A DNA stretch of 64,000 bases from Rhizobium sp. NZLR1 (GTDB lineage: Bacteria; Pseudomonadota; Alphaproteobacteria; Rhizobiales; Rhizobiaceae), in the NCBI RefSeq assembly GCF_017357385.1, contig NZ_CP071632.1:3739501-3803500 (forward strand). Direction: 5' to 3'. Below the pieces are notes generated by a model, which worked only from the letters and a program-made list of their open reading frames with translations, did not search any database and was not told where the DNA came from. Numbering within the stretch: position 1 is the stretch's first letter; each line of letters opens with the position of its first letter. The translations under genes were made by a program, and so were the position numbers. Below are positions 1 to 64,000 of this stretch, piece after piece.

Positions 1-230
1 GAGGAGTCGGTATCGAAGAAGATGCGGTCGCCGACATTGACCGTGAAGTCCTGGGCCGAGCCCGGCGTTGCGGAGCCACCCGCGCCGGAGCCGAGGCCGA
101 GATCGCCGGCGCTGTTCGGCGGCTTCTTGGCGCAGCTCGCAAGCGCGAGACCGGCGACAAGCGCGATCATGACGGGGTTGCGGGCGAAATTCTGCATGCG
201 GCTCATTGCCGGGGTATGAATTCGGCTCAT
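1..230 (-). CDS. pal: Peptidoglycan-associated lipoprotein Pal (partial, N-terminal part)
   Basis: This is the outer-membrane lipoprotein of the Tol-Pal complex, which tethers the outer membrane to peptidoglycan during constriction. The visible N-terminus has a basic start, a hydrophobic stretch (MIALVAGLALA) and a lipobox ending LASC, with the lipidated Cys followed by AKKPP. A Gly/Ser-rich linker follows, and then the beginning of the OmpA-like domain (VGDRIFFDTDS). The rest lies beyond the window edge. The chosen ATG at 230 has an AAGGAGA ribosome site just upstream. An internal ATG eight codons later is possible. The gene follows tolB on the same strand with a 152-bp gap that may hold its own promoter. 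Confidence 0.93.
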   Translation of the reverse strand, partial: MSRIHTPAMSRMQNFARNPVMIALVAGLALASCAKKPPNSAGDLGLGSGAGGSATPGSAQDFTVNVGDRIFFDTDS

Positions 231-382
231 GGCCGGTCTCCTTGCGGGTTCATCAGGGTTTCCGGACAGTAACCGCACTCGGTTAACCGCCCCTCAAAAA
301 TTGTGGTTAACGAATTACTGATTTGTCCCTTGGTCGCTCGATTCCATGACTTTGGGACGACATGAAGGCAGAAGCGCATTGC

Positions 383-1690
383 CTACTCCATAAGCGGCGA
401 CCAAGCGGGGTCGGAACCGTAGCTCGGCGTCTTCACAAGCTGCTCGTTGTAGCCGGTCAAATCGATCGAATAGAGCTGCGGACCGCCGGCACCTGCCGCC
501 TGCCGGAAGAACATCAGCACACGTCCGTTCGGCGCCCAGGTCGGGCCCTCGTTATGGAAGCCGGTCGTCAGAATGCGCTCGCCCGAACCATCCGGTTTCA
601 TCACGCCGATCGAGAACTTGCCGCCGGCCTGTTTGGTGAAGGCAATGAGATCGCCTCGTGGCGACCAGACCGGCGTCGAATAGGAACCGTCGCCGAAGGA
701 AATACGGGTCTGGCCCGAGCCATCTGCATTCATCACATAGATCTGCGGTTTTCCGCCGCGGTCGCTTTCGAAGCTGACGCGCGCGCCGTCAGGCGAATAG
801 GACGGCGAAGTGTCGATCGCAGCCGTCGAGGTCAGGCGCGTCGTCGTGCGCGAGCGCAGGTCCATTGTATAGATGTTGGAATTGGCGTCCTGCTGCAGGC
901 TCATGATCACCTTTTGGCCATCCGGCGAAAAGCGCGGCGAGAAGGTCATGCCGGGAAAATTGCCGACGACCTCACGCTGCCCGGTTTCCAGCTGCAGCAG
1001 ATAGACCCGCGGCTGCTGGTTGGCAAAGGACATGTAGGTGACTTCCTGCCGGCTCGGCGAGAAGCGCGGCGTCAGCACGAGATCGCTGCCATCCGTCAGC
1101 ATACGCACGTTGAAGCCGTCCTGATCCATGATCGCCAGCTGGCGTTTGCGCTGCTGCTTGGTGCCGGATTCGGAGACGAAGACGACGCGGGTATCGAAAT
1201 AACCTTCTTCCCCGGTGATCTGCTTGTAGATCGCGTCGGCGATGATGTGAGCCACGCGGCGCCAGTTCTCCGGCTGCGTATAGAACTGCTGACCGGTCAT
1301 CTGCTGCCCGGCGAACGGGTCCCAGAGCCGGAATTCGGCGCGAAGACGGCCATCCGCTTCCTTGGTAACCCGGCCGGTGACCAGCGCCTGTGCATTGATG
1401 ACCTTCCAGTCCTCGAAGCGCGGCGAAGCGTCGGGATTAGAAATCTTCTCGATGAAGGCGGTTTTGTTGATGGGTGCGAAGAGACCGGACCGCTGCAAGT
1501 CGGCGGCGATCACCTGCGATACCTGCGCGCCCATATCGCCCTGGAAGTCGGTCACCGCGATCGGCAACGGCTGAACGTTACCTTTTCGAAGATCGAGGGT
1601 AAGCACCGCGTTCGCCGGAGTCGTAAAGGCTGCGACCCCAAACAGGCCTGCAATGACCATCAGAGCGCGGATGAGGGAACACTTGACCAT
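383..1690 (-). CDS. tolB: Tol-Pal system periplasmic protein TolB
   Basis: TolB is the periplasmic beta-propeller of the Tol-Pal envelope complex. It binds Pal and is released by TolA. The protein is 435 aa, the normal family length. It has a signal peptide (basic start, hydrophobic core, TPANA cleavage region), an N-terminal mixed domain (about 35-165) and a C-terminal propeller. The propeller repeats read [31 protein letters not shown] and [11 protein letters not shown] chose the ATG at 1690 because the longer frame begins only at a GTG and would put seven extra residues before the signal peptide. The gene lies between tolA and pal in the minus-strand operon. Confidence 0.95.
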
Positions 1691-1799
1691 ATCAAATAAG
1701 CCTTTCAGCACTTCATGAATTCAGTTTGCTAGTAGGACAGTGCAAGATAACTTCCTTCCAAGCATTGTATTTATCTTTGGAAGCTCGGCTCCTAGGCAT

Positions 1800-2945
1800 C
1801 TAGATTCCCAGGCTGCTCGCATCGAAGTTAAGAACGACCTCATTCCAAGCTTCATATTTGTCCATCGGAAGAGTCGAAGAAAACGAGGGAGCCGATTTCA
1901 TCACGGCACGGTAAGCAGCGCTTTCCAGCGCACGACGCGTCGAATCGCTGCTGCTCCCACCAGACGATTCTATCTCCGGCTCACCAATGATGTTGCCGTC
2001 TCTGCCCAGCTTGAAATGCACCGTAACAACCAAGCCGGAAAGGCCTTCCATTCCGGGCGTGACAAGCCAATTGCCCTCGATCAAGCTGCGCATCGCATCT
2101 TCTTCGCTCTGGCTGAGTTTCGAGCCGCCGTTGCTCTTCTTCGCGCCCAGCGATGCTTCCTGCGTCGAGCGCTTGGCGCCCCCGGCAGAAGGATCGGTCT
2201 TGTTCAGCAAGATCGAAATCTGGTCGGCATTGAAGTCGCTCTTCATCGATGAAGCGGACTTCGCTGTTTCCTGTTTCTTGTCCGCCTTCTTCTTGTCGGT
2301 CGGCGTGTCGGCGGTTTTCGGCTGGTCCGGGGTCTTTTCCGGCGGCTTTTCGGCCGGCTTCTGCGGTTCCGGCGGCTTCACCTGCGGCTTGGCGACAGGT
2401 GTCGGCACATTGTCCGGCAGCGCCTCGGCATCGGGCTTCGGCGGCTCCTCCGGCTTGGCCTGCTCTTCCGGCGGTTTTTCCTCGGGCTTCGGCGGCGTCA
2501 CCTCGACAGGCTTCGGCGGCGGAATGGAAGCGACCTCCTTCGGCTGTTCGACCTCCGTTTCCTCCTTGACGATATCCTTGACATCATTCGGCTTTGGATC
2601 GGTTTTCGGCATCGGCTTGTCGCTCGAATTCGCCGCGGCAGCCTCGCTATTGCTGGGCTTGGCGTTCGGAACGGGCGGCGTCTTCAGGTCGACATTGTTG
2701 TCGCCGGCGTTCTCGGCCGGCTGCGCGATCGGCGGACGTGTCGTCGGCACGGGTGCGGAAGTCTCCTTCTTCGGAGCCTTCTTGTCGCCTTGCTGCATCT
2801 GGGTAATGGATTCCACCGGCACCAGATCGACCGGCATCGCCTCGAAATCCTCCACCTTGAAGGATTCCGGCGCGCTGAGCGACACCATCGCCCAGGTAAG
2901 CACCAGGCAGTGCAGAACAGCAGATGTGACGACGCTGGTCTTCAT
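1800..2945 (-). CDS. tolA: TolA-like protein (TonB-type C-terminal domain)
   Basis: This is the energy-transducing link between TolQR in the inner membrane and TolB-Pal. The 381-aa protein has one N-terminal membrane anchor (about residues 5-25). A very long Pro/Glu/Lys-rich spacer (about 60-250) is full of PKP, EKPP and PEEP runs. A small globular C-terminal domain (about 280-381) contains EGNWLVTPG and a TolA/TonB-like fold. The spacer is more proline-rich than the alanine-rich helix of enteric TolA, which is usual in alphaproteobacteria. The gene starts 8 nt after the tolR stop, so co-translation is likely. Identity rests mainly on position and architecture. Confidence 0.88.
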   Translation of the reverse strand: MKTSVVTSAVLHCLVLTWAMVSLSAPESFKVEDFEAMPVDLVPVESITQMQQGDKKAPKKETSAPVPTTRPPIAQPAENAGDNNVDLKTPPVPNAKPSNSEAAAANSSDKPMPKTDPKPNDVKDIVKEETEVEQPKEVASIPPPKPVEVTPPKPEEKPPEEQAKPEEPPKPDAEALPDNVPTPVAKPQVKPPEPQKPAEKPPEKTPDQPKTADTPTDKKKADKKQETAKSASSMKSDFNADQISILLNKTDPSAGGAKRSTQEASLGAKKSNGGSKLSQSEEDAMRSLIEGNWLVTPGMEGLSGLVVTVHFKLGRDGNIIGEPEIESSGGSSSDSTRRALESAAYRAVMKSAPSFSSTLPMDKYEAWNEVVLNFDASSLGI

Positions 2946-2953
2946 CTTGAACG

Positions 2954-3409
2954 CTATTGGTCCTTCTTCTGCTGCGTCACGAGGCCGATATTCTTGAAGC
3001 CTGCGCCCTGAATACGGGCCATGACGTCGGCGATGACGCCGTAAGGCGCTGTCGCGTCGCCGCGCACGAAGATCCGTTCGTTGTAACCAGTGGTGGCGAT
3101 CGCCTCGAGCTTGGCGGCGATCTCGGCGGCCGGAATCGCCGTTTCCTGCAGGAACACTTCGCCGTCGTTCTTGACGGAGATGGTGATCGGCTGCGTCTCG
3201 GAATTCAGCGCCTTGGCCTGCGTCTCCGGCAGGTCGATCGGCACGCCAACGGTCATCATCGGTGCCGCGACCATGAAGATGATCAAAAGCACGAGCATGA
3301 CGTCGACGAGCGGCGTCACGTTGATTTCGGAGATTACGGCCCTGTTCCGACCGCCGCGACGGCGGCGTCTGCCGCCCCCGCCGTCATTGCCTCCAACAGC
3401 CATACCCAT
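2954..3409 (-). CDS. tolR: Tol-Pal system protein TolR (ExbD family)
   Basis: TolR is an inner-membrane subunit of the proton-driven TolQR motor. The 151-aa protein begins with a Gly/Arg-rich cytosolic tail and then has one transmembrane helix (about 34-53). The proton-carrying aspartate sits at its start (D36 in [16 protein letters not shown]). The periplasmic domain includes the family motif VPIDLPE. The C-terminus ([11 protein letters not shown]) matches the ExbD/TolR fold. A GGAG site lies upstream of the ATG. The gene sits 18 nt downstream of tolQ and 8 nt upstream of tolA. Confidence 0.95.
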
Positions 3410-3427
3410 GTCAGTATACTCCGTTGG

Positions 3428-4147
3428 TTACTGAGCGGCAGCGCGCGGCTGTAGCTTCTCGTCGATCTGGCGCGAAAGTATGGCGGAGAATTCATCCGCG
3501 AAACCTTCCATGCGGCCCGAGAGCTTGCCGGCATCGGCAGAGAACTTGTTGTAGGCGATAACCGCCGGAATAGCGGCGACGAGACCGATCGCGGTGGCAA
3601 GCAGCGCTTCGGCGATACCGGGTGCGACAACCGCAAGGTTGGTCGACTTCGAACCTGCGATCGCCTGGAACGAGGTCATGATGCCGACGACCGTGCCGAA
3701 GAGACCGATAAACGGGCCGGCCGAACCGATCGTTGCCAGCGATCCAAGGCGAGCGCCGAGAAATTCGGTCTCACGGGCAAGCGTCACGTCCATCGCCCGG
3801 TCGATACGCATCTGCAGGCCAATCGGTGAGCGGGCGCCGCGTTCGAAGGATTTCTTCCATTCCCGCATGGCCGCAACGAAAATCGATGCCAGCCCGGTAT
3901 TGTTGCGCTCCGACAGCGAGCGATAGAGCTCTTCCAGCGATTGGCCCGACCAGAACACCTGTTCGAATTTGTCGAACTGGCGCCGTGCGCGGCCATAGGC
4001 CAGGTTTTTGTCGATAACGATCGCCCAGGTCCACACCGAGGCTGCGATAAGCCCGAGCATGACGAGCTTGACGACGATTCCGGCCTGCATGAAAAGCGAC
4101 CAGAGGCTGACGTCCGTCGTTGCTGCTGCCAATCCTACTTGTTCCAT
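3428..4147 (-). CDS. tolQ: Tol-Pal system protein TolQ (MotA/TolQ/ExbB family)
   Basis: TolQ is the multi-helix inner-membrane subunit that forms the proton channel with TolR. The 239-aa reading from the ATG at 4147 ([16 protein letters not shown]) has the usual three helices, one near 16-36 and two after residue 130. The MotA/ExbB signature is visible as [16 protein letters not shown] and [21 protein letters not shown] longer frame adds 17 upstream residues (MCRPVQHRAF) that look like translated leader and was not used. It heads tolQRAB-pal. ybgC lies upstream across a 375-bp gap. Confidence 0.95.
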
Positions 4148-4522
4148 TGATCCAAAATCCCCGAATCCAAACGCCCGGTGCTGGACCGGGCGGCACAAAT
4201 TGATCTCGCAAGAAGTGTCCGGTGGCCGCCGCCCAAAGCCCTGGTCAAGCTTCCAAGCTCATCTTCCGCCTTCTTGCCGTCAAATTTGGTCAAAGGAAGG
4301 CGTGCACCGCACAAACTCCGACTTTCCCAGTAAGACACTATTATGGTTAATAGATCGTTAGTGCCGGACTGTGACAGCAAGCCTGTGTTTGGAAGATTTC
4401 ATTCCATGGATTACTTGACCGGAGCAAGATCCGGCTGCCGAAAGAGCGCTCATCCTGCGGCGCGGGAATTCCTTCACATAAAGATCAAGTTTTTACAAGC
4501 CCGAATTCCAGGCGATTCGCGG
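4148..4522. promoter_or_regulatory. Intergenic region upstream of tolQ
   Basis: No supported gene lies in these 375 bases between ybgC and tolQ. The region is long for an alphaproteobacterial ybgC-tolQ gap and likely carries the tolQ promoter. The clearest motif is a CtrA-like site at 4347-4361, TTAA-N7-TTAG, which matches seven of the eight fixed bases of TTAA-N7-TTAA. Its minus-strand reading contains TTAACCAT. Nothing else in the stretch could be identified. Confidence 0.5.
4347..4361 (-). promoter_or_regulatory. Candidate CtrA site upstream of tolQ (imperfect)
   Basis: The plus strand reads TTAA, seven bases, TTAG. The consensus for the alphaproteobacterial cell-cycle regulator CtrA is TTAA-N7-TTAA, so one fixed base differs. 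The site is about 200 bp upstream of the tolQ start. Tol-Pal acts at the division septum, so cell-cycle control is plausible. The motif is short and a chance occurrence is possible. Confidence 0.3.
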
Positions 4523-4978
4523 CTATAGCGGCGTGCTGCCTTCCAGGAATTTCACCGCCAGCGTTTCCGGCAGCCGCCGCGGCCGCCCCCTGGCGTTGAT
4601 GACAGCGATTATCACCTTGGCGGCAATCAGCAGCGTCTCGCCGGATCGGATCTGCTGATTGAGCACCATCTTGGCGCCGCCGGCCTTTTCCGTGTGCGTC
4701 AGGATCGTCAGCACATCGTCCATGCGCGCCGGGCTCTTGAAGTCGATCTCCATGCGGTGGACGACGAAGACCAGGCCCTCCTCGTCGGCGCTGACGAGTT
4801 CGCGCTGCTCGACGCCGAGGCAACGCAGATAATCGGTGCGGCCACGCTCCAGGAAATGCAGATAGCGGGCGTGATAGACCAGGCCGGAGAAATCCGTATC
4901 TTCATAATAGACCCGCTGGACAAGGCGATGCCCGGCCTCGGTCAGCTCTCCCGAAATGGAAAAAGGGCGCTCCGTCAT
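4523..4978 (-). CDS. ybgC: Acyl-CoA thioesterase YbgC (Tol-Pal associated)
   Basis: This is a hot-dog fold thioesterase acting on acyl-CoA or acyl-ACP, classically the first gene of tol-pal clusters. The 151-aa protein carries the 4HBT signature YYEDTDFSGLVYHARYLHFLE, with the catalytic Asp at D27 in YYED. The start at 4978 is preceded by GGAGAAAATT at good spacing. The frame stays open 31 codons further upstream, but those residues do not resemble the family. It reads toward tolQ and is separated from it by 375 bp, so it may be co-transcribed or have its own unit. Confidence 0.92.
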   Translation of the reverse strand: MTERPFSISGELTEAGHRLVQRVYYEDTDFSGLVYHARYLHFLERGRTDYLRCLGVEQRELVSADEEGLVFVVHRMEIDFKSPARMDDVLTILTHTEKAGGAKMVLNQQIRSGETLLIAAKVIIAVINARGRPRRLPETLAVKFLEGSTPL

Positions 4979-5119
4979 AATTTTCTCCAAACTGAGGTGC
5001 CCTCTTTGGCGCAACGCTTCCCGACAGGCAAGCATTGAATGCCCGACCGGCAAGCATTGAATGATTGTCATAATTCCTAACTATTCCCGACATTGAGTGA
5101 CCGATAAGGAGACGATGTG

Positions 5120-6340
5120 ATGAAGATTGCGGTTATGGGCGGAGACGGTTTCATTGGCTGGCCAACGTCGCTGCATCTCTCCGATGCCGGACATGACATT
5201 CATATCCTCGACAACCTCTCACGCCGCTGGATCGACACGGAACTTGGCGTTCAGTCGCTGACACCGATGGATTCGATCCAGGAGCGCACCCGCATCTGGC
5301 ATGTCGAAACCGGACGCCGCATCCACTTCAATCTGATCGATCTCGCCAAGGACTACGAACTGCTGAAGAACTGGCTTTCCGAACACCGTCCGGATGCCGT
5401 CATCCATTTTGCCGAGCAGCGGGCCGCACCCTATTCGATGAAGAGCGACCGCCATAAGAACTACACGGTCAACAACAATGTCAGCGCCACGCACAACCTG
5501 CTGAACGCGCTGACCGAGCTCAATCTCGATACCCATCTCATCCATCTCGGCACCATGGGCGTCTACGGCTACTCGACGGTCGGCGCTGCCATCCCAGAGG
5601 GATACCTGCCGGTCGGCATCGAAACGCCAGGCGGCGAGACGGTGAGCCAGGAGATCCTCTATCCCTCCAACCCCGGCTCGATCTACCACATGACCAAGTG
5701 CCTGGATCAGCTTCTCTTCCAGTTCTATGCGAGGAATGATGGTCTCAGGATCACCGATCTGCACCAGGGCATCGTCTGGGGCACCCATACCGAACAGACG
5801 CGCCGCCACGCACAGCTCATCAACCGTTTCGACTACGACGGCGATTACGGCACGGTGCTGAACCGCTTCCTGATCCAGGCGGCGATCGGCTATCCGCTGA
5901 CGGTACACGGCACCGGCGGCCAGACCCGCGCCTTCATCCATATCCAGGATTCGGTGCGCTGCATCGAGCTGGCGCTTGCGAACCCGCCGGCTCGCGGCGC
6001 GCGCGTTGAGATCTTCAACCAGATGACCGAAACCCACCGGGTGCGCGACCTCGCAGAGATGATCGCGGGGATCAGCGGCGCCGAGATCGCCTGGCTGCCC
6101 AACCCGCGCAAGGAAGCTGCCGAGAACGAGCTGATCGTCCGGAACGAAAAATTCCGCGATCTCGGCCTCGAACCGATCACGCTGGAAGCGGGCCTGCTCG
6201 GCGAGATCGTCGATGTCGCGAAGAAATTCGCCTATCGCGTCGACCGCTCGCGCGTGCCGGCCGTCTCCGCCTGGACCAAGGACATCGCCGCGACGATCAA
6301 TCACGATCCCGAAGGCAAGCGGCTGAAGTCGGTATCATGA
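5120..6340 (+). CDS. sqdB: UDP-sulfoquinovose synthase SqdB
   Basis: SqdB converts UDP-glucose and sulfite to UDP-sulfoquinovose, the head-group donor for the sulfolipid SQDG. This 406-aa extended short-chain dehydrogenase opens with the NAD-binding motif GGDGFIG. It has the SQD1-type active-site segments GTMGVYG (about 144-150) and YHMTK (Y189, K193), which are distinctive for this enzyme within the epimerase family. AAGGAG lies 9 nt before the ATG at 5120. A GTG directly before it is an alternative start. sqdD overlaps its last four bases, and the three genes form an sqdB-sqdD-sqdC operon of the type described in Sinorhizobium. Confidence 0.93.
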   Translation: MKIAVMGGDGFIGWPTSLHLSDAGHDIHILDNLSRRWIDTELGVQSLTPMDSIQERTRIWHVETGRRIHFNLIDLAKDYELLKNWLSEHRPDAVIHFAEQRAAPYSMKSDRHKNYTVNNNVSATHNLLNALTELNLDTHLIHLGTMGVYGYSTVGAAIPEGYLPVGIETPGGETVSQEILYPSNPGSIYHMTKCLDQLLFQFYARNDGLRITDLHQGIVWGTHTEQTRRHAQLINRFDYDGDYGTVLNRFLIQAAIGYPLTVHGTGGQTRAFIHIQDSVRCIELALANPPARGARVEIFNQMTETHRVRDLAEMIAGISGAEIAWLPNPRKEAAENELIVRNEKFRDLGLEPITLEAGLLGEIVDVAKKFAYRVDRSRVPAVSAWTKDIAATINHDPEGKRLKSVS

Positions 6341-7185
6341 GCGGCGACATGACGAGCGCCAGCGAAAAACCAGCCCCTTTCGCCTATATCACCCTCGTCA
6401 CCAACGCCGACTACGCCATGGGCGCCACCGCCTTGGCGAATTCGCTGCGCCGCACCGACACCACCGCCGACATCGTCGTCCTCCACACCGGCGGCGTCGA
6501 TGCCACCGCCCTCGTCCCGCTCAAAATCCTCGACTGCCGCCTGATCGAGGTCGAGCATTTGCCGCTGTCAGCTGCCTTTAACGAACGCCATGCCCGTGGC
6601 CAGCTCCATTCGGCGGCCCCCTTCACCAAGGGCCGCAAACCGGATTTTCATTCGCCGCTCGACAATTTCTGCAAGCTCAGGCTGTGGCAGCTTGTCGAAT
6701 ATGAGCGCTGCGTCTTCATCGATGCAGACGCCCTCGTACTGAAGAACGTCGACAGGCTCTTCCACTATCCGGAATTCTCCGCCGCCCCGAATGTCTATGA
6801 AAACCTCGCCGACTTTCGCCGCATGAATTCCGGCGTCTTCGTCGCCACGCCGTCGCTTGACACATTCCGGCACATGCTCGAAAGGCTCGACACGGCAGAC
6901 GTTTTCTGGCGGCGCACCGATCAGACGTTTCTCGAGACTTTCTTTCCGGATTGGCACGGCCTGCCTGTTTATTTCAACATGCTGCAATATGTATGGTTCA
7001 CCATGCCCGAGCTTTGGGACTGGAAGAGCATTTCGATCCTGCATTACCAATATGAAAAACCGTGGGAAAAGGATCATCCCAAGGCAGCGCGACTACAACC
7101 CTTGATCGATTTGTGGCACCGTTTCCACGATGACGGCGATGTGCCCGAGATCACGGCGCTGGATAATCCGGAAGGGGCAGCATGA
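6337..7185 (+). CDS. sqdD: SQDG biosynthesis glycosyltransferase SqdD (GT8 family)
   Basis: This 282-aa glycogenin-like glycosyltransferase is proposed to transfer sulfoquinovose in SQDG synthesis. Family 8 features are visible. The N-terminus has a nucleotide-binding fold (YITLVTNADYAMGA), the metal-binding DxD motif is at 129-131 (FIDADALVL), and MNSGVFV is typical of GT8 enzymes. The ATG overlaps the sqdB stop by four bases and its own stop overlaps the sqdC start by four. This implies tight translational coupling. The assignment follows the sqdBDC gene order. The precise acceptor cannot be read from the sequence. Confidence 0.85.
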   Translation: MSGDMTSASEKPAPFAYITLVTNADYAMGATALANSLRRTDTTADIVVLHTGGVDATALVPLKILDCRLIEVEHLPLSAAFNERHARGQLHSAAPFTKGRKPDFHSPLDNFCKLRLWQLVEYERCVFIDADALVLKNVDRLFHYPEFSAAPNVYENLADFRRMNSGVFVATPSLDTFRHMLERLDTADVFWRRTDQTFLETFFPDWHGLPVYFNMLQYVWFTMPELWDWKSISILHYQYEKPWEKDHPKAARLQPLIDLWHRFHDDGDVPEITALDNPEGAA

Positions 7186-8099
7186 AGGTACTGGTATCTG
7201 GCGGAACGGGTCTCGTCGGCCGGTATGTCGTCGAGGAGCTGCTGGCTGGCGGATATCAGGTGATCGTCGGAGGGCGCTGTGCGCCGCTGCCCCGCCTCTT
7301 CTCGCGCCCGGTCGATTTCGCAGCGCTTTCGCTCGATCCCGACAAGGATCAGATCGGTGTTTTCGACGATGCCTATTTCTTCGTCCACGCCGCCTTGAGC
7401 CATGTTCCGGGCAAATATCGCGGCGGCGAGGGCGACGATCCGAAGAATTTCCACAGGCTGAACCTCGACGGCACCGTCCGGCTTTTCGAAGCAGCCAAAC
7501 GCGCCGGCACACGCCGCTGCGTCTTCCTGTCCAGCCGCGCCGCCTATGGCGAACATCCCGAGGGAACCGAGCTGGCGGAAACCATGCTGGCCAAGCCCGA
7601 AACGCTCTACGGCCAGGTCAAGCTCGATGCCGAACGCGCGCTCGCCCACCTCTCCACGCCGGGTTTTGCCGGCGTGAGCCTGAGGGCGACCGGGATCTAC
7701 GGCGATCTCTCGCCGAACAAATGGGACGGGCTTACCGCCGATTATCTCGCCGGCCGGGCGGTTGTTTCGCGTGTAGGAACGGAAGTTCACGGCCGCGACC
7801 TCGGGCGTGCGGTACGGCTGATGCTGGAGACGGAAAGCACCCGCATCTCCGGCGAGGTCTTCAACGTCTCGGACATATCAGTCGACACGCGCGATATTCT
7901 TTCGCCTATCCGGCGCGAGACCGGCTGTCGGCACGTGCTGCCGCCCCCCGCCGACAGGGTGGCGCTCAATCGCATGAGCACGGCGAAAATCCGCGCGCTC
8001 GGCTGGTTGCCGGGCGGAGCAACGCTGTTTGAAGAAACGATGCAACGGCTCGCCGCGGCCCTACGGGCGGCCCCAGAACACAGGTCCACGCAAGTCTGA
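7182..8099 (+). CDS. sqdC: SqdC-like NAD-dependent epimerase/reductase
   Basis: This 305-aa protein is of the extended short-chain dehydrogenase type and is the third gene of the sulfolipid operon. The Rossmann motif is SGGTGLVGRYV at the N-terminus. The catalytic region has FLSSRAAYG followed by YGQVK. It has been linked to SQDG synthesis in photosynthetic bacteria and rhizobia, but its biochemical step is not firmly defined. It overlaps sqdD by four bases. Confidence 0.8.
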   Translation: MKVLVSGGTGLVGRYVVEELLAGGYQVIVGGRCAPLPRLFSRPVDFAALSLDPDKDQIGVFDDAYFFVHAALSHVPGKYRGGEGDDPKNFHRLNLDGTVRLFEAAKRAGTRRCVFLSSRAAYGEHPEGTELAETMLAKPETLYGQVKLDAERALAHLSTPGFAGVSLRATGIYGDLSPNKWDGLTADYLAGRAVVSRVGTEVHGRDLGRAVRLMLETESTRISGEVFNVSDISVDTRDILSPIRRETGCRHVLPPPADRVALNRMSTAKIRALGWLPGGATLFEETMQRLAAALRAAPEHRSTQV

Positions 8100-8145
8100 C
8101 GTTGCAGGATGCGCCGAATTGCAATCGGGCTGTCGGGGATTGTTC

Positions 8146-8844
8146 ATGCAGGTCGCAACTACGTCTGCCTCCATCATCTTGCGTGGCACGCCTTCTGCTG
8201 CAGCAATGTCTGCCGCCGGAAACGAGACCGATCAGGGTGTGCTGAAGCTGCAGCGCAGCACCCAGACGCTGCAGCAGATGCGGCAGACCTTGGCGAATTC
8301 CGGGGACGAAGCCAAGACAAAGGCACAACGCAAGCTCGACGAGGCAAAGCAACAGCTGGAGATGCTGCGCAGCTCCAATATGCCGCCCGAGGTGGTCGCC
8401 CGTCTGGCCGCCGAACTGGCGCGCAAGGTCGGCACCGCCGCTTCAGAATTCGCATCGGCCGCCGCGACCGGCAGCCCTGCAGCAGTCGCTCCGGTGGACG
8501 CAACCACGGATGCAACAGCCGCCGCGACGAGCGGGACTGAGGCTGCACTGACGGATGTCTCAGAAAAAACCGCGACCGGATCGCAGGAACCGGTCGACGC
8601 CGCCCAGGCCCGCGAGGCCTATGAGAGCACCGCCGAGGACGCGCCAAAATCCTCGGGCATCTCGTCCGATGACCGAGAAACGATGGAAGCGTTCAAGGCG
8701 GTCGTGCGCGAACTCAGGCAATTGCTCGAAAAGGCGATGCACGACCTGCGGCAGCAGGACTGGCAGGGCGGGGCCAACGCCGTGCCTGATATGGCAGGCT
8801 TATCCACCGGCACCGCGACAATACCGACAAGCATCGTCATCTGA
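8146..8844 (+). CDS. Hypothetical coiled-coil protein
   Basis: I do not recognise a family for this 232-aa protein. Residues about 27-95 are rich in Gln, Leu, Lys and Glu with heptad-like spacing (LQRSTQTLQQMRQTL and ALKAQRKL-type segments) and should form a coiled coil. A long Ala/Thr/Ser-rich low-complexity stretch follows (about 100-170). A second helical segment lies near 180-210 (VVRELRQLLEKAMHDL). No signal peptide or membrane helix is evident. The start at 8146 follows a GGGGA site. The longer frame overlaps sqdC in a different register and is unlikely. It lies 46 nt after sqdC and may share its transcript. Confidence 0.65.
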   Translation: MQVATTSASIILRGTPSAAAMSAAGNETDQGVLKLQRSTQTLQQMRQTLANSGDEAKTKAQRKLDEAKQQLEMLRSSNMPPEVVARLAAELARKVGTAASEFASAAATGSPAAVAPVDATTDATAAATSGTEAALTDVSEKTATGSQEPVDAAQAREAYESTAEDAPKSSGISSDDRETMEAFKAVVRELRQLLEKAMHDLRQQDWQGGANAVPDMAGLSTGTATIPTSIVI

Positions 8845-8960
8845 CCTCCGGCCGCATCCCGCCGACAGGGCGTGAAACGGGCGCAGCACTGTCGCATCTG
8901 GCATTTGCATCGGACATCCAGGCGTCTATGCTCGGTCAATCTCTCATACCGGTAGATCGA

Positions 8961-9548
8961 ATGACCGCTCAACAACTGAAAGCACAGCTGCGCAACGAAC
9001 GGCTGTCCGCACGCGACGCCATCCCGGGCGAGAAACGCGCCTCCAAGAGTCTCGCAATGGCTGAACATGCAGGCGAAGCGGTTGGTTTTGCGCTGGGCAC
9101 AATTGTCTCCGGCTTCCTGCCGATCCGTTCGGAAGCTAATCTCAGGCCGCTGATGGCGCGCTTTGCCGTGCGCGGTGCGCGGCTCTGCGTGCCGGCGATC
9201 CTCGATCGACAGACCATCGTCTTTCGCGAGTTGGCGGAGGGTGCGCCGCTTGTCGATACCGGTTTCGGCACGGTCGGCCCTGGCGCGGATGCCGCCATTC
9301 TTAATCCGGAAATCATGCTCGTGCCGCTTTCGGCCTTCGATGCCCGCGGCCACCGCATCGGTTACGGCGCCGGCCACTACGACCGCGCCATCAGCCGGCT
9401 GAGACAAAAAGGCCTGCATCCGAAGCTGATCGGCATTGCATTCGACTGCCAGGAAGTGGCACATGTGCCCGCTGAGCCGCACGACATAAGCCTGGATGCC
9501 ATCCTGACAGAAAGCGGCCTTCGCTTTTTTGCCTCTTGGATTGGATAG
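8961..9548 (+). CDS. 5-formyltetrahydrofolate cyclo-ligase
   Basis: This enzyme converts 5-formyl-THF to 5,10-methenyl-THF using ATP, recycling an inhibitory folate. From the ATG at 8961 (MTAQQLKAQLRNERL) the protein is 195 aa, normal for the family. The family signature is visible as PLSAFDARGHRIGYGAGHYD. The ORF extends 11 codons upstream to another ATG, but the shorter start fits the family N-terminus better. It is followed after 3 nt by the YmdB-like phosphoesterase gene. In many proteobacteria this gene sits beside zapA and 6S RNA. Here those are at 35.6-36.2 kb. Confidence 0.9.
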   Translation: MTAQQLKAQLRNERLSARDAIPGEKRASKSLAMAEHAGEAVGFALGTIVSGFLPIRSEANLRPLMARFAVRGARLCVPAILDRQTIVFRELAEGAPLVDTGFGTVGPGADAAILNPEIMLVPLSAFDARGHRIGYGAGHYDRAISRLRQKGLHPKLIGIAFDCQEVAHVPAEPHDISLDAILTESGLRFFASWIG

Positions 9549-9551
9549 GGA

Positions 9552-10376
9552 ATGCGGCTGCTTTTTTTGGGTGACATGGTCGGCAAGACGGGACGCACGG
9601 CAGTCTGGGAGCGCCTTCCCGGCCTGATCTCCGACCTCAAGCTCGATTTCGTCGTCGTCAACGGCGAGAATGCCGCCGGCGGCTTCGGCATCACCGAGGA
9701 CATCTTTCTGGAGACGATCAATGCCGGCGCCGATGTGGTGACGACGGGCAATCACGTTTGGGACCAGAAGGAAGCCGTGGCCTTTGCCGGGAGGCACGAT
9801 CAATTTCTGCGGCCGGCCAACTATCCGCAAGGCACGCCCGGCCGCGGCTCCGGCCTGTTCTATGCCAGGAATGGCGCGCGCGTGCTCGTCGCCAACGTCA
9901 TGGGCCGGGTCTTCATGCATCCGGAACTCGACGACCCGTTCAAATCGGCGGAAGTGATCCTCGCTGCCTGCCCGCTCAAGGAGCAGGCCGATGCGATCAT
10001 CTTCGATTTTCATGCAGAGGCGACCAGCGAGAAGCAATGCTTCGGCCATTTCGTCGACGGCCGCGCCAGTTTCGTCGTCGGCACCCACACGCATGTGCCG
10101 ACCGCCGACACACAGATCCTGAACGGCGGAACCGCCTATATGTCGGATGCCGGCATGTGCGGCGACTACGACTCTTCTCTCGGCATGGATAAGGAAGAGC
10201 CGCTCAACCGCTTCATCTCCAAGATGCCGAAGGGCCGCATGGAAGCCGCGAACGGCCCGGCGACGATCTGCGGCGTCGGCGTGGAGATTTCCGATAGAAC
10301 CGGCCTGGCCGAAAAGATCGCGCCGCTTCGGCTCGGGCCGCGGCTGGCCGAGACGGTGCCGGAGTTCTGGCGCTAG
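9552..10376 (+). CDS. YmdB-like metallophosphoesterase (TIGR00282 family)
   Basis: This cytosolic calcineurin-like phosphodiesterase is 274 aa. Family members such as Bacillus YmdB hydrolyse 2',3'-cyclic nucleotides and influence RNA turnover. Metal-site motifs appear in order: GDMVGKTGR (N-terminus), NGENAAGG, GNHVWD, DFHAEATSEK, GTHTHVPTAD and GMCGDYDSSLGM. It follows the cyclo-ligase by 3 nt and is probably co-transcribed. Its TAG stop lies inside the CTAG target site of the IS5-type element that follows, so the protein is intact although its natural 3' flank is displaced. Confidence 0.9.
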   Translation: MRLLFLGDMVGKTGRTAVWERLPGLISDLKLDFVVVNGENAAGGFGITEDIFLETINAGADVVTTGNHVWDQKEAVAFAGRHDQFLRPANYPQGTPGRGSGLFYARNGARVLVANVMGRVFMHPELDDPFKSAEVILAACPLKEQADAIIFDFHAEATSEKQCFGHFVDGRASFVVGTHTHVPTADTQILNGGTAYMSDAGMCGDYDSSLGMDKEEPLNRFISKMPKGRMEAANGPATICGVGVEISDRTGLAEKIAPLRLGPRLAETVPEFWR

Positions 10377-11693
10377 CAGGCTGCTGAAATTCGCTCTGCG
10401 TTGGCGCAGTTGCTTGCTGTGGGTCTGATTTTTTTACAGACTGGCTGTCGTGCGGTGGGATTTTGGCCGATTGAGGCGGGTTTTCTGGCCATATCGGCTT
10501 ATTGATCTCCCTCAAGACACACTTCGCCCGTCGATCCGATCAATTTGGGAAGGCGGATGATGTTGTACGCGACAAGGGCGAAGGTGAAGGCGGCCTTCAC
10601 CTTGTCCAGTCCGCGCAGCTTGAGCTGCGCCAGCCCGGCCGTCGTCTTGACCCAGCCGAAGACTTCCTCGATCCGCTTGCGGCAGCGCAGGCTGATCGCA
10701 TAGCCGGCACTTTGCGCCACCTCTGGCGGCACCGCCGTCTTGCGCACCTTGCCCGTCTTGCTCACCGTCCCATTGATCGCCACATGCGGCACGATCTTGC
10801 GAGCCTTCAACTCCTCGACGAAGGCTTCCGCGTCGTAGCCCTTGTCGGCGCCCAGCGTCGCCCCTTCGCCAAGGCCCTCGCTCAGTGCGCTCGCCGCATC
10901 CCGCTCGCCCGTGCCGGTCGCATGCGTCACCGCGCCGTCGACCACAAGCCCGTTGCGGTTCTCCATCAGTGCGTGCCCCAGATAGGCTAAGCGGCTCTCC
11001 TGGCCATTGCCCTTGCGGTACAGACGCGCATCCGGGTCCGTCGTCGAGGCATGCGTCTTGTTCGAGCGCTTCTCCTTGCGAAAGTTGCGCTCGCCGTTGC
11101 GGCCATCCTCCGGCGGCTCATCCGAACCGTCCTTGGCCCGGAAGCTCTTCATCGAGGCAAACGCCTTCAGCATCGTGCCGTCGACCGAAAAATGCTCCGC
11201 ACTCAACAGCCGCTTGACCGCAGGCTGCGAAAGCAACGCCGACAGGAAACCCTGGGCAACCTCCGTCGTCAGCAGCCGGTCCCGGTTCTTCGAAAACGAC
11301 GAGGCATCCCAGACCGCATCGTCGATGCCAAGCCCGACGAACCAGCGGAACAGCAGGTCGAACTCCAGCCGTTCCATCAGTTGACGCTCCGAGCGGATCG
11401 AATAGAGCATCTGCAGCAGCACCGCCCGCAGCATCCGCTCCGGCGCAATCGACGGCCGACCGGTGTTGGCATACAGCGCTGCAAACGATCCATCCAACGC
11501 CACAAACGAGGTGTTCACAAGTTCGCGCATCGCCCGAAGCGGATGCCGGGCCGGAACCCGTGCCTCAAGGTCGACATACGAAAACAGCGACCCCGTCCGA
11601 TCATCCCCGCCGCGCATCCAAATTCCCTCGAAATCACTTGCAAGATGGAATCATGTGTCCAGCCCAAAAGCCAGTGGGTTTTTCAGCAGACTG
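10377..11693. mobile_element. IS5-family insertion sequence, apparently complete
   Basis: The element is 1317 bp with imperfect terminal inverted repeats. The left end begins CAGGCTGCTGAAA and the right end, read inward, begins CAGTCTGCTGAAA (12 of 13 identical). Both ends are flanked by CTAG (10373-10376 and 11694-11697), the short target duplication expected for IS5-group elements. It carries one transposase gene on the minus strand. The left duplication contains the stop codon of the YmdB-like gene. The right one abuts an intergenic repeat, so the insertion hit the junction of gene end and repeat. Confidence 0.9.
10499..11617 (-). CDS. IS5-family transposase
   Basis: This 372-aa DDE transposase is uninterrupted, so the element could be active. 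The N-terminal DUF772-type domain includes HPLRAM and PERMLRAVLLQMLYSIRSERQLMERL. Catalytic-core motifs include FSVDGTMLKAFAS (first Asp), GADKGYDAEAFVEEL (second Asp) and RCRKRIEEVFGWVKT (Glu in the Y/R-x-E helix). It occupies nearly the whole element, leaving about 76 bp at its 5' end and 122 bp at its 3' end. Confidence 0.95.
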   Translation of the reverse strand: MRGGDDRTGSLFSYVDLEARVPARHPLRAMRELVNTSFVALDGSFAALYANTGRPSIAPERMLRAVLLQMLYSIRSERQLMERLEFDLLFRWFVGLGIDDAVWDASSFSKNRDRLLTTEVAQGFLSALLSQPAVKRLLSAEHFSVDGTMLKAFASMKSFRAKDGSDEPPEDGRNGERNFRKEKRSNKTHASTTDPDARLYRKGNGQESRLAYLGHALMENRNGLVVDGAVTHATGTGERDAASALSEGLGEGATLGADKGYDAEAFVEELKARKIVPHVAINGTVSKTGKVRKTAVPPEVAQSAGYAISLRCRKRIEEVFGWVKTTAGLAQLKLRGLDKVKAAFTFALVAYNIIRLPKLIGSTGEVCLEGDQ

Positions 11694-11697
11694 CTAG

Positions 11698-11800
11698 AGC
11701 AATTCCAGCAAAAGTGAGCAACAGTTTTGCGTCCGGAACTGTGTTAAAACAAATAGATAGAGCATTTCCGTGGTTTGGAGAAAAACGGAAATGCTCTAAG
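11698..11800. repeat. Rhizobial intergenic palindromic repeat next to the IS end
   Basis: A two-part palindromic element begins right after the IS target duplication. The first part (about 11698-11750) has weak complementarity around GCAGTTTTGC-like sequence. The second has perfect 12-bp arms, AGAGCATTTCCG (11759-11770) and CGGAAATGCTCT (11786-11797). This layout resembles the RIME-type mosaic repeats found between genes throughout Rhizobium genomes. Nothing else is seen between the IS and the gene starting at 11927. Confidence 0.7.
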
Positions 11801-11926
11801 CCCGCCGCCCCCGCGCCGATACGCAGACCCACACGCAATCGTGAGCATCCTAGTCTGGACCGCTGCGACCTCATGCCGCATCCTTCCGCCGCCAATTCAA
11901 AGTGATAGAGCGCCGGAGGGGGTGGC

Positions 11927-12772
11927 ATGAAGCCGCAATATCTTGTCCTTGCTATCGCATGCCTTGCGGCCTTCGCCGCGCCAGGTCTTGCCGGGGCACA
12001 GGGTGAGCGACCGCCCGTCAGCCACTGCCAGGCGATCGCGCAGAACGTCCCGCAGGCAACCTTCGCAAGCTTTTCCGGCGCCACGCCGCTAACGCCTGCC
12101 GTCTCCGAGGGCGAAGACGTCAAATTCACCTTCCTCGGTCATTCAACCTTCGAGATAGACACGCCCGGCGGCATCGTCATCGCGACAGATTATAACGGCT
12201 GGTACAAGCCGGGAACGATGCCCGATGTCGTGACCATGAACAAGGCGCACACGAGCCACTTTACCTTGACGCCCGATCCTGAGATCAAGCATGTGCTGCA
12301 TGGCTGGAGCGACGTTCCGGGCGAGAAGGCCAACATCAATCTCGTCATTGGCGATGCCTATATCCGCAATGTCCCGACGGATATCCGTTTCAGCTATGGC
12401 CTTGGCGGCTCGCAGGAAAACGGCAACTCCATCTTCATTTTCGAAATCGCCGGCCTTTGCATCGGCCATCTCGGCCACCTGCACTATGAACTGACGGATG
12501 CCCATTACACCGAGATCGGCCGCCTCGACATCGTCATGGTCCCGGTCGATGGTGGCCTGACCATGGGCGCCGACAGCATGAGCCGCGTCATCAAGCGGCT
12601 ACGCTCGTCGTTGATTCTGCCGATGCACCGGCGCGGCCCGCCGGTCGAAGCCTTCGTGTCAATGTTCGGCAAGGATTTCGACGTCGTCAATGCGCCCGAT
12701 GACAGTATCACCATCTCCATGCGCACCCTGCCGAAAAGGCCGCTGATCTATGTACTGAAGGGTGTGCAGTAA
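11927..12772 (+). CDS. Secreted MBL-fold metal-dependent hydrolase
   Basis: This 281-aa protein has a signal peptide (about 1-25, ending GLAGAQG), so it should be periplasmic. Metallo-beta-lactamase features are FTFLGHSTFEIDTPGG, the histidine-bearing segment NKAHTSHF, LCIGHLGHLHYEL and late residues MVPVDGG and MHRRGP. The pattern is closer to UlaG/UPF0173-type MBL proteins than to HxHxDH beta-lactamases. The substrate is unknown. It stands alone and converges on the PPOX-fold gene. Confidence 0.8.
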   Translation: MKPQYLVLAIACLAAFAAPGLAGAQGERPPVSHCQAIAQNVPQATFASFSGATPLTPAVSEGEDVKFTFLGHSTFEIDTPGGIVIATDYNGWYKPGTMPDVVTMNKAHTSHFTLTPDPEIKHVLHGWSDVPGEKANINLVIGDAYIRNVPTDIRFSYGLGGSQENGNSIFIFEIAGLCIGHLGHLHYELTDAHYTEIGRLDIVMVPVDGGLTMGADSMSRVIKRLRSSLILPMHRRGPPVEAFVSMFGKDFDVVNAPDDSITISMRTLPKRPLIYVLKGVQ

Positions 12773-12800
12773 AAAGGCCCGGCGATTTTCCCCGGGCCTA
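12773..12800 (-). terminator. Rho-independent terminator for the PPOX-fold gene
   Basis: The stem arms AGGCCCGG (12775-12782) and CCGGGCCT (12792-12799) are perfectly complementary. Read on the minus strand, the stem is followed by five T's, giving a canonical terminator for the leftward gene at 12821-13324. On the plus strand there is no T tract, so it would work poorly for the MBL gene. Confidence 0.8.
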
Positions 12801-12820
12801 AAGCGACACTCTTCAAATCA

Positions 12821-13324
12821 TCAAGCGAACTGCAGGTGGCGCTTGATGCCGACATCCGGCATCTTGTCGTCGTCAAGATTGGCCTTGGCGATCTCCCAGC
12901 CGAATTTCAGCTTGTTGCCTGTGGAAACCCAGATCTCGGCATCGTCGACATGGAGGGAAAGCATGGTGAGCTTGGGGTCTTTCTTGCCGCCATCATACCA
13001 GGCCGCGACAATCGAAGTCCAATATTCCTCGATCTTGGAAGGGTCAGGGCGCACGTCGATCACACCGGCAAGGCAGGCGTGATAGTCGTGATCCTTGCCG
13101 ATAACACAGAAATGCGCGCGGCTTCCCGGTTTTATGGCGCGCACGATGTCGGCATCGGTCTTGGTATAGAACCAGATCGTGTTGGTGGTGGGATCGGCAT
13201 GCGGCGCCATCGGCTGCATGTGCATGTCCAGCCCGGAAATCCCGAGCATGCCGGCATGAACATCGTTGACCTGATCCCAGAGCTGACGTGCTGGCTGTTC
13301 CTGCGCATCGCTGAGACTTGCCAT
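12821..13324 (-). CDS. Pyridoxamine 5'-phosphate oxidase-fold general stress protein
   Basis: This 167-aa protein has the split-barrel flavin-binding fold of the general-stress-protein 26 group. Motifs include [19 protein letters not shown], the core [21 protein letters not shown] and [16 protein letters not shown], which is typical of this subgroup. It probably binds FMN or a related cofactor. True PNPOx activity should not be assumed. AAGGAACGG precedes the ATG at 13324. It is a single gene with its own terminator, divergent from yebC. Confidence 0.85.
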
Positions 13325-13463
13325 GACCGTTCCTTTCCGTTGGATGGAGTTCCTGAAACGTCATCCCCCCGCCTTTGTTCCAAACTGCTTTTTCCTTGAA
13401 CGGGTACCGTTTCGCTCTTATAAGGCGGCCCATTCCGAACAATATGACGTGGACAGGGGTGCC

Positions 13464-14210
13464 ATGGCTGGCCATTCACAGTTTAAAAACATCATGCACC
13501 GCAAGGGCCGTCAGGATTCCGTGCGGTCAAAAATGTTCTCCAAGCTTGCGCGCGAAATCACCGTTGCCGCCAAGGCCGGCCTGCCCGACCCGACGATGAA
13601 CGCCCGCCTTCGCCTGGCGATCCAGAACGCTAAGGCCCAGTCCATGCCGAAGGACAATATCGACCGCGCCATCAAGAAGGCAGCTGGCGCCGACGGCGAA
13701 AACTACGATGAAGTCCGTTATGAGGGTTATGGCCCCGGCGGCACGGCGATCATCGTCGAAGCTCTGACCGACAACCGCAACCGCACCGCCTCCAACGTCC
13801 GTTCGATCTTCACCAAGGCTGGCGGAGCGCTTGGCGAAACCGGTTCCGTTTCCTTCTCCTTCGACCATGTCGGCGAAATCACCTACAAGCTGTCCGTCGG
13901 CGATGCCGACAAGGTGATGGAAGCCGCGATCGAAGCCGGCGCCGACGATGTCGAGACCGACGAAGACGGCCACTACATCACCTGCGGATTCGAAGCTCTC
14001 GGAGAGGTGGCAAAAGCGCTGGAAGCGAGCCTGGGCGACGCCGAGACTGTCAAAGCCGTCTGGCGCGCCCAGAACAACGTGCCGGTGGACGAAGAAAAGG
14101 CCCAGTCGCTGATGAAGCTCATCGACAGCCTGGAAGACGATGACGACGTGCAGAACGTCTACTCAAACTTCGAGGTCTCGGAAGAAGTGCTGGCGAAACT
14201 CTCGGCCTGA
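13464..14210 (+). CDS. YebC/PmpR-family transcriptional/translational regulator
   Basis: This 248-aa member of the TACO1/YebC family has the invariant N-terminus [18 protein letters not shown] and the segments [20 protein letters not shown] and [14 protein letters not shown]. Family members have been described as DNA-binding regulators, and more recently as factors easing ribosome stalling. The ATG at 13464 gives exactly the family N-terminus. The longer upstream frame does not. In many alphaproteobacteria yebC lies close to ruvC. Here two genes intervene. Confidence 0.93.
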
Positions 14211-14236
14211 ATTTCCTCAGAACGATCATCAATGGA

Positions 14237-14260
14237 AAACCCGGCCGCGATGCCGGGTTT
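14237..14260 (+). terminator. Terminator after yebC
   Basis: The arms AAACCCGG and CCGGGTTT enclose an 8-nt loop about 27 nt after the yebC stop. The stem is followed by CTGCTG after TTT, so the U tract is short. It is probably functional because the next gene converges on it. Confidence 0.65.
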
Positions 14261-14321
14261 CTGCTGCCGATGGACGGTCAGCGCTCGCGATGTTCCGCCC
14301 TCGAGGCGCAGCTTGGCAAGC

Positions 14322-15323
14322 CTACGCGGCCGCCCGCATGAAATTTCCCAAGCCCGCAAACAGTTCCACCGACGTCAACCGCGCTTCGATGTCGTGGATC
14401 GGCATCGAGATGATCACCTCGTCGGCCTGCGTTTCCTTGAGAAACTCCGTCAGTTTCGCCTCCGCCGTCGTCGGCGATCCGACCACGGCGTAACGCAGCG
14501 TGTGTTCGACGTTCATCTTCTCCATCGGCGACCAGAAATTTTCCATATCGGCCAACGGGCGCGGGAACGGGCCGCGGACATTGCGGCGCAGGTTGACGAA
14601 CTGCTGCTCGGCGGAGGTGAAATGGTAGCGCGCCTCTTCGTCGGTCGCAGCCACCGCGCCCATCACGCCGACCATCACATAAGGTTTGTCGAGCGTCGAC
14701 GAGGGCTGGAAGCGGTCCCGGTAGATCGCGATCGCATCAAGCAGCATGTCGGGCGCAAAATGCGAAGCGAAGGCATAGGGAAGTCCGAGCATGGCAGCAA
14801 GCTGGGCACTGTAGAGGCTGGAGCCGAGCAGCCAGATCGGGATACGCGATGAATTGCCGGGAACCGCAAGGATCGTCTGGTTTTCGACTGGCGTATCGAG
14901 GAGTTGCTGCAATTCCACCACGTCGTTCGGGAAACTGTTCGCGCCGGCCTCGAGATTGCGCCGCAGCGCCTGTGCCGTGCGCATGTCCGTTCCCGGCGCG
15001 CGCCCGAGGCCGAGATCGATGCGGCCGGGGAAGAGCGCCTCGAGCGTGCCGAACTGCTCGGCAATCACGAGCGGCGAATGATTGGGCAGCATGATGCCGC
15101 CGGAGCCGATACGGATACGCGTTGTTGCGGCCCCGACATGGCCGATGACGACGGCAGTGGCGGCGCTGGCGATCCCCGGCATGCCGTGATGCTCGGCGAG
15201 CCAAAAGCGCTTGTAGCCGAATTGCTCGGCCTTCCCGGCCATCCGCGCCGAGCTCTCGAGAGACTGGCGGATGCTGCTGCCTTCGGCAACGGGGGAAAGG
15301 TCGAGTATGGAGAAGGGAACCAT
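14322..15323 (-). CDS. LLM-class flavin-dependent oxidoreductase (luciferase-like, MsnO8-type)
   Basis: This 333-aa TIM-barrel protein is of the bacterial luciferase-like family and uses reduced FMN or F420. The start at 15323 yields [15 protein letters not shown], the characteristic opening of family 1 luciferase-like oxidoreductases. Other signatures are [16 protein letters not shown] and [23 protein letters not shown] with [11 protein letters not shown]. The substrate is unknown. The frame extends 25 codons upstream, but those residues are not family-like. It is transcribed in the same direction as the chemoreceptor upstream, with a 126-bp gap. Confidence 0.9.
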
Positions 15324-15449
15324 GGGAAACCTGCCGGGCGGTTGAACGATGCCGTCTATGTAGGTTGCCGCCCCAGCCATTCCAAACCATTCACCCAAAC
15401 GAAAGGGCCGCGCGAGCGCGACCCAGTGTCAGCTCTCAGAAGCCACGGT

Positions 15450-17765
15450 TTACCGGTGACGGCGCAGCACATGCACTTCGGCGCTTGGGTGGTGGTTTCC
15501 GTGCGGCAGCGTGAAATTACCGAGCTGGCGATCCATTTCCAGGGCTTCCGTTGCCAGCCTGTGGATCGCCGCCGTCGTCTCCTCGACCATCGACGCGTTC
15601 TGCTGCGTCATCGCGTCGAGTTCGGCGACGGCACTGTTGATCTCGCGTAACGTATTGGCTTCCTCGCGGGTCGCACCCATGATCTCATTGATTTGTCCGT
15701 TGATCGCCTCGACATGGGCGCCGATGCCGGTCAACGCAACGCCAGCCTTTTCCACAAGCGCCACGCCGCTTTCGACTTCATGTGTCGATTTCTGCAGCAG
15801 GCTGGAGATTTCCTTTGCCGCACTCGATGAGCGCTGTGCCAGCTCGCGCACTTCCATGGCGACGACGGCGAAGCCCTTGCCCGATTCACCGGCACGCGCC
15901 GCCTCGACGCCGGCATTGAGCGCCAAGAGGTTGGTCTGGAAAGCGATGTCGTCGATGACCGAGATGATCGTGTTGATCTGACGCGAAGACGTCTGGATTG
16001 CCTCCATCGCTGCAATTGTCTCGCGCATGATCTGGCCGGAGCCGGTCGTCTCCTTCTTGGCGTCGCGGGCGATGCGCTCGGCCTGTTCGGCTCGCTCGAT
16101 CTGCCGGCGGACGGACTGGGTGATGGCGCTGATCGCATTCGCCGTCTCGGTGATCGAGCCGGCCTGACGCTCGGTGCGCCCTGCAAGCTCGTCGGCGCCG
16201 GTGCGCATCTCCTCTGAGCCGGCACGCACCGCCATCGAGTTGCCGCCGATAGCCGTCATTGTTTCACTCAGCGTCGCCAGCGCCTCGTTGAAATTGACGC
16301 GCAGGCTTTCGAGCTCATTCGGGAAACGGGTATCGATCTGGTAGGCGAGATCGCCAGTCGCCAGATGATGCAGACCCTCATCGATCGCTTCGACGACGTG
16401 CTGCAGGCTCTTCGCCTCGGCTTCGCGCTCAGCCAGGTTCTGCTGGCGGTCGTGATCGGCCTTCAGGCGCGTTTCTTCGCTGGCGGCTTCGAGTTCGCGG
16501 CTTTCGATCAGCGACTGGCGGAAGCGAGCGAGCGCATTCGCCATCGTGCCGATCTCGTCCTTGCGGTTCTGGCTGCCGATCTCGCTGTCGAGCTTGCCGT
16601 CGGCAACATCACGGGTGACGCCGGCAAGCCGCGCAAGCGGCGAAAACAGGAAATTGGTGACGAGGCCGGTCGCGACCGCCATGACGACGAGCACGCCGAT
16701 GCCGATCATCGTCAGCAGCGTGGCGATCTCGATCGAGCCGGCATTAAGCTCGCTCAAAAGCACGCTCTCGACAACGAGGAAGCGGTCGCCACGATAGTCG
16801 ATACCGCCGACATAGGCGCGGGCCGCGCCGTCCGCCCGGCTGAAGTCGGCCACCGTCATCGCCGAATTGGCAAGCGCGTTCTTGATGAAGGTGAAAGGAG
16901 CCGCATCGAGCGTCGCAAGCTTGCCGCTCGCGTCGAGACCGACGGCGGAGCCATCGCTAGAGACGATCGCTGCCTGCGCCGTGCTGCCCTGGACGATGCC
17001 CTTGCCAAGGATACCGGTGACGATGTCGTCGCGCACCTTGAAGAGGATGATGCCCTTGGCCGCCCCGAGTTTGATGATCGGTACGGCATAGAAGATCGCC
17101 GATTTGCCGCTGGCGCCATCGACGCGAAGACCGGAAAAACCTGTCGGCGCGGCGTCATCGGTCGCCTTGGCAGTATTCTCGATCGCCTTGGCGAAGGCGA
17201 TACCGGCGCCGGTGGTCTTCCACGCGTCCGACTTGAGGTTCTCGGCGAAATCGTCTTGCTTCTTGTAGGAATAGAGGACCGTGCCGTCGAGGTCGGCAAT
17301 CAGCAGATCGCTGAAGGCGGTACCCTCGAGATCGCGGGCAACTTCGCCCTGCGTTTTCTCGTGGTTCGAATAATAAAAGCCGCTCGGTCCTTCCGGCTTC
17401 ATCAGCTTCTCCCGCTGGTCGGCCGGGTTGGGATTGCCCGCAATGAAAACCTTCTTCAATTCGGCGCGGGCATCGCCCGAGGTCTTCTCGATCGTCTTCC
17501 AGCCGCTCTTCAGGCTGGTGATCGACATCTGCAACGCTTCGATGCGCGCGATGGAATTTGCCTGGTTTTCAAGCTGCGTCAGCTGGTCCTGCAGCATGTC
17601 GCCGCGAAAGATCAGCACGCTCTCCTTAGCCTTCAGCGCTTGCTCGTCGGAGATCCGGCTGCTGGCAAAATAGGCAAGCACGTCGATCACGGCGATCGAT
17701 AGCACGGTCAGCAGAATGAATGTGGCAATGACCTTGAAGGACAGGGACTGAAATCTCTGAGCCAT
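15450..17765 (-). CDS. Methyl-accepting chemotaxis protein
   Basis: This transmembrane chemoreceptor is 771 aa from the ATG at 17765. It has TM1 at about 8-34, a large periplasmic sensor region (about 35-345), TM2 at about 347-373, a HAMP domain ([21 protein letters not shown] region), and a long helical signalling domain. The highly conserved tip reads [23 protein letters not shown] and then [18 protein letters not shown]. It ends [22 protein letters not shown], without a C-terminal CheR/CheB-docking pentapeptide such as NWETF. The ligand is unknown. CheB and CheR are encoded at the far end of the window, not in this operon. Confidence 0.93.
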
Positions 17766-18008
17766 GTACGACGAACCCCTTCTGACACGCCTGCCGGCGT
17801 GGGCACGCAGCGCATGCCTGATCGACCGATCTTTAAACCGAACATCGGGGGGCTTATCTCCTTGCGACACGAGACCCCCTTCGTATTTGACACTAGAATT
17901 CAAGCATCTGTTTTAATTCGCGGTAAATGGAGCGGCTTAAATCCGAGAATGTTTTTGTTTTGTTCACATATCGATGGCAGTTATTTCGCAGTCGCTATAG
18001 GTTGAACC

Positions 18009-18518
18009 ATGCAAAATACGATTCGCATCGTCGGCATCGATCCCGGGCTTCGCCGCACCGGCTGGGGAATCATCGACACGCTGGGCAATTCCCTGCGGTT
18101 TGTGGCCTCCGGAACCGTGACCTCCGATGGAGACATGGACCTCGCCTCTCGCCTCTGCCAGTTGCACGATGGCCTGGCGGAGGTCGTCCATAGCTACGCG
18201 CCGGATGAAGCCGCCGTCGAACAGACCTTCGTCAACAAGGATGCTGTGGCGACCCTGAAACTTGGCCAGGCCCGCGGCATCGCCATGCTGGTGCCGGCCC
18301 GCGCCGGACTGCAGGTCTCCGAATATGCTCCGAATGCCGTGAAGAAGGCGGTCATCGGCGTCGGCCATGGCGAAAAACGCCAGATCCATATGATGTTGAA
18401 AATCCTGATGCCGAAAGTTGAATTCAAGGGCGATGACGCCGCCGACGCCCTGGCGATCGCCATCTGCCATGCCCACAATCGCGGCAGCAACCGGATGCGG
18501 CAGGCACTGGCCGGCTAG
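18009..18518 (+). CDS. ruvC: Holliday junction endonuclease RuvC
   Basis: RuvC resolves Holliday junctions with RuvAB during recombinational repair. The protein is 169 aa with the RNase H-like acidic tetrad visible: D11 ([11 protein letters not shown]), E71 (AAVEQTF), and D143 and D146 ([16 protein letters not shown]). It starts the ruv operon. A VapBC-like module begins 57 nt after its stop and separates it from ruvA. No clear SOS box of the alphaproteobacterial GTTC-N7-GTTC form was found upstream. Confidence 0.96.
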
Positions 18519-18575
18519 TTTGTTCTTGACTTGTTCCGATGGTAAGGATAATTCTTACTTTGAAGGAGCAGCAAG

Positions 18576-18827
18576 ATGCGCGTCACGTCCAAAGGCCAGG
18601 TCACCATCCCTCGCGATCTCAGGGAGCTTGCCGGCATCGAGGCCAACAGCGAGGTCATCTTCTCGATCGAGAACGGCAAGCTGGTTGTCTCGCCGAAAAA
18701 TGGCAAACAGGAGATCGAGGATAGAGGTCGGCTCGACCGGTTCCTGCAGACGATCCGTCGTCTCGAAGGAACCGGTGATCAGGAGATCGATGCCGAAGAC
18801 CTCATGTCGATGACCCGTGATCGCTGA
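18576..18827 (+). CDS. AbrB/MazE-fold antitoxin of ruvC-ruvA intergenic TA module
   Basis: This 83-aa protein has an N-terminal swapped-hairpin AbrB fold (VTSKGQVTIPRDLRELAGI) that binds DNA. A C-terminal tail (about 50-83, RLDRFLQTIRRLEG) is likely to wrap the toxin. It should repress its own operon and neutralise the PIN toxin, whose ATG overlaps its stop by one base. An AAGGAGCAG site precedes the start. The upstream 57 bp contains TTGTTCC and TAAGGATAATTCTTA-like sequence that could serve as promoter or operator. It lies in the ruvC-ruvA gap. Confidence 0.85.
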   Translation: MRVTSKGQVTIPRDLRELAGIEANSEVIFSIENGKLVVSPKNGKQEIEDRGRLDRFLQTIRRLEGTGDQEIDAEDLMSMTRDR

Positions 18828-19240
18828 TGGCGACGCTTGTCGATACAAACATCCTCGTCGACCTGGCCGTGGTCAGTTCGGACTGGCATGGCTGGTCGCG
18901 TCGGAAATTGCTCGACGTCTTCAGAGATGGGCCGGTGCTCATAAATCCGATTATCTATTCCGAATTTTCCGTTCGCTACGACGATATGGATGAAGTTGAG
19001 CAACTGCTTCCGCAGGATGAATTCCGCCGCGAGAACCTGCCTTGGCCGGCTGTATTTGCCGCTGCTCAAGCTTTCCGGCTTTACCGTCGTGCCGGCGGAG
19101 GACGCGAACGGATATTGCCCGACTTCCTCATCGGCGCCCATGCGACGATCAGGGGTTACAAAATTTTGACCCGCGATCCCGGCGGATACCGGTCTTACTT
19201 TCCCTCCGTGGAACTTATCACACCCGAAACGCACCCTTGA
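18827..19240 (+). CDS. PIN-domain ribonuclease toxin (VapC-like)
   Basis: This 137-aa PIN-domain protein has the four-acid active site apparently intact: D6 (LVDTNIL), E46 (YSEF), D99 (PDFLIGAHA) and D117 (LTRDPGGY). By family it should be a Mg-dependent RNase held in check by the antitoxin encoded just upstream (stop/start overlap TGATG). The gene ends 13 nt before the ruvA ATG, so ruvA translation probably depends on transcription through the TA pair. RNA targets cannot be predicted. Confidence 0.85.
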
Positions 19241-19253
19241 AAGACCGCGACCC

Positions 19254-19868
19254 ATGATCGGCAAGCTGAAAGGCACCATAGACGAGATCGGCGAAGACTA
19301 TGTACTCGTCGATGTGCACGGCGTCTGCTACGTCGCCCATTGCTCCGCCCGCACCCTCTCCAAGCTTGGCTCGGCCGGCGAGGCCTGCATGCTGTTCATC
19401 GAGACCTATGTGCGCGAGGATCAATTGAAGCTCTTCGGCTTCATGACGGCGCTGGAGCGGGAATGGTTCAATTTGCTCCAGAGCGTCCAGGGCGTCGGCG
19501 CCAAGGTGGCGCTTGCCGTACTCTCGACCCTGACGCCGGGCGAACTCGCCAATGCAATAGCTCTGCAGGACCGCACCGCCGTCTCCCGCGCGCCGGGGGT
19601 CGGCCCGAAAGTGGCGATGCGCCTCGTCACCGAACTCAAGAACCGGGCGCCGGCCTTTGCCGGGGAAGGGATCAATATTGCCCTCAAGCAGGAACTCGGC
19701 GAAGGTGTCGCGGCCGCACCGGTTACCGATGCGGTTTCCGCACTGACGAACCTCGGCTATTCCCGCGACCAGGCGGCAAATGCCATTGCCGCGGCGATAA
19801 AGGCGGCGGGCGACGGCGCCGACAGCGCAAAGTTGATTAGGTTGGGATTGAAAGAATTGGCGCGATAA
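19254..19868 (+). CDS. ruvA: Holliday junction branch migration protein RuvA
   Basis: RuvA is the tetrameric junction-binding subunit that positions RuvB motors. The 204-aa protein has domain I ([26 protein letters not shown]), a helix-hairpin-helix segment ([20 protein letters not shown], then [16 protein letters not shown]), and a flexible linker. The RuvB-binding domain III is at the end ([20 protein letters not shown]). It is flanked on both sides by AbrB/PIN pairs. The gap to the second module is 74 bp. Confidence 0.96.
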
Positions 19869-19942
19869 AGTAGGATAAGCTGTCACTTTTCTGCCGGTTT
19901 GCAAGCATTCCAACTGCCGCACAAAAATAGGATTTCCGAACG

Positions 19943-20227
19943 ATGTGGGGAGAATTTACGCTTTCGCCCAAAGGTCAGATCACGCTCCCCAAAGACTTGC
20001 GGGATGCTCTCGGCCTTCGACCTGGCGATCAACTGGTTTTCTCCGTCATCGACGGAGAAGTCGTGATGACACCGAAATCGATCAACTTCAACGACCTTGC
20101 AGGCCTTCTCGGAGCGCCTCCGAATGGTCGTGCCTCGCTGGAGGAGATCGACGTGGCCGTCACCGATGCTGCGGGCAGCGACGTGGTCGATGAAGCCAGA
20201 CGATCGAAATCGGATATCGCAGCATGA
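19943..20227 (+). CDS. AbrB/MazE-fold antitoxin of ruvA-ruvB intergenic TA module
   Basis: This 94-aa antitoxin has an AbrB hairpin domain (FTLSPKGQITLPKDLRDALGLRPGD). Its longer C-terminal tail is rich in Ala/Asp (about 55-94). It differs clearly from the antitoxin in the ruvC-ruvA gap, so the two modules are not a recent local duplication. It overlaps the toxin gene by four bases (ATGA) and lies 74 bp after ruvA. Confidence 0.85.
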   Translation: MWGEFTLSPKGQITLPKDLRDALGLRPGDQLVFSVIDGEVVMTPKSINFNDLAGLLGAPPNGRASLEEIDVAVTDAAGSDVVDEARRSKSDIAA

Positions 20228-20628
20228 TCGCCTATGGCGTAGATACCAACGTCCTGCTGAGACTCATCGTCGACGATGATCCGGAGCAAAGGGCGGCTGC
20301 ACTGAAATTCGGCGAGGGTATCGGCAGGGATTATCGTGGATTTCTCTCCCTGCTGAACCTTTTGGAACTGGATTGGGCATTGCGCGCGCGGTTCGGCTTC
20401 AAGAAAAAGGACGTCGTCGATGCAATCGGCAAATTGACACGCGTCAGAGGTTTGGACATCGAAAACCAAACCCTCGTTATCATGGCGCTAAGAGCCGTGG
20501 AAACGCGCAATGCCGATTTTGCCGATGCCTTGATTGGTTATCGCGCCGCGGCTGAGGGATGCCAGGCGACTAAGACATTTGACCGGCACGCATTCGAGAC
20601 CGTGCCAGGCATGGAGCTTCTTTCATGA
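20224..20628 (+). CDS. PIN-domain ribonuclease toxin (VapC-like)
   Basis: This 134-aa PIN-domain toxin has a conserved acidic site: D7 ([16 protein letters not shown]), E48 (NLLELDWAL), D98/D101 ([10 protein letters not shown]) and D120 (TKTFDRHAF). Its ATG overlaps the antitoxin stop by four bases, and its own TGA overlaps the ruvB ATG by four bases (ATGA). The antitoxin, toxin and ruvB are therefore translationally coupled, an unusual arrangement for a mobile TA module in a repair operon. Confidence 0.88.
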
Positions 20629-21665
20629 GCGAACCCGCCCGCCTGATATCGCCGGAAAAGCGGGGCGAAGATCTCGATATCACCCTGCGCCCGCAATCGC
20701 TGGACGAATTCACCGGCCAGGCCGAAGCGCGCGCCAATCTGAAAGTTTTCATCGAGGCGGCGAAGAACCGCGGCGAGGCGCTGGACCATGTGCTCTTCGT
20801 CGGCCCGCCCGGCCTCGGCAAGACGACGCTCGCGCAGATCATGGCGAAGGAGCTCGGCGTCAATTTCCGCTCGACATCCGGTCCAGTGATCGCCAAGGCC
20901 GGCGATCTCGCGGCCCTGCTTACCAATCTCGAGGAGCGCGACGTGCTCTTCATCGACGAGATCCATCGCCTCAATCCCGCCGTCGAGGAAATCCTCTATC
21001 CGGCCATGGAAGACTTCCAGCTCGACCTTATCATCGGCGAAGGCCCTGCCGCTCGTTCGGTGAAAATCGATCTCTCGAAATTCACCCTGGTGGCGGCCAC
21101 CACCCGCCTCGGCCTGTTGACGACGCCGTTGCGCGACCGCTTTGGCATTCCGGTGCGCCTGAGCTTCTACACCGTCGAGGAGCTGGAACTGATCGTGCGC
21201 CGCGGCGCGCGGCTGATGAACCTGCCGATTACCGAGGAAGGCGCCCGCGAAATTGCAAGACGCGCCCGCGGCACGCCGCGCATCGCCGGCCGGCTGCTGC
21301 GGCGTGTGCGCGACTTCGCCGAGGTGGCAAGGGCCGAATCCGTCACCCGCGAGATTGCCGACGAGGCGTTGACCCGCCTGCTGGTCGACAATGTCGGCTT
21401 CGACCAGCTCGACAAACGCTATCTCAACATGATCGCCGTCAATTTCGGCGGCGGCCCGGTCGGCATCGAGACCATCGCCGCCGGGCTTTCCGAGCCGCGC
21501 GACGCGATCGAAGACATCATCGAGCCCTACATGATCCAGCAGGGTTTCATTCAGCGCACGCCGCGCGGCCGTGTTCTGACCGCAATCGCGTGGAAACATC
21601 TGGGAATGCAACCGCCCAAGGATATGGAGGCTGCGCAGTTCCGGCTGTTCCAGGAGGACAACTGA
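20625..21665 (+). CDS. ruvB: Holliday junction branch migration ATPase RuvB
   Basis: RuvB is the AAA+ motor that drives branch migration with RuvA. The 346-aa protein has Walker [10 protein letters not shown] (60-68) and Walker B LFIDEIHR (D111, E112). Sensor I is [17 protein letters not shown]. The C-terminal winged helix includes [16 protein letters not shown]. The ATG overlaps the PIN toxin stop by four bases. The next gene (GTG start) begins at the base after the ruvB stop. Confidence 0.97.
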
Positions 21666-22568
21666 GTGATCACCCGCCGCGGATTCTTCAAGGTTCTTGG
21701 CGGCGGTGTCGCAGGCGTCATGTCCCTCGGCGGTTACGCCTTTGCCTATGAACCGTTGGCAAGGCTCGCCATCACCCGCTACCGGCTGACCCCGCCCGGA
21801 TGGACGCCAGGGCTCAAGCTCCGCATCGTCGCGCTCGCCGATCTTCATGCCTGCGAACCGTGGATGTCGGCAAGCCGCATCACCGCGATCTGCCACAGAG
21901 CCAATGAACTCGAAGGCGATGTCACCGTTCTCCTCGGCGATTATGCTGCCGGCATGAACATGGTGACGCAATATGTGCATTCGAGCCAATGGTCGAAGGC
22001 GCTCGCCACCTTGCGGGCCCCTCTCGGCGTCCATGCGATCATGGGCAACCACGATTGGTGGGAAGACAGGTCGGCCCAGAAAAACGGCGGCATGGAAACG
22101 TTCGGGCACCGGGCGCTTGCCGACGTCGGAATCCCGGTCTACGGCAACCGCGCCGTTCGGGTCGAAAAGGATGGCCGCGGCTTCTGGCTGGCAGGCCTCG
22201 AAGATCAGCTGGCGCTGCTGCCCGGCAAAAAGTGGGGCCGCACCCATATGCTCGGCCTCGACGATCTCGATGGAACGATGGCTCAGGTGACCGACGATGC
22301 ACCCGTCATCCCGCTCGCCCATGAGCCCGATATCTTTCCGCGGGTGCCCGAGCGCGTCTCGCTGACGCTATCGGGCCACACACATGGCGGACAGATCCGT
22401 TTCCTCGGCCGTTCGCCGATCGTCCCCTCGCGTTACGGCAATCGTTACGCATATGGCCATATGGTCGAGGAGGGTCGTAATATCATCGTGTCCGGCGGCC
22501 TCGGCTGCTCCATCGCACCGGTGCGCTTCGGCGTCCCGCCGGAAATTGTCGTGATCGATCTCGGATAG
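21666..22568 (+). CDS. Metallophosphoesterase with Tat-like signal (YkuE/YaeI type)
   Basis: This 300-aa calcineurin-like phosphoesterase begins MITRRGFFKVLGGG, a twin-arginine-type signal followed by a hydrophobic stretch, so export or membrane anchoring is likely. Metal-site motifs are ALADLHACEPW, LLGDYAAG (GD), MGNHDWWED (GNHD), and LSGHTHGGQIRF (GHTH). The likely start is GTG at 21666, immediately after the ruvB TGA, with AGGAGG inside the ruvB end. Relatives act on UDP-diacylglucosamine-type lipids or unknown phosphoesters. The substrate here is not known. Confidence 0.85.
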   Translation: MITRRGFFKVLGGGVAGVMSLGGYAFAYEPLARLAITRYRLTPPGWTPGLKLRIVALADLHACEPWMSASRITAICHRANELEGDVTVLLGDYAAGMNMVTQYVHSSQWSKALATLRAPLGVHAIMGNHDWWEDRSAQKNGGMETFGHRALADVGIPVYGNRAVRVEKDGRGFWLAGLEDQLALLPGKKWGRTHMLGLDDLDGTMAQVTDDAPVIPLAHEPDIFPRVPERVSLTLSGHTHGGQIRFLGRSPIVPSRYGNRYAYGHMVEEGRNIIVSGGLGCSIAPVRFGVPPEIVVIDLG

Positions 22569-22574
22569 AATAGC

Positions 22575-23081
22575 ATGACCAAGCGCACTCTCATCCGCCT
22601 GAATGCGGGCGCCGAGCGATTCAATTATCGCATCGCCGGTCTCGGCTTCCGCGATGGCCACGTGCTCGTCCATCGCGCCGTGCATGAACCCTTCTGGACC
22701 TTTCCGGGCGGCAGGGCGGAAATCGGCGAGACCTCGGAAGAAACGCTGAAACGCGAGATGGTGGAGGAGCTGGGCGTCGAAGTCTCAATTTCCCGCCTGC
22801 TCTGGATCGTCGAGAACTTCTTCCGCTACGAACACCGCAACTGGCATGAACTCGGCTTCTATTACCTGATGGACATCCCGCCGGAATTCCCGTTTCAGCC
22901 ACACCAAATCATTCATCGCGTCGAAGACGGCGACAATCATCTCGAATTCAAATGGGTGGCGGCAACGCGCACGGCCCTGACCGCGCTCGACATTCCGCCC
23001 TATTTCATCGCCAATGAAATCGAGAACCTGCCCCTAGCACCCCGTCATCTCGTCTGGCGCGACGGCAACCTCGATGACTGA
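22575..23081 (+). CDS. Nudix hydrolase
   Basis: This 168-aa Nudix-fold protein hydrolyses a nucleoside diphosphate linked to another moiety. The Nudix box is complete at about 46-68: GGRAEIGETSEETLKREMVEEL, with the catalytic REMVEE helix. The N-terminal beta strands (YRIAGLGFRDGHVLVHR) are typical. The substrate is unknown. It starts 6 nt after the phosphoesterase, so it is probably the last gene of the ruvB transcript. A RIME repeat follows its stop. Confidence 0.88.
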   Translation: MTKRTLIRLNAGAERFNYRIAGLGFRDGHVLVHRAVHEPFWTFPGGRAEIGETSEETLKREMVEELGVEVSISRLLWIVENFFRYEHRNWHELGFYYLMDIPPEFPFQPHQIIHRVEDGDNHLEFKWVAATRTALTALDIPPYFIANEIENLPLAPRHLVWRDGNLDD

Positions 23082-23099
23082 GACTGAGGCAACCGTTCC

Positions 23100-23210
23100 A
23101 GAGCGTGATGCAGAAAAGTGTGAGCGGTTTTCTTATCACATCACGCTCTAACTCTTTAATGCAGAACAGGATCATTTTAGGCCGACCGGGCCTATAACCA
23201 TCCTGTTCTA
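23100..23210. repeat. RIME-type two-palindrome repeat
   Basis: There are two palindromes. The first has perfect 11-bp arms AGAGCGTGATG (23100-23110) and CATCACGCTCT (23139-23149) around a GAGCGGTTTTC-like centre. The second has 10-bp arms AGAACAGGAT (23163-23172) and ATCCTGTTCT (23200-23209) around a GGCC-containing centre. The same architecture recurs at 36239-36347. It may act as a bidirectional hairpin after the Nudix gene. Confidence 0.85.
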
Positions 23211-23236
23211 GAAGCACTTGAAGAGGAAAGCTGCCG

Positions 23237-23800
23237 ATGCCGACCTTCGATCCCGTCAGGGCATTCCGCAAACTTGGCTATAACAACGCCCTTGCCAACC
23301 ACCGTCTGCTTCAGACCTGCGCGGCACTGAAGCCCGGCGAATTCGAAGCGCCGCGCACAAGCTTCTTCCCCTCGATCAAGGAAACCTTGAACCACAATAT
23401 CACGGTCGACTGGTTCTATGTCGACGGACTGGAAGGCGGCACGCTCGGCTACCAGGCCTTCGAGGTCGATGAACCCTTCGATGACGTTTCATCGTTGACC
23501 GAAGCGCAGGCCAAGGTTGATCAGCGCCTCACCGCACTTTGCGAGGCTCTGACGCCGGAGAGGCTCACCTCGACCATCAGCCTCCATCGCGGCGCCCGCA
23601 TCCAGGAAGAGCGGATGGAAGACGTGCTCGCTCACCTCTTCCAGCACCAGACGCATCATCGCGGCCAGGTGCATGCGATGCTCTCCGGCACCAGCGTTGC
23701 TCCGCCACAGCTCGACGAATTCATCGTCGCCGACGATGCGCGGTTTCGCGGCGAGGAACTCGCCGAACTTGGCTGGAGCGAAGCGAAGCTGATGCGTTAA
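23237..23800 (+). CDS. DinB-family protein
   Basis: This 187-aa four-helix-bundle protein of the DinB/YfiT group is a putative metal-dependent thiol transferase or stress protein. Features are the N-terminal LGYNNALANHRLLQTC, the first metal histidine region SIKETLNHNITVDWFY, and the closing HLFQHQTHHRGQVHAML with the paired histidines of the triad. AGAGGAAAG precedes the ATG. Its stop overlaps the convergent acvB stop (TTAA), so there is no terminator between them. Function in vivo is unknown. Confidence 0.88.
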   Translation: MPTFDPVRAFRKLGYNNALANHRLLQTCAALKPGEFEAPRTSFFPSIKETLNHNITVDWFYVDGLEGGTLGYQAFEVDEPFDDVSSLTEAQAKVDQRLTALCEALTPERLTSTISLHRGARIQEERMEDVLAHLFQHQTHHRGQVHAMLSGTSVAPPQLDEFIVADDARFRGEELAELGWSEAKLMR

Positions 23801-25179
23801 TCCTGCAGGCGTCTTTTCAGACCGTCGATGATCGTCTTGGTAAGAAGGTCGTAATTCTCGTCGAAATGGTGGTCGCCGGGCAGTTCGATGACCTCGGCGC
23901 CGCTATCCTTCAATGCCGGACAGGCGACATCGTCATCGTCGTCCTTGCCGTAGATGCATTGCACGAGCTTTGGATCGACGTTCTTCAGATCGCTGACGGG
24001 ATCGCCTCCGGCACCATCCGTTTTCTGGCCAAGCCAGCCGAGAACGGAGATGACGTAGTCGACCTGGTGCGAGAGCGACAGCAGCGATAATTGCGCCACC
24101 GCCGATTTTTCAGCTGGCTTGAGAAGCTGGTAGGTCGCCGGCACGACATCGGCGCCGAAGGAATATCCGACGAGCAGCACATGCTTCACCTTCCACTGCT
24201 TGCGGTAGAAATCGATGATCTTCGAAAGATCGGCGGCGGTCTCATCCGGCTTGCGTTCCGACCAGAAATAGTGAAGCGAATCGACGCCGACGACCGGAAT
24301 GCCTTCCTTCTGCAGCGTGCCGCCGACCTCCTTGTCGATGTCGCGCCAGCCGCCGTCGCCCGAATAGATCACCGCCATCGTATCGAGGGCGGGGGTCGCC
24401 TCAAGGACCGCAAGCGGCAGGCCGAGCGGATTACCGAAGGCGCCGGAAGCGGTGACGAGATCGTCGAGCGTATCGGCAAACACCGTCTGCGCATCGTCGG
24501 TGGAATCGCGGATCTCGATCGCGGCATGGACCCTCTTCAGCGCTTCGGCATGCGCCTTGCCATCCTTGGCGGCATTGGGCGTGAAGACGGTGACGATCGG
24601 ATCCGGCAGGGCACCGTCGCTGAGGCCATACATGATACGCTGGCCGACGACCTTCTTGGAAGCCGGCGTGCAAAGCTCTTTGGCAAGCGGAATGCCGGCG
24701 ACCGGATCGACGGCAAGTGTCTGGCCGATCGTCGCATCCGGTGTCTGCGCGGCAATCGCCAGCGCTAAGGCCCCGCCCTCGCCGATGCCGGCGACGATCG
24801 GCAGGTGGTAGGCATTGTTGCCGGTCGCGCGCTGGACCTGCTGGCTCAGAGATTCGATGTCCGAAACCATGTAGACGCAGCCATCGTTGAGGCTGACGTC
24901 ATATTGGCTGAGCGCCTGGATATAGGAGGGAAAGTCGACGCCGATGACGACGGCGCCTTCGGCGACCAGCCTGTCGGCCTCCGCCTTCTCATAGTCGCCC
25001 CAACCGGCGGCATCCGAGATCAGCATCACCGTGCCCTTTACCTCCCCTTCCGGAAGGAAGATGTGCGGTGACGGGATGAGCCCGGTTTCAAAGCTCTGCG
25101 TGGTCTCCTCGGCGGCGTCAGCTGGTGCGGCCGCGAGCATGCAGGCGCATGCTGCGGCAAGAAGGAATGTCCTGATCAT
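23797..25179 (-). CDS. acvB: AcvB/VirJ-family lysyl-phosphatidylglycerol hydrolase
   Basis: This 460-aa protein has a signal peptide (about 1-22, ending ADAAE) and two repeated alpha/beta-hydrolase-like halves. The second half carries the nucleophile motif GYSFG (S340) and a late Asp/His region (GKDDDDD, PGDHHFDENYD). Agrobacterium AcvB and Rhizobium tropici AtvA are homologues. AcvB is reported to hydrolyse lysyl-PG in the periplasm and matters for acid tolerance and virulence. The start overlaps the lpiA stop by four bases, so synthase and hydrolase are made from one transcript. Confidence 0.9.
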   Translation of the reverse strand: MIRTFLLAAACACMLAAAPADAAEETTQSFETGLIPSPHIFLPEGEVKGTVMLISDAAGWGDYEKAEADRLVAEGAVVIGVDFPSYIQALSQYDVSLNDGCVYMVSDIESLSQQVQRATGNNAYHLPIVAGIGEGGALALAIAAQTPDATIGQTLAVDPVAGIPLAKELCTPASKKVVGQRIMYGLSDGALPDPIVTVFTPNAAKDGKAHAEALKRVHAAIEIRDSTDDAQTVFADTLDDLVTASGAFGNPLGLPLAVLEATPALDTMAVIYSGDGGWRDIDKEVGGTLQKEGIPVVGVDSLHYFWSERKPDETAADLSKIIDFYRKQWKVKHVLLVGYSFGADVVPATYQLLKPAEKSAVAQLSLLSLSHQVDYVISVLGWLGQKTDGAGGDPVSDLKNVDPKLVQCIYGKDDDDDVACPALKDSGAEVIELPGDHHFDENYDLLTKTIIDGLKRRLQD

Positions 25180-27779
25180 TTTCTCACTACCCCTTTCAAT
25201 CCGCCCCCGATCAGAAATGTCGCGTCCATCAACGCGATCATCGGATTGCCCCCTCCAGAGACCGCAAGATAGCGCGGTTGCCAGTGCGGATGAAACTTTG
25301 ATTTGAATGCCCGAAGGCCTTTGAAGTTGTAGAAGCGCTCGCCATGTTCGAAGACGGTGCTGCCGATGCGGTCCCAGACAGGCGCCGCCTCGCGTTTCGA
25401 CATGCCCGAAAGGGGCGCCATGCCAAGATTGAAGTGGGTGAAACCCTCGCCGCGCAGATATTCCATGATCTGCACGAAGAGAAAGTCCATCGAGCCCTTC
25501 GGCGCATCCGGCGAGAAGCGCATGAGATCGATCGTGCCTTCCTGCCTGGATTCGGTCACGAGGATATTGGCGAAAGCGACGATCATGCCGTCCTTTTTCA
25601 GGATGCCGACCGGTTGGGAGGAGACGTAGTCAGGATCGAAGGCGCCGAGCGAAAAGCCCTTTTCCTTGGCGTTGTGATGCTCGAGCCAGGCCGTGGAAAC
25701 GGCGGAGAGGTCATCGATGACCGAGGGCACATCCTCAGGGACGACGACGGCAAATTCCAGCCCGTCGCGCTGGGCACGACTTGCTGTCTGGCGAAGGTTC
25801 GCCCATTTGCCGCCCTTCATCTCGAAGGCCCTCAGATCGGTCACTGCCAGTTCGCCGAGCTTGAAGGCGCGAAGGCCGGCATCGGCGCAAGGAGAAAGCA
25901 GCGACGGCGAAATCTGATAGAACACGGCCCGGCAGCCGGCGGCGCGCGCCGCTTCGACGAAACGCCAGACGAGCTCCTGCACGGCGCGATGTTCGCCGAC
26001 CGGGTCGAACAGCGCGATCCAGGACCGGCCCTGCCGACCATACATGATGAAGGCGTCACCCTTTTCCGAGAACATGATGCTCTTGTCGCCCATGCGCACC
26101 AGATTGGCGTCGGCATTGCCCTGCTTGGCGACAATCTCGACGGCACGCTCTAGCGCCTCCTCCGTCGCCGGTTCCGGCCGGAAGGTCGCCGGCCGAAGCA
26201 GGCTGAAGACGGCGATCGCCGACGAGATGATGGTGATACCGAGAACAGCGCGCAGTCCGCGCGGCGCTTCGGCAGTGAATTCGAACTGCCACCAGAGCTG
26301 GTTGCTGTATTCGACATCGCGATAGACGAAGAGCAGAATGACGACGGCGCCGACGACAATGACGGCAATCGCCATCAGCCAGGACGCCGTCAGCGCCTGG
26401 TTGAGCAGCGAGGCATGGCGGGTAAAAAGCCGCCGGCTGACGAAGAGCCCGAAGATGAGGAAGGCGAGAAACGCGGCTTCGACCAGCGCGATCGCCTTCA
26501 GCAGCGACAAGGTCAGTGCGGCAAGGGCGGAGAACACCGCGACCCACCAGGCGCCGTCGAGCCGCTGGCCGAGGCCGCGCGCCGCAACGACGAGCGCAAG
26601 CCCCAGCAGGCTGGAAAGGAAATGCGCCCCTTCCACCATCGGCAGCGGCAGATAGTTGGAGAGGAATTCGAGGTTCTGGTCCGGTGTCGGCGTGACGCTC
26701 GAAAAGATCAGCATGACGCCGAGCAGCAGGGCGAGAGCCGACAGCAGCTGCGGCATCAGCCTTCCGCCGATGCGCCGCACGCTGGAAGCGGCCGGATGAT
26801 CGACGAAACGGCGTAGCTCCGTCGCCGACACCGCGAGCACGGCGATCAGCAGCGGCAGCACATGGTACACCAGCCGGTAAAGTACCAGCGATCCGAGCAC
26901 GGCATCGATGTTCACGGCGCTGCCGAGTGACGCGATAATCACGGTCTCGAACACGCCGAGCCCGGCCGGAACGTGGCTGAGCACCCCGAGACCGACCGCG
27001 ATCGCATAGACGGCAAGGAAGACCGGCCAGCCGATTGCCGTCTGCGGCAGCAGCACGTAGAGCACCGACGCCGAAGCGGCGATATCGAAGGCGGTGACGA
27101 GGAACTGCCGCGACCAGGTGCGCGAATCCGGCAGGCGGATTGCCACGGGACCGAGGTCGAGCACGCGCCCGTCACGGCCGATGATCATCACTGCGCCCAG
27201 AATGGCGACGATCGAACCGGCGGCCAACCGCAACAGGAAGGGGCTGACGCCGATGAGCGGACCGATCTCATCGGCGATGATGATGAGGGCGATCGCCCCG
27301 ACCCCCGCAAGCCCGAGACCGAAGGAGAGTGTGACGAAGGCGATGATGCGGCCGATATCTTCGGGCGAAAGCCCCAGGCGCGTATAGGCGCGATAGCGGA
27401 TCGCGCCGCCGGAAAGCGCGCCGAAGCCCGCGGTATTGCCGACGGCATAGGCACTGAACGCCGTCAGCGCCACATGCGGGAAAGGCAGCTTTTTGCCGAT
27501 ATATTCTATCGCGTTGAGATCGTAGAAGATCAGCGAGAGGAAGCTTAGGGCCGTGAAGAACAACGCAAGCAGGATAGCGCTCGGTCTGGTCGCCGCCAGC
27601 GCATCGACAACGTCGTCATAGCGCACCTCGTTGGTGAGCTGCATGATCGCATAACCGACGAGGCAGAAGACCACGAGTGTCGCCGCTGCCGTCAGCGGCG
27701 TTCTGTAACGCCTGAACAATCCGCGAAAAGAAAATCCGTCCGCGTCTTCCATCTCTTTCAAATTGTCGTGACCCGACAT
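25176..27779 (-). CDS. lpiA: Lysyl-phosphatidylglycerol synthase LpiA (MprF type)
   Basis: LpiA transfers lysine from Lys-tRNA to phosphatidylglycerol, giving a cationic lipid that protects against acid and cationic peptides. The 867-aa protein has an N-terminal multi-helix flippase-like domain (about 25-540, for example FGALSGGAIRYRAYTRLG and VPAGLGVFETVI). A C-terminal DUF2156 catalytic domain follows (about 555-860, with KGSMDFLFVQIMEYLR and FNLGMAPLSGMSK). It is the first gene of the lpiA-acvB operon. In R. tropici this operon is low-pH inducible. Confidence 0.93.
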   Translation of the reverse strand: MSGHDNLKEMEDADGFSFRGLFRRYRTPLTAAATLVVFCLVGYAIMQLTNEVRYDDVVDALAATRPSAILLALFFTALSFLSLIFYDLNAIEYIGKKLPFPHVALTAFSAYAVGNTAGFGALSGGAIRYRAYTRLGLSPEDIGRIIAFVTLSFGLGLAGVGAIALIIIADEIGPLIGVSPFLLRLAAGSIVAILGAVMIIGRDGRVLDLGPVAIRLPDSRTWSRQFLVTAFDIAASASVLYVLLPQTAIGWPVFLAVYAIAVGLGVLSHVPAGLGVFETVIIASLGSAVNIDAVLGSLVLYRLVYHVLPLLIAVLAVSATELRRFVDHPAASSVRRIGGRLMPQLLSALALLLGVMLIFSSVTPTPDQNLEFLSNYLPLPMVEGAHFLSSLLGLALVVAARGLGQRLDGAWWVAVFSALAALTLSLLKAIALVEAAFLAFLIFGLFVSRRLFTRHASLLNQALTASWLMAIAVIVVGAVVILLFVYRDVEYSNQLWWQFEFTAEAPRGLRAVLGITIISSAIAVFSLLRPATFRPEPATEEALERAVEIVAKQGNADANLVRMGDKSIMFSEKGDAFIMYGRQGRSWIALFDPVGEHRAVQELVWRFVEAARAAGCRAVFYQISPSLLSPCADAGLRAFKLGELAVTDLRAFEMKGGKWANLRQTASRAQRDGLEFAVVVPEDVPSVIDDLSAVSTAWLEHHNAKEKGFSLGAFDPDYVSSQPVGILKKDGMIVAFANILVTESRQEGTIDLMRFSPDAPKGSMDFLFVQIMEYLRGEGFTHFNLGMAPLSGMSKREAAPVWDRIGSTVFEHGERFYNFKGLRAFKSKFHPHWQPRYLAVSGGGNPMIALMDATFLIGGGLKGVVRK

Positions 27780-28016
27780 CTCTTATCCTGCTGCAATTGC
27801 CAGCTCGGCGGGAATCATTTTTGAAAGACGTAACATGACAGCCATATAAGCTCCATGAAGCCGTGCCGCCGCTACCCCAGCCCCGCCGCCTTGGCCTCCA
27901 TCACCCTCAATTGGGGCGAATTTGCGCAGGCGAGCGTGACGGCACATTGCATTTTCGTAAGCTTCGGGCGAGCTTGACCCTTGCCGGAGATTTGAGATGC
28001 GGGAGAACAGTTCGAT

Positions 28017-28394
28017 ATGCATGATGGCCCGGCGCTGATGATGATCGTCCTCGGCCGTCTGTTGCTGGGCGGCATCTATGTCGCTGGCGGCATTCATCAT
28101 TTTTTCGTCATCGTGCCGCTGACCGACGCGATCGAGGCCCGCGGCGTCCCTCTTGCGAAATCGGTGCTGCTCTCGGGCAGCATGTTCCAGATCGTTGCCG
28201 GCCTCCTGCTGATGCTGGGCCTCTTCGTCACGGCGGCGGCATTCGGTCTCATCCTCTTCACTCTTGCCGCCACGATCATGCTGCTGAATTTCTGGGATAT
28301 GCAGGGAACGGCCCGCGATAGCGCGATCAACACCTGGAAAACCAACATGGCGATCATCGGCGGCCTGTTGATTACAGCCGCCGGTGCAATGTGA
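28017..28394 (+). CDS. DoxX-family membrane protein
   Basis: This 125-aa protein has four predicted helices and the DoxX-type start LGRLLLGGIYVAGGIHHF. The second segment is LSGSMFQIVAGLLLMLG. Relatives are small integral membrane proteins, some linked to oxidative stress or thiosulfate:quinone oxidoreductase. No specific function can be assigned. It is divergent from lpiA across 237 bp and converges on the MscS-type gene, ending 5 nt before that gene's stop. Confidence 0.8.
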   Translation: MHDGPALMMIVLGRLLLGGIYVAGGIHHFFVIVPLTDAIEARGVPLAKSVLLSGSMFQIVAGLLLMLGLFVTAAAFGLILFTLAATIMLLNFWDMQGTARDSAINTWKTNMAIIGGLLITAAGAM

Positions 28395-28399
28395 GGCGG

Positions 28400-30511
28400 C
28401 TATGCCGCCGGCTCGCCATTCGCCCGCGCATGGGCGGCGTAGCGGGCGACGGCAGCATCGACCTCCGCATCGCGATCACCCGCCACCTGCACCGTCGGCA
28501 CGGCGAATTCGATGCCGTTCTCCTTGAAGGCATTGCGGATCATCGCCAGCGCATTGCGGCGGATGACGAATTGCTCGCCGGGTTTCGTCATCATCGACAG
28601 CCGGATTTCGATCGCGAATTCGCCGAACTGCTCGACACCCTTCATCTTCAGCGTCTCGATGATATGAGGGCCGAATTCCGGATTTTCGAGCAGCGTCTGG
28701 CCGATCTGCTTGATCACCTTCTTCGCCTTGACCAGATCGGTGTCGTATTTGACGTTGAGGCTGATCTTGTCGATCGTCCAGTCGCGGTTGAGGTTCTTCA
28801 CCGCGCCGAGTTCGCCGAATGGCACCGTCGTCAGCGGCCCGCGATGATGTCTGAGCTTCACCGAGCGCAGGCTGAAAGCCTCGACCACGCCCTTGTGGCT
28901 GCCGCTTTCGATATATTCGCCGATACGGAAGGCATCGTCCCAGAGATAGAACATGCCGCTGATGACGTCCTTGACGATCGTCTGCGCACCGAAGCCGACC
29001 GCGACGCCGACGACGCCCGCGCCGGCTATCAACGGCCCGATCTCGATGCCGAGGCCGGAGAGCACCATCAAAGCGGCGATGACGGCGATGACGACGGCAA
29101 GGATATTGCGGAAGATCGGCAGCAGCGTCAGGATCCGTGCGCGTTTGGCCTTCTCTTCGTCCGTTGCTCCGCCATCCACGGATGAATCGAGCAGCTTGCC
29201 GTCGATATAGGCCTTTATGACATGCCAGAGAAGATCGGCGGCAAGCAGGATGACGATGCCGCCGATGACGCCGCGCGCGATCTTGTCGACCATGGTGTCG
29301 CCGGCGGCCATCGTATCGGCGCCGACGCCGAGCATGCGCCCGAGCCAGATGGCGGCAATGGCAATGATCAGCGCCCGCACACCGCGGTCGAGCAACACGG
29401 CCGCAATGCGGCGCGTGGCCAGGAAGCTTGCTTCGGTCTGCTGCAGCGATTTTACCGCAATCGTCGAGACGGCAAGCACGCGCGGCAGCAGCAGCACATA
29501 GATGCCGAGCCAGAGCAGCCAATTGAAGCCTGCGACCCAGAGGCTCCAGAGCAACAGGAAATAAACGATGAGCGCCCAGGAGGTCCCGTGACCGCGCTTC
29601 TCATCCTTGTGCGGCCGCGACCAGACCGCTTCGATCGCAATCAACAGCAGGCCGATGCCGAGGATATAACCGACGAGGAGCCGCACACTCGCGGAATAGC
29701 CAAGCGGCTCCATCGACTGGATCACCGCCCAGCCAAGCATGAAATAGATGACGAAGGTCGCGCAACGGCGGTACCAGAAGAGCGCAACGGCACGCCCCGG
29801 CATCGTCGGGGCGGTGATGCCCTGTCGTTCTTCTTCGGCCCGCGCCAGCCCGATGAGATCGACCAGCACGCCGCCGAGGCAGATCGTGAAGCGTTGCACG
29901 ATGAGCGCGACGACGCAGACGATCGCGATGCTCTGGCTAAGCGGTGGCCAGCCGAGGCTGAGAAGCGCAAGCACCGTTGCCGCCGCGAAGATCAACGCCG
30001 GGATGACGCGCGGCGCCAAATGCATGCCGGCCATCTCAGCCAGGCGACGCCGGCGACGGCGGAAGGCATAACGGGCAATGCTCTCGACAATAGCGCCGAG
30101 CAGGAAGATCGCCAGGAACTGCGCCACCATGCGCGACCAGCCGTTCGCGGCGATCTCACCGAAGAACAGCGAGGATGCATTGCCGATCTGAAAGGGTAGC
30201 GTCATCGCTGCATCGGAGACCATCGAGACGTGCCGGCGGGCATGCTGCAATAGGCCTGACAGCACCGACATCTGATCCGCAGCCGCGGAACCGCCCGCAG
30301 GTGCTGTCGCCATCTGGTTCGACATCCACTGCTTGACTTCAGGTTTCTGCATGAGCTCCATCATCTCACGCACTTCGGCCGGCGGACCTGCTGCGGCAGG
30401 AACCGAAGATGGGCTCTGCGCCGCTCCTGGGGAAACTGCCGCAGCAAGCGTCGACAGCGCCATTGTCCAGAATAGGGCGACCCTGAATATCCCTGCCATG
30501 TCACGCTTCAT
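28400..30511 (-). CDS. MscS-family mechanosensitive ion channel (long form)
   Basis: This 703-aa protein has a signal peptide (about 1-28) and a periplasmic/linker region. Roughly ten membrane helices follow. The MscS core near 430-640 contains the pore-helix segment LIAGAGVVGVAVGFGAQTIVKDVISG and the beta domain around FRIGEYIESGSHKGVVEAFSLRS. The large N-terminal extension places it with YbdG/MscK-like osmotic-release channels. The ATG at 30511 (MKRDMAGIF) has GGAGGG upstream. The frame runs on another 105 codons, but those residues are not plausible. It is preceded by gnd on the same strand. Confidence 0.88.
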   Translation of the reverse strand: MKRDMAGIFRVALFWTMALSTLAAAVSPGAAQSPSSVPAAAGPPAEVREMMELMQKPEVKQWMSNQMATAPAGGSAAADQMSVLSGLLQHARRHVSMVSDAAMTLPFQIGNASSLFFGEIAANGWSRMVAQFLAIFLLGAIVESIARYAFRRRRRRLAEMAGMHLAPRVIPALIFAAATVLALLSLGWPPLSQSIAIVCVVALIVQRFTICLGGVLVDLIGLARAEEERQGITAPTMPGRAVALFWYRRCATFVIYFMLGWAVIQSMEPLGYSASVRLLVGYILGIGLLLIAIEAVWSRPHKDEKRGHGTSWALIVYFLLLWSLWVAGFNWLLWLGIYVLLLPRVLAVSTIAVKSLQQTEASFLATRRIAAVLLDRGVRALIIAIAAIWLGRMLGVGADTMAAGDTMVDKIARGVIGGIVILLAADLLWHVIKAYIDGKLLDSSVDGGATDEEKAKRARILTLLPIFRNILAVVIAVIAALMVLSGLGIEIGPLIAGAGVVGVAVGFGAQTIVKDVISGMFYLWDDAFRIGEYIESGSHKGVVEAFSLRSVKLRHHRGPLTTVPFGELGAVKNLNRDWTIDKISLNVKYDTDLVKAKKVIKQIGQTLLENPEFGPHIIETLKMKGVEQFGEFAIEIRLSMMTKPGEQFVIRRNALAMIRNAFKENGIEFAVPTVQVAGDRDAEVDAAVARYAAHARANGEPAA

Positions 30512-30707
30512 TGCCGCCCTCCGATGGAGCGCCGGCCGCCGACACAAGGCGAGGCGGACGTCTCCCGATAGCAATGGAATAGCCGCGACCGATGCCGGCA
30601 GCAAGGAGGGCGAAAGCGAAGACCGTGAGGAAAGGCCGGCAGTTTTATGGCCGCCGCCCTCGCCACACCAGGTCACAATGCGAAACGGGCGCGCACGACG
30701 CCTGACT

Positions 30708-31739
30708 TCACGATTTGGCGGCCGGCTTTTCCACGTGGCCACCAAAGCCCGCCCGCATCGCCGACAGCACCTTGTTGGCGAATTCGTCGTTGTCGCGCGA
30801 GGAGAAGCGGCCGTAGAGCGCAGCACTCAGCACCGGTGTCGGCACGCTTTCGTCGATTGCCGCCATGATCGTCCAGCGGCCCTCGCCGCTGTCGGAGACG
30901 CGGCCGGCATATTTCGACAGCGAGGGGTCGGCATGCAGCGCATCGGCTGTCAGATCGAGCAGCCAGGAGGTGATGACGCTGCCGCGGCGCCAGACTTCGG
31001 CGACATCCTGCAGGTTGAAGTCGTATTGGAAATGTTCGGGATGGGCAAGCGGCGCGGTTTCCGCGTCGGCCACATGCGAGGCAGCGCCGATATTGGCGTG
31101 TTGCAGGATATTGAGACCCTCGGCATAGGCGGCCATCAGGCCATATTCGATGCCGTTATGCACCATCTTGACGAAATGACCGGCTCCATGCGGGCCGCAA
31201 TGCAGGTAGCCCTGTTCCGCGGTGCTGGCCGCAGCCGCTTCGGCGGTGCGGTTCGGCGAGGCTTCCGTCGTGCCGGCGCCGGGCGCCAGCGTCGCGAAGA
31301 TTGGGGATAGATGCTGGACGGTGCCCTTTTCGCCACCGATCATCAGGCAATAACCGCGCTCCAGGCCGAAGACGCCACCGCTGGTGCCGACATCGACATA
31401 GTGGATGCCCTTGGTGATAAGTTCGGCGCCGCGGCGGATATCGTCGTGGTAATACGAGTTGCCGCCGTCGATGACGATGTCGCCGTTCTGCAGCAGCGGC
31501 ATCAGGCTCGCCAGCACCTTGTCGACGATCGCCGCCGGCAGCATCAGCCAGATTGCCCTGGGATGGGTGAGCTTCGAGACGAACTCTTCGAGCGAAGCGC
31601 TGCCGGTCGCACCGAGGCCCGCGAGTTCGGCAACGCTTTCCGGCCTGGCGTCGTAGACGACGCATTCGTGACCGCCCCGCATCAACCGCTGGACCATGTA
31701 GTTGCCCATGCGGCCCAAACCAACCATGCCAAGCTGCAT
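30708..31739 (-). CDS. gnd: 6-phosphogluconate dehydrogenase, decarboxylating (short form)
   Basis: This enzyme oxidises and decarboxylates 6-phosphogluconate to ribulose 5-phosphate. The 343-aa protein matches the shorter GndA/YqeC-like form rather than the 470-aa enteric enzyme. The Rossmann motif GLGRMG is followed by [14 protein letters not shown], and the catalytic region has [20 protein letters not shown]. The start at 31739 ([12 protein letters not shown]) has GGAGATT upstream. The upstream in-frame residues are not family-like. The cofactor (NAD or NADP) is not certain from sequence. Confidence 0.9.
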
Positions 31740-31868
31740 AATAAAATCTCCTGGAAATCGAGATGAAGTATCGAATCCGGAAATTAGCACCCGCAGTGTG
31801 ACAGGCAAGCGAAGTCTGGCCCCTATGGGCGAGTGCGACGATTGCGCCGCCGATCTCCTTGAGGTTCG

Positions 31869-32351
31869 TCAGACATCCGGCGCGCTGGCCGGCTCTCCCT
31901 TCATTTCGCTGAGGAACATGCCCTCGCGCAGATTGATGCCATATTCGATAAAAGCCTTCATGCAGCAGAGCATCTGAGTCCAGCCCTCGCAGTTTAGATA
32001 GCTGCCGCGCCGGCCGGCATCGTCCTCGCGCCAGCCGGTCTCGGCGATGGTCACCAAGGTGCCGCCATCCTCCAGCGGCTTGAAATTCATCTCCACCGAC
32101 GTCTTATAGGTCGTCTTGTCGTCGTCGGTGCCGCCATCCCAGCGGAGCACGATGCGGCTTTCCGGCACGAGTTCGACCACCTCCACTTGGGCGTCCTTCC
32201 ACCAGGTCACCGTCGTGCCCTTGACGAGCGGTGCGCTCGCCCCGCCGATCGTGGTGAAATAGCTGCTGAGCTTCTTTGGGTTAACGACGGCGTCAAATAC
32301 CTCTGCGACGGGACGGCCGATGCGGCCGGAAACACGGATTCCGAGAGACAT
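31869..32351 (-). CDS. SRPBCC/AHSA1-family protein
   Basis: This 160-aa START-like (Aha1 C-terminal) protein opens MSLGIRVSGRIGRPVAEVFDAVVNP and has the segments GTTVTWWKDAQVEVVE and TVAETGWREDDAGRRGS. Ligand-binding or polyketide-related roles are known for the fold, but the ligand here is unknown. GAGGAGAAG precedes the ATG at 32351. It is divergent from an ArsR-type regulator 71 bp away, the standard regulator/SRPBCC pairing. Confidence 0.88.
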   Translation of the reverse strand: MSLGIRVSGRIGRPVAEVFDAVVNPKKLSSYFTTIGGASAPLVKGTTVTWWKDAQVEVVELVPESRIVLRWDGGTDDDKTTYKTSVEMNFKPLEDGGTLVTIAETGWREDDAGRRGSYLNCEGWTQMLCCMKAFIEYGINLREGMFLSEMKGEPASAPDV

Positions 32352-32367
32352 GGCACTTCTCCTCTTC

Positions 32368-32421
32368 TCCATTATGCTCGTATTCCATTGTACTCGGATC
32401 CATTATGTTATAAAACCATAA
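32368..32421. promoter_or_regulatory. Candidate operator between SRPBCC gene and arsR-type gene
   Basis: The 71-bp divergent region holds three direct repeats of TCCATT(A/G)T at 32368, 32384 and 32399, spaced 16 and 15 bp. It also holds an inverted repeat with arms TTATG (32403-32407) and CATAA (32417-32421). ArsR-type proteins bind such short symmetric or repeated sites. The last repeat abuts the regulator start codon. Confidence 0.45.
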
Positions 32422-32422
32422 C

Positions 32423-32755
32423 ATGTCAAGCGAATCGACCGACGACCCCGTTTTCAAGGCGCTGGCGCATCATCGCCGCCGCGAAATCCTCGACCTGCTC
32501 AAGGATGCCCCCCGCACCACAGGGACGCTCTGCGAGATGTTTCCGCAAATGGACCGCTGCACGGTGATGCAGCATCTGAAAGTGCTGGAGGAAGCCGATC
32601 TGGTCATCGCCCGGAAGGAAGGCCGCGAACGCTGGAACCACCTGAACAGCCTGCCGATCAAGCACATCCATGACCGCTGGATCAGCGCTTACGCCGGCCA
32701 CGCTCTATCGATCCTCGACCGGTTGAGGAGCGATCTCGAAGGCCAGACGGAATAA
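32423..32755 (+). CDS. ArsR-family transcriptional regulator
   Basis: This 110-aa winged-helix protein has the DNA-binding region VFKALAHHRRREILDLLKDAPRTTGTLCEMF and the recognition helix CTVMQHLKVLEEADLV. No metal-binding ELCVCDL motif is present, so it is of the type paired with SRPBCC proteins rather than an arsenic sensor. It probably represses itself and the divergent SRPBCC gene. No Shine-Dalgarno sequence is visible before the ATG, so leaderless translation or a different start is possible. Confidence 0.85.
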   Translation: MSSESTDDPVFKALAHHRRREILDLLKDAPRTTGTLCEMFPQMDRCTVMQHLKVLEEADLVIARKEGRERWNHLNSLPIKHIHDRWISAYAGHALSILDRLRSDLEGQTE

Positions 32756-32896
32756 TGATCCGGCGAACAGCTTGCTTCCCGGCCCCTTGTCAGAGCATCG
32801 GCTGAGCCTGCAGCTTTCCTGCATGCTCATGCATAAATCATGCGTTGTCCGCAAACGTCAGTCTTTATAGCCTCCGCCGCCGAAGGAGAGGATGCA

Positions 32897-33880
32897 ATGA
32901 CGATACTGGTGACGGGAAGCGCCGGCCATCTCGGCGAGGCGCTGATGCGCAGCCTGCGAGCGCAAGACCGGACGGCGCGCGGAATCGATATCAAACCCTC
33001 AGCGTCCACCGACGTGGTCGGCTCGATCGCTGATCGCGCTTTCATCCGGCAGGCGATGTCGGACATCCGCCACGTCGTCCATGCCGCCACACTGCACAAG
33101 CCGCATGTGGCGACCCACGGCAATCGCGATTTCCTCGACACCAATGTCGGCGGCACGCTGAACCTGCTCGAAGAGGCGGTCGCCGCGGGCGTTGCAAGCT
33201 TCGTCTTCACCAGCACCACCAGCGCCTTCGGTGCGGCATTGACGCCGGCCGCCGGCGAACCGGCGGCATGGGTGACCGAGGACATGCTTTCAGTCGCGAA
33301 AAACATCTACGGCGTGACGAAACTCGCCGCCGAAGGTCTGTGCGAATTCTTCGCCCGCAACTCCGGCCTGCCGGTCGTCATTCTCAGGACATCGCGCTTC
33401 TTTCCCGAAATCGACGACGATCCTCACATTCGCGGCGGCTATTCGGCAGAGAATGCCCATGCCAACGAGCTTCTTCACCGCCGCGTCGATATCGCCGATG
33501 TGGTCCGCGCCCATCTGCTGGCGCTCGACAAGGCGCCGGCAATCGGCTTCGGCCGCTACATCGTCTCCGCCACGACGCCGTTTTCGGCGACCGATCTCGT
33601 CGCGATCCGGCACGACGCGTCTCTTGTCGTCGAACGACTGTTTCCGGGTGCAGGCGCTCTCTATGCATCACGCGGGTGGACGATGTCCCCGACGCTCGAC
33701 CGTGTCTATGTCAACGCTCGCGCAAGGCGGGAACTGGGCTGGCAGCCCCGATATGATTTCCAACTCGTACTCGATTGCCTGCGCGACAACAGGGAATGGC
33801 GCAGCCCCTTGGCGCTGGACGTCGGCTCGAAATTCTACCACGACGAGGTCTTTGCCGAAGGGCCTTATCCGGCCGGGTAA
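32897..33880 (+). CDS. NAD(P)-dependent epimerase/dehydratase-like oxidoreductase
   Basis: This 327-aa extended SDR protein has an N-terminal Rossmann motif TGSAGHLGEAL, the active-site region FTSTTSAFG and YGVTK. The start at 32897 follows AAGGAGAGG. An upstream in-frame ATG 19 codons earlier lacks a good ribosome site. The substrate is probably a nucleotide sugar or related polyol but cannot be deduced. It is monocistronic in appearance. Confidence 0.85.
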   Translation: MTILVTGSAGHLGEALMRSLRAQDRTARGIDIKPSASTDVVGSIADRAFIRQAMSDIRHVVHAATLHKPHVATHGNRDFLDTNVGGTLNLLEEAVAAGVASFVFTSTTSAFGAALTPAAGEPAAWVTEDMLSVAKNIYGVTKLAAEGLCEFFARNSGLPVVILRTSRFFPEIDDDPHIRGGYSAENAHANELLHRRVDIADVVRAHLLALDKAPAIGFGRYIVSATTPFSATDLVAIRHDASLVVERLFPGAGALYASRGWTMSPTLDRVYVNARARRELGWQPRYDFQLVLDCLRDNREWRSPLALDVGSKFYHDEVFAEGPYPAG

Positions 33881-34046
33881 GCAGCAAACTGGAATGCGGA
33901 CACGCGGATGCCCGACATTCTCTCGGCATGGCCTTTTCGCTGCAAAGCGTCATCCAGATATCATGATCCCGTCATAGACCGTCTGCGGTGTCCGGCCTGC
34001 CGGCGGAAGCCGTTTCGAGAGCGCTTTTGACCGAGAGGGTATTTTC

Positions 34047-35534
34047 ATGAAAAACGTCAGACCATATGCATCGCGGCTGTTCGCCGCGGTTCTTGCCGCA
34101 TCCGCCGCCGTTCCGGCCGTCGCAATGGCCGAGAATTCCGCCACCGCCGGCGGCCTCACCTTCATCAACAAAGGCCTGGTCAGCATCGGCCGCATCCCGG
34201 CCAACCAACGCGACAAATTCGGTGAGACCTTCGGTTCCGGCTCTGGCATGGCGATCGATCCAACCGCCTGGAGCCGCGACGGCGCCAGCTACAAGGGCAT
34301 GCTCTACCTGCTGCCCGACCGGGGTTACAATGTCACCGGCACAGTCGACTACCGCCCGCGCCTGAACACCATCGCGATCAGCCTCACGCCGGTTGCTCCG
34401 GGCGCAACACCCGAGGCCGGCAAGGAGCAGTCCGGCGTCGACGCAAAGCTTGTCGATTCCATGCTCTTTGTCGATGACAAGGGCGCTGACATGACCGGTC
34501 TCGATCCGGAATCCGGCGTGCGCGTCGCTGCCGGCAATTTTCCGCCGCTGCCGCAGGCTGTAAACGGCAAGATCGCGCTCGACAATGAAGCCATCATCCG
34601 CATGGCCGACGGCACCATGTTCGTCAGCGACGAATACGGCCCTTATATCTACCGCTTCGTAGCCGACGGCCACCTGCTCTCGGCGACCCAGCCGCCGAAG
34701 GCGCTTTTGCCGATGCGCAAGGGCGCGCTGAGCTTCGCCTCCAACAATCCCGGCCCCGGCGCCTCCGCTCCTGATCCGAAGGATCCGGAGACCGGACGCC
34801 AGAACAACCAGGGGCTCGAAGGCATGGCAATGACGCCGGACGGCAAGTTCATCATATCAGTGCTGCAGTCGGCCACCCGCCAGGACGGCGGCGATTCCAG
34901 CTCGACCCGTCAGAATACCCGCGCCATGATCTATGACGCCGCCGATCCCGATCATCTGAAGCTGGTGCATGAATATGTTGTGCCGCTGCCGGTCTTCAAA
35001 GATGCCAAGGACAAGACGGTGATCGCCGCCGAGAGCGAAATCGTCGCCCTGTCCGACAAGACCTTCCTGATGCTCGCCCGCGACAGCGGCAACGGCCAGG
35101 GCCTGAAGGGCGACACCTCGCTCTACCGCAAGATCAACATCGTCGACCTCTCCGATGCGACCGATATCGCCGGCAGCGATTTCGATGCCGACAAGCCGAT
35201 CGCGCCGAAGGGCGTCGTCGATCCCTCGCTGACGACGGCGACGCTGACGCCCTTCATCGACATCAACAACAAGGCCGACCTTGCTCGCTTCGGCCTGCAC
35301 AACGGTGCGCCGAACGACAAGAACAACCTGTCGGAAAAATGGGAAGCCATGGGTCTTGCAAGCGTTCTCGACCCGAACCTGCCGGACGACTACTTCCTGT
35401 TCCTCGCCAATGACAACGACTTCTTGACACAGGATGGTTTCCAAGTCGGTGCGGCTTACAAAGCGGACGGCGGTGCCGATGTCGACACGTTGTTCCAGGT
35501 CTTCCAGATCACCCTTCCAGGTCTGAAAAAATAG
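34047..35534 (+). CDS. Secreted esterase-like activity of phytase family protein
   Basis: This 495-aa protein has a clear signal peptide (about 1-28, ending PAVAMAE) and the phytase-like esterase domain with six-bladed-propeller-like repeats. Visible segments include GSGSGMAIDPTAW, LYLLPDRGYNVTG, MFVSDEYGPYIYRF and NNQGLEGMAMTPDGKF. It is predicted periplasmic or extracellular and probably acts on phosphate esters, but the substrate is unproven. It is not in an obvious operon. The 6S RNA locus follows on the opposite strand. Confidence 0.85.
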   Translation: MKNVRPYASRLFAAVLAASAAVPAVAMAENSATAGGLTFINKGLVSIGRIPANQRDKFGETFGSGSGMAIDPTAWSRDGASYKGMLYLLPDRGYNVTGTVDYRPRLNTIAISLTPVAPGATPEAGKEQSGVDAKLVDSMLFVDDKGADMTGLDPESGVRVAAGNFPPLPQAVNGKIALDNEAIIRMADGTMFVSDEYGPYIYRFVADGHLLSATQPPKALLPMRKGALSFASNNPGPGASAPDPKDPETGRQNNQGLEGMAMTPDGKFIISVLQSATRQDGGDSSSTRQNTRAMIYDAADPDHLKLVHEYVVPLPVFKDAKDKTVIAAESEIVALSDKTFLMLARDSGNGQGLKGDTSLYRKINIVDLSDATDIAGSDFDADKPIAPKGVVDPSLTTATLTPFIDINNKADLARFGLHNGAPNDKNNLSEKWEAMGLASVLDPNLPDDYFLFLANDNDFLTQDGFQVGAAYKADGGADVDTLFQVFQITLPGLKK

Positions 35535-35611
35535 CGGACGCGCTGAACAGGGCGGACGCGTAAACCGCGTTCGCCCGGTCGGTCCGGCGCCGTCGAAGGG
35601 GAGGGAAGGGA

Positions 35612-35774
35612 AAGGTGCGATCCACGACAACCGATGGATGTTTACGATCCTGGGTGCCTACAAACGTAGGTGGGCGCCGTGTGTCCAGGCCCACGGGCCT
35701 AGCCAGGGACAGCTCCCTTTGGATCGAGTATGGCCCCAGGGATTGTGGTTCCTGTCGAGAGGCGCAGACCGCAT
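35612..35774 (-). ncRNA. ssrS: 6S RNA (ssrS)
   Basis: 6S RNA mimics an open promoter and sequesters sigma-70 RNA polymerase in stationary phase. The region directly follows zapA on the same strand, the conserved zapA-ssrS order. The RNA would pair CGACA and ACC near its 5' end with GGUUGUCG near its 3' end as a closing stem. A bubble follows with CAAUCCCUGGGGCC, resembling the enteric CAGUCCCCUGAGCC segment. An inner stem has CGAUCC pairing with GGAUCG. A TATATA box lies about 6 nt before the proposed 5' end. Ends are approximate. Confidence 0.75.
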
Positions 35775-35832
35775 CGCGATATATAAGGTCGTTTGCGCCA
35801 GCGCGCCAGTGGCGGCGGCACGCAGTCGTTAT

Positions 35833-36219
35833 TTAATTCAGATCCATTGAGTTCGGGGGGGGCCGTCCGTTCAGCTTGTCGGTGATTCCGCGAATCCGGC
35901 TTGAAACCTCGCTGAGCGCCGCCGCGAGATTTTCTTCGGTGCGGGCGGTGGCCGCAAGCACCGTGTCGCGGTTGCCGCGCAGCGACTCGAGCTCGGATTC
36001 GAGCCCGGCGACGCGGCGCGTCAACTCGGAAATCTCGTCCATGATCATGATACCGGCCATGACGGTGATCCTGAGATCGCCGATTTCCCCGAACTGCCCC
36101 TTGAGATGGCCGACATAGCGGTCGAAACTGGTCGCCAGATCGGTCAGGTGATCCTCCTGCCCTTCCTCGCAGGCCATGCGATAGGCCTTGCCGTCGATCG
36201 TTACCGTCACCTGCGCCAT
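35833..36219 (-). CDS. zapA: Cell division protein ZapA
   Basis: ZapA binds FtsZ and promotes Z-ring bundling. The 128-aa protein has the N-terminal fold MAQVTVTIDGKAYRMACEEGQEDHLTDLA and a central segment LRITVMAGIMIMDEI. A C-terminal coiled coil follows (about 62-110, RRVAGLESELESLRGNRD). It is longer at the C-terminus than the enteric protein, ending in a proline-rich tail. A RIME repeat separates it from the upstream DUF4164 gene. 6S RNA lies just downstream. Confidence 0.92.
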   Translation of the reverse strand: MAQVTVTIDGKAYRMACEEGQEDHLTDLATSFDRYVGHLKGQFGEIGDLRITVMAGIMIMDEISELTRRVAGLESELESLRGNRDTVLAATARTEENLAAALSEVSSRIRGITDKLNGRPPPNSMDLN

Positions 36220-36238
36220 GCCAAACTCTTTCTACGAG

Positions 36239-36347
36239 AGCATGATGCCGAAAGGTATGAGCGGTTTTCGGACGACATCATGCTTAACGCTTAAATGAGA
36301 ACAGGATTCAGATTTTGGGCCAACTTGGCCTAAAATCATCCTGTTCT
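36239..36347. repeat. RIME-type two-palindrome repeat between DUF4164 gene and zapA
   Basis: The first palindrome has arms AGCATGATG (36239-36247) and CATCATGCT (36276-36284) around GAGCGGTTTTCGG. The second has arms AGAACAGGAT (36298-36307) and ATCCTGTTCT (36338-36347) around a GGCC-containing centre. It is clearly the same family as the copy at 23100-23210. Its right end overlaps the TAG stop of the DUF4164 gene (36346-36348), so the repeat supplies part of that stop codon. Confidence 0.88.
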
Positions 36348-36621
36348 AGCGATCCAGAACCGCGCGGATCGTTTCCATGGCCGTCACCAGCCGCCGCGAT
36401 ACCTCGCGGTTGACTTCCTCAAGCCGGTTTGCGCGGAATTCGGCCTGGTCGAGCTCCTGCGCCAGCCGCGAACGGTCGGCGTGCACGCGCCGCACCTCGC
36501 CCTCGATCTCGCCCTGCTCGCGCTGCCGCTCGACGCGCATGTCGACGGCATTTTCGAGGCCCGAAATCGCCTGTCTCAATTCGTTGAGCGCTGCTTCCAT
36601 GGTTTTGCCTGTGGGCATCAT
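36346..36621 (-). CDS. DUF4164 family coiled-coil protein
   Basis: This 91-aa protein is almost entirely helical, with heptads throughout (LRQAISGLENAVDMRVERQ, RSRLAQELDQAEFRANRLEEV). It matches the small DUF4164 proteins often found next to zapA in Rhizobiales, so a link to cell division is plausible but unproven. The first ATG (36621) and one seven codons later are both possible starts. The stop codon lies at the edge of the RIME repeat. Confidence 0.8.
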   Translation of the reverse strand: MMPTGKTMEAALNELRQAISGLENAVDMRVERQREQGEIEGEVRRVHADRSRLAQELDQAEFRANRLEEVNREVSRRLVTAMETIRAVLDR

Positions 36622-36782
36622 GCCTTCCCAATTCCCGCGCAGGATCCGCGAATCGGCACGCCGCGCCGATCCTGCGATTTAAAAAGGATATGCAGCTCGC
36701 CGACGGCCCGTCAATAAATCCTGTCACTTGCCTACCGGCCTATCCTGTGGATGAGCGTTTTACACATGCCGACGATAGGTGA

Positions 36783-36818
36783 TTTGTCATTTGTACAATC
36801 GAGCGATCAAATGTCAAA
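36783..36818. promoter_or_regulatory. Inverted repeat (candidate operator) upstream of tkt
   Basis: The arms TTTGTCATTTG (36783-36793) and CAAATGTCAAA (36808-36818) are complementary at ten of eleven positions, with a 14-bp spacer. The repeat ends 36 bp before the putative -35 box, a position typical for an activator or repressor of the transketolase gene. The regulator is unknown. Confidence 0.45.
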
Positions 36819-36854
36819 AATTGCCATTGCCCGCCCGGATTTGGCTTGCCATTT

Positions 36855-36882
36855 ATTGACTTGCCCGCCCCAACTGCTATGT
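36855..36882 (+). promoter_or_regulatory. Putative sigma-70 promoter of tkt
   Basis: ATTGAC (36855-36860) and CTATGT (36877-36882) are separated by 16 bp. They are close to the rhizobial housekeeping consensus CTTGAC-N16/17-CTATAT. The predicted start leaves a leader of about 65 nt before the tkt ATG. Confidence 0.45.
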
Positions 36883-36954
36883 CTCTGCCGCTTTCACTCG
36901 ATGGTCTTGGAGGCTCGAGGCCATCCCCCGACACCCGGAACTTGCGGAAAAGCC

Positions 36955-38928
36955 ATGACCTCTCCCGAACAACACGACCGGATGGCGAATGCAATCCGTT
37001 TTCTCGCCATGGACGCCGTTGAAAAAGCGAACTCCGGCCACCCCGGCATGCCGATGGGCATGGCTGATGTGGCAACGGTCCTGTTCACCAAATATCTGAA
37101 GTTCGATCCGAAGAAGCCGCACTGGCCGAACCGCGATCGCTTCGTACTCTCGGCCGGCCATGGCTCGATGCTGCTCTATTCGCTGCTGTATTTGACCGGT
37201 TATCCTGACATGACTATCGAAGATCTGAAGCAGTTCCGTCAGCTCGGCTCGAAGACTGCCGGTCATCCGGAATACGGTCACGCGACCGGCATCGAAACGA
37301 CGACCGGTCCGCTCGGCCAGGGTATTGCCAATTCCGTCGGCATGGCGATTGCCGAACGCAAGATGCGCGAGGAATTCGGCGCCGATCTTCAGGATCACTA
37401 TACCTATGCGATCTGCGGCGACGGCTGCCTGATGGAGGGCATCAGCCACGAAGCCATCGCGCTCGCCGGCCACCTGAAGCTCAACAAGCTCGTTCTGTTC
37501 TGGGACAACAACTCGATCACCATCGACGGCGCCGTGTCTCTCTCGGATTCCACCGATCAGGTCGCCCGTTTCAAGGCCGTTCATTGGAACACGATCGAGA
37601 TCGACGGTCACGATCAGGCTGCCGTCGCCGAAGCGATCGAGGCTGCCCACAAGTCCGACCGGCCGACCTTCATCGCCTGCAAGACGATCATCGGCTTCGG
37701 CGCCCCGAACAAGCAGGGCACCCATAAGGTCCACGGCAACCCGCTTGGTGCCGAGGAAATCGCCGCCACGCGCAAGGCGCTGAACTGGGAATCTGAGCCC
37801 TTCGTCATCCCGTCGGACGTCTTGGATACCTGGCGTGCAGCCGGCGCCCGCTCCGTCGATCTCGTCAACGCCTGGGAACAGGGTCTGGCCAAGGCTCCGG
37901 CCAAGGCCGAATTCACCCGCCGCATGGCAGGCGAGCTGCCGGAAGGCTTCGATGCCGCAATCAGCGCCTTCAAGAAGAAGCTTGCCGAGACCAAGCCGAC
38001 CGTTGCCACTCGCAAGGCTTCGGAAGACGCGCTCGAGGTCATCAACGGCTTCCTGCCGGAAACGCTCGGCGGCTCCGCCGACCTGACGCCGTCGAACAAC
38101 ACCAAAACCAGCCAGATGCACTCGATCACGCCGACGGATTTCGCCGGCCGTTACATGCATTGGGGCATCCGCGAGCACGGCATGGCCTCTGCGATGAACG
38201 GCATTGCGCTGCACGGCGGACTGATCCCGTATAGCGGCGGCTTCCTGATCTTCACGGATTATTGCCGCCCGCCGATCCGCCTTGCTTCGCTGATGGGCAT
38301 CCGTGTCATCCATGTCCTGACGCATGACTCGATCGGCGTCGGCGAAGACGGCCCGACGCACCAGCCGGTCGAACAGCTCGCCGGTCTGCGTGCCATCCCG
38401 AACCTGATGATCTTCCGTCCGGCCGACGCCACGGAAACGGCGGAATGCTGGCAGATCGCCATCAAGACGCACAACCGTCCTTCGGGCCTTGCTCTGACGC
38501 GCCAGAACCTCACTGCGTCTCGCACCGAATACAGCGAAAAGAACCTCTGCGAACAGGGCGCTTATACGCTGGCCGGCAATGCCGACGCCAAAGTGACGAT
38601 CTTCGCCTCCGGTTCAGAAGTCGAAATCGCCGTCGCCGCCCGCGCAGCCCTTGAAGCCAAGGGTGTCACGGTGCGCGTCGTATCGGTTCCCTGCACGGAA
38701 CTGTTCTTCGAGCAGCCGGACGCCTATCGCAAGGAAATCCTCGGCAACTCACCGGTAAAGATTGCCGTCGAAGCCGCCGTCCGCGAAGGCTGGGATGCCT
38801 TTATCGGACCGGAAGGCACTTTCGTCGGTATGAAGGGCTTCGGCGCTTCCGGCCCGGTGAAGGACGTTTACAAGCATTTCGGCATCACCACCGACGCCGT
38901 CGTTGCGGCCGCGGAAGCAAAGCTTTAA
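36955..38928 (+). CDS. tkt: Transketolase
   Basis: This thiamine-diphosphate enzyme exchanges two-carbon units between sugar phosphates in the pentose phosphate pathway. The 657-aa protein has the usual three domains. Motifs include [14 protein letters not shown] near the N-terminus, the ThDP-binding GDG motif ([15 protein letters not shown]), [15 protein letters not shown] and DSIGVGED. The start at 36955 ([21 protein letters not shown]) matches the family. It heads a cluster with gap 76 bp downstream, followed later by pgk and fba. Confidence 0.96.
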
Positions 38929-39004
38929 TGAGGGCGCCTTGAGGCGCTCTCCATCTCCTCAATTCCAGGCCCGGCTGTATCGGGCCCTACTCTATCGGGA
39001 GTGA

Positions 39005-40021
39005 ATGAACATGACAGTCAAGGTTGCCATCAACGGCTTCGGCCGCATTGGCCGCAACGTCCTTCGCGCCATCGTCGAATCCGGCCGCACCGACATCGAA
39101 GTCGTCGCCATCAACGACCTCGGCCCCGTCGAAACCAATGCCCACCTGCTGCGCTACGACTCGATCCACGGTCGCTTCCCGGCCACCGTGAAAGTCGAGG
39201 GAGACTCGATCATCGTCGGCAACGGCAAGCCGATCAAGGTCACCGCCATCAAGGATCCGGCGACACTTCCGCACCGCGAACTCGGCGTCGACATCGCGAT
39301 GGAATGCACCGGCATCTTCACCTCCCGTGACAAGGCTGCCGCCCACCTGACGGCCGGCGCCAAGCGCGTCATCGTTTCGGCACCTGCAGACGGCGCCGAT
39401 CTGACTGTCGTCTTCGGCGTCAATCATGACCAGCTCACCAAGGAGCACATGGTCATCTCCAACGCGTCCTGCACGACAAACTGCCTGGTGCCGGTTGTAA
39501 AGATCCTCGACGACGCCGTCGGCATCGACCACGGCTTCATGACGACGATCCACTCCTACACCGGCGACCAGCCGACGCTCGACACGATGCACAAGGACCT
39601 GTATCGCGCCCGCGCCGCCGCTCTTTCGATGATCCCGACCTCGACAGGCGCTGCCAAGGCAGTCGGCCTCGTTCTGCCGCATCTGAAGGGCAAGCTCGAC
39701 GGCACCTCGATCCGCGTTCCGACCCCGAACGTTTCCGTCGTCGACTTCAAGTTCGTCGCCAAGAAGGCCACCAGCGTTGGCGAAATCAACGAAGCCATCA
39801 TGGCTGCCGCAAATGGCAAGCTGAAGGGCGTCCTCGGCTACACCGACGAGCCGCTCGTCTCCCGTGACTTCAACCACGACAGCCACTCCTCGATCTTAGC
39901 AACCGATCAGACTAAAGTCATGGAAGGTAATTTCGTGCGCGTCCTGTCCTGGTACGACAATGAATGGGGCTTCTCCAGCCGCATGTCCGACACGGCTGTT
40001 GCGTTTGCCAAGCTCATCTGA
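39005..40021 (+). CDS. gap: Glyceraldehyde-3-phosphate dehydrogenase, type I
   Basis: This glycolytic/gluconeogenic enzyme makes 1,3-bisphosphoglycerate. The protein is 338 aa from the ATG at 39005. A second ATG two codons later (39011) gives the commoner N-terminus [17 protein letters not shown]. The catalytic cysteine is C156 in [14 protein letters not shown] after the second strand favours NAD. The end [12 protein letters not shown] is typical. CGGGAG precedes the start closely. It lies 76 bp after tkt, probably the same transcript, and ends at a strong terminator. Confidence 0.96.
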
Positions 40022-40045
40022 GCGCTCTTAAGGCATCGACATGCA

Positions 40046-40073
40046 AGCGGCCCGGGAAACCGGGCCGCTTTTT
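40046..40073 (+). terminator. Strong terminator after gap
   Basis: A 10-bp GC-rich stem, AGCGGCCCGG with CCGGGCCGCT, has a four-base GAAA loop and is followed by four T's. It starts 25 nt after the gap stop and closes the tkt-gap unit. Confidence 0.92.
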
Positions 40074-40263
40074 GTTGCCATGCCGCAAACGAAACCAACC
40101 TTTCCGCACTGGTATCTTTTCGTCCATTGCAGAGATGAGATCTGTTAGGATAACTCGCCTGGACATTCCAAAATGCCCAGTTTCCTCGCGCCGCATCGGC
40201 CACCGGCCAGGCGCGGAACACCAATACCGTGCGGCGGCAGTGTCGCTGATATGAGAGAGATGG

Positions 40264-40578
40264 ATGGATTACTTTACCGTAGAAATCGCCGGCCGTGCCG
40301 TTGCCAGCTTTCGCTCCGAAAATCACGAGGAAGCGACCCATTTCTTCGAGGCGGAAGACTTTCGTGACGATCTGACCATCCTGGAATCCGAAGGCAAACC
40401 CCTGTGGGACCGTAAAGCGGTGCTCAGCCTGCGCAAGGCAACCGCCGAGGAGGCCAGCGAAGTCGAGCACGCCTATGAATTCGACGATGATCCGGAACGG
40501 ACCATCGAGGACGAGTTCGTCGTTTTCCTGGTCCCGGTCGCGGATCTGACCGACGTGGGCGAGGACTCAGAAGACTGA
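40264..40578 (+). CDS. Hypothetical small acidic protein
   Basis: This 104-aa protein begins MDYFTVEIAGRAVASFRSENHEEATHFFEAEDF and becomes strongly acidic toward the C-terminus (EFDDDPERTIEDEFVV). No domain is recognised with confidence. It has no signal peptide or membrane helix. It stands alone between gap and the small membrane-protein gene, with a hairpin 33 nt after its stop. Codon use matches the neighbourhood, supporting a real gene. Confidence 0.65.
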   Translation: MDYFTVEIAGRAVASFRSENHEEATHFFEAEDFRDDLTILESEGKPLWDRKAVLSLRKATAEEASEVEHAYEFDDDPERTIEDEFVVFLVPVADLTDVGEDSED

Positions 40579-40610
40579 CCGACGATCTGCATCGTTTTCC
40601 GATTTCGAAA

Positions 40611-40640
40611 GCCACACCGAAGCGACGGGTTCGGTGTGGC
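40611..40640. terminator. Hairpin after the small acidic protein gene
   Basis: Perfect 11-bp arms GCCACACCGAA and TTCGGTGTGGC have an 8-nt loop. No T tract follows on the plus strand. The hairpin may still terminate transcription or stabilise the 3' end. Confidence 0.5.
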
Positions 40641-40754
40641 GTTGCCGTCCGCAGGCAAGGATTGATCACTTGGCAATCCGCTGGCAAAGCGTGATAGATT
40701 GCCGAGATGCATAGCGCCGCGCAATGGCGAAGATAATCCAAGTGGAGGCGATTA

Positions 40755-40934
40755 ATGGCAGAGGCACAAAAACGCTTGTCCCACACCACGCTCAAGCGGC
40801 GGCAGCGGTTTCACCGCAAGCGGGACGTCCGACCTGCGGTGCTTGCAAAGGCCAATCGCCTGGTTATCTGGGTCGCCGCGTTCATCGGTCTCTCGTTTCT
40901 CGCCATCGTCATTTTTCAGGCGGTGTTGGGATAG
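40755..40934 (+). CDS. Small single-pass membrane protein (59 aa)
   Basis: The reading frame encodes a very basic N-terminal half (MAEAQKRLSHTTLKRRQRFHRKRD) followed by one hydrophobic helix (VIWVAAFIGLSFLAIVIF) and a short end. A strong GTGGAGG ribosome site lies at good spacing before the ATG, which argues for a real gene despite its size. Positive-inside topology would put the basic tail in the cytosol. The function is unknown. A hairpin at 40934-40958 begins at its stop codon. Confidence 0.6.
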   Translation: MAEAQKRLSHTTLKRRQRFHRKRDVRPAVLAKANRLVIWVAAFIGLSFLAIVIFQAVLG

Positions 40935-41330
40935 CAGAGCAGCGGCCCCGCTCTCTGCATGCGCGCCTGCAATCCCTTTTCCCATCATTGAGAAGGCAGA
41001 CGCACCGCGTGAACGCAAAAACGTGGCTTGGCCTGTTGTCGTTCGCAGATACCGGCAGGAAAAATCCGTGCCTGTCTCTTTTGCCCTGCTCTCGCCTGAA
41101 TTTCCGATACATTCCTTATAGACAATTTCTCCCGTAGCATTCCGTGTCGGTTGGCCGTCCGGCAGCCGTTCAGTAGCATGATGCAGCGTCGCGACGAGGT
41201 TAAGCCGCAAGGCCTACCCTTCTCTGACGTTTTGCCGTTTACTGGACCGCCGCGGGTGAGGAGGGGTTGGAGTAAGGCGGATCGGCCGGGGCGGCTGTAT
41301 TCGTCAAGCAGTCGATGGAAAGGGGTGGGC
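40935..41330. other. Intergenic stretch before the K+/H+ antiporter gene
   Basis: These 396 bases contain no convincing gene. The 5' end holds a hairpin (GCAGAG at 40934-40939 with CTCTGC at 40953-40958, partly extended inside) that probably ends the small membrane-protein transcript. The frame of the antiporter remains open back to 41151, but the encoded residues are not protein-like. A promoter is presumably here but no good match was found. Confidence 0.5.
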
Positions 41331-43205
41331 ATGGAAGCGTTTTATATCGTGGTGCTGGTCTCGACGGCGCTCGTGCTTCTTGCCGCTTTTTCGAGCCTGC
41401 TTGCCTTCCGCTTCGGCGCCCCCCTGCTGCTGCTTTTCCTCATGATCGGCCTTGCCGCCGGCGTCGACGGGCTCGGCATTGAGTTCAGCAACAATTACCT
41501 CGCCTATATTCTCGGCTCTATCGCGCTGGCCGTCATCCTGTTTGATTCCGGCTTTGGCACGCCGATGCAGGCCTTCCGCCTGGCGGCCGTTCCCTCGCTG
41601 GCACTCGCGTCGGTCGGCGTGCTGATTACCGCCTCGCTCTTTGCCTTCGCGGCGATGTGGCTTTTGAACTTCACCTGGCTGGAAGGTCTGCTGCTCGGCT
41701 CGATCGTCGCATCGACGGATGCCGCCGCCGTCTTCTTCCTGCTGCGCATTGGCGGCATCAACATCCGCGACAAGGTGCGCTCAACGCTGGAGGTCGAATC
41801 CGGCACCAACGACCCGATGGCGATCTTCCTCACCATCGCCCTTGTCGAGGTGCTGGCGAGCGGCGAGCGTTCCGCCGGCATCAATATCGGCATGCTCGCC
41901 ATGTTCGTGCAGCAGATGGGCCTCGGCGTCATCCTCGGCCTGCTCGGCGGCATGATGATCGTGCTGATCGTCAGTAAGCTGGACACCGATCGCGGCCTGA
42001 CGCCGATCTTCGTGCTGGCGCTTGCCCTTCTCGTCTTCTCCTTCACCGGCGCGGTCGGCGGCAGCGGCTTCCTCGCCGTCTATGTCGCCGGCATTTACGC
42101 CGGAAACCGCAAGATGCAGGCGATCGGCACCATCAAACGCTTCCAGGACGGCATGACCTGGCTGGCGCAGATCATCATGTTCCTGGTGCTCGGCCTGCTT
42201 GCGACGCCGTCGCAATTCCCGGTCATCATCGTGCCCGCCATTCTGCTTGCCCTCTTCCTGACCTTTGTCGCCCGGCCGTTGGCGGTCTGGCTGTCGCTGC
42301 TCCCGTTTGATTACACGCAGCAGGAAATCGGCTTCGTTGCCTGGGTCGGCCTGCGTGGCGCCGTCTCCATTCTGCTTGCCATCATGCCCATCCTCGGCGG
42401 GCTTGAGAACGGACAAATCTATTTCAACACGGCCTTCATTATTGTGCTGGTCTCGCTGCTCCTCCAGGGCTGGACGATCAAGCCCGTCGCCAAGAAGCTC
42501 GGCCTGATCATTCCGCCGCGCATCGGTGCCGTCGATAAGGTCGAGGTCGACCTGCCGGGCGCGGCCAACCACGAACTGCTCTCCTACCGCGTCATCAAGG
42601 ATAGTCCAGTGCTGCGTGGCGAACGCATCCCGCGTTGGGCGACGCCTTCGCTGGTGATCCGCGACGGCAAGTCGATGCGCTACCAATATGCCGGGCGGCT
42701 GCGCGAGAACGATCTCGTCTACCTCTTCATCGTGCCGAGCTACTCCCGCCTGCTCGACCGGCTCTTCGCCAGCCGTGCGCCAGTGGATGAGGACGATGCC
42801 GATTTTTTCGGAGCCTTCGCGCTCTCACCTGCCCGCCCCGCCGCCGATCTCGACGCCGCCTATGGCCCCGGCCTGCTCAACGAAACGGAAAAGGGCCTGA
42901 CGATCGCCGAATTGATGCGTCAGCGCCTCGGCGGTAAGGCCGATTATGCCGACCGCGTCCGTCTCGGCTCCATCATTCTCATCGTCCGCGATCTCGACGA
43001 GCACGACCACATCACCTCCGTCGGAATGTCGCTCGAAGCGGTCGAACCAGCGATCACGCTGCCAATCTTCATCAATCTCAAGGACATCATCCAACGCATC
43101 CGCGACCGGCTGAAAGGGCGCCGAAGCCGCGAAACCGCCGCCTCCGAAATCGCGGCGAAAGCACCGCCCCGACGTGACGAAGGCACACGCGAAAACGGCC
43201 GTTGA
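41331..43205 (+). CDS. Potassium/proton antiporter, CPA1 family (CvrA/NhaP2-like)
   Basis: This 624-aa membrane protein exchanges cytosolic K+ or Na+ for protons. It has about 12 helices (1-390), including the CPA transport segment GSIVASTDAAAVFFLLR and LEVESGTNDPMAIFL. Next come a TrkA-C-like regulatory domain (near 400-480) and a CorC/HlyC-like C-terminal domain (near 530-610). This arrangement matches NhaP2/CvrA. The ATG at 41331 gives MEAFYIVVLVSTALVLLAAF, with GAAAGGGGTGGGC upstream. It lies within the glycolytic cluster but is functionally unrelated. Confidence 0.9.
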   Translation: MEAFYIVVLVSTALVLLAAFSSLLAFRFGAPLLLLFLMIGLAAGVDGLGIEFSNNYLAYILGSIALAVILFDSGFGTPMQAFRLAAVPSLALASVGVLITASLFAFAAMWLLNFTWLEGLLLGSIVASTDAAAVFFLLRIGGINIRDKVRSTLEVESGTNDPMAIFLTIALVEVLASGERSAGINIGMLAMFVQQMGLGVILGLLGGMMIVLIVSKLDTDRGLTPIFVLALALLVFSFTGAVGGSGFLAVYVAGIYAGNRKMQAIGTIKRFQDGMTWLAQIIMFLVLGLLATPSQFPVIIVPAILLALFLTFVARPLAVWLSLLPFDYTQQEIGFVAWVGLRGAVSILLAIMPILGGLENGQIYFNTAFIIVLVSLLLQGWTIKPVAKKLGLIIPPRIGAVDKVEVDLPGAANHELLSYRVIKDSPVLRGERIPRWATPSLVIRDGKSMRYQYAGRLRENDLVYLFIVPSYSRLLDRLFASRAPVDEDDADFFGAFALSPARPAADLDAAYGPGLLNETEKGLTIAELMRQRLGGKADYADRVRLGSIILIVRDLDEHDHITSVGMSLEAVEPAITLPIFINLKDIIQRIRDRLKGRRSRETAASEIAAKAPPRRDEGTRENGR

Positions 43206-43209
43206 ACGC

Positions 43210-43237
43210 CTTGCGTCTCAAATGATCCTTGCTATGG
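43210..43237 (+). promoter_or_regulatory. Putative promoter of pgk
   Basis: CTTGCG and CTATGG are separated by 16 bp in the 69-bp gap between the antiporter gene and pgk. The match to rhizobial CTTGAC-N16/17-CTATAT is moderate. It would allow pgk to be expressed independently of the antiporter. Confidence 0.35.
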
Positions 43238-43274
43238 TCGCCGCAACTTCCGCCAACCAAGACTGGATTTCCCC

Positions 43275-44477
43275 ATGCCTTCTTTCAAGACCCTCGACGA
43301 TCTTTCCGACATCCGCGGCAAGCGCGTTCTCGTCCGCGTCGATCTCAATGTCCCGGTCAAGGATGGCAAGGTCACCGATACGACGCGCATCGAGCGTGTG
43401 GCGCCGACGATCCTCGAACTGTCCGAGAAGGGCGCCAAGGTGATCCTGCTTGCTCATTTCGGCCGGCCGAAGGACGGCCCTTCGCCGGACCTGTCGCTGT
43501 CGCTGATCGCCCCTTCGGTCGAGGAAGTGCTCGATCATGCCGTGCTGACGGCGTCCGATTGCATCGGCGAGGCGGCCGCCTCCGCCGTCGCGGCGATGAA
43601 TGACGGCGATATCCTGCTTCTGGAAAACACCCGCTTCCACAAGGGCGAAGAAAAGAACGACCCCGACTTCACCAAGTCGCTTGCTGCCAACGGCGACATC
43701 TATGTCAACGACGCCTTCTCCGCCGCCCACCGCGCCCATGCCTCGACCGAGGGCCTCGCCCACCACCTGCCGGCCTATGCCGGCCGCACCATGCAGGCCG
43801 AACTGGTGGCGCTGGAAAAGGGTCTGGGTGATCCCGCCCGCCCTGTCGTCGCGATCGTCGGCGGCGCCAAGGTCTCGACCAAGATCGACCTCCTGATGAA
43901 CCTCGTGAAGAAGGTCGATGCGCTCGTCATCGGCGGCGGCATGGCCAATACTTTCATCGCCGCCCGCGGCACCAATGTCGGCAAGTCGCTCTGCGAACAT
44001 GATCTCGCCGAAACCGCCAAGCAGATCATGATCGAGGCCGCGACCGCCGGCTGCGCCATCATCCTGCCGGAAGACGGCGTGATTGCCCGGGAGTTCAAGG
44101 CGGGTGCCGCCAATGAGACAGTCGATATCAACGCCATTCCCGCTGATGCCATGGTGCTCGATGTCGGGCCGAAATCCGTCGAGGCCATCAACGCCTGGAT
44201 CGAGCGCGCTTCGACTCTCGTCTGGAACGGCCCCCTCGGCGCCTTCGAGATCGAGCCCTTCGATGCCGCCACGGTCGCTGCCGCGAAATACGCCGCGGAG
44301 CGCACTGCAGCCGGCAAGCTCACCTCCGTTGCCGGCGGCGGCGACACCGTCTCGGCGCTGAACCATGCCGGCGTTGCCGGCGCGTTCACCTATGTCTCCA
44401 CAGCCGGTGGCGCTTTCCTCGAATGGATGGAGGGCAAGGAGCTTCCCGGCGTCGCCGTCCTCAACGCCGCCAGATAG
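43275..44477 (+). CDS. pgk: Phosphoglycerate kinase
   Basis: Pgk interconverts 1,3-bisphosphoglycerate and 3-phosphoglycerate with ATP. The 400-aa protein has the N-terminal signature [19 protein letters not shown], the substrate-binding HFGRPK and the hinge/ATP segments [16 protein letters not shown] and [13 protein letters not shown]. The end reads [18 protein letters not shown] terminator follows. gap and fba lie nearby in the same direction. Confidence 0.96.
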
Positions 44478-44511
44478 TCACAAGCCGATTCGACTGGTTT
44501 TACATGTGGAT

Positions 44512-44547
44512 AGACCGCGGCGGCGAGAGCGCCTTCCGCGGTCTTTT
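44512..44547 (+). terminator. Terminator after pgk
   Basis: A 9-bp stem, AGACCGCGG with CCGCGGTCT, has a 15-nt loop and is followed by three more T's. It starts 35 nt after the pgk stop. Confidence 0.85.
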
Positions 44548-44578
44548 GCTCAGCCGGTGGAAAAAATCCCAGATATTC

Positions 44579-44605
44579 AAACGATTGAATTGATTTCAAT
44601 CGTTT
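44579..44605. promoter_or_regulatory. Perfect 11-bp inverted repeat upstream of fba (candidate operator)
   Basis: The arms AAACGATTGAA (44579-44589) and TTCAATCGTTT (44595-44605) are perfectly complementary around a 5-bp spacer. Related half-sites extend beyond each end (TTCAAACG, CGTTTCAATG). The site lies about 97 bp upstream of the aldolase start. A CTATAT box (44657-44662) lies 40 bp before the ATG. The form suits a LacI- or GntR-type sugar regulator, which cannot be named from this sequence. Confidence 0.6.
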
Positions 44606-44701
44606 CAATGACTTAGCCTTCCATTTTCCTCACTATCAACTTCTGTTATCGCCGTCCTATATTCTTAAATCGTCGATGTTTAATGCTGTGGAGAGAACGA
44701 G

Positions 44702-45727
44702 ATGAGCGAACGACTGGAAGACATTGCAGTGCAGATGGTTGCAGGCGGCCGGGGACTGCTTGCGGCAGATGAATCGACCTCCACCATCAAGAAGCGTTTC
44801 GACACCATCAACCTGGAATCGACCGAAACCAGCCGTCGTGACTACCGGGAGATGCTCTTCCGCTCCGACGAGGCGATGAAGAAATATATCTCCGGCGTCA
44901 TCCTCTTCGAAGAGACCCTTTTCCAGAAGGCCGCGGACGGCACGCCTTTCGTCGACATCATTCGCGCTGCAGGTGCCATTCCCGGCATCAAGGTCGACAC
45001 CGGCGCCAAGCCGATGGCGAAATATCCTGCGGAAACCATCACCGAAGGCCTCGATGGCCTCGGCGAACGCCTTGCCCGCTATTATGAAGCCGGCGCCCGC
45101 TTCGCCAAGTGGCGCGGTGTCATCGCCATCTCGTCGACATTGCCGACCCGCGGTTCCGTCCGCGCCAACGCTCAGGCGCTTGCTCGTTATGCCGCACTCT
45201 GCCAGGAGGCCGGGATCGTTCCGATCGTCGAGCCGGAATGCCTGATGGACGGGAAACCGGGCGACCACACGATCGACCGCTGCGCCGAAGTCACCGAATC
45301 GACGCTGCGCATCGTTTTTGAGGAACTGGCCGATGCCCGCGTCAACCTCGAAGGCATGATCCTGAAGCCAAACATGGTCATCGACGGCAAGAACGCCCGC
45401 AAGGCCTCGGTCGCGGAAGTTGCCGAGCGCACGGTCAAGGTTCTGAAGGCGACCGTTCCGCCCGCCGTCCCCGGCATCGCCTTCCTGTCGGGCGGCCAGA
45501 CGACCGAAGAAGCGACGGCGCATCTTTCCGCCATCAATTCCAGTGCCGACCTGCCCTGGCTCGTCACCTTCTCCTACGGCCGCGCCCTGCAGGACAGCGC
45601 CCTCAAGGCCTGGAACGGTAAGCCTGAGAACGTCGCCGCCGGCCAGCGCGAATTCACCCACCGTGCCGAGATGAACAGCCTCGCGGCCAAGGGCAGCTGG
45701 AAGAAGGACCTCGAAAAGGCAGCTTGA
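44702..45727 (+). CDS. Fructose-bisphosphate aldolase, class I
   Basis: This Schiff-base aldolase cleaves fructose 1,6-bisphosphate. The 341-aa protein is of the animal-like class I type, with GGRGLLAADESTSTIKKRF near the N-terminus and KWRGVIAI. The Schiff-base lysine is K222 in GMILKPNMV, and the later FLSGGQTTEEATAHLS is typical. It is not a class II (zinc) enzyme. GGAGAGAACGAG precedes the ATG. It has its own upstream operator-like palindrome. Confidence 0.95.
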   Translation: MSERLEDIAVQMVAGGRGLLAADESTSTIKKRFDTINLESTETSRRDYREMLFRSDEAMKKYISGVILFEETLFQKAADGTPFVDIIRAAGAIPGIKVDTGAKPMAKYPAETITEGLDGLGERLARYYEAGARFAKWRGVIAISSTLPTRGSVRANAQALARYAALCQEAGIVPIVEPECLMDGKPGDHTIDRCAEVTESTLRIVFEELADARVNLEGMILKPNMVIDGKNARKASVAEVAERTVKVLKATVPPAVPGIAFLSGGQTTEEATAHLSAINSSADLPWLVTFSYGRALQDSALKAWNGKPENVAAGQREFTHRAEMNSLAAKGSWKKDLEKAA

Positions 45728-45755
45728 TTTTTTCAGCAGCCTTAACTCCGATAAA

Positions 45756-45788
45756 GAAGGGGCGACAACACCATGTTGCCGCCCCTTC
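45756..45788 (+). terminator. Hairpin after fba
   Basis: A long stem at 45756-45769 pairs with 45775-45788 (GAAGGGGCG with CGCCCCTTC, then CAAC with GTTG). One mismatched pair lies between the two segments and the loop is five bases. The stem lies 29 nt after the fba stop. A T tract is missing, so termination efficiency is uncertain. Confidence 0.6.
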
Positions 45789-45872
45789 CTGCATTGTCAC
45801 GGCGACAAGAAAGCGGCTCGCCTCGCCGCAAGATCGTGCTTATCCATAGCGGCAACTGCAGCAGGAGCCGCC

Positions 45873-46796
45873 ATGGACACCCTCTCCTACGTCACCGTCG
45901 ATGTCTTCACCTCCACCCGCTTCGAGGGCAATCCGCTTGCCGTCATCTCCGATGCGCGCGGCCTGACCGACGCGGCGATGCAGAAGATCGCCACCGAGTT
46001 CAACTATTCCGAAGTCACCTTCGTCCTGCCGCCCGAAGACCCTGAGAATTCCGCCCGCGTGCGCATCTTCACCCCGACGATGGAAGTGCCTTTCGCCGGC
46101 CATCCGAATGTCGGCACCGCTTATGTGCTCGGCCAGCGGACGGAGATCTTCGGCAAGCCGGTCGGCGAGAAGCTGCGCTTCGAGGAAAAGGCCGGCATCG
46201 TCGAAGTCAGCCTGAAACGCAACAACGGACGGATCGAGGCCACCGCCATCCGCGCGCCGCAGCCGTTGGCGATCGGCGAGACCATTGCCGAAGAAACCAT
46301 CGCCGGCTGCGTCTCGCTCGAACCCGGCGTCGTCGTCAGCACCGTCCACGCCCCGGTCTTTGCGTCCGTCGGGCTGAACTTCGCCGTCGCCGAGTTGGAT
46401 GGGCTCGAAGCGCTGGCCGCCGCCCGCCCGAACCTTACCGGTTTCCAGGCGGCTGCCGGCCGGCAGACGACGAGCGGCCACGACTTCTCGCTCTTCCTCT
46501 ATGTCCGCGCATCCGACGATCCGTGGACTATCCGCGCCCGCATGTTCGCACCGCTCGACAATGTGCCCGAAGATCCGGCAACCGGCAGCGCTTCGGCCGC
46601 ACTCGGCGCCTATCTCGTTTCGCTTGCGCCGGCCGCCGATATGAACGTCCGCATCACCGTCGAACAGGGCGTCGAAATGGGCCGCCGCAGCGTCATCACC
46701 CTCGATGTCGTGAAATCGGGCGGCATCGTCACCGATGTCGTCATCTCGGGACGCTGCGTTTCCGTCATGCGTGGAGAAATTATTCTGCAGGACTAG
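45873..46796 (+). CDS. PhzF-family isomerase/epimerase
   Basis: This 307-aa protein has the PhzF/DapF fold. It begins MDTLSYVTVDVFTSTRFEGNPLAV and carries the catalytic glutamate E47 in FNYSEVTFV. The phosphate-loop segment TPTMEVPFAGHPNVGTAY and the late EDPATGSASAALGAYLV are also present. The biological substrate is unknown. Involvement in phenazine synthesis should not be inferred from the family name. It lies after fba on the same strand, separated by the hairpin. Confidence 0.9.
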   Translation: MDTLSYVTVDVFTSTRFEGNPLAVISDARGLTDAAMQKIATEFNYSEVTFVLPPEDPENSARVRIFTPTMEVPFAGHPNVGTAYVLGQRTEIFGKPVGEKLRFEEKAGIVEVSLKRNNGRIEATAIRAPQPLAIGETIAEETIAGCVSLEPGVVVSTVHAPVFASVGLNFAVAELDGLEALAAARPNLTGFQAAAGRQTTSGHDFSLFLYVRASDDPWTIRARMFAPLDNVPEDPATGSASAALGAYLVSLAPAADMNVRITVEQGVEMGRRSVITLDVVKSGGIVTDVVISGRCVSVMRGEIILQD

Positions 46797-46840
46797 CGAC
46801 CGCAGTTTGGGCCGTGCCTCCGGTTCATGTGATCGAGGGG

Positions 46841-47005
46841 TTACATCAGGAAGTCGCGCGAAAGCAATGCCAATGCCCAGACGGCGAAAGCGATCAGCGC
46901 GATCTTCCAGAAATCCATCCGCCGCCTGAGGCCGGGAAACCCGAGCGGCTTGATCACCTGTATCGCCATGGCAAGGATGAGCAGCAAGGCTATCAGCTTT
47001 GTCAT
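46841..47005 (-). CDS. Small membrane protein (54 aa)
   Basis: The frame on the minus strand encodes a protein of two hydrophobic helices, MTKLIALLLILAMAIQ and WKIALIAFAVWALALL, joined by a basic/proline segment with LGFPGLRRR. GGAAAAAAT upstream is a weak ribosome site. It lies between phzF (+) and the MFS gene (+), transcribed opposite to both. Similar short two-helix proteins are common in rhizobia. The function is unknown. Confidence 0.55.
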   Translation of the reverse strand: MTKLIALLLILAMAIQVIKPLGFPGLRRRMDFWKIALIAFAVWALALLSRDFLM

Positions 47006-47177
47006 GCTTTATTTTTTCCATTTTTCGGAATGTCACAGGACGGACATTTTTCCGCGCGAACACAGGATCTCCACACGCCGTAAAGACATTCCGGGGCACA
47101 ATCAATCATCTTGAGGCTGGCTGACGCAGGTCCTGCCTTATGTCTATTTCAAAATCACTGAGACCGAGTCTGGGGAA

Positions 47178-48476
47178 ATGAAGAGAAACCTTCTGTCCGT
47201 CGCCGCGCTGCTTTTTGGCACGCTCTTCCTTTTCATGGGCAACGGCCTGCAGGGCATCCTGCTTCCCGTGCGCGGCAATCTCGAAGGCTATGCCACGACG
47301 ACACTTGGCCTGCTCGGCACCTCATGGGCCGGAGGCTTCGTCATCGGCTGCCTAGTGGCGCCGAAGCTGGTGCGCCGCGTCGGCCATGTGCGCGCCTTCT
47401 CCGGCTTTATCTCGATCATCGCCATCATCGCCCTGGTCAGCGGTATCCTCATCCATCCGGTCTGGTGGGTCGTCTTGCGCGCCGTCACCGGCTTCTCCAC
47501 GGCGGGCACCTCGATGATCATCGAAAGCTGGCTGAACGAGCGCGCCAGCAACGAAAGCCGCGGCGCGATCTTCTCGCTCTATATCGGCATCACGCTGCTC
47601 GGCGTCGTCGGCGGCCAGATGATGATCCCGCTCGAGGATGTGCGCACGCCGGTGCTGTTCATGATCTGCGGCATCTTCTATTGCATTGCCATGCTGCCGA
47701 CGACGCTTTCGACCGCCGCTTCGCCGCAGCCGCTGAAGGCGGTGCGCCTCGACCTGCCGGCGCTCTATCGCAATTCGCCGGTCTCCTGCCTCGGCATTCT
47801 GCTCGTCGGCATCGCCAACGGCGCCTACGGTACGCTCGGCGCCGTCTTCGGCGCAGGCGCCGGGCTCTCCGACACCAGCATCGCCATCATGATGAGCTCC
47901 ACCATCTTCGCCGGCGCCGTGATGCAGCTGCCGGCCGGCCGGCTTTCCGATCGCATCGACCGGCGCTATGTGCTCGCTGCCATGTCCGGGGTCGCCGCCC
48001 TTGCCGGCTTGCTGATCTTTTTGCTCCACCCGACGTCGCCCGCCTTGCTGATTGGGCTCGTGGTCCTTTACGGCGCGGTGGCCAATACGCTCTATCCGAT
48101 CGCCGTCGCCCACGCGAACGACTTCGCGGCATCGGAGGATTTCGTCAAGGTCTCCGGTGGACTGCTGCTGCTCTACGGCATCGGCACGGTAATCGGCCCG
48201 ACGATCGGCGGTCCCGTCATGTCGGTGATCACTCCGCATGCGCTTTTCCTCGTCACCGCCATCGCCCACGTGCTGATCACCGTTTACGCGATCATCCGGA
48301 GCCGCATCCGCGCCGCCGTCCCGGCCAGCGATCGTGACGCCTACACGACGATCCCGACCGGCACCTCGCCGATGCTGACACCGCAAAGCATGTCGCTTGC
48401 CGATCGCGGCGCTGGCAAACCGCCTGAAACCGGGAAGTCTCCCGAAAGCGGTGATCCCGCTGTAAAGTTCGGCTAA
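47178..48476 (+). CDS. MFS transporter (YcaD-like)
   Basis: This 432-aa major facilitator protein has about 12 helices. Conserved features include the first helices FGTLFLFMGNGLQGILLPVRGNLEGY, the loop VAPKLVRRVGHVRAFSG and the second-half repeat PAGRLSDRIDRRYVLA. The cargo is unknown. The C-terminal tail (about 390-432) is hydrophilic and proline-rich. It is divergent from the 54-aa membrane protein gene and apparently monocistronic. Confidence 0.88.
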   Translation: MKRNLLSVAALLFGTLFLFMGNGLQGILLPVRGNLEGYATTTLGLLGTSWAGGFVIGCLVAPKLVRRVGHVRAFSGFISIIAIIALVSGILIHPVWWVVLRAVTGFSTAGTSMIIESWLNERASNESRGAIFSLYIGITLLGVVGGQMMIPLEDVRTPVLFMICGIFYCIAMLPTTLSTAASPQPLKAVRLDLPALYRNSPVSCLGILLVGIANGAYGTLGAVFGAGAGLSDTSIAIMMSSTIFAGAVMQLPAGRLSDRIDRRYVLAAMSGVAALAGLLIFLLHPTSPALLIGLVVLYGAVANTLYPIAVAHANDFAASEDFVKVSGGLLLLYGIGTVIGPTIGGPVMSVITPHALFLVTAIAHVLITVYAIIRSRIRAAVPASDRDAYTTIPTGTSPMLTPQSMSLADRGAGKPPETGKSPESGDPAVKFG

Positions 48477-48487
48477 TGCAGGTCGCC

Positions 48488-48570
48488 CGAAAGGGTGCAG
48501 CGGTTCCGGCATAGCGACACGCATAAAAACAGAGTTGAGGATGAATTCAGGCCGGATCGGCCTAAATTCC
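48488..48570. repeat. Degenerate RIME-type repeat
   Basis: The segment CGAAAGGGTGCAGCGGTTCCGG (48488 onward) resembles the centre of the first RIME palindrome. The palindrome AATTCAGGCCG (48544-48554) with CGGCCTAAATT (48558-48568) resembles the GGCC-containing centre of the second. The outer arms seen at 23100 and 36239 have decayed. It lies between the MFS gene and the DUF1192 gene. Confidence 0.55.
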
Positions 48571-48621
48571 GATTCCGTAACTTTTCGGCAGGATGCTTCA
48601 GGCAGCAACGGAGGAGAACCC

Positions 48622-48813
48622 ATGAGCTTCATCGATGACGACCGGCCGCAGAAGAAGACCGCCCACGAGATCGGCGCCGATCTCTCCATGCTTTCGGTGG
48701 ACGAACTGAACGCGCGGGTGGATTTGCTGAAGGCGGAGATCGCCCGTCTCGAGGCCGAAGCCGCCCGCAAGGCTTCCGGGCGGCAGGCAGCGGAAAGCCT
48801 TTTCCGCTCATAG
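48622..48813 (+). CDS. DUF1192 family protein
   Basis: This 63-aa protein consists of an acidic N-terminus (MSFIDDDRPQKKTAHEIGADL) and a single helical segment with heptads (LSVDELNARVDLLKAEIARLEAE). That matches the small DUF1192 proteins of Rhizobiales. A GGAGGAGAACCC site precedes the ATG at 48622. The longer frame upstream runs through the RIME remnant and is rejected. The function is unknown. Confidence 0.82.
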   Translation: MSFIDDDRPQKKTAHEIGADLSMLSVDELNARVDLLKAEIARLEAEAARKASGRQAAESLFRS

Positions 48814-48886
48814 TCCGATAAAACCCCGAAAATCAAAGCTGTAGGCGGATAAACGAGTTCGCCTCAAGTCTTACTTCGGCACAATG

Positions 48887-48901
48887 TTAATAAATTATTA
48901 A
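48887..48901 (+). promoter_or_regulatory. CtrA box (perfect TTAA-N7-TTAA)
   Basis: TTAA, seven bases (TAAATTA), TTAA. It lies about 30 bp upstream of the proposed 5' end of the candidate small RNA, where CtrA activates promoters by covering the -35 region. A TTTATAAGGTATTA stretch follows and could supply the -10 element. Confidence 0.6.
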
Positions 48902-48917
48902 GCTTTATAAGGTATTA

Positions 48918-49028
48918 CTGTACTCATCCGGATTTTCTCTGGATCTCAGACAGTTTTCCAAGCGGTGAATTGGTCTGATTTTTCTCCCTGTTTTACCTTG
49001 AGAGCCGCTTTTGCGGCTCTTCTTTTTC
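48918..49028 (+). ncRNA. Candidate CtrA-controlled small RNA (about 110 nt)
   Basis: Three stem-loops follow one another. The first is ATCCGGA (48926-48932) with TCTGGAT (48938-48944), containing one G-U pair. The second is CAGA/CCAA (48947-48950, 48958-48961) with TTGG/TCTG (48970-48977). The third is a terminator, AGAGCCGC (49001-49008) with GCGGCTCT (49013-49020), followed by TCTTTTT. Between the second and third lies an unpaired U/C-rich tract (TTTTTCTCCCTGTTTT) able to pair with ribosome binding sites. No ORF is evident. The 5' end is inferred from the CtrA box. Confidence 0.6.
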
Positions 49029-49062
49029 CTCTGGCCGGCGCTTCTCCACGAAACTGTGGAGA

Positions 49063-49077
49063 TTAACCCTTTCTTAA
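49063..49077 (+). promoter_or_regulatory. CtrA box upstream of rcdA (perfect TTAA-N7-TTAA)
   Basis: TTAA, seven bases (CCCTTTC), TTAA. It lies 126 bp upstream of the rcdA ATG and is a full match to the CtrA consensus. RcdA takes part in CtrA proteolysis in Caulobacter, so this would close a feedback loop. Confidence 0.65.
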
Positions 49078-49202
49078 GAAACGGCTTGCGCATTTGGGCT
49101 AATGATACCATCTTAAAGTCATAAAGACCGGGCTCGGAAACTTTTCCGTCGGTGCCCGCGTTACCTGAATATATGTAGCTGCGTGCAACAGGGACTATTG
49201 CG

Positions 49203-49718
49203 ATGTCGGAAGTTGGATTGAACACGATCAGTTTTGCAGGTCGCGCCGCTGCATCCTCGCAGTTCAAGGCACTTTATGCGGAAGGCATGTCGCTGGTCGA
49301 AGAGACTGCCGCCTATCTGGATGGCCAGGGCCGCGCCGCTTCCAAGGTTCTGCCGCGGATGGCTTCGGTTCTCTACGCCGCAGAATCGATGCGTCTCACC
49401 ACCCGCCTCATGCAGATGGCCTCCTGGCTGCTGTTGCAGCGCGCCGTCAACAATGGCGAAATGTCTCGCGACCAGGTGCTGGCCGAGAAGAACAAGGTTC
49501 GTCTCGATGGCTTCAACGTCGACCGCGCCGCGCCGGGCTGGGGCGACCTGCCGGAATCCTTCCGCGACCTCGTTGAGCGCTCGCTGCGTCTGCAGAACCG
49601 TATCGCCTTGCTCGACCGCGAGATCTACCGCCCGTCCGAAGCTGTGATCGTTCATGACAATCAGAACAGCGTCCAGGCCCAGCTTTCCCTGCTCCAGACC
49701 GCCTTCGGCAACAACTGA
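49203..49718 (+). CDS. rcdA: RcdA, regulator of CtrA degradation (DUF1465)
   Basis: This 171-aa protein matches the DUF1465/RcdA family, a helical adaptor that with CpdR and PopA directs the ClpXP protease to CtrA in Caulobacter. The segments FKALYAEGMSLVEETAAYLDG, RLTTRLMQMASWLLLQRAV and FRDLVERSLRLQNRIALLDRE form a three-helix bundle. The ATG at 49203 has a GGGACTATTGCG leader and only a weak ribosome site. A perfect CtrA box lies upstream and a strong terminator downstream. Confidence 0.88.
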   Translation: MSEVGLNTISFAGRAAASSQFKALYAEGMSLVEETAAYLDGQGRAASKVLPRMASVLYAAESMRLTTRLMQMASWLLLQRAVNNGEMSRDQVLAEKNKVRLDGFNVDRAAPGWGDLPESFRDLVERSLRLQNRIALLDREIYRPSEAVIVHDNQNSVQAQLSLLQTAFGNN

Positions 49719-49740
49719 CCGTATCTGCGAGAATTCGATA

Positions 49741-49770
49741 AAAACCGGCCGCGTCTGCGGCCGGTTTTTT
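49741..49770 (+). terminator. Strong terminator after rcdA
   Basis: The 10-bp stem AACCGGCCGC with GCGGCCGGTT has a GTCT loop and a run of six T's. It lies 25 nt after the rcdA stop. Confidence 0.93.
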
Positions 49771-49810
49771 ATTTGCTTGCTAACTCAGCTATTTCCGAAC
49801 ATCGAGAACG

Positions 49811-49835
49811 CAAAAAAGCCCGGCAAAACCGGGCT
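49811..49835 (-). terminator. Terminator for rpmE
   Basis: Read on the minus strand, AGCCCGG pairs with CCGGGCT around a five-base loop and is followed by six T's. It lies 28 nt after the rpmE stop. Confidence 0.9.
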
Positions 49836-49862
49836 CTCTTCAATTCCATCGAGCAAAAGCGA

Positions 49863-50084
49863 TTAGAGGCCGAGGCCGCCGAAACGCTTGTTGAACTTGG
49901 AGACGCGGCCACCGCGGTCCATGAGCTGCTGGTTGCCGCCGGTCCAGGCCGGATGCGACTTGGAATCGATTTCGAGGTTCATGACAGCACCCTCCGAACC
50001 CCAGGTCGAGCGGGTTTCGTATTCGGTGCCATCGGTCATGACCACCTTGATCATGTGATATTCGGGATGGATGCCTGCCTTCAT
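49863..50084 (-). CDS. rpmE: 50S ribosomal protein L31
   Basis: This 73-aa protein of the large ribosomal subunit begins [29 protein letters not shown] and ends in [13 protein letters not shown]. No CxxC zinc ribbon is present, so this is the cysteine-free form common in alphaproteobacteria. GGAAGATTGTT upstream is a usable ribosome site. It is monocistronic with its own terminator, convergent with rcdA and divergent from the ABC exporter. Confidence 0.95.
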
Positions 50085-50277
50085 AACAATCTTCCTGCGC
50101 TACCGGAGTTCAATTTGCCGCATGCAGTTGCGGCCAAAGAACCGATTGAATAAATGAAGCCGCAGTCATGATGGCTACGGCTTCCCATTAGGATGCGGTG
50201 CCTATACATGAAGGACGCCTAGATAACAAGAGCCAGCAGGCCGCATTGAGCGGGTCCTGCGGGCGATCGGAGACGAG

Positions 50278-52080
<1,803 letters not shown>

Positions 52081-52117
52081 CCACTCGCGTTTTCCGGGCG
52101 CATGAACGACTAGCGCC

Positions 52118-53020
52118 TCACAATCCGGCCGCAATCTCTTGGATGAAGTCCAGAAACGCTCTGACCTTTGCCGGAGGGAGATGGCGCGAGGGCTGATAAG
52201 CATAGAGCGGATAAAGCTCCTCCGACCAGTCCGGAAGGATCCGCACCAGTTCACCACGTGCCAGGAAGGGTGCAAGACCCACGGCGAGGCTCTGGAACAC
52301 CCCCTGGCCCGCCACACAGGCGGACACCGCGACGGAAGGATCATCCAACACCAGCCGGCTGGACATCTTGACCTCGACGAGCTCGCCGCCTCGGTGGAAC
52401 TCCCACGGAAACGGCAATCCCGTCTGTGGATCGCGGAAGCGGAGCGCCTCGTGGTGGGCGAGATCATAGGGCGACCGCGGTTGGCCATGGCGTTTGAGAT
52501 AAGCCGGCGCGGCAACCGTCAGGATCGGTGTTTCGAGGAGCTTGCGCACGATGAGCGATGACCCATCCGGTGGCCCGAAGCGCACCGCCACATCGACGCC
52601 CGCCATCATCTCCTCCCGGTAGTTGCTGGTGAACAAATCGACCGACAGAAGCGGATAACGCACCAGAAACTGCTGGAGCGTCGCCGCGAGGACCATTCGG
52701 GCGAACCAGGGGTCAACGGATACGCGCAGTCGGCCACGCACGACCGCCGCAGCGCCCGCCGCCTCTGCCGCCGCCTCGTCGAGACCGGTAAGGAGCGGCA
52801 TCACCTGCGCGTGGAAGCGCCGTCCTTCCTCGGTGAGGCTGACCTCGCGCGGGTTGCGGTCGAAGAGGCGGACGCCGACCCGCGCCTCCAGACGCGCCAC
52901 CGCCCGGCTCACCCCCGACGGCGTGAGGCCGAGCATCTCGGCCGCCCGCGCGAAATTTCCAGCCTCCGTGACAGCCGCAAGGACGCCGACGCCGGTTAGA
53001 AGCCGCGTGTCGAAAGCCAT
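52118..53020 (-). CDS. LysR-family transcriptional regulator
   Basis: This 300-aa regulator has an N-terminal winged HTH (about 5-65: LAAVTEAGNFARAAEMLGLTPSGVSRAVARLEARVGVRLFDR) and a ligand-binding domain (about 90-295). It is divergent from an NmrA-like reductase gene 228 bp away and most likely controls it. A perfect GTGATT-TTT-AATCAC palindrome in that gap is the best operator candidate. The inducer is unknown. Confidence 0.9.
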   Translation of the reverse strand: MAFDTRLLTGVGVLAAVTEAGNFARAAEMLGLTPSGVSRAVARLEARVGVRLFDRNPREVSLTEEGRRFHAQVMPLLTGLDEAAAEAAGAAAVVRGRLRVSVDPWFARMVLAATLQQFLVRYPLLSVDLFTSNYREEMMAGVDVAVRFGPPDGSSLIVRKLLETPILTVAAPAYLKRHGQPRSPYDLAHHEALRFRDPQTGLPFPWEFHRGGELVEVKMSSRLVLDDPSVAVSACVAGQGVFQSLAVGLAPFLARGELVRILPDWSEELYPLYAYQPSRHLPPAKVRAFLDFIQEIAAGL

Positions 53021-53072
53021 TCTATCCCTCCTTGCCAGCGTCGATGTCGGAAGGACGCTTCCCGATATGATG

Positions 53073-53087
53073 GTGATTTTTAATCAC
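53073..53087. promoter_or_regulatory. Candidate LysR operator
   Basis: GTGATT, three T's, AATCAC form a perfect palindrome, followed by AT-rich sequence with ATTGATATTAAT. It lies in the divergent gap between the LysR gene and the NmrA-like gene, 53 bp upstream of the LysR start. The T-N11-A pattern is met. Confidence 0.5.
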
Positions 53088-53248
53088 TATAACATTGATA
53101 TTAATGCGCGTGAATCACTCCATGATGCGGCGTACAAAAGCGGGACCACAACGCCATCGTGGGCAAGCGGCTACCAGCCGGCTTTCCTGCGATCCCCGCG
53201 CCGGGCTCGCCTGATCACCGCGCGAGCCCCAACTTCAGGAGAACCGAC

Positions 53249-54130
53249 ATGTACGCAATCACCGGAATCACCGGCAAGGTCGGCGGCGCCCTCGCTAGCG
53301 CCCTGCTTGCCGACACGCTGCCCGTCCGCGCCGTCCTGCGTGACCGGGCCAAGGCGGCCGAATGGTCGGCGATGAACTGCGAGGTCGCACTCGCCGAGAT
53401 GGACGATGCGGTGAGTCTCGCCGCCGCCTTCCGCGGTGCCGAGGGCGTCTTCATCCTGCCGCCATCGGAATTCGATCCCAAACCCTGCTTTCCCGAAGCG
53501 CGGAGCGTGGTCGAGGCGCTGGTGGCCGCTCTGACCGAGGCGCGTCCCGCCAAGATCGTCTGCCTGTCGGCCATTGGGGCGGACGCGCCGCATGAGAACC
53601 TTTTGACCCAGCGCACGCTGCTGGAGCAGGCTCTCGGCGAACTCGGTTTGCCGATTACCTTCCTGCGGCCCAGTTGGTTCATGGAGAATGCCCTGTGGGA
53701 CATCCCAGCCGCGCGTGACGAAGGCGTCCTGCGCAGCTTCCTGCAGCCGGCCGACAAAACCTTTCCGATGGTCGCGACGCAAGATGTCGGGCGCACGGCG
53801 GCCGCACTCTTGCGCGAGAACTGGAGCGGGACGCGGGTCGTCGAATTGGAAGGGCCGGCCCGCGTATCGCCGCAAGACATCGCTTTCGCCTTCACGAGAG
53901 CCCTCGGACATCCCGTCGGGGTCGAGATTCTGGCGCGCGACAGCTGGGAGCAGATCTTCCGCGCTCAGGGCGCTCGGAACCCGCAGTCCCGTATCCGCAT
54001 GCTCGACGGCTTCAACGAGGGCTGGATCGCCTTCCAAGACCAGGGCAAGTCGGCGGTCAAGGGCACCGTGACACTCGCAAGCGTCATCGCGGAACTGGTC
54101 GGCCAGAGCCGCCCCGAGGCGGCCGACTGA
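53249..54130 (+). CDS. NmrA-like NAD(P)-binding protein
   Basis: This 293-aa atypical SDR protein begins MYAITGITGKVGGALASALL, the Rossmann motif placed at the very N-terminus, as in NmrA/QorB proteins. Other segments are EGVFILPPSEFD, KIVCLSAIGADAPHEN and ITFLRPSWFMENAL. It may be a quinone or aldehyde reductase or a redox sensor. The ATG at 53249 follows CAGGAGAACC. The upstream frame has no good site. It is divergent from the LysR gene. Confidence 0.85.
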   Translation: MYAITGITGKVGGALASALLADTLPVRAVLRDRAKAAEWSAMNCEVALAEMDDAVSLAAAFRGAEGVFILPPSEFDPKPCFPEARSVVEALVAALTEARPAKIVCLSAIGADAPHENLLTQRTLLEQALGELGLPITFLRPSWFMENALWDIPAARDEGVLRSFLQPADKTFPMVATQDVGRTAAALLRENWSGTRVVELEGPARVSPQDIAFAFTRALGHPVGVEILARDSWEQIFRAQGARNPQSRIRMLDGFNEGWIAFQDQGKSAVKGTVTLASVIAELVGQSRPEAAD

Positions 54131-54434
54131 CAGCGGCCAGCCTCGCCGGAGAAGCATCGGTGGGGCTGCGCAAGCTCGGATTCGACGACGAGGATCGCGC
54201 AGCCGTCGCGGCGCTGCTGAAGGATCAACGCTTCGTTCGGCCACCGTTTGCCCCGGACTGGGATGCTCTCGGCTGAGCGTCCGACGATGCGCGAGCGGGA
54301 AACGTGTCGCCGAATACCCATAAAGTCTGGCTCCCCCGCACCTCCCTGCGGTTGTCTTTCGTGCCTCCTGCCCTAAGCTCTACATTCCCCGGGGTGGGGA
54401 ATATCGCTATCGAAATTCTTGGGAGGAGATAGGA

Positions 54435-55427
54435 ATGGCGCCTTTCGATATGACGCGACGTGCGGGCCTTGCGCTCGGTTTCGGCGTGCTTGCGGCCCTT
54501 GCCGCCGGCACATCAGCCGCTGCCGCGGATTTTCCCGATCGTGCGATCACCATGGTCGTGCCCTTCGCGGCCGGCGGCTCGACCGATGTCGTTGCCCGCA
54601 TCGTCGCGCAGAAGATGTCGGAGGATCTCGGCCAGCAGGTGATCGTCCAAAACGTCGCTGGCGCCGGCGGCAATCTCGGCGCGGATAACGTCGCCCGTGC
54701 TGAACCTGACGGCTACACCATTCTGATGGGCACCGTCGCGACCCACGCGCTCAATCCGCTGATCCTCAAGTCGACCCCCTATGATCCCGAGAAGGATTTC
54801 GCGCCGGTCTCACTGCTTGTCGTCGTGCCGAACGTGCTGGTCGTCAATCCGGAATTGCCGGCAAAGACCGTGCAGGGACTGGTCGCGCTGCTGAAGGCCG
54901 AGCCCGACAAATACAGCTATGCCTCGTCGGGCAACGGCACGCCGCTGCATCTTTCCGGCGAGCTCTTCAAAGCCATGGCTGGCGTCAGCATGCAGCACAT
55001 TCCCTATAAGGGCGCCGGACCGGCATTGAACGACGTCATCGGCAATCAGGTGCCGATTATGTTCGACAACCTGCCCTCTTCGTCGAGCCACATCAAGGCC
55101 GGCACTTTGCGGGCGCTGGCAGTGACCACGGCCGAGCGCGCGCCCTCCTTTCCCGACGTGCCGACGATCGCCGAGTCAGGCATAGCAGGTTACGAGACCT
55201 ATACCTGGAATGCGCTTTTCGCCCCGGCTAAGACGCCGAGCGAGGTCGTGATGCGCCTCAACGCCTCGGCCAATAAGGCGCTTAAAGACCCCGCCGTTGC
55301 CGAAAGGATGAAGGAATTCAGCGCCACCATCGTCGGCTCGACGCCGGAGCAACTCGGCGCCCATGTGAAGGCCGAGCTCGCCAAATGGGGACCGGTGGTC
55401 AAGGGCGCGAACATCCAGATGGAGTGA
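54435..55427 (+). CDS. TTT-family (Bug/TctC-like) periplasmic substrate-binding protein
   Basis: This 330-aa binding protein has a signal peptide (about 1-30, cleaved near AAAADF). Tripartite tricarboxylate transporter motifs are ITMVVPFAAGGSTDVVAR, NVAGAGGNLGADNVARAEPDGYT and HIPYKGAGPALNDVIGNQVP. These proteins bind carboxylates for TctAB-type permeases, but no tctA or tctB lies within this window, so it is an orphan receptor here. AGGAGATAGGA precedes the ATG. Confidence 0.9.
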   Translation: MAPFDMTRRAGLALGFGVLAALAAGTSAAAADFPDRAITMVVPFAAGGSTDVVARIVAQKMSEDLGQQVIVQNVAGAGGNLGADNVARAEPDGYTILMGTVATHALNPLILKSTPYDPEKDFAPVSLLVVVPNVLVVNPELPAKTVQGLVALLKAEPDKYSYASSGNGTPLHLSGELFKAMAGVSMQHIPYKGAGPALNDVIGNQVPIMFDNLPSSSSHIKAGTLRALAVTTAERAPSFPDVPTIAESGIAGYETYTWNALFAPAKTPSEVVMRLNASANKALKDPAVAERMKEFSATIVGSTPEQLGAHVKAELAKWGPVVKGANIQME

Positions 55428-55582
55428 CGGCGGCGGCGCAGACGCTTTCGCTTGCGTCCGATGGAAATCGTGGCAATTGGACGCTGAGCAGCCAATTCTA
55501 ATTAAGGCAGTGGAAAAGCTCGCCATTTTGATCTAGCCTCCCTGACGCTGATGGTTGCAATTCAGCGTTTCGGGAGACATCC

Positions 55583-55771
55583 ATGTATAAATTCGAAGTT
55601 TATAAGGATAAGGCCGGCGAGTTCCGCTTCCGCTTCAAGGCATCGAACGGGGAAGCCATGTTCTCGTCCGAAGGCTACAAGGCGAAGGCGTCCGCCATGA
55701 GTGCTATCGAATCGATCAAGAAGAACACGCCAGGTGCCGACGTCATCGACCAGACGAAGGCCGAAGCCTGA
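55583..55771 (+). CDS. YegP-like DUF1508 protein
   Basis: This 62-aa protein has one DUF1508 repeat: YKFEVYKDKAGEFRFRFKASNG, then EGYKAKASAMSAIESIKKN. Enteric YegP has two such repeats, so this is the short form. The function is unknown. GGGAGACATCC precedes the ATG. It stands alone, with 268 bp of apparently empty sequence after it. Confidence 0.85.
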   Translation: MYKFEVYKDKAGEFRFRFKASNGEAMFSSEGYKAKASAMSAIESIKKNTPGADVIDQTKAEA

Positions 55772-56039
55772 ACAGGATGGCAGCGGCGGCGTGAAACGCC
55801 GCCCTGCCTCTCCGCGCGGCCGATAAGCAGCGCTGGCGCCTCGAGCCCGGCCTATTTGCTTGTGATCTCCGCGCCACTTCTCTTTTTTGCAGATTTCTTG
55901 AAAACCATGTCGAAATGGCCGTTGGCCGCGCCTCATTGTCTCGGAACGGCTGAACCGCTCCTCCGGGAGTCACGGCTGTCGGGATGTTCCCGATATCGCG
56001 ATGCCCGGATCAACGCCACAACGAGATCAGGAGTTTTTC

Positions 56040-56378
56040 ATGCAATATGCTCTTATCATTCGCGAAGCCGCCGAGGATTTCGCCAGTCGCAGCGATCCCG
56101 CCTATCGCGACGGCTGGGTCGCCTACAGCAAGGCGCTCGCCCAGGCTGGGATCATGACCGGAGGCGCCGGGCTGACAGGCCCGGAGACCGGCACGATCGT
56201 GCGTCGCAAAGGTCAGGAACACGATGTTCAAGACGGACCCTATCCGGAAGGCAAGGAACAACTCGGCGGCTTCTATCTGATCGACGTTCCCGACATCGAC
56301 ACCGCACTCGAATGGGCGACCCGCGTGCCGATCTCCGACAAGGGGTCGGTCGAGGTGCGCCCGCGCCTGCAGATGTGA
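56040..56378 (+). CDS. DGPF/YCII-related protein
   Basis: This 112-aa YCII/DGPF-fold protein has the eponymous motif as VQDGPYPEGKEQLGGFYLIDV, beginning MQYALIIREAAEDFASRSD. Such proteins usually accompany ECF42-type sigma factors, and one follows here after 7 nt. Their biochemical role is unclear. The ATG at 56040 follows AGGAGTTTTTC. An upstream ATG 13 codons earlier lacks a ribosome site. Confidence 0.88.
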   Translation: MQYALIIREAAEDFASRSDPAYRDGWVAYSKALAQAGIMTGGAGLTGPETGTIVRRKGQEHDVQDGPYPEGKEQLGGFYLIDVPDIDTALEWATRVPISDKGSVEVRPRLQM

Positions 56379-56385
56379 GGCGGTA

Positions 56386-57636
56386 ATGCCGTCCGATGCC
56401 GGTCGCGCTGCCGAAAAGGTAGCGCGACAGTCCTACGGCAAGCTGATCGCCTTCCTCGCCGCCCGCTCGCGCGACATGCCGGCGGCGGAAGACGCATTGT
56501 CGGAAGCGCTGGCTTCGGCCCTTCGTGTCTGGCCGGAGCGCGGCGTTCCCGGCAACCCGGAAGCCTGGCTGCTGGTGGCCGCGCGCCGCAACCTCATGCA
56601 GGCGGCCCGCCACCGTACCGTCGAGACCAATGCGCAAACGACGATATCGCTCGCCTTCGAGGAGGCGGAGGAACGTATGAATGATGCTGGCCACGCCGTC
56701 TTTCCCGATGAGCGGCTGAAGCTGCTCTTCGCCTGCACCCATCCCGCCATCGACAGCTCCGTGCATACGGCGCTGATGCTGCAGACCGTTCTCGGCATCG
56801 AGGCGAGAACCATCGCACGGACCTTCGTCGTTTCGCCGGAGACGATGAGCCAGCGGCTGGTGCGGGCCAAGGTGAAGATCCGCGATGCCGGCATTCCCTT
56901 CGCCATCCCGCCTCGCCCGGCTCTAGCAGGGCGGCTCGCCGCCGTGCTTTCGGCGATCTACGCCGCCTACGGCCTCGGATGGGACGGTCTCGACGGCGTA
57001 GAAGAACACCATTCGCTTGCCGGCGAAGCGATCTGGCTCGGCCGGGCGCTTCTGACGGTGCTGCCGGACGAGCCGGAGGCGATCGGCCTCCTGTCGCTGA
57101 TGCTTCAGTGCGAGGCCCGCCACAAGGCCCGGCGCGACAGCGATGGCCGATATGTGCCGCTGGACGAGCAAGATACGGCTGCATGGAACGCGATCATGAT
57201 AGCCGAAGCGGATGCCCTGCTGCGCAAGGCCGGAGGTTTCGACCATTTCGGCCCCTTTCAGTGCCAGGCGGCGATCCAATCCGTGCATGCGGCGCGCCGG
57301 CTTTCGGGAACGACCGACTGGCAGGCGCTGACGACACTCTACGCGGCACTGGTGATGATGAAACCGACGCTCGGCGCACGCGTCAGCCAGGCTGCGGTGA
57401 TCGGCAGAGCCTCGAACGCCGCCGCCGGCCTGGAACAGCTCGACAAGCTCGACCCGCGCGACGTTGCGGCATATCAGCCCTATTGGGCCGTGCGAGCCTT
57501 TCTTCTGGCACGGACCGGCGACGATGCCGCCGCAGCCGACGCTTACATGGCGGCGATCGGCCTCAGCGACAGCCCCGCGGTGCGCGATTTTCTCGCCGAC
57601 CGGCTGAAGGAGGCGCGGCAGTCCATGCCAAGCTGA
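56386..57636 (+). CDS. ECF42-type RNA polymerase sigma factor with C-terminal extension
   Basis: This 416-aa ECF sigma factor has sigma-70 region 2 near 10-80 (YGKLIAFLAARSRDMPAAEDALSEALASAL) and region 4 near 115-170 (GIEARTIARTFVVSPETMSQRLVRAK). A long DUF6596/TPR-like C-terminal domain follows (about 185-410), with EAIGLLSLMLQCEARHKARRD and AVIGRASNAA. ECF42 factors are paired with DGPF proteins and lack a classic anti-sigma factor, and the extension is needed for function. Its stop directly abuts the stop of the convergent MotB-like gene. Confidence 0.9.
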   Translation: MPSDAGRAAEKVARQSYGKLIAFLAARSRDMPAAEDALSEALASALRVWPERGVPGNPEAWLLVAARRNLMQAARHRTVETNAQTTISLAFEEAEERMNDAGHAVFPDERLKLLFACTHPAIDSSVHTALMLQTVLGIEARTIARTFVVSPETMSQRLVRAKVKIRDAGIPFAIPPRPALAGRLAAVLSAIYAAYGLGWDGLDGVEEHHSLAGEAIWLGRALLTVLPDEPEAIGLLSLMLQCEARHKARRDSDGRYVPLDEQDTAAWNAIMIAEADALLRKAGGFDHFGPFQCQAAIQSVHAARRLSGTTDWQALTTLYAALVMMKPTLGARVSQAAVIGRASNAAAGLEQLDKLDPRDVAAYQPYWAVRAFLLARTGDDAAAADAYMAAIGLSDSPAVRDFLADRLKEARQSMPS

Positions 57637-58668
57637 TCACTTTTCGGTCAGCTTCAGCTCGATGCGGCGGTTGGTGGCGCGTGCATCCGGTGTTTCGCCC
57701 GGCGCGATCGGCTGGAACTCGCCGAAGCCGGCGGCAACAAGCCGGTCGGCCGGCACACCCTGTGCGATCAGAAACTTGACAACCGAAATCGCGCGAGCCG
57801 AAGAGAGTTCCCAATTGTCGCGATAGCGGCCGGTTCCGCCAAGCGGCACATTGTCAGTATGGCCGTCGACGCGCAGCACCCAGTTGATCTCCGGCGGAAT
57901 TTCCTTGGCAAGGTCGAGAAGGGCGGCGGCAAGTTTTGCCATTTCGGCCTGCCCCTCCGGGTTGAGATCGGCGCCGCCCGAGGGAAACAGCACTTCCGAT
58001 TGGAAGACGAACCGATCGCCGACGATGCGGATATTCTCGCGGTCGGAAAGGATCTCGCGCAGACGGCCGAAGAAGTCGGAGCGGTAGCGGTTCAGCTCCT
58101 GGACGCGCGCGGCGAGCGCAACATTGAGGCGGCTGCCCAGATCAGCGATCTTGGTCTGCGACACCCGGTCTTTCTGCTCCGACGCCTGAAGGGCGGCTTC
58201 GACGGCGGCGATCTGGCTGCGAAGCGCGGCGATCTGCTGATTCAGCAGTTCGACCTGGCTGAGCGCCCGCTCGCTCACCTGCTTCTGCTCGTCGAGCTCC
58301 TGCGTCATCGAGCCGATCCGCTTCTGCGCCGCATCTTGGCCACCCGATCCGGCACTCAGCAATGCTTGCAGCCGCGAACGATCGCCCTCGGCACTGGCAA
58401 GCGAGGCCTGCAGATTGGCGACCGAATCCTGGAGGTCCTGGTTGCTGCCCTTTTCGAGCGCAAGAAGCTGCGTCAGCTCGTTGATCTGGCTGTTGAGGCG
58501 ACTGAGCACCTCATCGCGTCCGGTAATCTCGCGGCTGAGGATGAACTGTCCGACGACGAACACCGTCAGCAGGAACATGATTGAGATGAGCAGCGTCGAC
58601 AGCGCGTCGACGAAGCCCGGCCAGTAATCCACCGTGCGTTCACGGCGCCGGTTGCGGGCAAGAGCCAT
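57637..58668 (-). CDS. MotB/OmpA-like inner-membrane protein (partner of MotA/ExbB-like)
   Basis: This 343-aa protein has one N-terminal helix with an aspartate at its start (D21: YWPGFVDALSTLLISIMFLL), as in MotB, TolR and ZorB proton channels. A coiled-coil segment follows (about 50-190). The C-terminal OmpA-like peptidoglycan-binding domain (about 210-343) has LRVDGHTDNVPLG and LVAAGFGEFQPIAPG. It lies 3 nt after the ExbB-like gene. The pair resembles a stator of unknown output. It is not flagellar, judging by the coiled coil and gene context. Confidence 0.8.
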   Translation of the reverse strand: MALARNRRRERTVDYWPGFVDALSTLLISIMFLLTVFVVGQFILSREITGRDEVLSRLNSQINELTQLLALEKGSNQDLQDSVANLQASLASAEGDRSRLQALLSAGSGGQDAAQKRIGSMTQELDEQKQVSERALSQVELLNQQIAALRSQIAAVEAALQASEQKDRVSQTKIADLGSRLNVALAARVQELNRYRSDFFGRLREILSDRENIRIVGDRFVFQSEVLFPSGGADLNPEGQAEMAKLAAALLDLAKEIPPEINWVLRVDGHTDNVPLGGTGRYRDNWELSSARAISVVKFLIAQGVPADRLVAAGFGEFQPIAPGETPDARATNRRIELKLTEK

Positions 58669-58671
58669 GGC

Positions 58672-59793
58672 TTACTTGCCCTCGCTCTTTTCTGTCTGGC
58701 TGGCGCGGTCGCGCATGCGCTCGCCCCGGTCGCCCGCACGCTCCTGCACGCCAATGCGTTCGGCCAGTCGGTCGAGCGTGCGGCGCATCGCCTTCGCCTC
58801 GTCCTGCTGTGCCTCGATCCAGTCGCGCAGCATCTGCTGCTCGTTGCGCATGTTCTTGACGAGACCCTGAATGCCTTCAGCAAGGCTCGCCATGGCAGCG
58901 ACGGAGCGCTGGCTGCCGGCGCCGCCCTCTTCGGAGACCTTGCGCAGATAATCGGAGAGCTCACGCATGTCCTCCGAGGAAGCCCCGGAAACGGCCTCGA
59001 GGGCGGGTGCCAGATCGGAACCGACATCGGTGACCGATGAGAGCCAGTTTTCCAGCTCCATGTAGAACCGATTCTGCGCGCGGCCGGCCTGCAGGTCGAG
59101 GAAGCCGAGAATGAGAGAACCGGAGAGGCCGAGCAGCGAGGAGGAGAAGGCCTGGCCCATGCCCGAAAGCGGCGTGGAAAGCCCTTCCTTCAGCGCCGAG
59201 AGCACGTCCCCCGTCCCGTTCGAGCCGGCATCGAGCGACTGAATGACGATGCTGATCGAACCGATCGTGCCGATGAGGCCCCAGAAGGTGCCGAGCAGGC
59301 CGAGGAAGACAAGCAGGCCGATCAGGTAGCGCGAGACATCGCGCGATTCGTCGAGGCGGGTGGCGATCGAATCGAGGATCGAGCGCAGCGTCGTCGTAGA
59401 CAGCGCAGACTTGCGGCTGCCGATGAGCGCCCGCATCGGCGCAAGCAGCCGCGGATTGCGGTTGACCTTGTCGGCGCTGCCGGCGGCGCGGAACGAGTTG
59501 AACCAGCGCACTTCGGGGCGAAGCGCCAGTACATGGTTGAAAACAAGAATGATTCCGACCGCGAGAACGCCGACGATCAGGCCGTTGAGGCCCGGATTGT
59601 GCATGAAGGCGGTCTGCGTCTGGCGGAAAAGGATGGCGGCGATAAAGCCGACGATGACGAGGAAAAGCAGCATCGTCCAGAGAAACGGCATGGGGCTCGA
59701 AAGCCTGTAGGCATAACCGCCGGCCGTCTTTTCGGTGGAGCCGATCTCCGCCACATTCACATTTTCCATAGGGTCCGCTGCCTCCGGAGTCAT
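58672..59793 (-). CDS. MotA/ExbB-like proton channel protein
   Basis: This 373-aa protein has two hydrophobic helices in its first 100 residues and a MotA/TolQ/ExbB channel core. The core has YLIGLLVFLGLLGTFWGLIGTIGSI, then GMGQAFSSSLLGLSGSLILGF. A long charged C-terminal region (about 280-373, EQQMLRDWIEAQQDEAKAM) is likely to be helical and cytosolic. With the downstream MotB-like protein it forms a probable H+-driven unit. The pair is separate from tolQR at 3-4 kb. Its biological role is unknown. Confidence 0.8.
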   Translation of the reverse strand: MTPEAADPMENVNVAEIGSTEKTAGGYAYRLSSPMPFLWTMLLFLVIVGFIAAILFRQTQTAFMHNPGLNGLIVGVLAVGIILVFNHVLALRPEVRWFNSFRAAGSADKVNRNPRLLAPMRALIGSRKSALSTTTLRSILDSIATRLDESRDVSRYLIGLLVFLGLLGTFWGLIGTIGSISIVIQSLDAGSNGTGDVLSALKEGLSTPLSGMGQAFSSSLLGLSGSLILGFLDLQAGRAQNRFYMELENWLSSVTDVGSDLAPALEAVSGASSEDMRELSDYLRKVSEEGGAGSQRSVAAMASLAEGIQGLVKNMRNEQQMLRDWIEAQQDEAKAMRRTLDRLAERIGVQERAGDRGERMRDRASQTEKSEGK

Positions 59794-59881
59794 TGCTGGC
59801 GGAGACTAGAGCAACATTGTGCCGAATTGAAGTATGCCGGGGCGAAAACCGTGACTTTACAACAGCCAGATTTTCGTTCGC

Positions 59882-60682
59882 CTACTTGGCGGGAATTGGT
59901 CGCTTGACGACTTCGATCAACGCCTTGTGGATAGCTTCGTTGCCGGCGACGATCGCTCCGCTCTCCAGAATGGCCGTCCCACCGTCCCAATCGGTGGCAA
60001 ACCCACCGGCTTCGCGGATGAGCAGGATGCCGGCTGCCACGTCCCAGGGCGCAAGCTCCACCTCCCAGAAACCGTCGAAACGCCCCGCCGCGACATAGGC
60101 GAGGTCGAGCGTCGGCGAACCGAGGCGGCGGATGCCCGCCACTTCGCCCATCACGTGGCGAAGCTCGACCAGAAACTTGCCGTGATTGCGCTTGCCGAGC
60201 GCCGGCACGCCGCAGCCGATGACGCAATCCGACAGCGCGCGGCGCGCGGCGACGCGCAGGCGCCGGTCGTTGAGGAAGGCGCCGCCGCCGCGCTCGGCGG
60301 TGTAGAGCTCGTCGGTCGCCGGATTGAAGACGACGGCGGCAACGATCTCGCCGTTGCGTTCGAGCGCAATCGAGACAGCGAAGGCCGGGATGCCGTGCAG
60401 GAAGTTGGTCGTCCCGTCGAGCGGGTCGACGATCCAGCGATGCGCCCCGTCCGTGCCCTTGATCTCCTCACTTTCCTCACCGAGGAAACCATAGGTCGGA
60501 CGCGCCTTGAGCAGCTCTTCTCTGACGATCTTTTCGGCCTTGCGGTCGGCGGTGGAAACAAAGTCGCCCGGTCCCTTCACGGAAACCTGCAGGTTCTGCA
60601 CTTCGCCGAAATCACGTCCCAGCGATTTTCCTGCCTTGAGGGCAGCCTGAACCATGACATTGAGAAGAGCTGAACGGGCCAT
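59882..60682 (-). CDS. suhB: Inositol monophosphatase family protein SuhB
   Basis: This 266-aa Mg-dependent phosphatase of the IMPase/SuhB type begins MARSALLNVMVQAALKAGKSLGRDF. Metal-binding motifs are FLGEESEE, WIVDPLDGTTNFLHGIPAFAVSI and WDVAAGILLIREAGG. It dephosphorylates inositol or glycerol phosphates, and SuhB proteins can also act in rRNA antitermination. The chosen ATG at 60682 fits the family. The frame extends 36 codons upstream, overlapping the TetR leader, and is rejected. Confidence 0.9.
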   Translation of the reverse strand: MARSALLNVMVQAALKAGKSLGRDFGEVQNLQVSVKGPGDFVSTADRKAEKIVREELLKARPTYGFLGEESEEIKGTDGAHRWIVDPLDGTTNFLHGIPAFAVSIALERNGEIVAAVVFNPATDELYTAERGGGAFLNDRRLRVAARRALSDCVIGCGVPALGKRNHGKFLVELRHVMGEVAGIRRLGSPTLDLAYVAAGRFDGFWEVELAPWDVAAGILLIREAGGFATDWDGGTAILESGAIVAGNEAIHKALIEVVKRPIPAK

Positions 60683-60860
60683 TGGCGCATTTCCTTGGGA
60701 CTGATACGGGGTGCGCGCTGCCAGGGGCGGGAAGTGTCCCTGAACATGCATGACAGGCAGCGCTGCAAAGATTGGCGGCCTCAAGACCACAAAATCAGGG
60801 AAATTTCAAGGGGACACACGCATGGCTGCCCTGCGGCGCCAGAAACCATCAATTTTATTC

Positions 60861-60876
60861 TGGACAGATCAGTCCA
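60861..60876. promoter_or_regulatory. TetR operator upstream of tetR gene
   Basis: TGGACAGATCAGTCCA is palindromic except for one A-A pair and lies 20 bp before the tetR ATG. It shares the pattern T(G/A)GAC-N-GATC-N-(G/A)TC(C/T)A with the site at 61516-61531. Confidence 0.7.
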
Positions 60877-60896
60877 ATAACGGTAAAAGCTTTGAC

Positions 60897-61475
60897 ATGG
60901 CACGACACAAGGAATTCGATCGCAACATCGCACTTCACGCCGCAATCGGCGTATTTTCCGAGCACGGCTATGAAGGCACCTCAACCGAGAAACTGCTGAC
61001 GGCGATGAAGATCAGCCGGCAAAGCATGTACGACACATTCGGCGACAAGCGCGGTCTCTATCTGGAAGCGCTGACACGCTACAATACCGAAAGCACCGGC
61101 AAGATCATGGCCGATCTTCACCGCGAAGGCCGGCCAATCGAGGCACTGGAAGGCGCGCTCGTCGCCTTCGCCTCGCGCCCCGCCGCCGAGGCGCGGCGCG
61201 GCTGCCTCGGCGTCAGCGCCATCTGCGAATTCGGCCGCACCGATGCCAAGATTGCAGCTCTTACCGACAGCGCCGGCCACGCGCTTCACTCGGCGATCGA
61301 GAGCCTTCTCGACGAGGCTCAAAGGGCCGGAGAACTCGGAACCGATATCGATATCGCCGACGCCATTCAATTTCTCGGCTCTGCTCTGTCGGGCATGAAA
61401 ATCAGCGCCCGAAACGGCGCCTCACCCGATATACTTCGCGGCATCGCACGCATGGCAATCAGAAGCCTCCGCTGA
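60897..61475 (+). CDS. TetR-family transcriptional regulator
   Basis: This 192-aa regulator has an N-terminal HTH (about 8-50: RNIALHAAIGVFSEHGYEGTSTEKLLTAMKISRQSMYDTFGDKRGLY) and a helical ligand-binding domain with the TetR_C-like segment ARRGCLGVSAICEFGRTD. It is followed after 74 bp by an SDR gene whose upstream operator closely matches its own, so it probably represses both. The ligand is unknown but may be a substrate of the SDR. Confidence 0.9.
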   Translation: MARHKEFDRNIALHAAIGVFSEHGYEGTSTEKLLTAMKISRQSMYDTFGDKRGLYLEALTRYNTESTGKIMADLHREGRPIEALEGALVAFASRPAAEARRGCLGVSAICEFGRTDAKIAALTDSAGHALHSAIESLLDEAQRAGELGTDIDIADAIQFLGSALSGMKISARNGASPDILRGIARMAIRSLR

Positions 61476-61515
61476 CGAAAGGGCACCACCGAGGTGACTT
61501 TTCCATGATCAATTC

Positions 61516-61531
61516 TAGACTGATCGATCTA
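61516..61531. promoter_or_regulatory. TetR operator upstream of SDR gene
   Basis: TAGACTGATCGATCTA lies 18 bp before the SDR ATG and matches the tetR-upstream site at 11 of 16 positions, including both GATC centres and the outer TxGAC/TCxA bases. Its position overlapping the presumed promoter suits repression. Confidence 0.65.
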
Positions 61532-61549
61532 AAAACAAAGGAAACCTGC

Positions 61550-62290
61550 ATGTCTCAATCTCTTTCAACCAAGATCGCCCTCGTTACCGGCGGCGCACGC
61601 GGCATCGGTGCCGCCATCGTCCGAAGGCTCGCCGCTGATGGCGCAGCCGTCGCCTTCACCTATTCGAGTTCCGAGCACAAGGCGAAGGCGATCGTCGCCG
61701 AGCTGGAGGCTGCCGGCAGCAGGGCGCTGTCGATCCGGGCCGACAGTGCCGATGTGAAAGCCGTGCAGGACGCAGTCGCACTGACAGCCGAGCATTTTGG
61801 CGGGCTCGACATTTTCGTCAGCAATGCCGGCATCCTCATCCTCAACCCGCTCGACCAATATTCGCTCGAGGATTTCGACCGCATGTTCGCCGTCAATGTC
61901 CGGGCCGCTTTCGTCGGCATCCAGGCAGCGGCTAAGCACATGAAGGAGGGCGGCCGCATCATCACCATCGGCAGCGTCACCGCCGATCGCAGCGGCTTTC
62001 CGACATCTTCGGTCTACAGCATGACGAAGGGCGCGATCGCCTCGATGACCCGCGGCCTTGCCCGCGATCTGGGCCCGCGCAGCATCACCGTCAACAATAT
62101 CCAGCCCGGCCCAACCGCAACCGATATGAACCCCCACGAGGATGATCACGAGCGCCTCAAACCGCTGATGGCGCTCGGCAGACTGGGCGAAGACCGCGAG
62201 ATCGCCGGTCTTGCCGCCTATCTCGCAAGCGCGGAAGCCGGCTTCGTCACTGGCGCTAGCCTGACGATCGATGGAGGATATCTCGCCTGA
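61550..62290 (+). CDS. Short-chain dehydrogenase/reductase
   Basis: This 246-aa classical SDR protein has the cofactor motif TGGARGIG (13-20), NAG at 92-94, and the catalytic triad S142, Y156 and K160 (YSMTK). It ends TGASLTIDGGYLA. It is related to FabG-type and glucose dehydrogenases. NADP(H) use is likely. The ATG at 61550 (MSQSLSTKIALVTGG) fits the family. The longer frame covers the operator. It is controlled by the adjacent TetR by operator evidence. Confidence 0.9.
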   Translation: MSQSLSTKIALVTGGARGIGAAIVRRLAADGAAVAFTYSSSEHKAKAIVAELEAAGSRALSIRADSADVKAVQDAVALTAEHFGGLDIFVSNAGILILNPLDQYSLEDFDRMFAVNVRAAFVGIQAAAKHMKEGGRIITIGSVTADRSGFPTSSVYSMTKGAIASMTRGLARDLGPRSITVNNIQPGPTATDMNPHEDDHERLKPLMALGRLGEDREIAGLAAYLASAEAGFVTGASLTIDGGYLA

Positions 62291-62306
62291 TCCGGACGGA
62301 GCACAT

Positions 62307-62341
62307 AAAAGCCGGCGGCATGGCGATATCGCCGGCTTTTT
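62307..62341 (+). terminator. Terminator after SDR gene
   Basis: The arms AAAAGCCGGCG and CGCCGGCTTTTT enclose a 12-nt loop. The complementary A and T runs make it usable in both directions, which suits its place between the SDR gene and convergent cheB. Confidence 0.88.
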
Positions 62342-62362
62342 CGCGTTCGGTCGAAACGGACC

Positions 62363-63460
62363 TCAGAACTTCTGCTGCGTCATCAGCACTTCGCGAGCGA
62401 TCTGATCGAGCGGCAGGATACGGTCGACGCCGCCCTTGGCGATCGCCTCCTTCGGCATGCCGAAAACAATGGAGCTCGCCTCGTCCTGCGCCACCGTGTA
62501 GGCGCCGGCCTGATGCATTTCCAGCATGCCGCGCGCACCGTCATCGCCCATACCGGTCATGATGATCCCCATGGCATTCGAACCGGCCGAGCGCGCTGCC
62601 GAACGGAAGAGCACGTCGACGGAAGGCCGGTGCCGCGACACCAGCGGCCCGGTCTTCACGCTCACATAATAACGCGCACCCTGGCGTTCGAGCAGCATGT
62701 GCTTGTCACCAGGTGCGATCAGCACATGGCCGCGCAGCACGGGATCGCCGTCGACGGCTTCCTTGACCTCGACCTCGCAGAGACCGTTCAGCCGTTTGGC
62801 GAAGGCCGCGGTGAATTTCTCCGGCATATGCTGGACGATTACCATGCCAGGCGCATTTGCCGGCAGTTCTTCCAGGAACTCGCGCAGCGCTTCGGTGCCG
62901 CCGGTGGAAGCGCCGACGCAGACCACCATCTCCGTCGTCTTCGCCATGGCCCGCCCCGTCGGCGGCGGCAGCATCACATCCGCCGTCAGCTTCTTGGCCG
63001 GCCCCTCCGCGGCAGCCGAGCGGATGGTTCCGGCGGCCCTCCGCGCGTTGGAAAGCCGCGCATGCGAGGCGCTCTTGACGACTTCGCGAATGCGCATGGC
63101 ATCTTCGGCGAGGCCGTCGGCGGCCCCGATCTTCGATTTCAGAATGACGTCGACGGCACCGGCCTCCAGCGCCTGGATCAGCGTTTCCGAGCCCGCTTCC
63201 GTCAGCGACGAGCACATCACGACCGGGATCGGCCGCTGCGCCATCAGTTTGCGCAGGAAAGTGATGCCGTCCATGCGCGGCATCTCCACATCGAGCGTGA
63301 TGACATCGGGGATCTCCTCCTGCAGCTTCCGCGCCGCCATGAACGGGTCGGATGCCACCGCCATGATCTCGATATCGGGATCCTGCTCCAGCACATGCGC
63401 CAGCGTCTGGCGGATGCTGGCGGAATCGTCGATAATCAGTACGCGGATTTTCTTAGCCAT
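62363..63460 (-). CDS. cheB: Chemotaxis methylesterase CheB
   Basis: CheB is a response regulator that demethylates and deamidates chemoreceptors. The 365-aa protein has a receiver domain (about 1-125) with D11/D12 and phospho-acceptor D57 ([11 protein letters not shown]), a linker, and the methylesterase domain. The catalytic residues are S185 ([11 protein letters not shown]), H211 (IVQHMPEKF) and D306/D307 ([11 protein letters not shown]). It starts 7 nt after the cheR stop and is the last gene of a minus-strand che operon whose upstream part lies beyond the window. Confidence 0.95.
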
Positions 63461-63467
63461 GAAGCCT

Positions 63468-64000
63468 CTAGATACGCTGAAACACCGTGTTCGAGACCTG
63501 CTTCAACGGCAGGTCGAAGCCGGTGATCGATTCGGAATGACCGATGAACATGTAGCCGCCCTTCGCCAGGCAGTTGCAGAGGCGGTTGAGCACGCCGGCC
63601 TGGGTCTGCTTGTCGAAATAGATTAGCACGTTGCGGCAGAAGATAATGTTCATCGCCTCGCCAATCGGGTATTTCTCGTCCATCAGGTTCATGCGGGCAA
63701 AACCCACCCTGCTGCGCAGTTTCGGCGTGATGCGCACCTCCCGCCGACCCGGCTGTTTGGCTGTCAGCACGTATTTGCGCTGCAGGTCGCGCGGCACGGG
63801 CGCGATCAAATCCTCCGGATAAATGCCTCGGCGCGCCGTCTGCAGCACGTCGGTGGAAAGGTCGGTGGCAAGCACGTTGTAGGAGACGTCGCTGCGGCTT
63901 TCGGCGAATTCGGCCAACACCATCGCCATCGTATAGGGCTCCGCCCCCGTCGAACAGGCAGAACTCCAGGTGCGGATGGTTCGCACGCCGCTATTGGCGA
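63468..64000 (-). CDS. cheR: Chemotaxis methyltransferase CheR (partial, C-terminal part)
   Basis: CheR transfers methyl groups from S-adenosylmethionine to receptor glutamates. The visible C-terminal 177 residues include the SAM-binding motif [15 protein letters not shown] and [18 protein letters not shown]. The catalytic-domain end is [23 protein letters not shown] with [12 protein letters not shown]. The N-terminal receptor-recognition domain is beyond the edge. It precedes cheB on the same strand and is followed by it after 7 nt. Confidence 0.94.

Follow-up and report, generated by a model that had tools for sequence, protein, structure and literature searches.

A predicted small RNA gene with a conserved CtrA box, related to RF02356, precedes rcdA in Rhizobium

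Genomic organization of the locus

Within the window (the whole 64,000-nucleotide stretch of Rhizobium sp. NZLR1 DNA that was analysed), the locus lies on the + strand between a DUF1192 gene (PF06698; positions 48622 to 48813; 80.6 bits for a cut-off of 25.5) and a DUF1465 gene (PF07323; 49203 to 49718; 196.9 bits for a cut-off of 25), which we take to be rcdA. RcdA is an adaptor in the destruction of CtrA, the master switch of the cell cycle. Identical RcdA proteins are present in records named Rhizobium leguminosarum, R. laguerreae, R. ruizarguesonis and similar ones.

An initial annotation of this DNA had placed a candidate CtrA-controlled small RNA (sRNA) in the intergenic region, behind a perfect TTAA-N7-TTAA box. 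This CtrA box is found at 48887 to 48901, its TTAA half-sites (48887-48890 and 48898-48901) being separated by exactly 7 nt. A probable -10 element, TATTAC, follows at 48913 to 48918; in A1, an alignment of 29 Rhizobium-clade rows composed of the window and 28 of 80 named Rhizobiaceae loci chosen for diversity, columns 28-31 of this region carry 0.9-1.6 bits, their neighbours being weaker. A scan of 47500-50500 for E. coli-type sigma-70 promoters returned none (0.9 expected). A second perfect TTAA-N7-TTAA box, that of rcdA, had escaped the annotation and lies downstream of the sRNA terminator, at 49063 to 49077. All these elements are on the + strand.

The predicted sRNA transcript extends from 48925 to 49028 (+), with a 5′ end estimated to within a few nucleotides and a 3′ end derived from the terminator. 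As annotated, the stretch appears to be non-coding and folds into three stem-loops (48926-48944, 48946-48978 and 49000-49021): no ATG is present on the + strand from 48918 to 49027, and among the GTG/TTG frames begun upstream of the terminator, the longest spans 33 codons and lacks a recognisable ribosome site. The minimum free energy of 48918-49028 is -36.8 kcal/mol (z -4.94), a value equalled by none of 200 shuffles. Between the second and third hairpins, the 21-nt linker UUUUUCUCCCUGUUUUACCUU (48979 to 48999) is unpaired and, from its fold and conservation, is the probable seed; the CTCCC tract CTCCCTGTT (48984-48992), to which the annotation had drawn attention, is likewise unpaired.

The third hairpin is an intrinsic terminator (49000 to 49028), made of a 9-pair stem (49000-49021) and a CTTTTT U tract. 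Its stem starts 187 nt after the end of the DUF1192 gene at 48813, where the annotation had estimated about 190 nt. The terminator scan alone proves nothing, with 3 terminator-like sites over 3 kb for 2.8 expected in shuffles, and the call is therefore carried by conservation, since the terminator is retained in 80 of 80 named loci.

From 48813 to 49000, the same scan detected no further terminator-like site on the + strand, and in 79 of the 80 named loci a co-directional DUF1192 homologue stops short of the sRNA box, as would be expected if the RNA were the tail of the DUF1192 mRNA, released by processing or by simple termination. This origin is very improbable, given that a CtrA box and a -10-like element stand at a fixed distance before the hairpins and that conservation between DUF1192 and the box is poor in the 31 loci aligned. 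Read-through from DUF1192 may add to the sRNA 3′ end.

Beyond rcdA, a hairpin of 13 pairs bordered by runs of A and T (49740-49769) separates this gene from the gene for ribosomal protein L31, which is convergent (49863-50084, - strand). It is probably a shared bidirectional terminator and is covered by weak Rfam matches to Hrs13 and STnc50.

Relationship to the RF02356 family

Comparison of the 48880-49030 region with Rfam, a check proposed along with the annotation, yielded a full-length match to RF02356 (BjrC1505): 48880-49026 aligns with positions 1-140 of the 140-position model at 37 bits and an E-value of 7.2e-5 (2 kb searched, lax filters). As the Rfam gathering threshold of this family is 50 bits, the window sRNA is called a divergent relative of RF02356 and not a listed member, and a search at that cut-off misses it. 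When the model was run on the complete 6.86-Mb genome, the window locus was the sole match (E 5.9e-5). Three other genomes of the genus that were examined are also hidden by the cut-off (E 1.2e-5 to 5.2e-4). BjrC1505, from Bradyrhizobium, reportedly goes back to Madhugiri et al. 2012, who are cited for it in PMC7143759, and a transcript of this Bradyrhizobium member is said to have been detected.

In the order, RF02356 matched 205 of 249 genomes, 174 of them above the cut-off and 44 being without a match; in the family, the corresponding figures are 190 of 247, 133 and 57. A sample of the class contained 25 matched genomes out of 240, two of which belong to the order, while none of 14 control genomes was matched. 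A model built solely from 29 Rhizobium-clade sequences, R1, matched 218 of the 247 family genomes; the 29 others include small genomes (1.1-2.0 Mb) and also some of 3-5 Mb. R1 gives a match at the place of 48887-49027, and in the nine genomes compared by eye (G300, G388, G252, G359, G276, G372, G410, G105 and G136) it matches the same places as RF02356. With the DNA sequence itself as query, the RNA was found in 119 of 120 genomes of the genus, whose named relatives are Rhizobium, the match often shrinking to about 48896-49027 in the more distant ones. One genome (G021, contig C2, near 1269363) has no RF02356 match, yet the antisense of the RNA core lies there about 250 nt before rcdA; because of such false misses, calls of absence based on Rfam are unreliable for this family.

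The window sRNA and the RF02356 RNAs occupy the same genomic place and are mutually detected by RF02356 and R1, as common descent would have it, and they share three hairpins and an unpaired CUCCCUGUU linker. On this comparison of sequences, the gene represents a lineage within a family that Rfam already lists, and its divergence is sufficient to keep it under the cut-off. BjrC1505 resembles it further in its place before rcdA, in a box within the span of the model and in a similar terminator. The two forms differ in stem-loop 2 (TCAGAC..GTCTGA in the window, GAGTGG..CCACTC in the BjrC1505 form), in the linker flanks (UUUUUC..UUUACCUU as against UUUGACGC..UAA) and in the base before CUCCC, which is U in the window sRNA and C in the other form. 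In our literature search, no function was found in print for RF02356/BjrC1505, and no source was found that calls this RNA CtrA-controlled or rcdA-linked, although the paper naming BjrC1505 may do so.

Synteny with rcdA and conservation of the CtrA boxes

Among the matches listed (150 of at least 205 for the sRNA and 150 of at least 179 for RcdA, with 100 genomes in both sets), RF02356 lies upstream of rcdA, on the same strand and within 1 kb, in 99 of 100 genomes, at 137-532 nt from the RcdA match (median 210); the exception has the RNA 1203 nt from the match, again on the same strand. Reading of 70 RNA loci gave an RcdA match downstream in 65; in the other five, tblastn with a single sequence found none within 1.5 kb, two of these being in one Rhizobiaceae genus and three outside the order.

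In the two loci of that Rhizobiaceae genus (L078 and L083, genus g139), the RNA and a strict box are kept and a short conserved ORF (MPVSFDRRELDQILRLYGRM..) follows the RNA in place of rcdA. In the three loci outside the order (L094, L095 and L097), the RNA precedes an O-acetylhomoserine sulfhydrylase-like ORF, and in L097 a DUF1192-like ORF lies upstream of it, both ORFs being named from their translations.

The RF02356 model contains the box, which would make box counts on Rfam-hit loci circular; counts were therefore taken from loci found through RcdA and not through the RNA model, namely the 80 named Rhizobiaceae loci and 27 order loci that are the best RcdA matches outside the genus. By chance, 0.0165 strict boxes are expected per 600 nt (shuffled rcdA upstream regions), and a relaxed box at the place of the sRNA box has a chance of about 0.0008 per locus. 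The sRNA-promoter box was present in 80 of 80 named loci, 61 times in strict form and 19 times under the relaxed pattern, and always 91-98 nt before the CTCCC core. In A1, its half-sites reach 1.5-2.0 bits, whereas spacer positions 5-10 carry 0.3-0.6 bits and position 11 carries 1.4; informative half-sites, with six of seven spacer positions at 0.6 bits or less, are as expected of a protein site.

Outside the genus, 24 of the 27 order loci hold the exact core CTCCCTGT, and 23 of these 24 have a box at -85 to -91, strict in 15; in the remaining locus (L039), not even the relaxed pattern detects a box. In the three loci that lack the exact core (L041, L046 and L048), an RNA-like stretch keeps CCTCCC and a terminator, and the bases just after CCTCCC differ; the box is strict in L046, and its first half-site is degraded in the two others. 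The rcdA box is strict in all 80 named loci, 128-143 nt before rcdA, but a second strict box between the RNA and rcdA is found in 4 of the 24 order loci and is missing from the 20 others, so that the sRNA box is the more conserved of the two. Over the span from sRNA promoter to rcdA, most of these order loci hold the sRNA box and no other. The rcdA box seems to have been added later, in this part of the Rhizobiaceae.

The RNA could be thought of as a long 5′ leader of rcdA with an attenuator, whose terminator would set how often transcription from 48925 reaches the gene. Its adjacency to rcdA on the same strand in nearly all the genomes counted above would agree with such a leader, as would the several rcdA transcription start sites (TSS) of three agrobacterial lineages, which their authors, in the part of the article available, relate to independently regulated rcdA promoters (PMC10469942). 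We nonetheless regard a leader as quite unlikely: all 80 named loci have, past the terminator, a separate box for rcdA; the computed folds, which were not aimed at finding one, display no anti-terminator; and the RNA without a detected rcdA in 5 of 70 loci, where a very diverged RcdA could escape, looks like a gene of its own and not merely like an rcdA leader.

As for the direction of control, a CtrA box overlapping the -35 region is the arrangement of CtrA-activated promoters. The sRNA box covers about -38 to -24 relative to a start at 48925, and activation of the sRNA by CtrA is likely from this arrangement. A box alone does not give the direction of control, and CtrA might instead repress the sRNA; both the position of the box and the case of Caulobacter ccnA, which has a CtrA box at -23 and is positively linked to CtrA in the portion of the source at hand (PMC8959179), make repression rather unlikely.

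Conservation of the fold and of the linker

A first alignment of 74 rows spanning both forms of stem-loop 2 (A2) handled stem-loops 1 and 2 poorly and gave a consensus with the terminator alone. It was replaced by A1 and by A3, which comprises 42 of the 70 Rfam-hit loci (the best-scoring RF02356 matches), with the GAGTGG form of stem-loop 2. Pairing is kept in 99.1% of the cells in A1 and in 98.5% in A3. Shuffles, which leave the kinship among rows in place so that the counts are not probabilities, gave on average 3.6 two-sided cells for the 10 observed in A1 (reached in 0 of 500), 1.1 two-sided pairs for the 3 observed in A1 (reached in 8 of 500) and 3.7 two-sided cells for the 24 observed in A3 (reached in 0 of 500). 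The number of pair types in A3 was no higher than in shuffles (17 versus 16.8; 280 of 500).

The compensatory changes in the stems, whose comparison had been proposed as a check, are found in stem-loop 1 of A1 (3 of 5 pairs changed on both sides, 29 rows) and in 8 of the 19 pairs of A3, including 3 of 6 in stem-loop 2. Stem-loop 2 of A1 is paired in 99.4% of the cells with no two-sided change; because all two-sided changes of A1 are in stem-loop 1, the stem-loop 2 of the Rhizobium clade rests on conservation and energy and not on covariation.

In the linker, 17 nt are invariant across the 29 rows of A1, and TCTCCCTGTTTTACCTT is unchanged in 29 of 29. UCCCUGUU is kept in 29 of 29 A1 rows and 38 of 42 A3 rows; judged from these alignments, stem-loop 2 and the linker flanks are remodelled between the two groups while UCCCUGUU stayed. 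CTCCC itself is kept in 72 of the 74 A2 rows, the exceptions being L021 and L099. The 27 order loci examined all keep it too, and three of them differ in the TGT that follows.

Comparison with known sRNAs

EcpR1 and GspR, sRNAs of Sinorhizobium that act on cell-cycle mRNAs, had been mentioned in the annotation as possible identities for the RNA, alongside a new one. Both sit at other loci, and the window sRNA is neither of them; it is the divergent RF02356 relative described above. EcpR1 (SmelC291) is located between divK-pleD and rpmG, according to the accessible part of PMC4414408, and is ruled out by locus, the window neighbours being DUF1192 and rcdA. GspR (SmelC775) lies between SMc03844 and SMc03845, both conserved hypothetical, is found only in Sinorhizobium and has no known promoter signature before its 5′ end, as far as the available sections of PMC5928217 go; locus and distribution rule it out, the window RNA being nearly universal in its Rhizobium-related genus (119/120 genomes).

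The layout of three hairpins with unpaired CU-rich stretches is also that of AbcR1/AbcR2 (RF00519, suhB/mmgR). In these sRNAs, the CU-rich anti-Shine-Dalgarno stretches are unpaired and are thought to mask ribosome sites, as reported in the part of PMC7143759 at hand. Their locus differs, as they are arranged in tandem at SMc01226-lsrB, and membership in RF00519 was rejected, with a weak match of 24.4 bits to the 3′ part only for a cut-off of 41. Rfam matches to SorY and Hrs13 were far below their cut-offs, and that to Hrs13 covers the terminator after rcdA.

CcnA from Caulobacter has been proposed to act at ribosome sites. Unlike the window sRNA, it is 182 nt long, lies at the origin and acts on ctrA and gcrA, and a homologue in S. 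meliloti was not clearly detected by the CcnA authors, all according to the portion of PMC8959179 available.

Search for targets

The linker is an anti-Shine-Dalgarno sequence, with AACAGGGAG as its complement. Pairing of the seed with ctrA and gcrA leaders, the test suggested by CcnA, used the general Rhizobiales seed save for four leaders of the genus and remained at chance level, with a mean z of 0.0 for ctrA (30 of 30 leaders) and of -0.25 for gcrA (23 of 30, the start codon not being found in 7). Neither gene was retained as a conserved target, there being no pairing signal.

At the scale of the genome, ACAGGGAG occurs before an ATG at 24 sites, compared with 11 for the reversed pattern, with no theme among the genes; part of this excess is ordinary ribosome-site composition. 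Across 121 genomes, the target pattern was found in 38, with 50 sites for 3 control sites, and no recurrent target gene was apparent by eye among 30 of these 50. For at least six of the 50 (in G040, G115, G080, G021, G103 and G067), a position next to rcdA identifies the site as antisense to the sRNA gene itself.

The ribosome-site region of rcdA in the window contains AACAGGGA (49187 to 49194, +), the perfect complement of the sRNA UCCCUGUU. This sequence is present in 38 of the 80 named rcdA leaders, which are closely related loci and not 80 independent cases, compared with 0 of 79 DUF1192 leaders. It is found in 0 of 65 rcdA leaders at Rfam-hit loci outside the clade, where ACAGGG occurs in 9 and CAGGG in 16. 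As an order-wide target, rcdA was accordingly rejected; that it could be a clade-limited target within Rhizobium is a guess from sequence complementarity.

Since no conserved targets were found, the seed step is deduced from the architecture of the RNA. The lack of a conserved target would also suit an RNA acting by titration or marking of another partner than mRNA ribosome sites, such as a protein that binds the CU-rich linker, and 17 invariant nucleotides seem to exceed what a short pairing with a target requires. Such a role is unlikely in our estimation, as the persistence of CTCCC while the following TGT changes is the behaviour of an anti-Shine-Dalgarno seed and as the AbcR1/2 sRNAs have a similar layout, in the part of PMC7143759 available.

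Discussion

The evidence assembled here makes it probable that the region between DUF1192 and rcdA contains an independent gene for a trans-acting sRNA of about 100 nt, a relative of RF02356, which would be activated by CtrA and would mask ribosome sites through its unpaired CUCCCUGUU. The parts of this interpretation differ in strength. First, the RNA, its genomic place and its CtrA box are strongly supported by the sequence comparisons. Secondly, activation by CtrA is likely. Thirdly, the seed mechanism is plausible. The CtrA-controlled sRNA proposed in the annotation is upheld, as a candidate, by the box at a fixed distance, the -10-like element, the compensatory changes and the terminator, and a full conserved box at its putative promoter is what would be expected of a member of the CtrA regulon.

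In this independent sRNA gene, phosphorylated CtrA would bind the box overlapping the -35 region and most likely activate transcription when CtrA is high. The RNA would then fold into its three hairpins and end at its own terminator, a step strongly supported by comparison. The unpaired CUCCCUGUU would pair with ACAGGGAG-like ribosome-binding regions of mRNAs and lower their translation. Two products would in this way be driven by CtrA side by side, a translational repressor and RcdA, the adaptor that serves to destroy CtrA. Within the Rhizobium clade, the targets might include rcdA, with a delay of RcdA as the result; this final point is a guess.

CtrA ChIP-seq in S. meliloti found the rcdA promoter region bound and the rcdA mRNA unchanged on CtrA depletion, according to the accessible part of PMC4433202, and TSS data from the same species place a CtrA motif before rcdA (PMC3616915, as far as available). 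The sRNA box may explain CtrA binding at the S. meliloti rcdA promoter without a response of the rcdA mRNA. In the agrobacterial study, a TSS was assigned to a gene when it lay at most 300 nt upstream, as stated in the sections at hand (PMC10469942). The box positions in Agrobacterium rubi (L191), A. vitis (L198) and R. rhizogenes (L173) would put the start of the sRNA some 260-280 nt ahead of rcdA, inside this limit.

A broader proposal, which we put forward tentatively and hold to be doubtful, is that the Rhizobiales CtrA site assigned to rcdA is the promoter of the sRNA, and that the sRNA is the counterpart of CcnA, a CtrA-made RNA shaping the translation of its own control circuit (including RcdA in the Rhizobium clade). 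A protein arm and an RNA arm of feedback would then arise from one intergenic region.

RcdA has been listed among the genes with conserved CtrA control in one alphaproteobacterial cluster, in the part of PMC2877005 available. Such predictions for rcdA, like the multiple agrobacterial rcdA promoters (PMC10469942, same reservation as to the portion available), may partly describe the sRNA. With its link to rcdA and a CtrA box in most of the order's genomes examined, RF02356 becomes a candidate part of a much-studied cell-cycle circuit.
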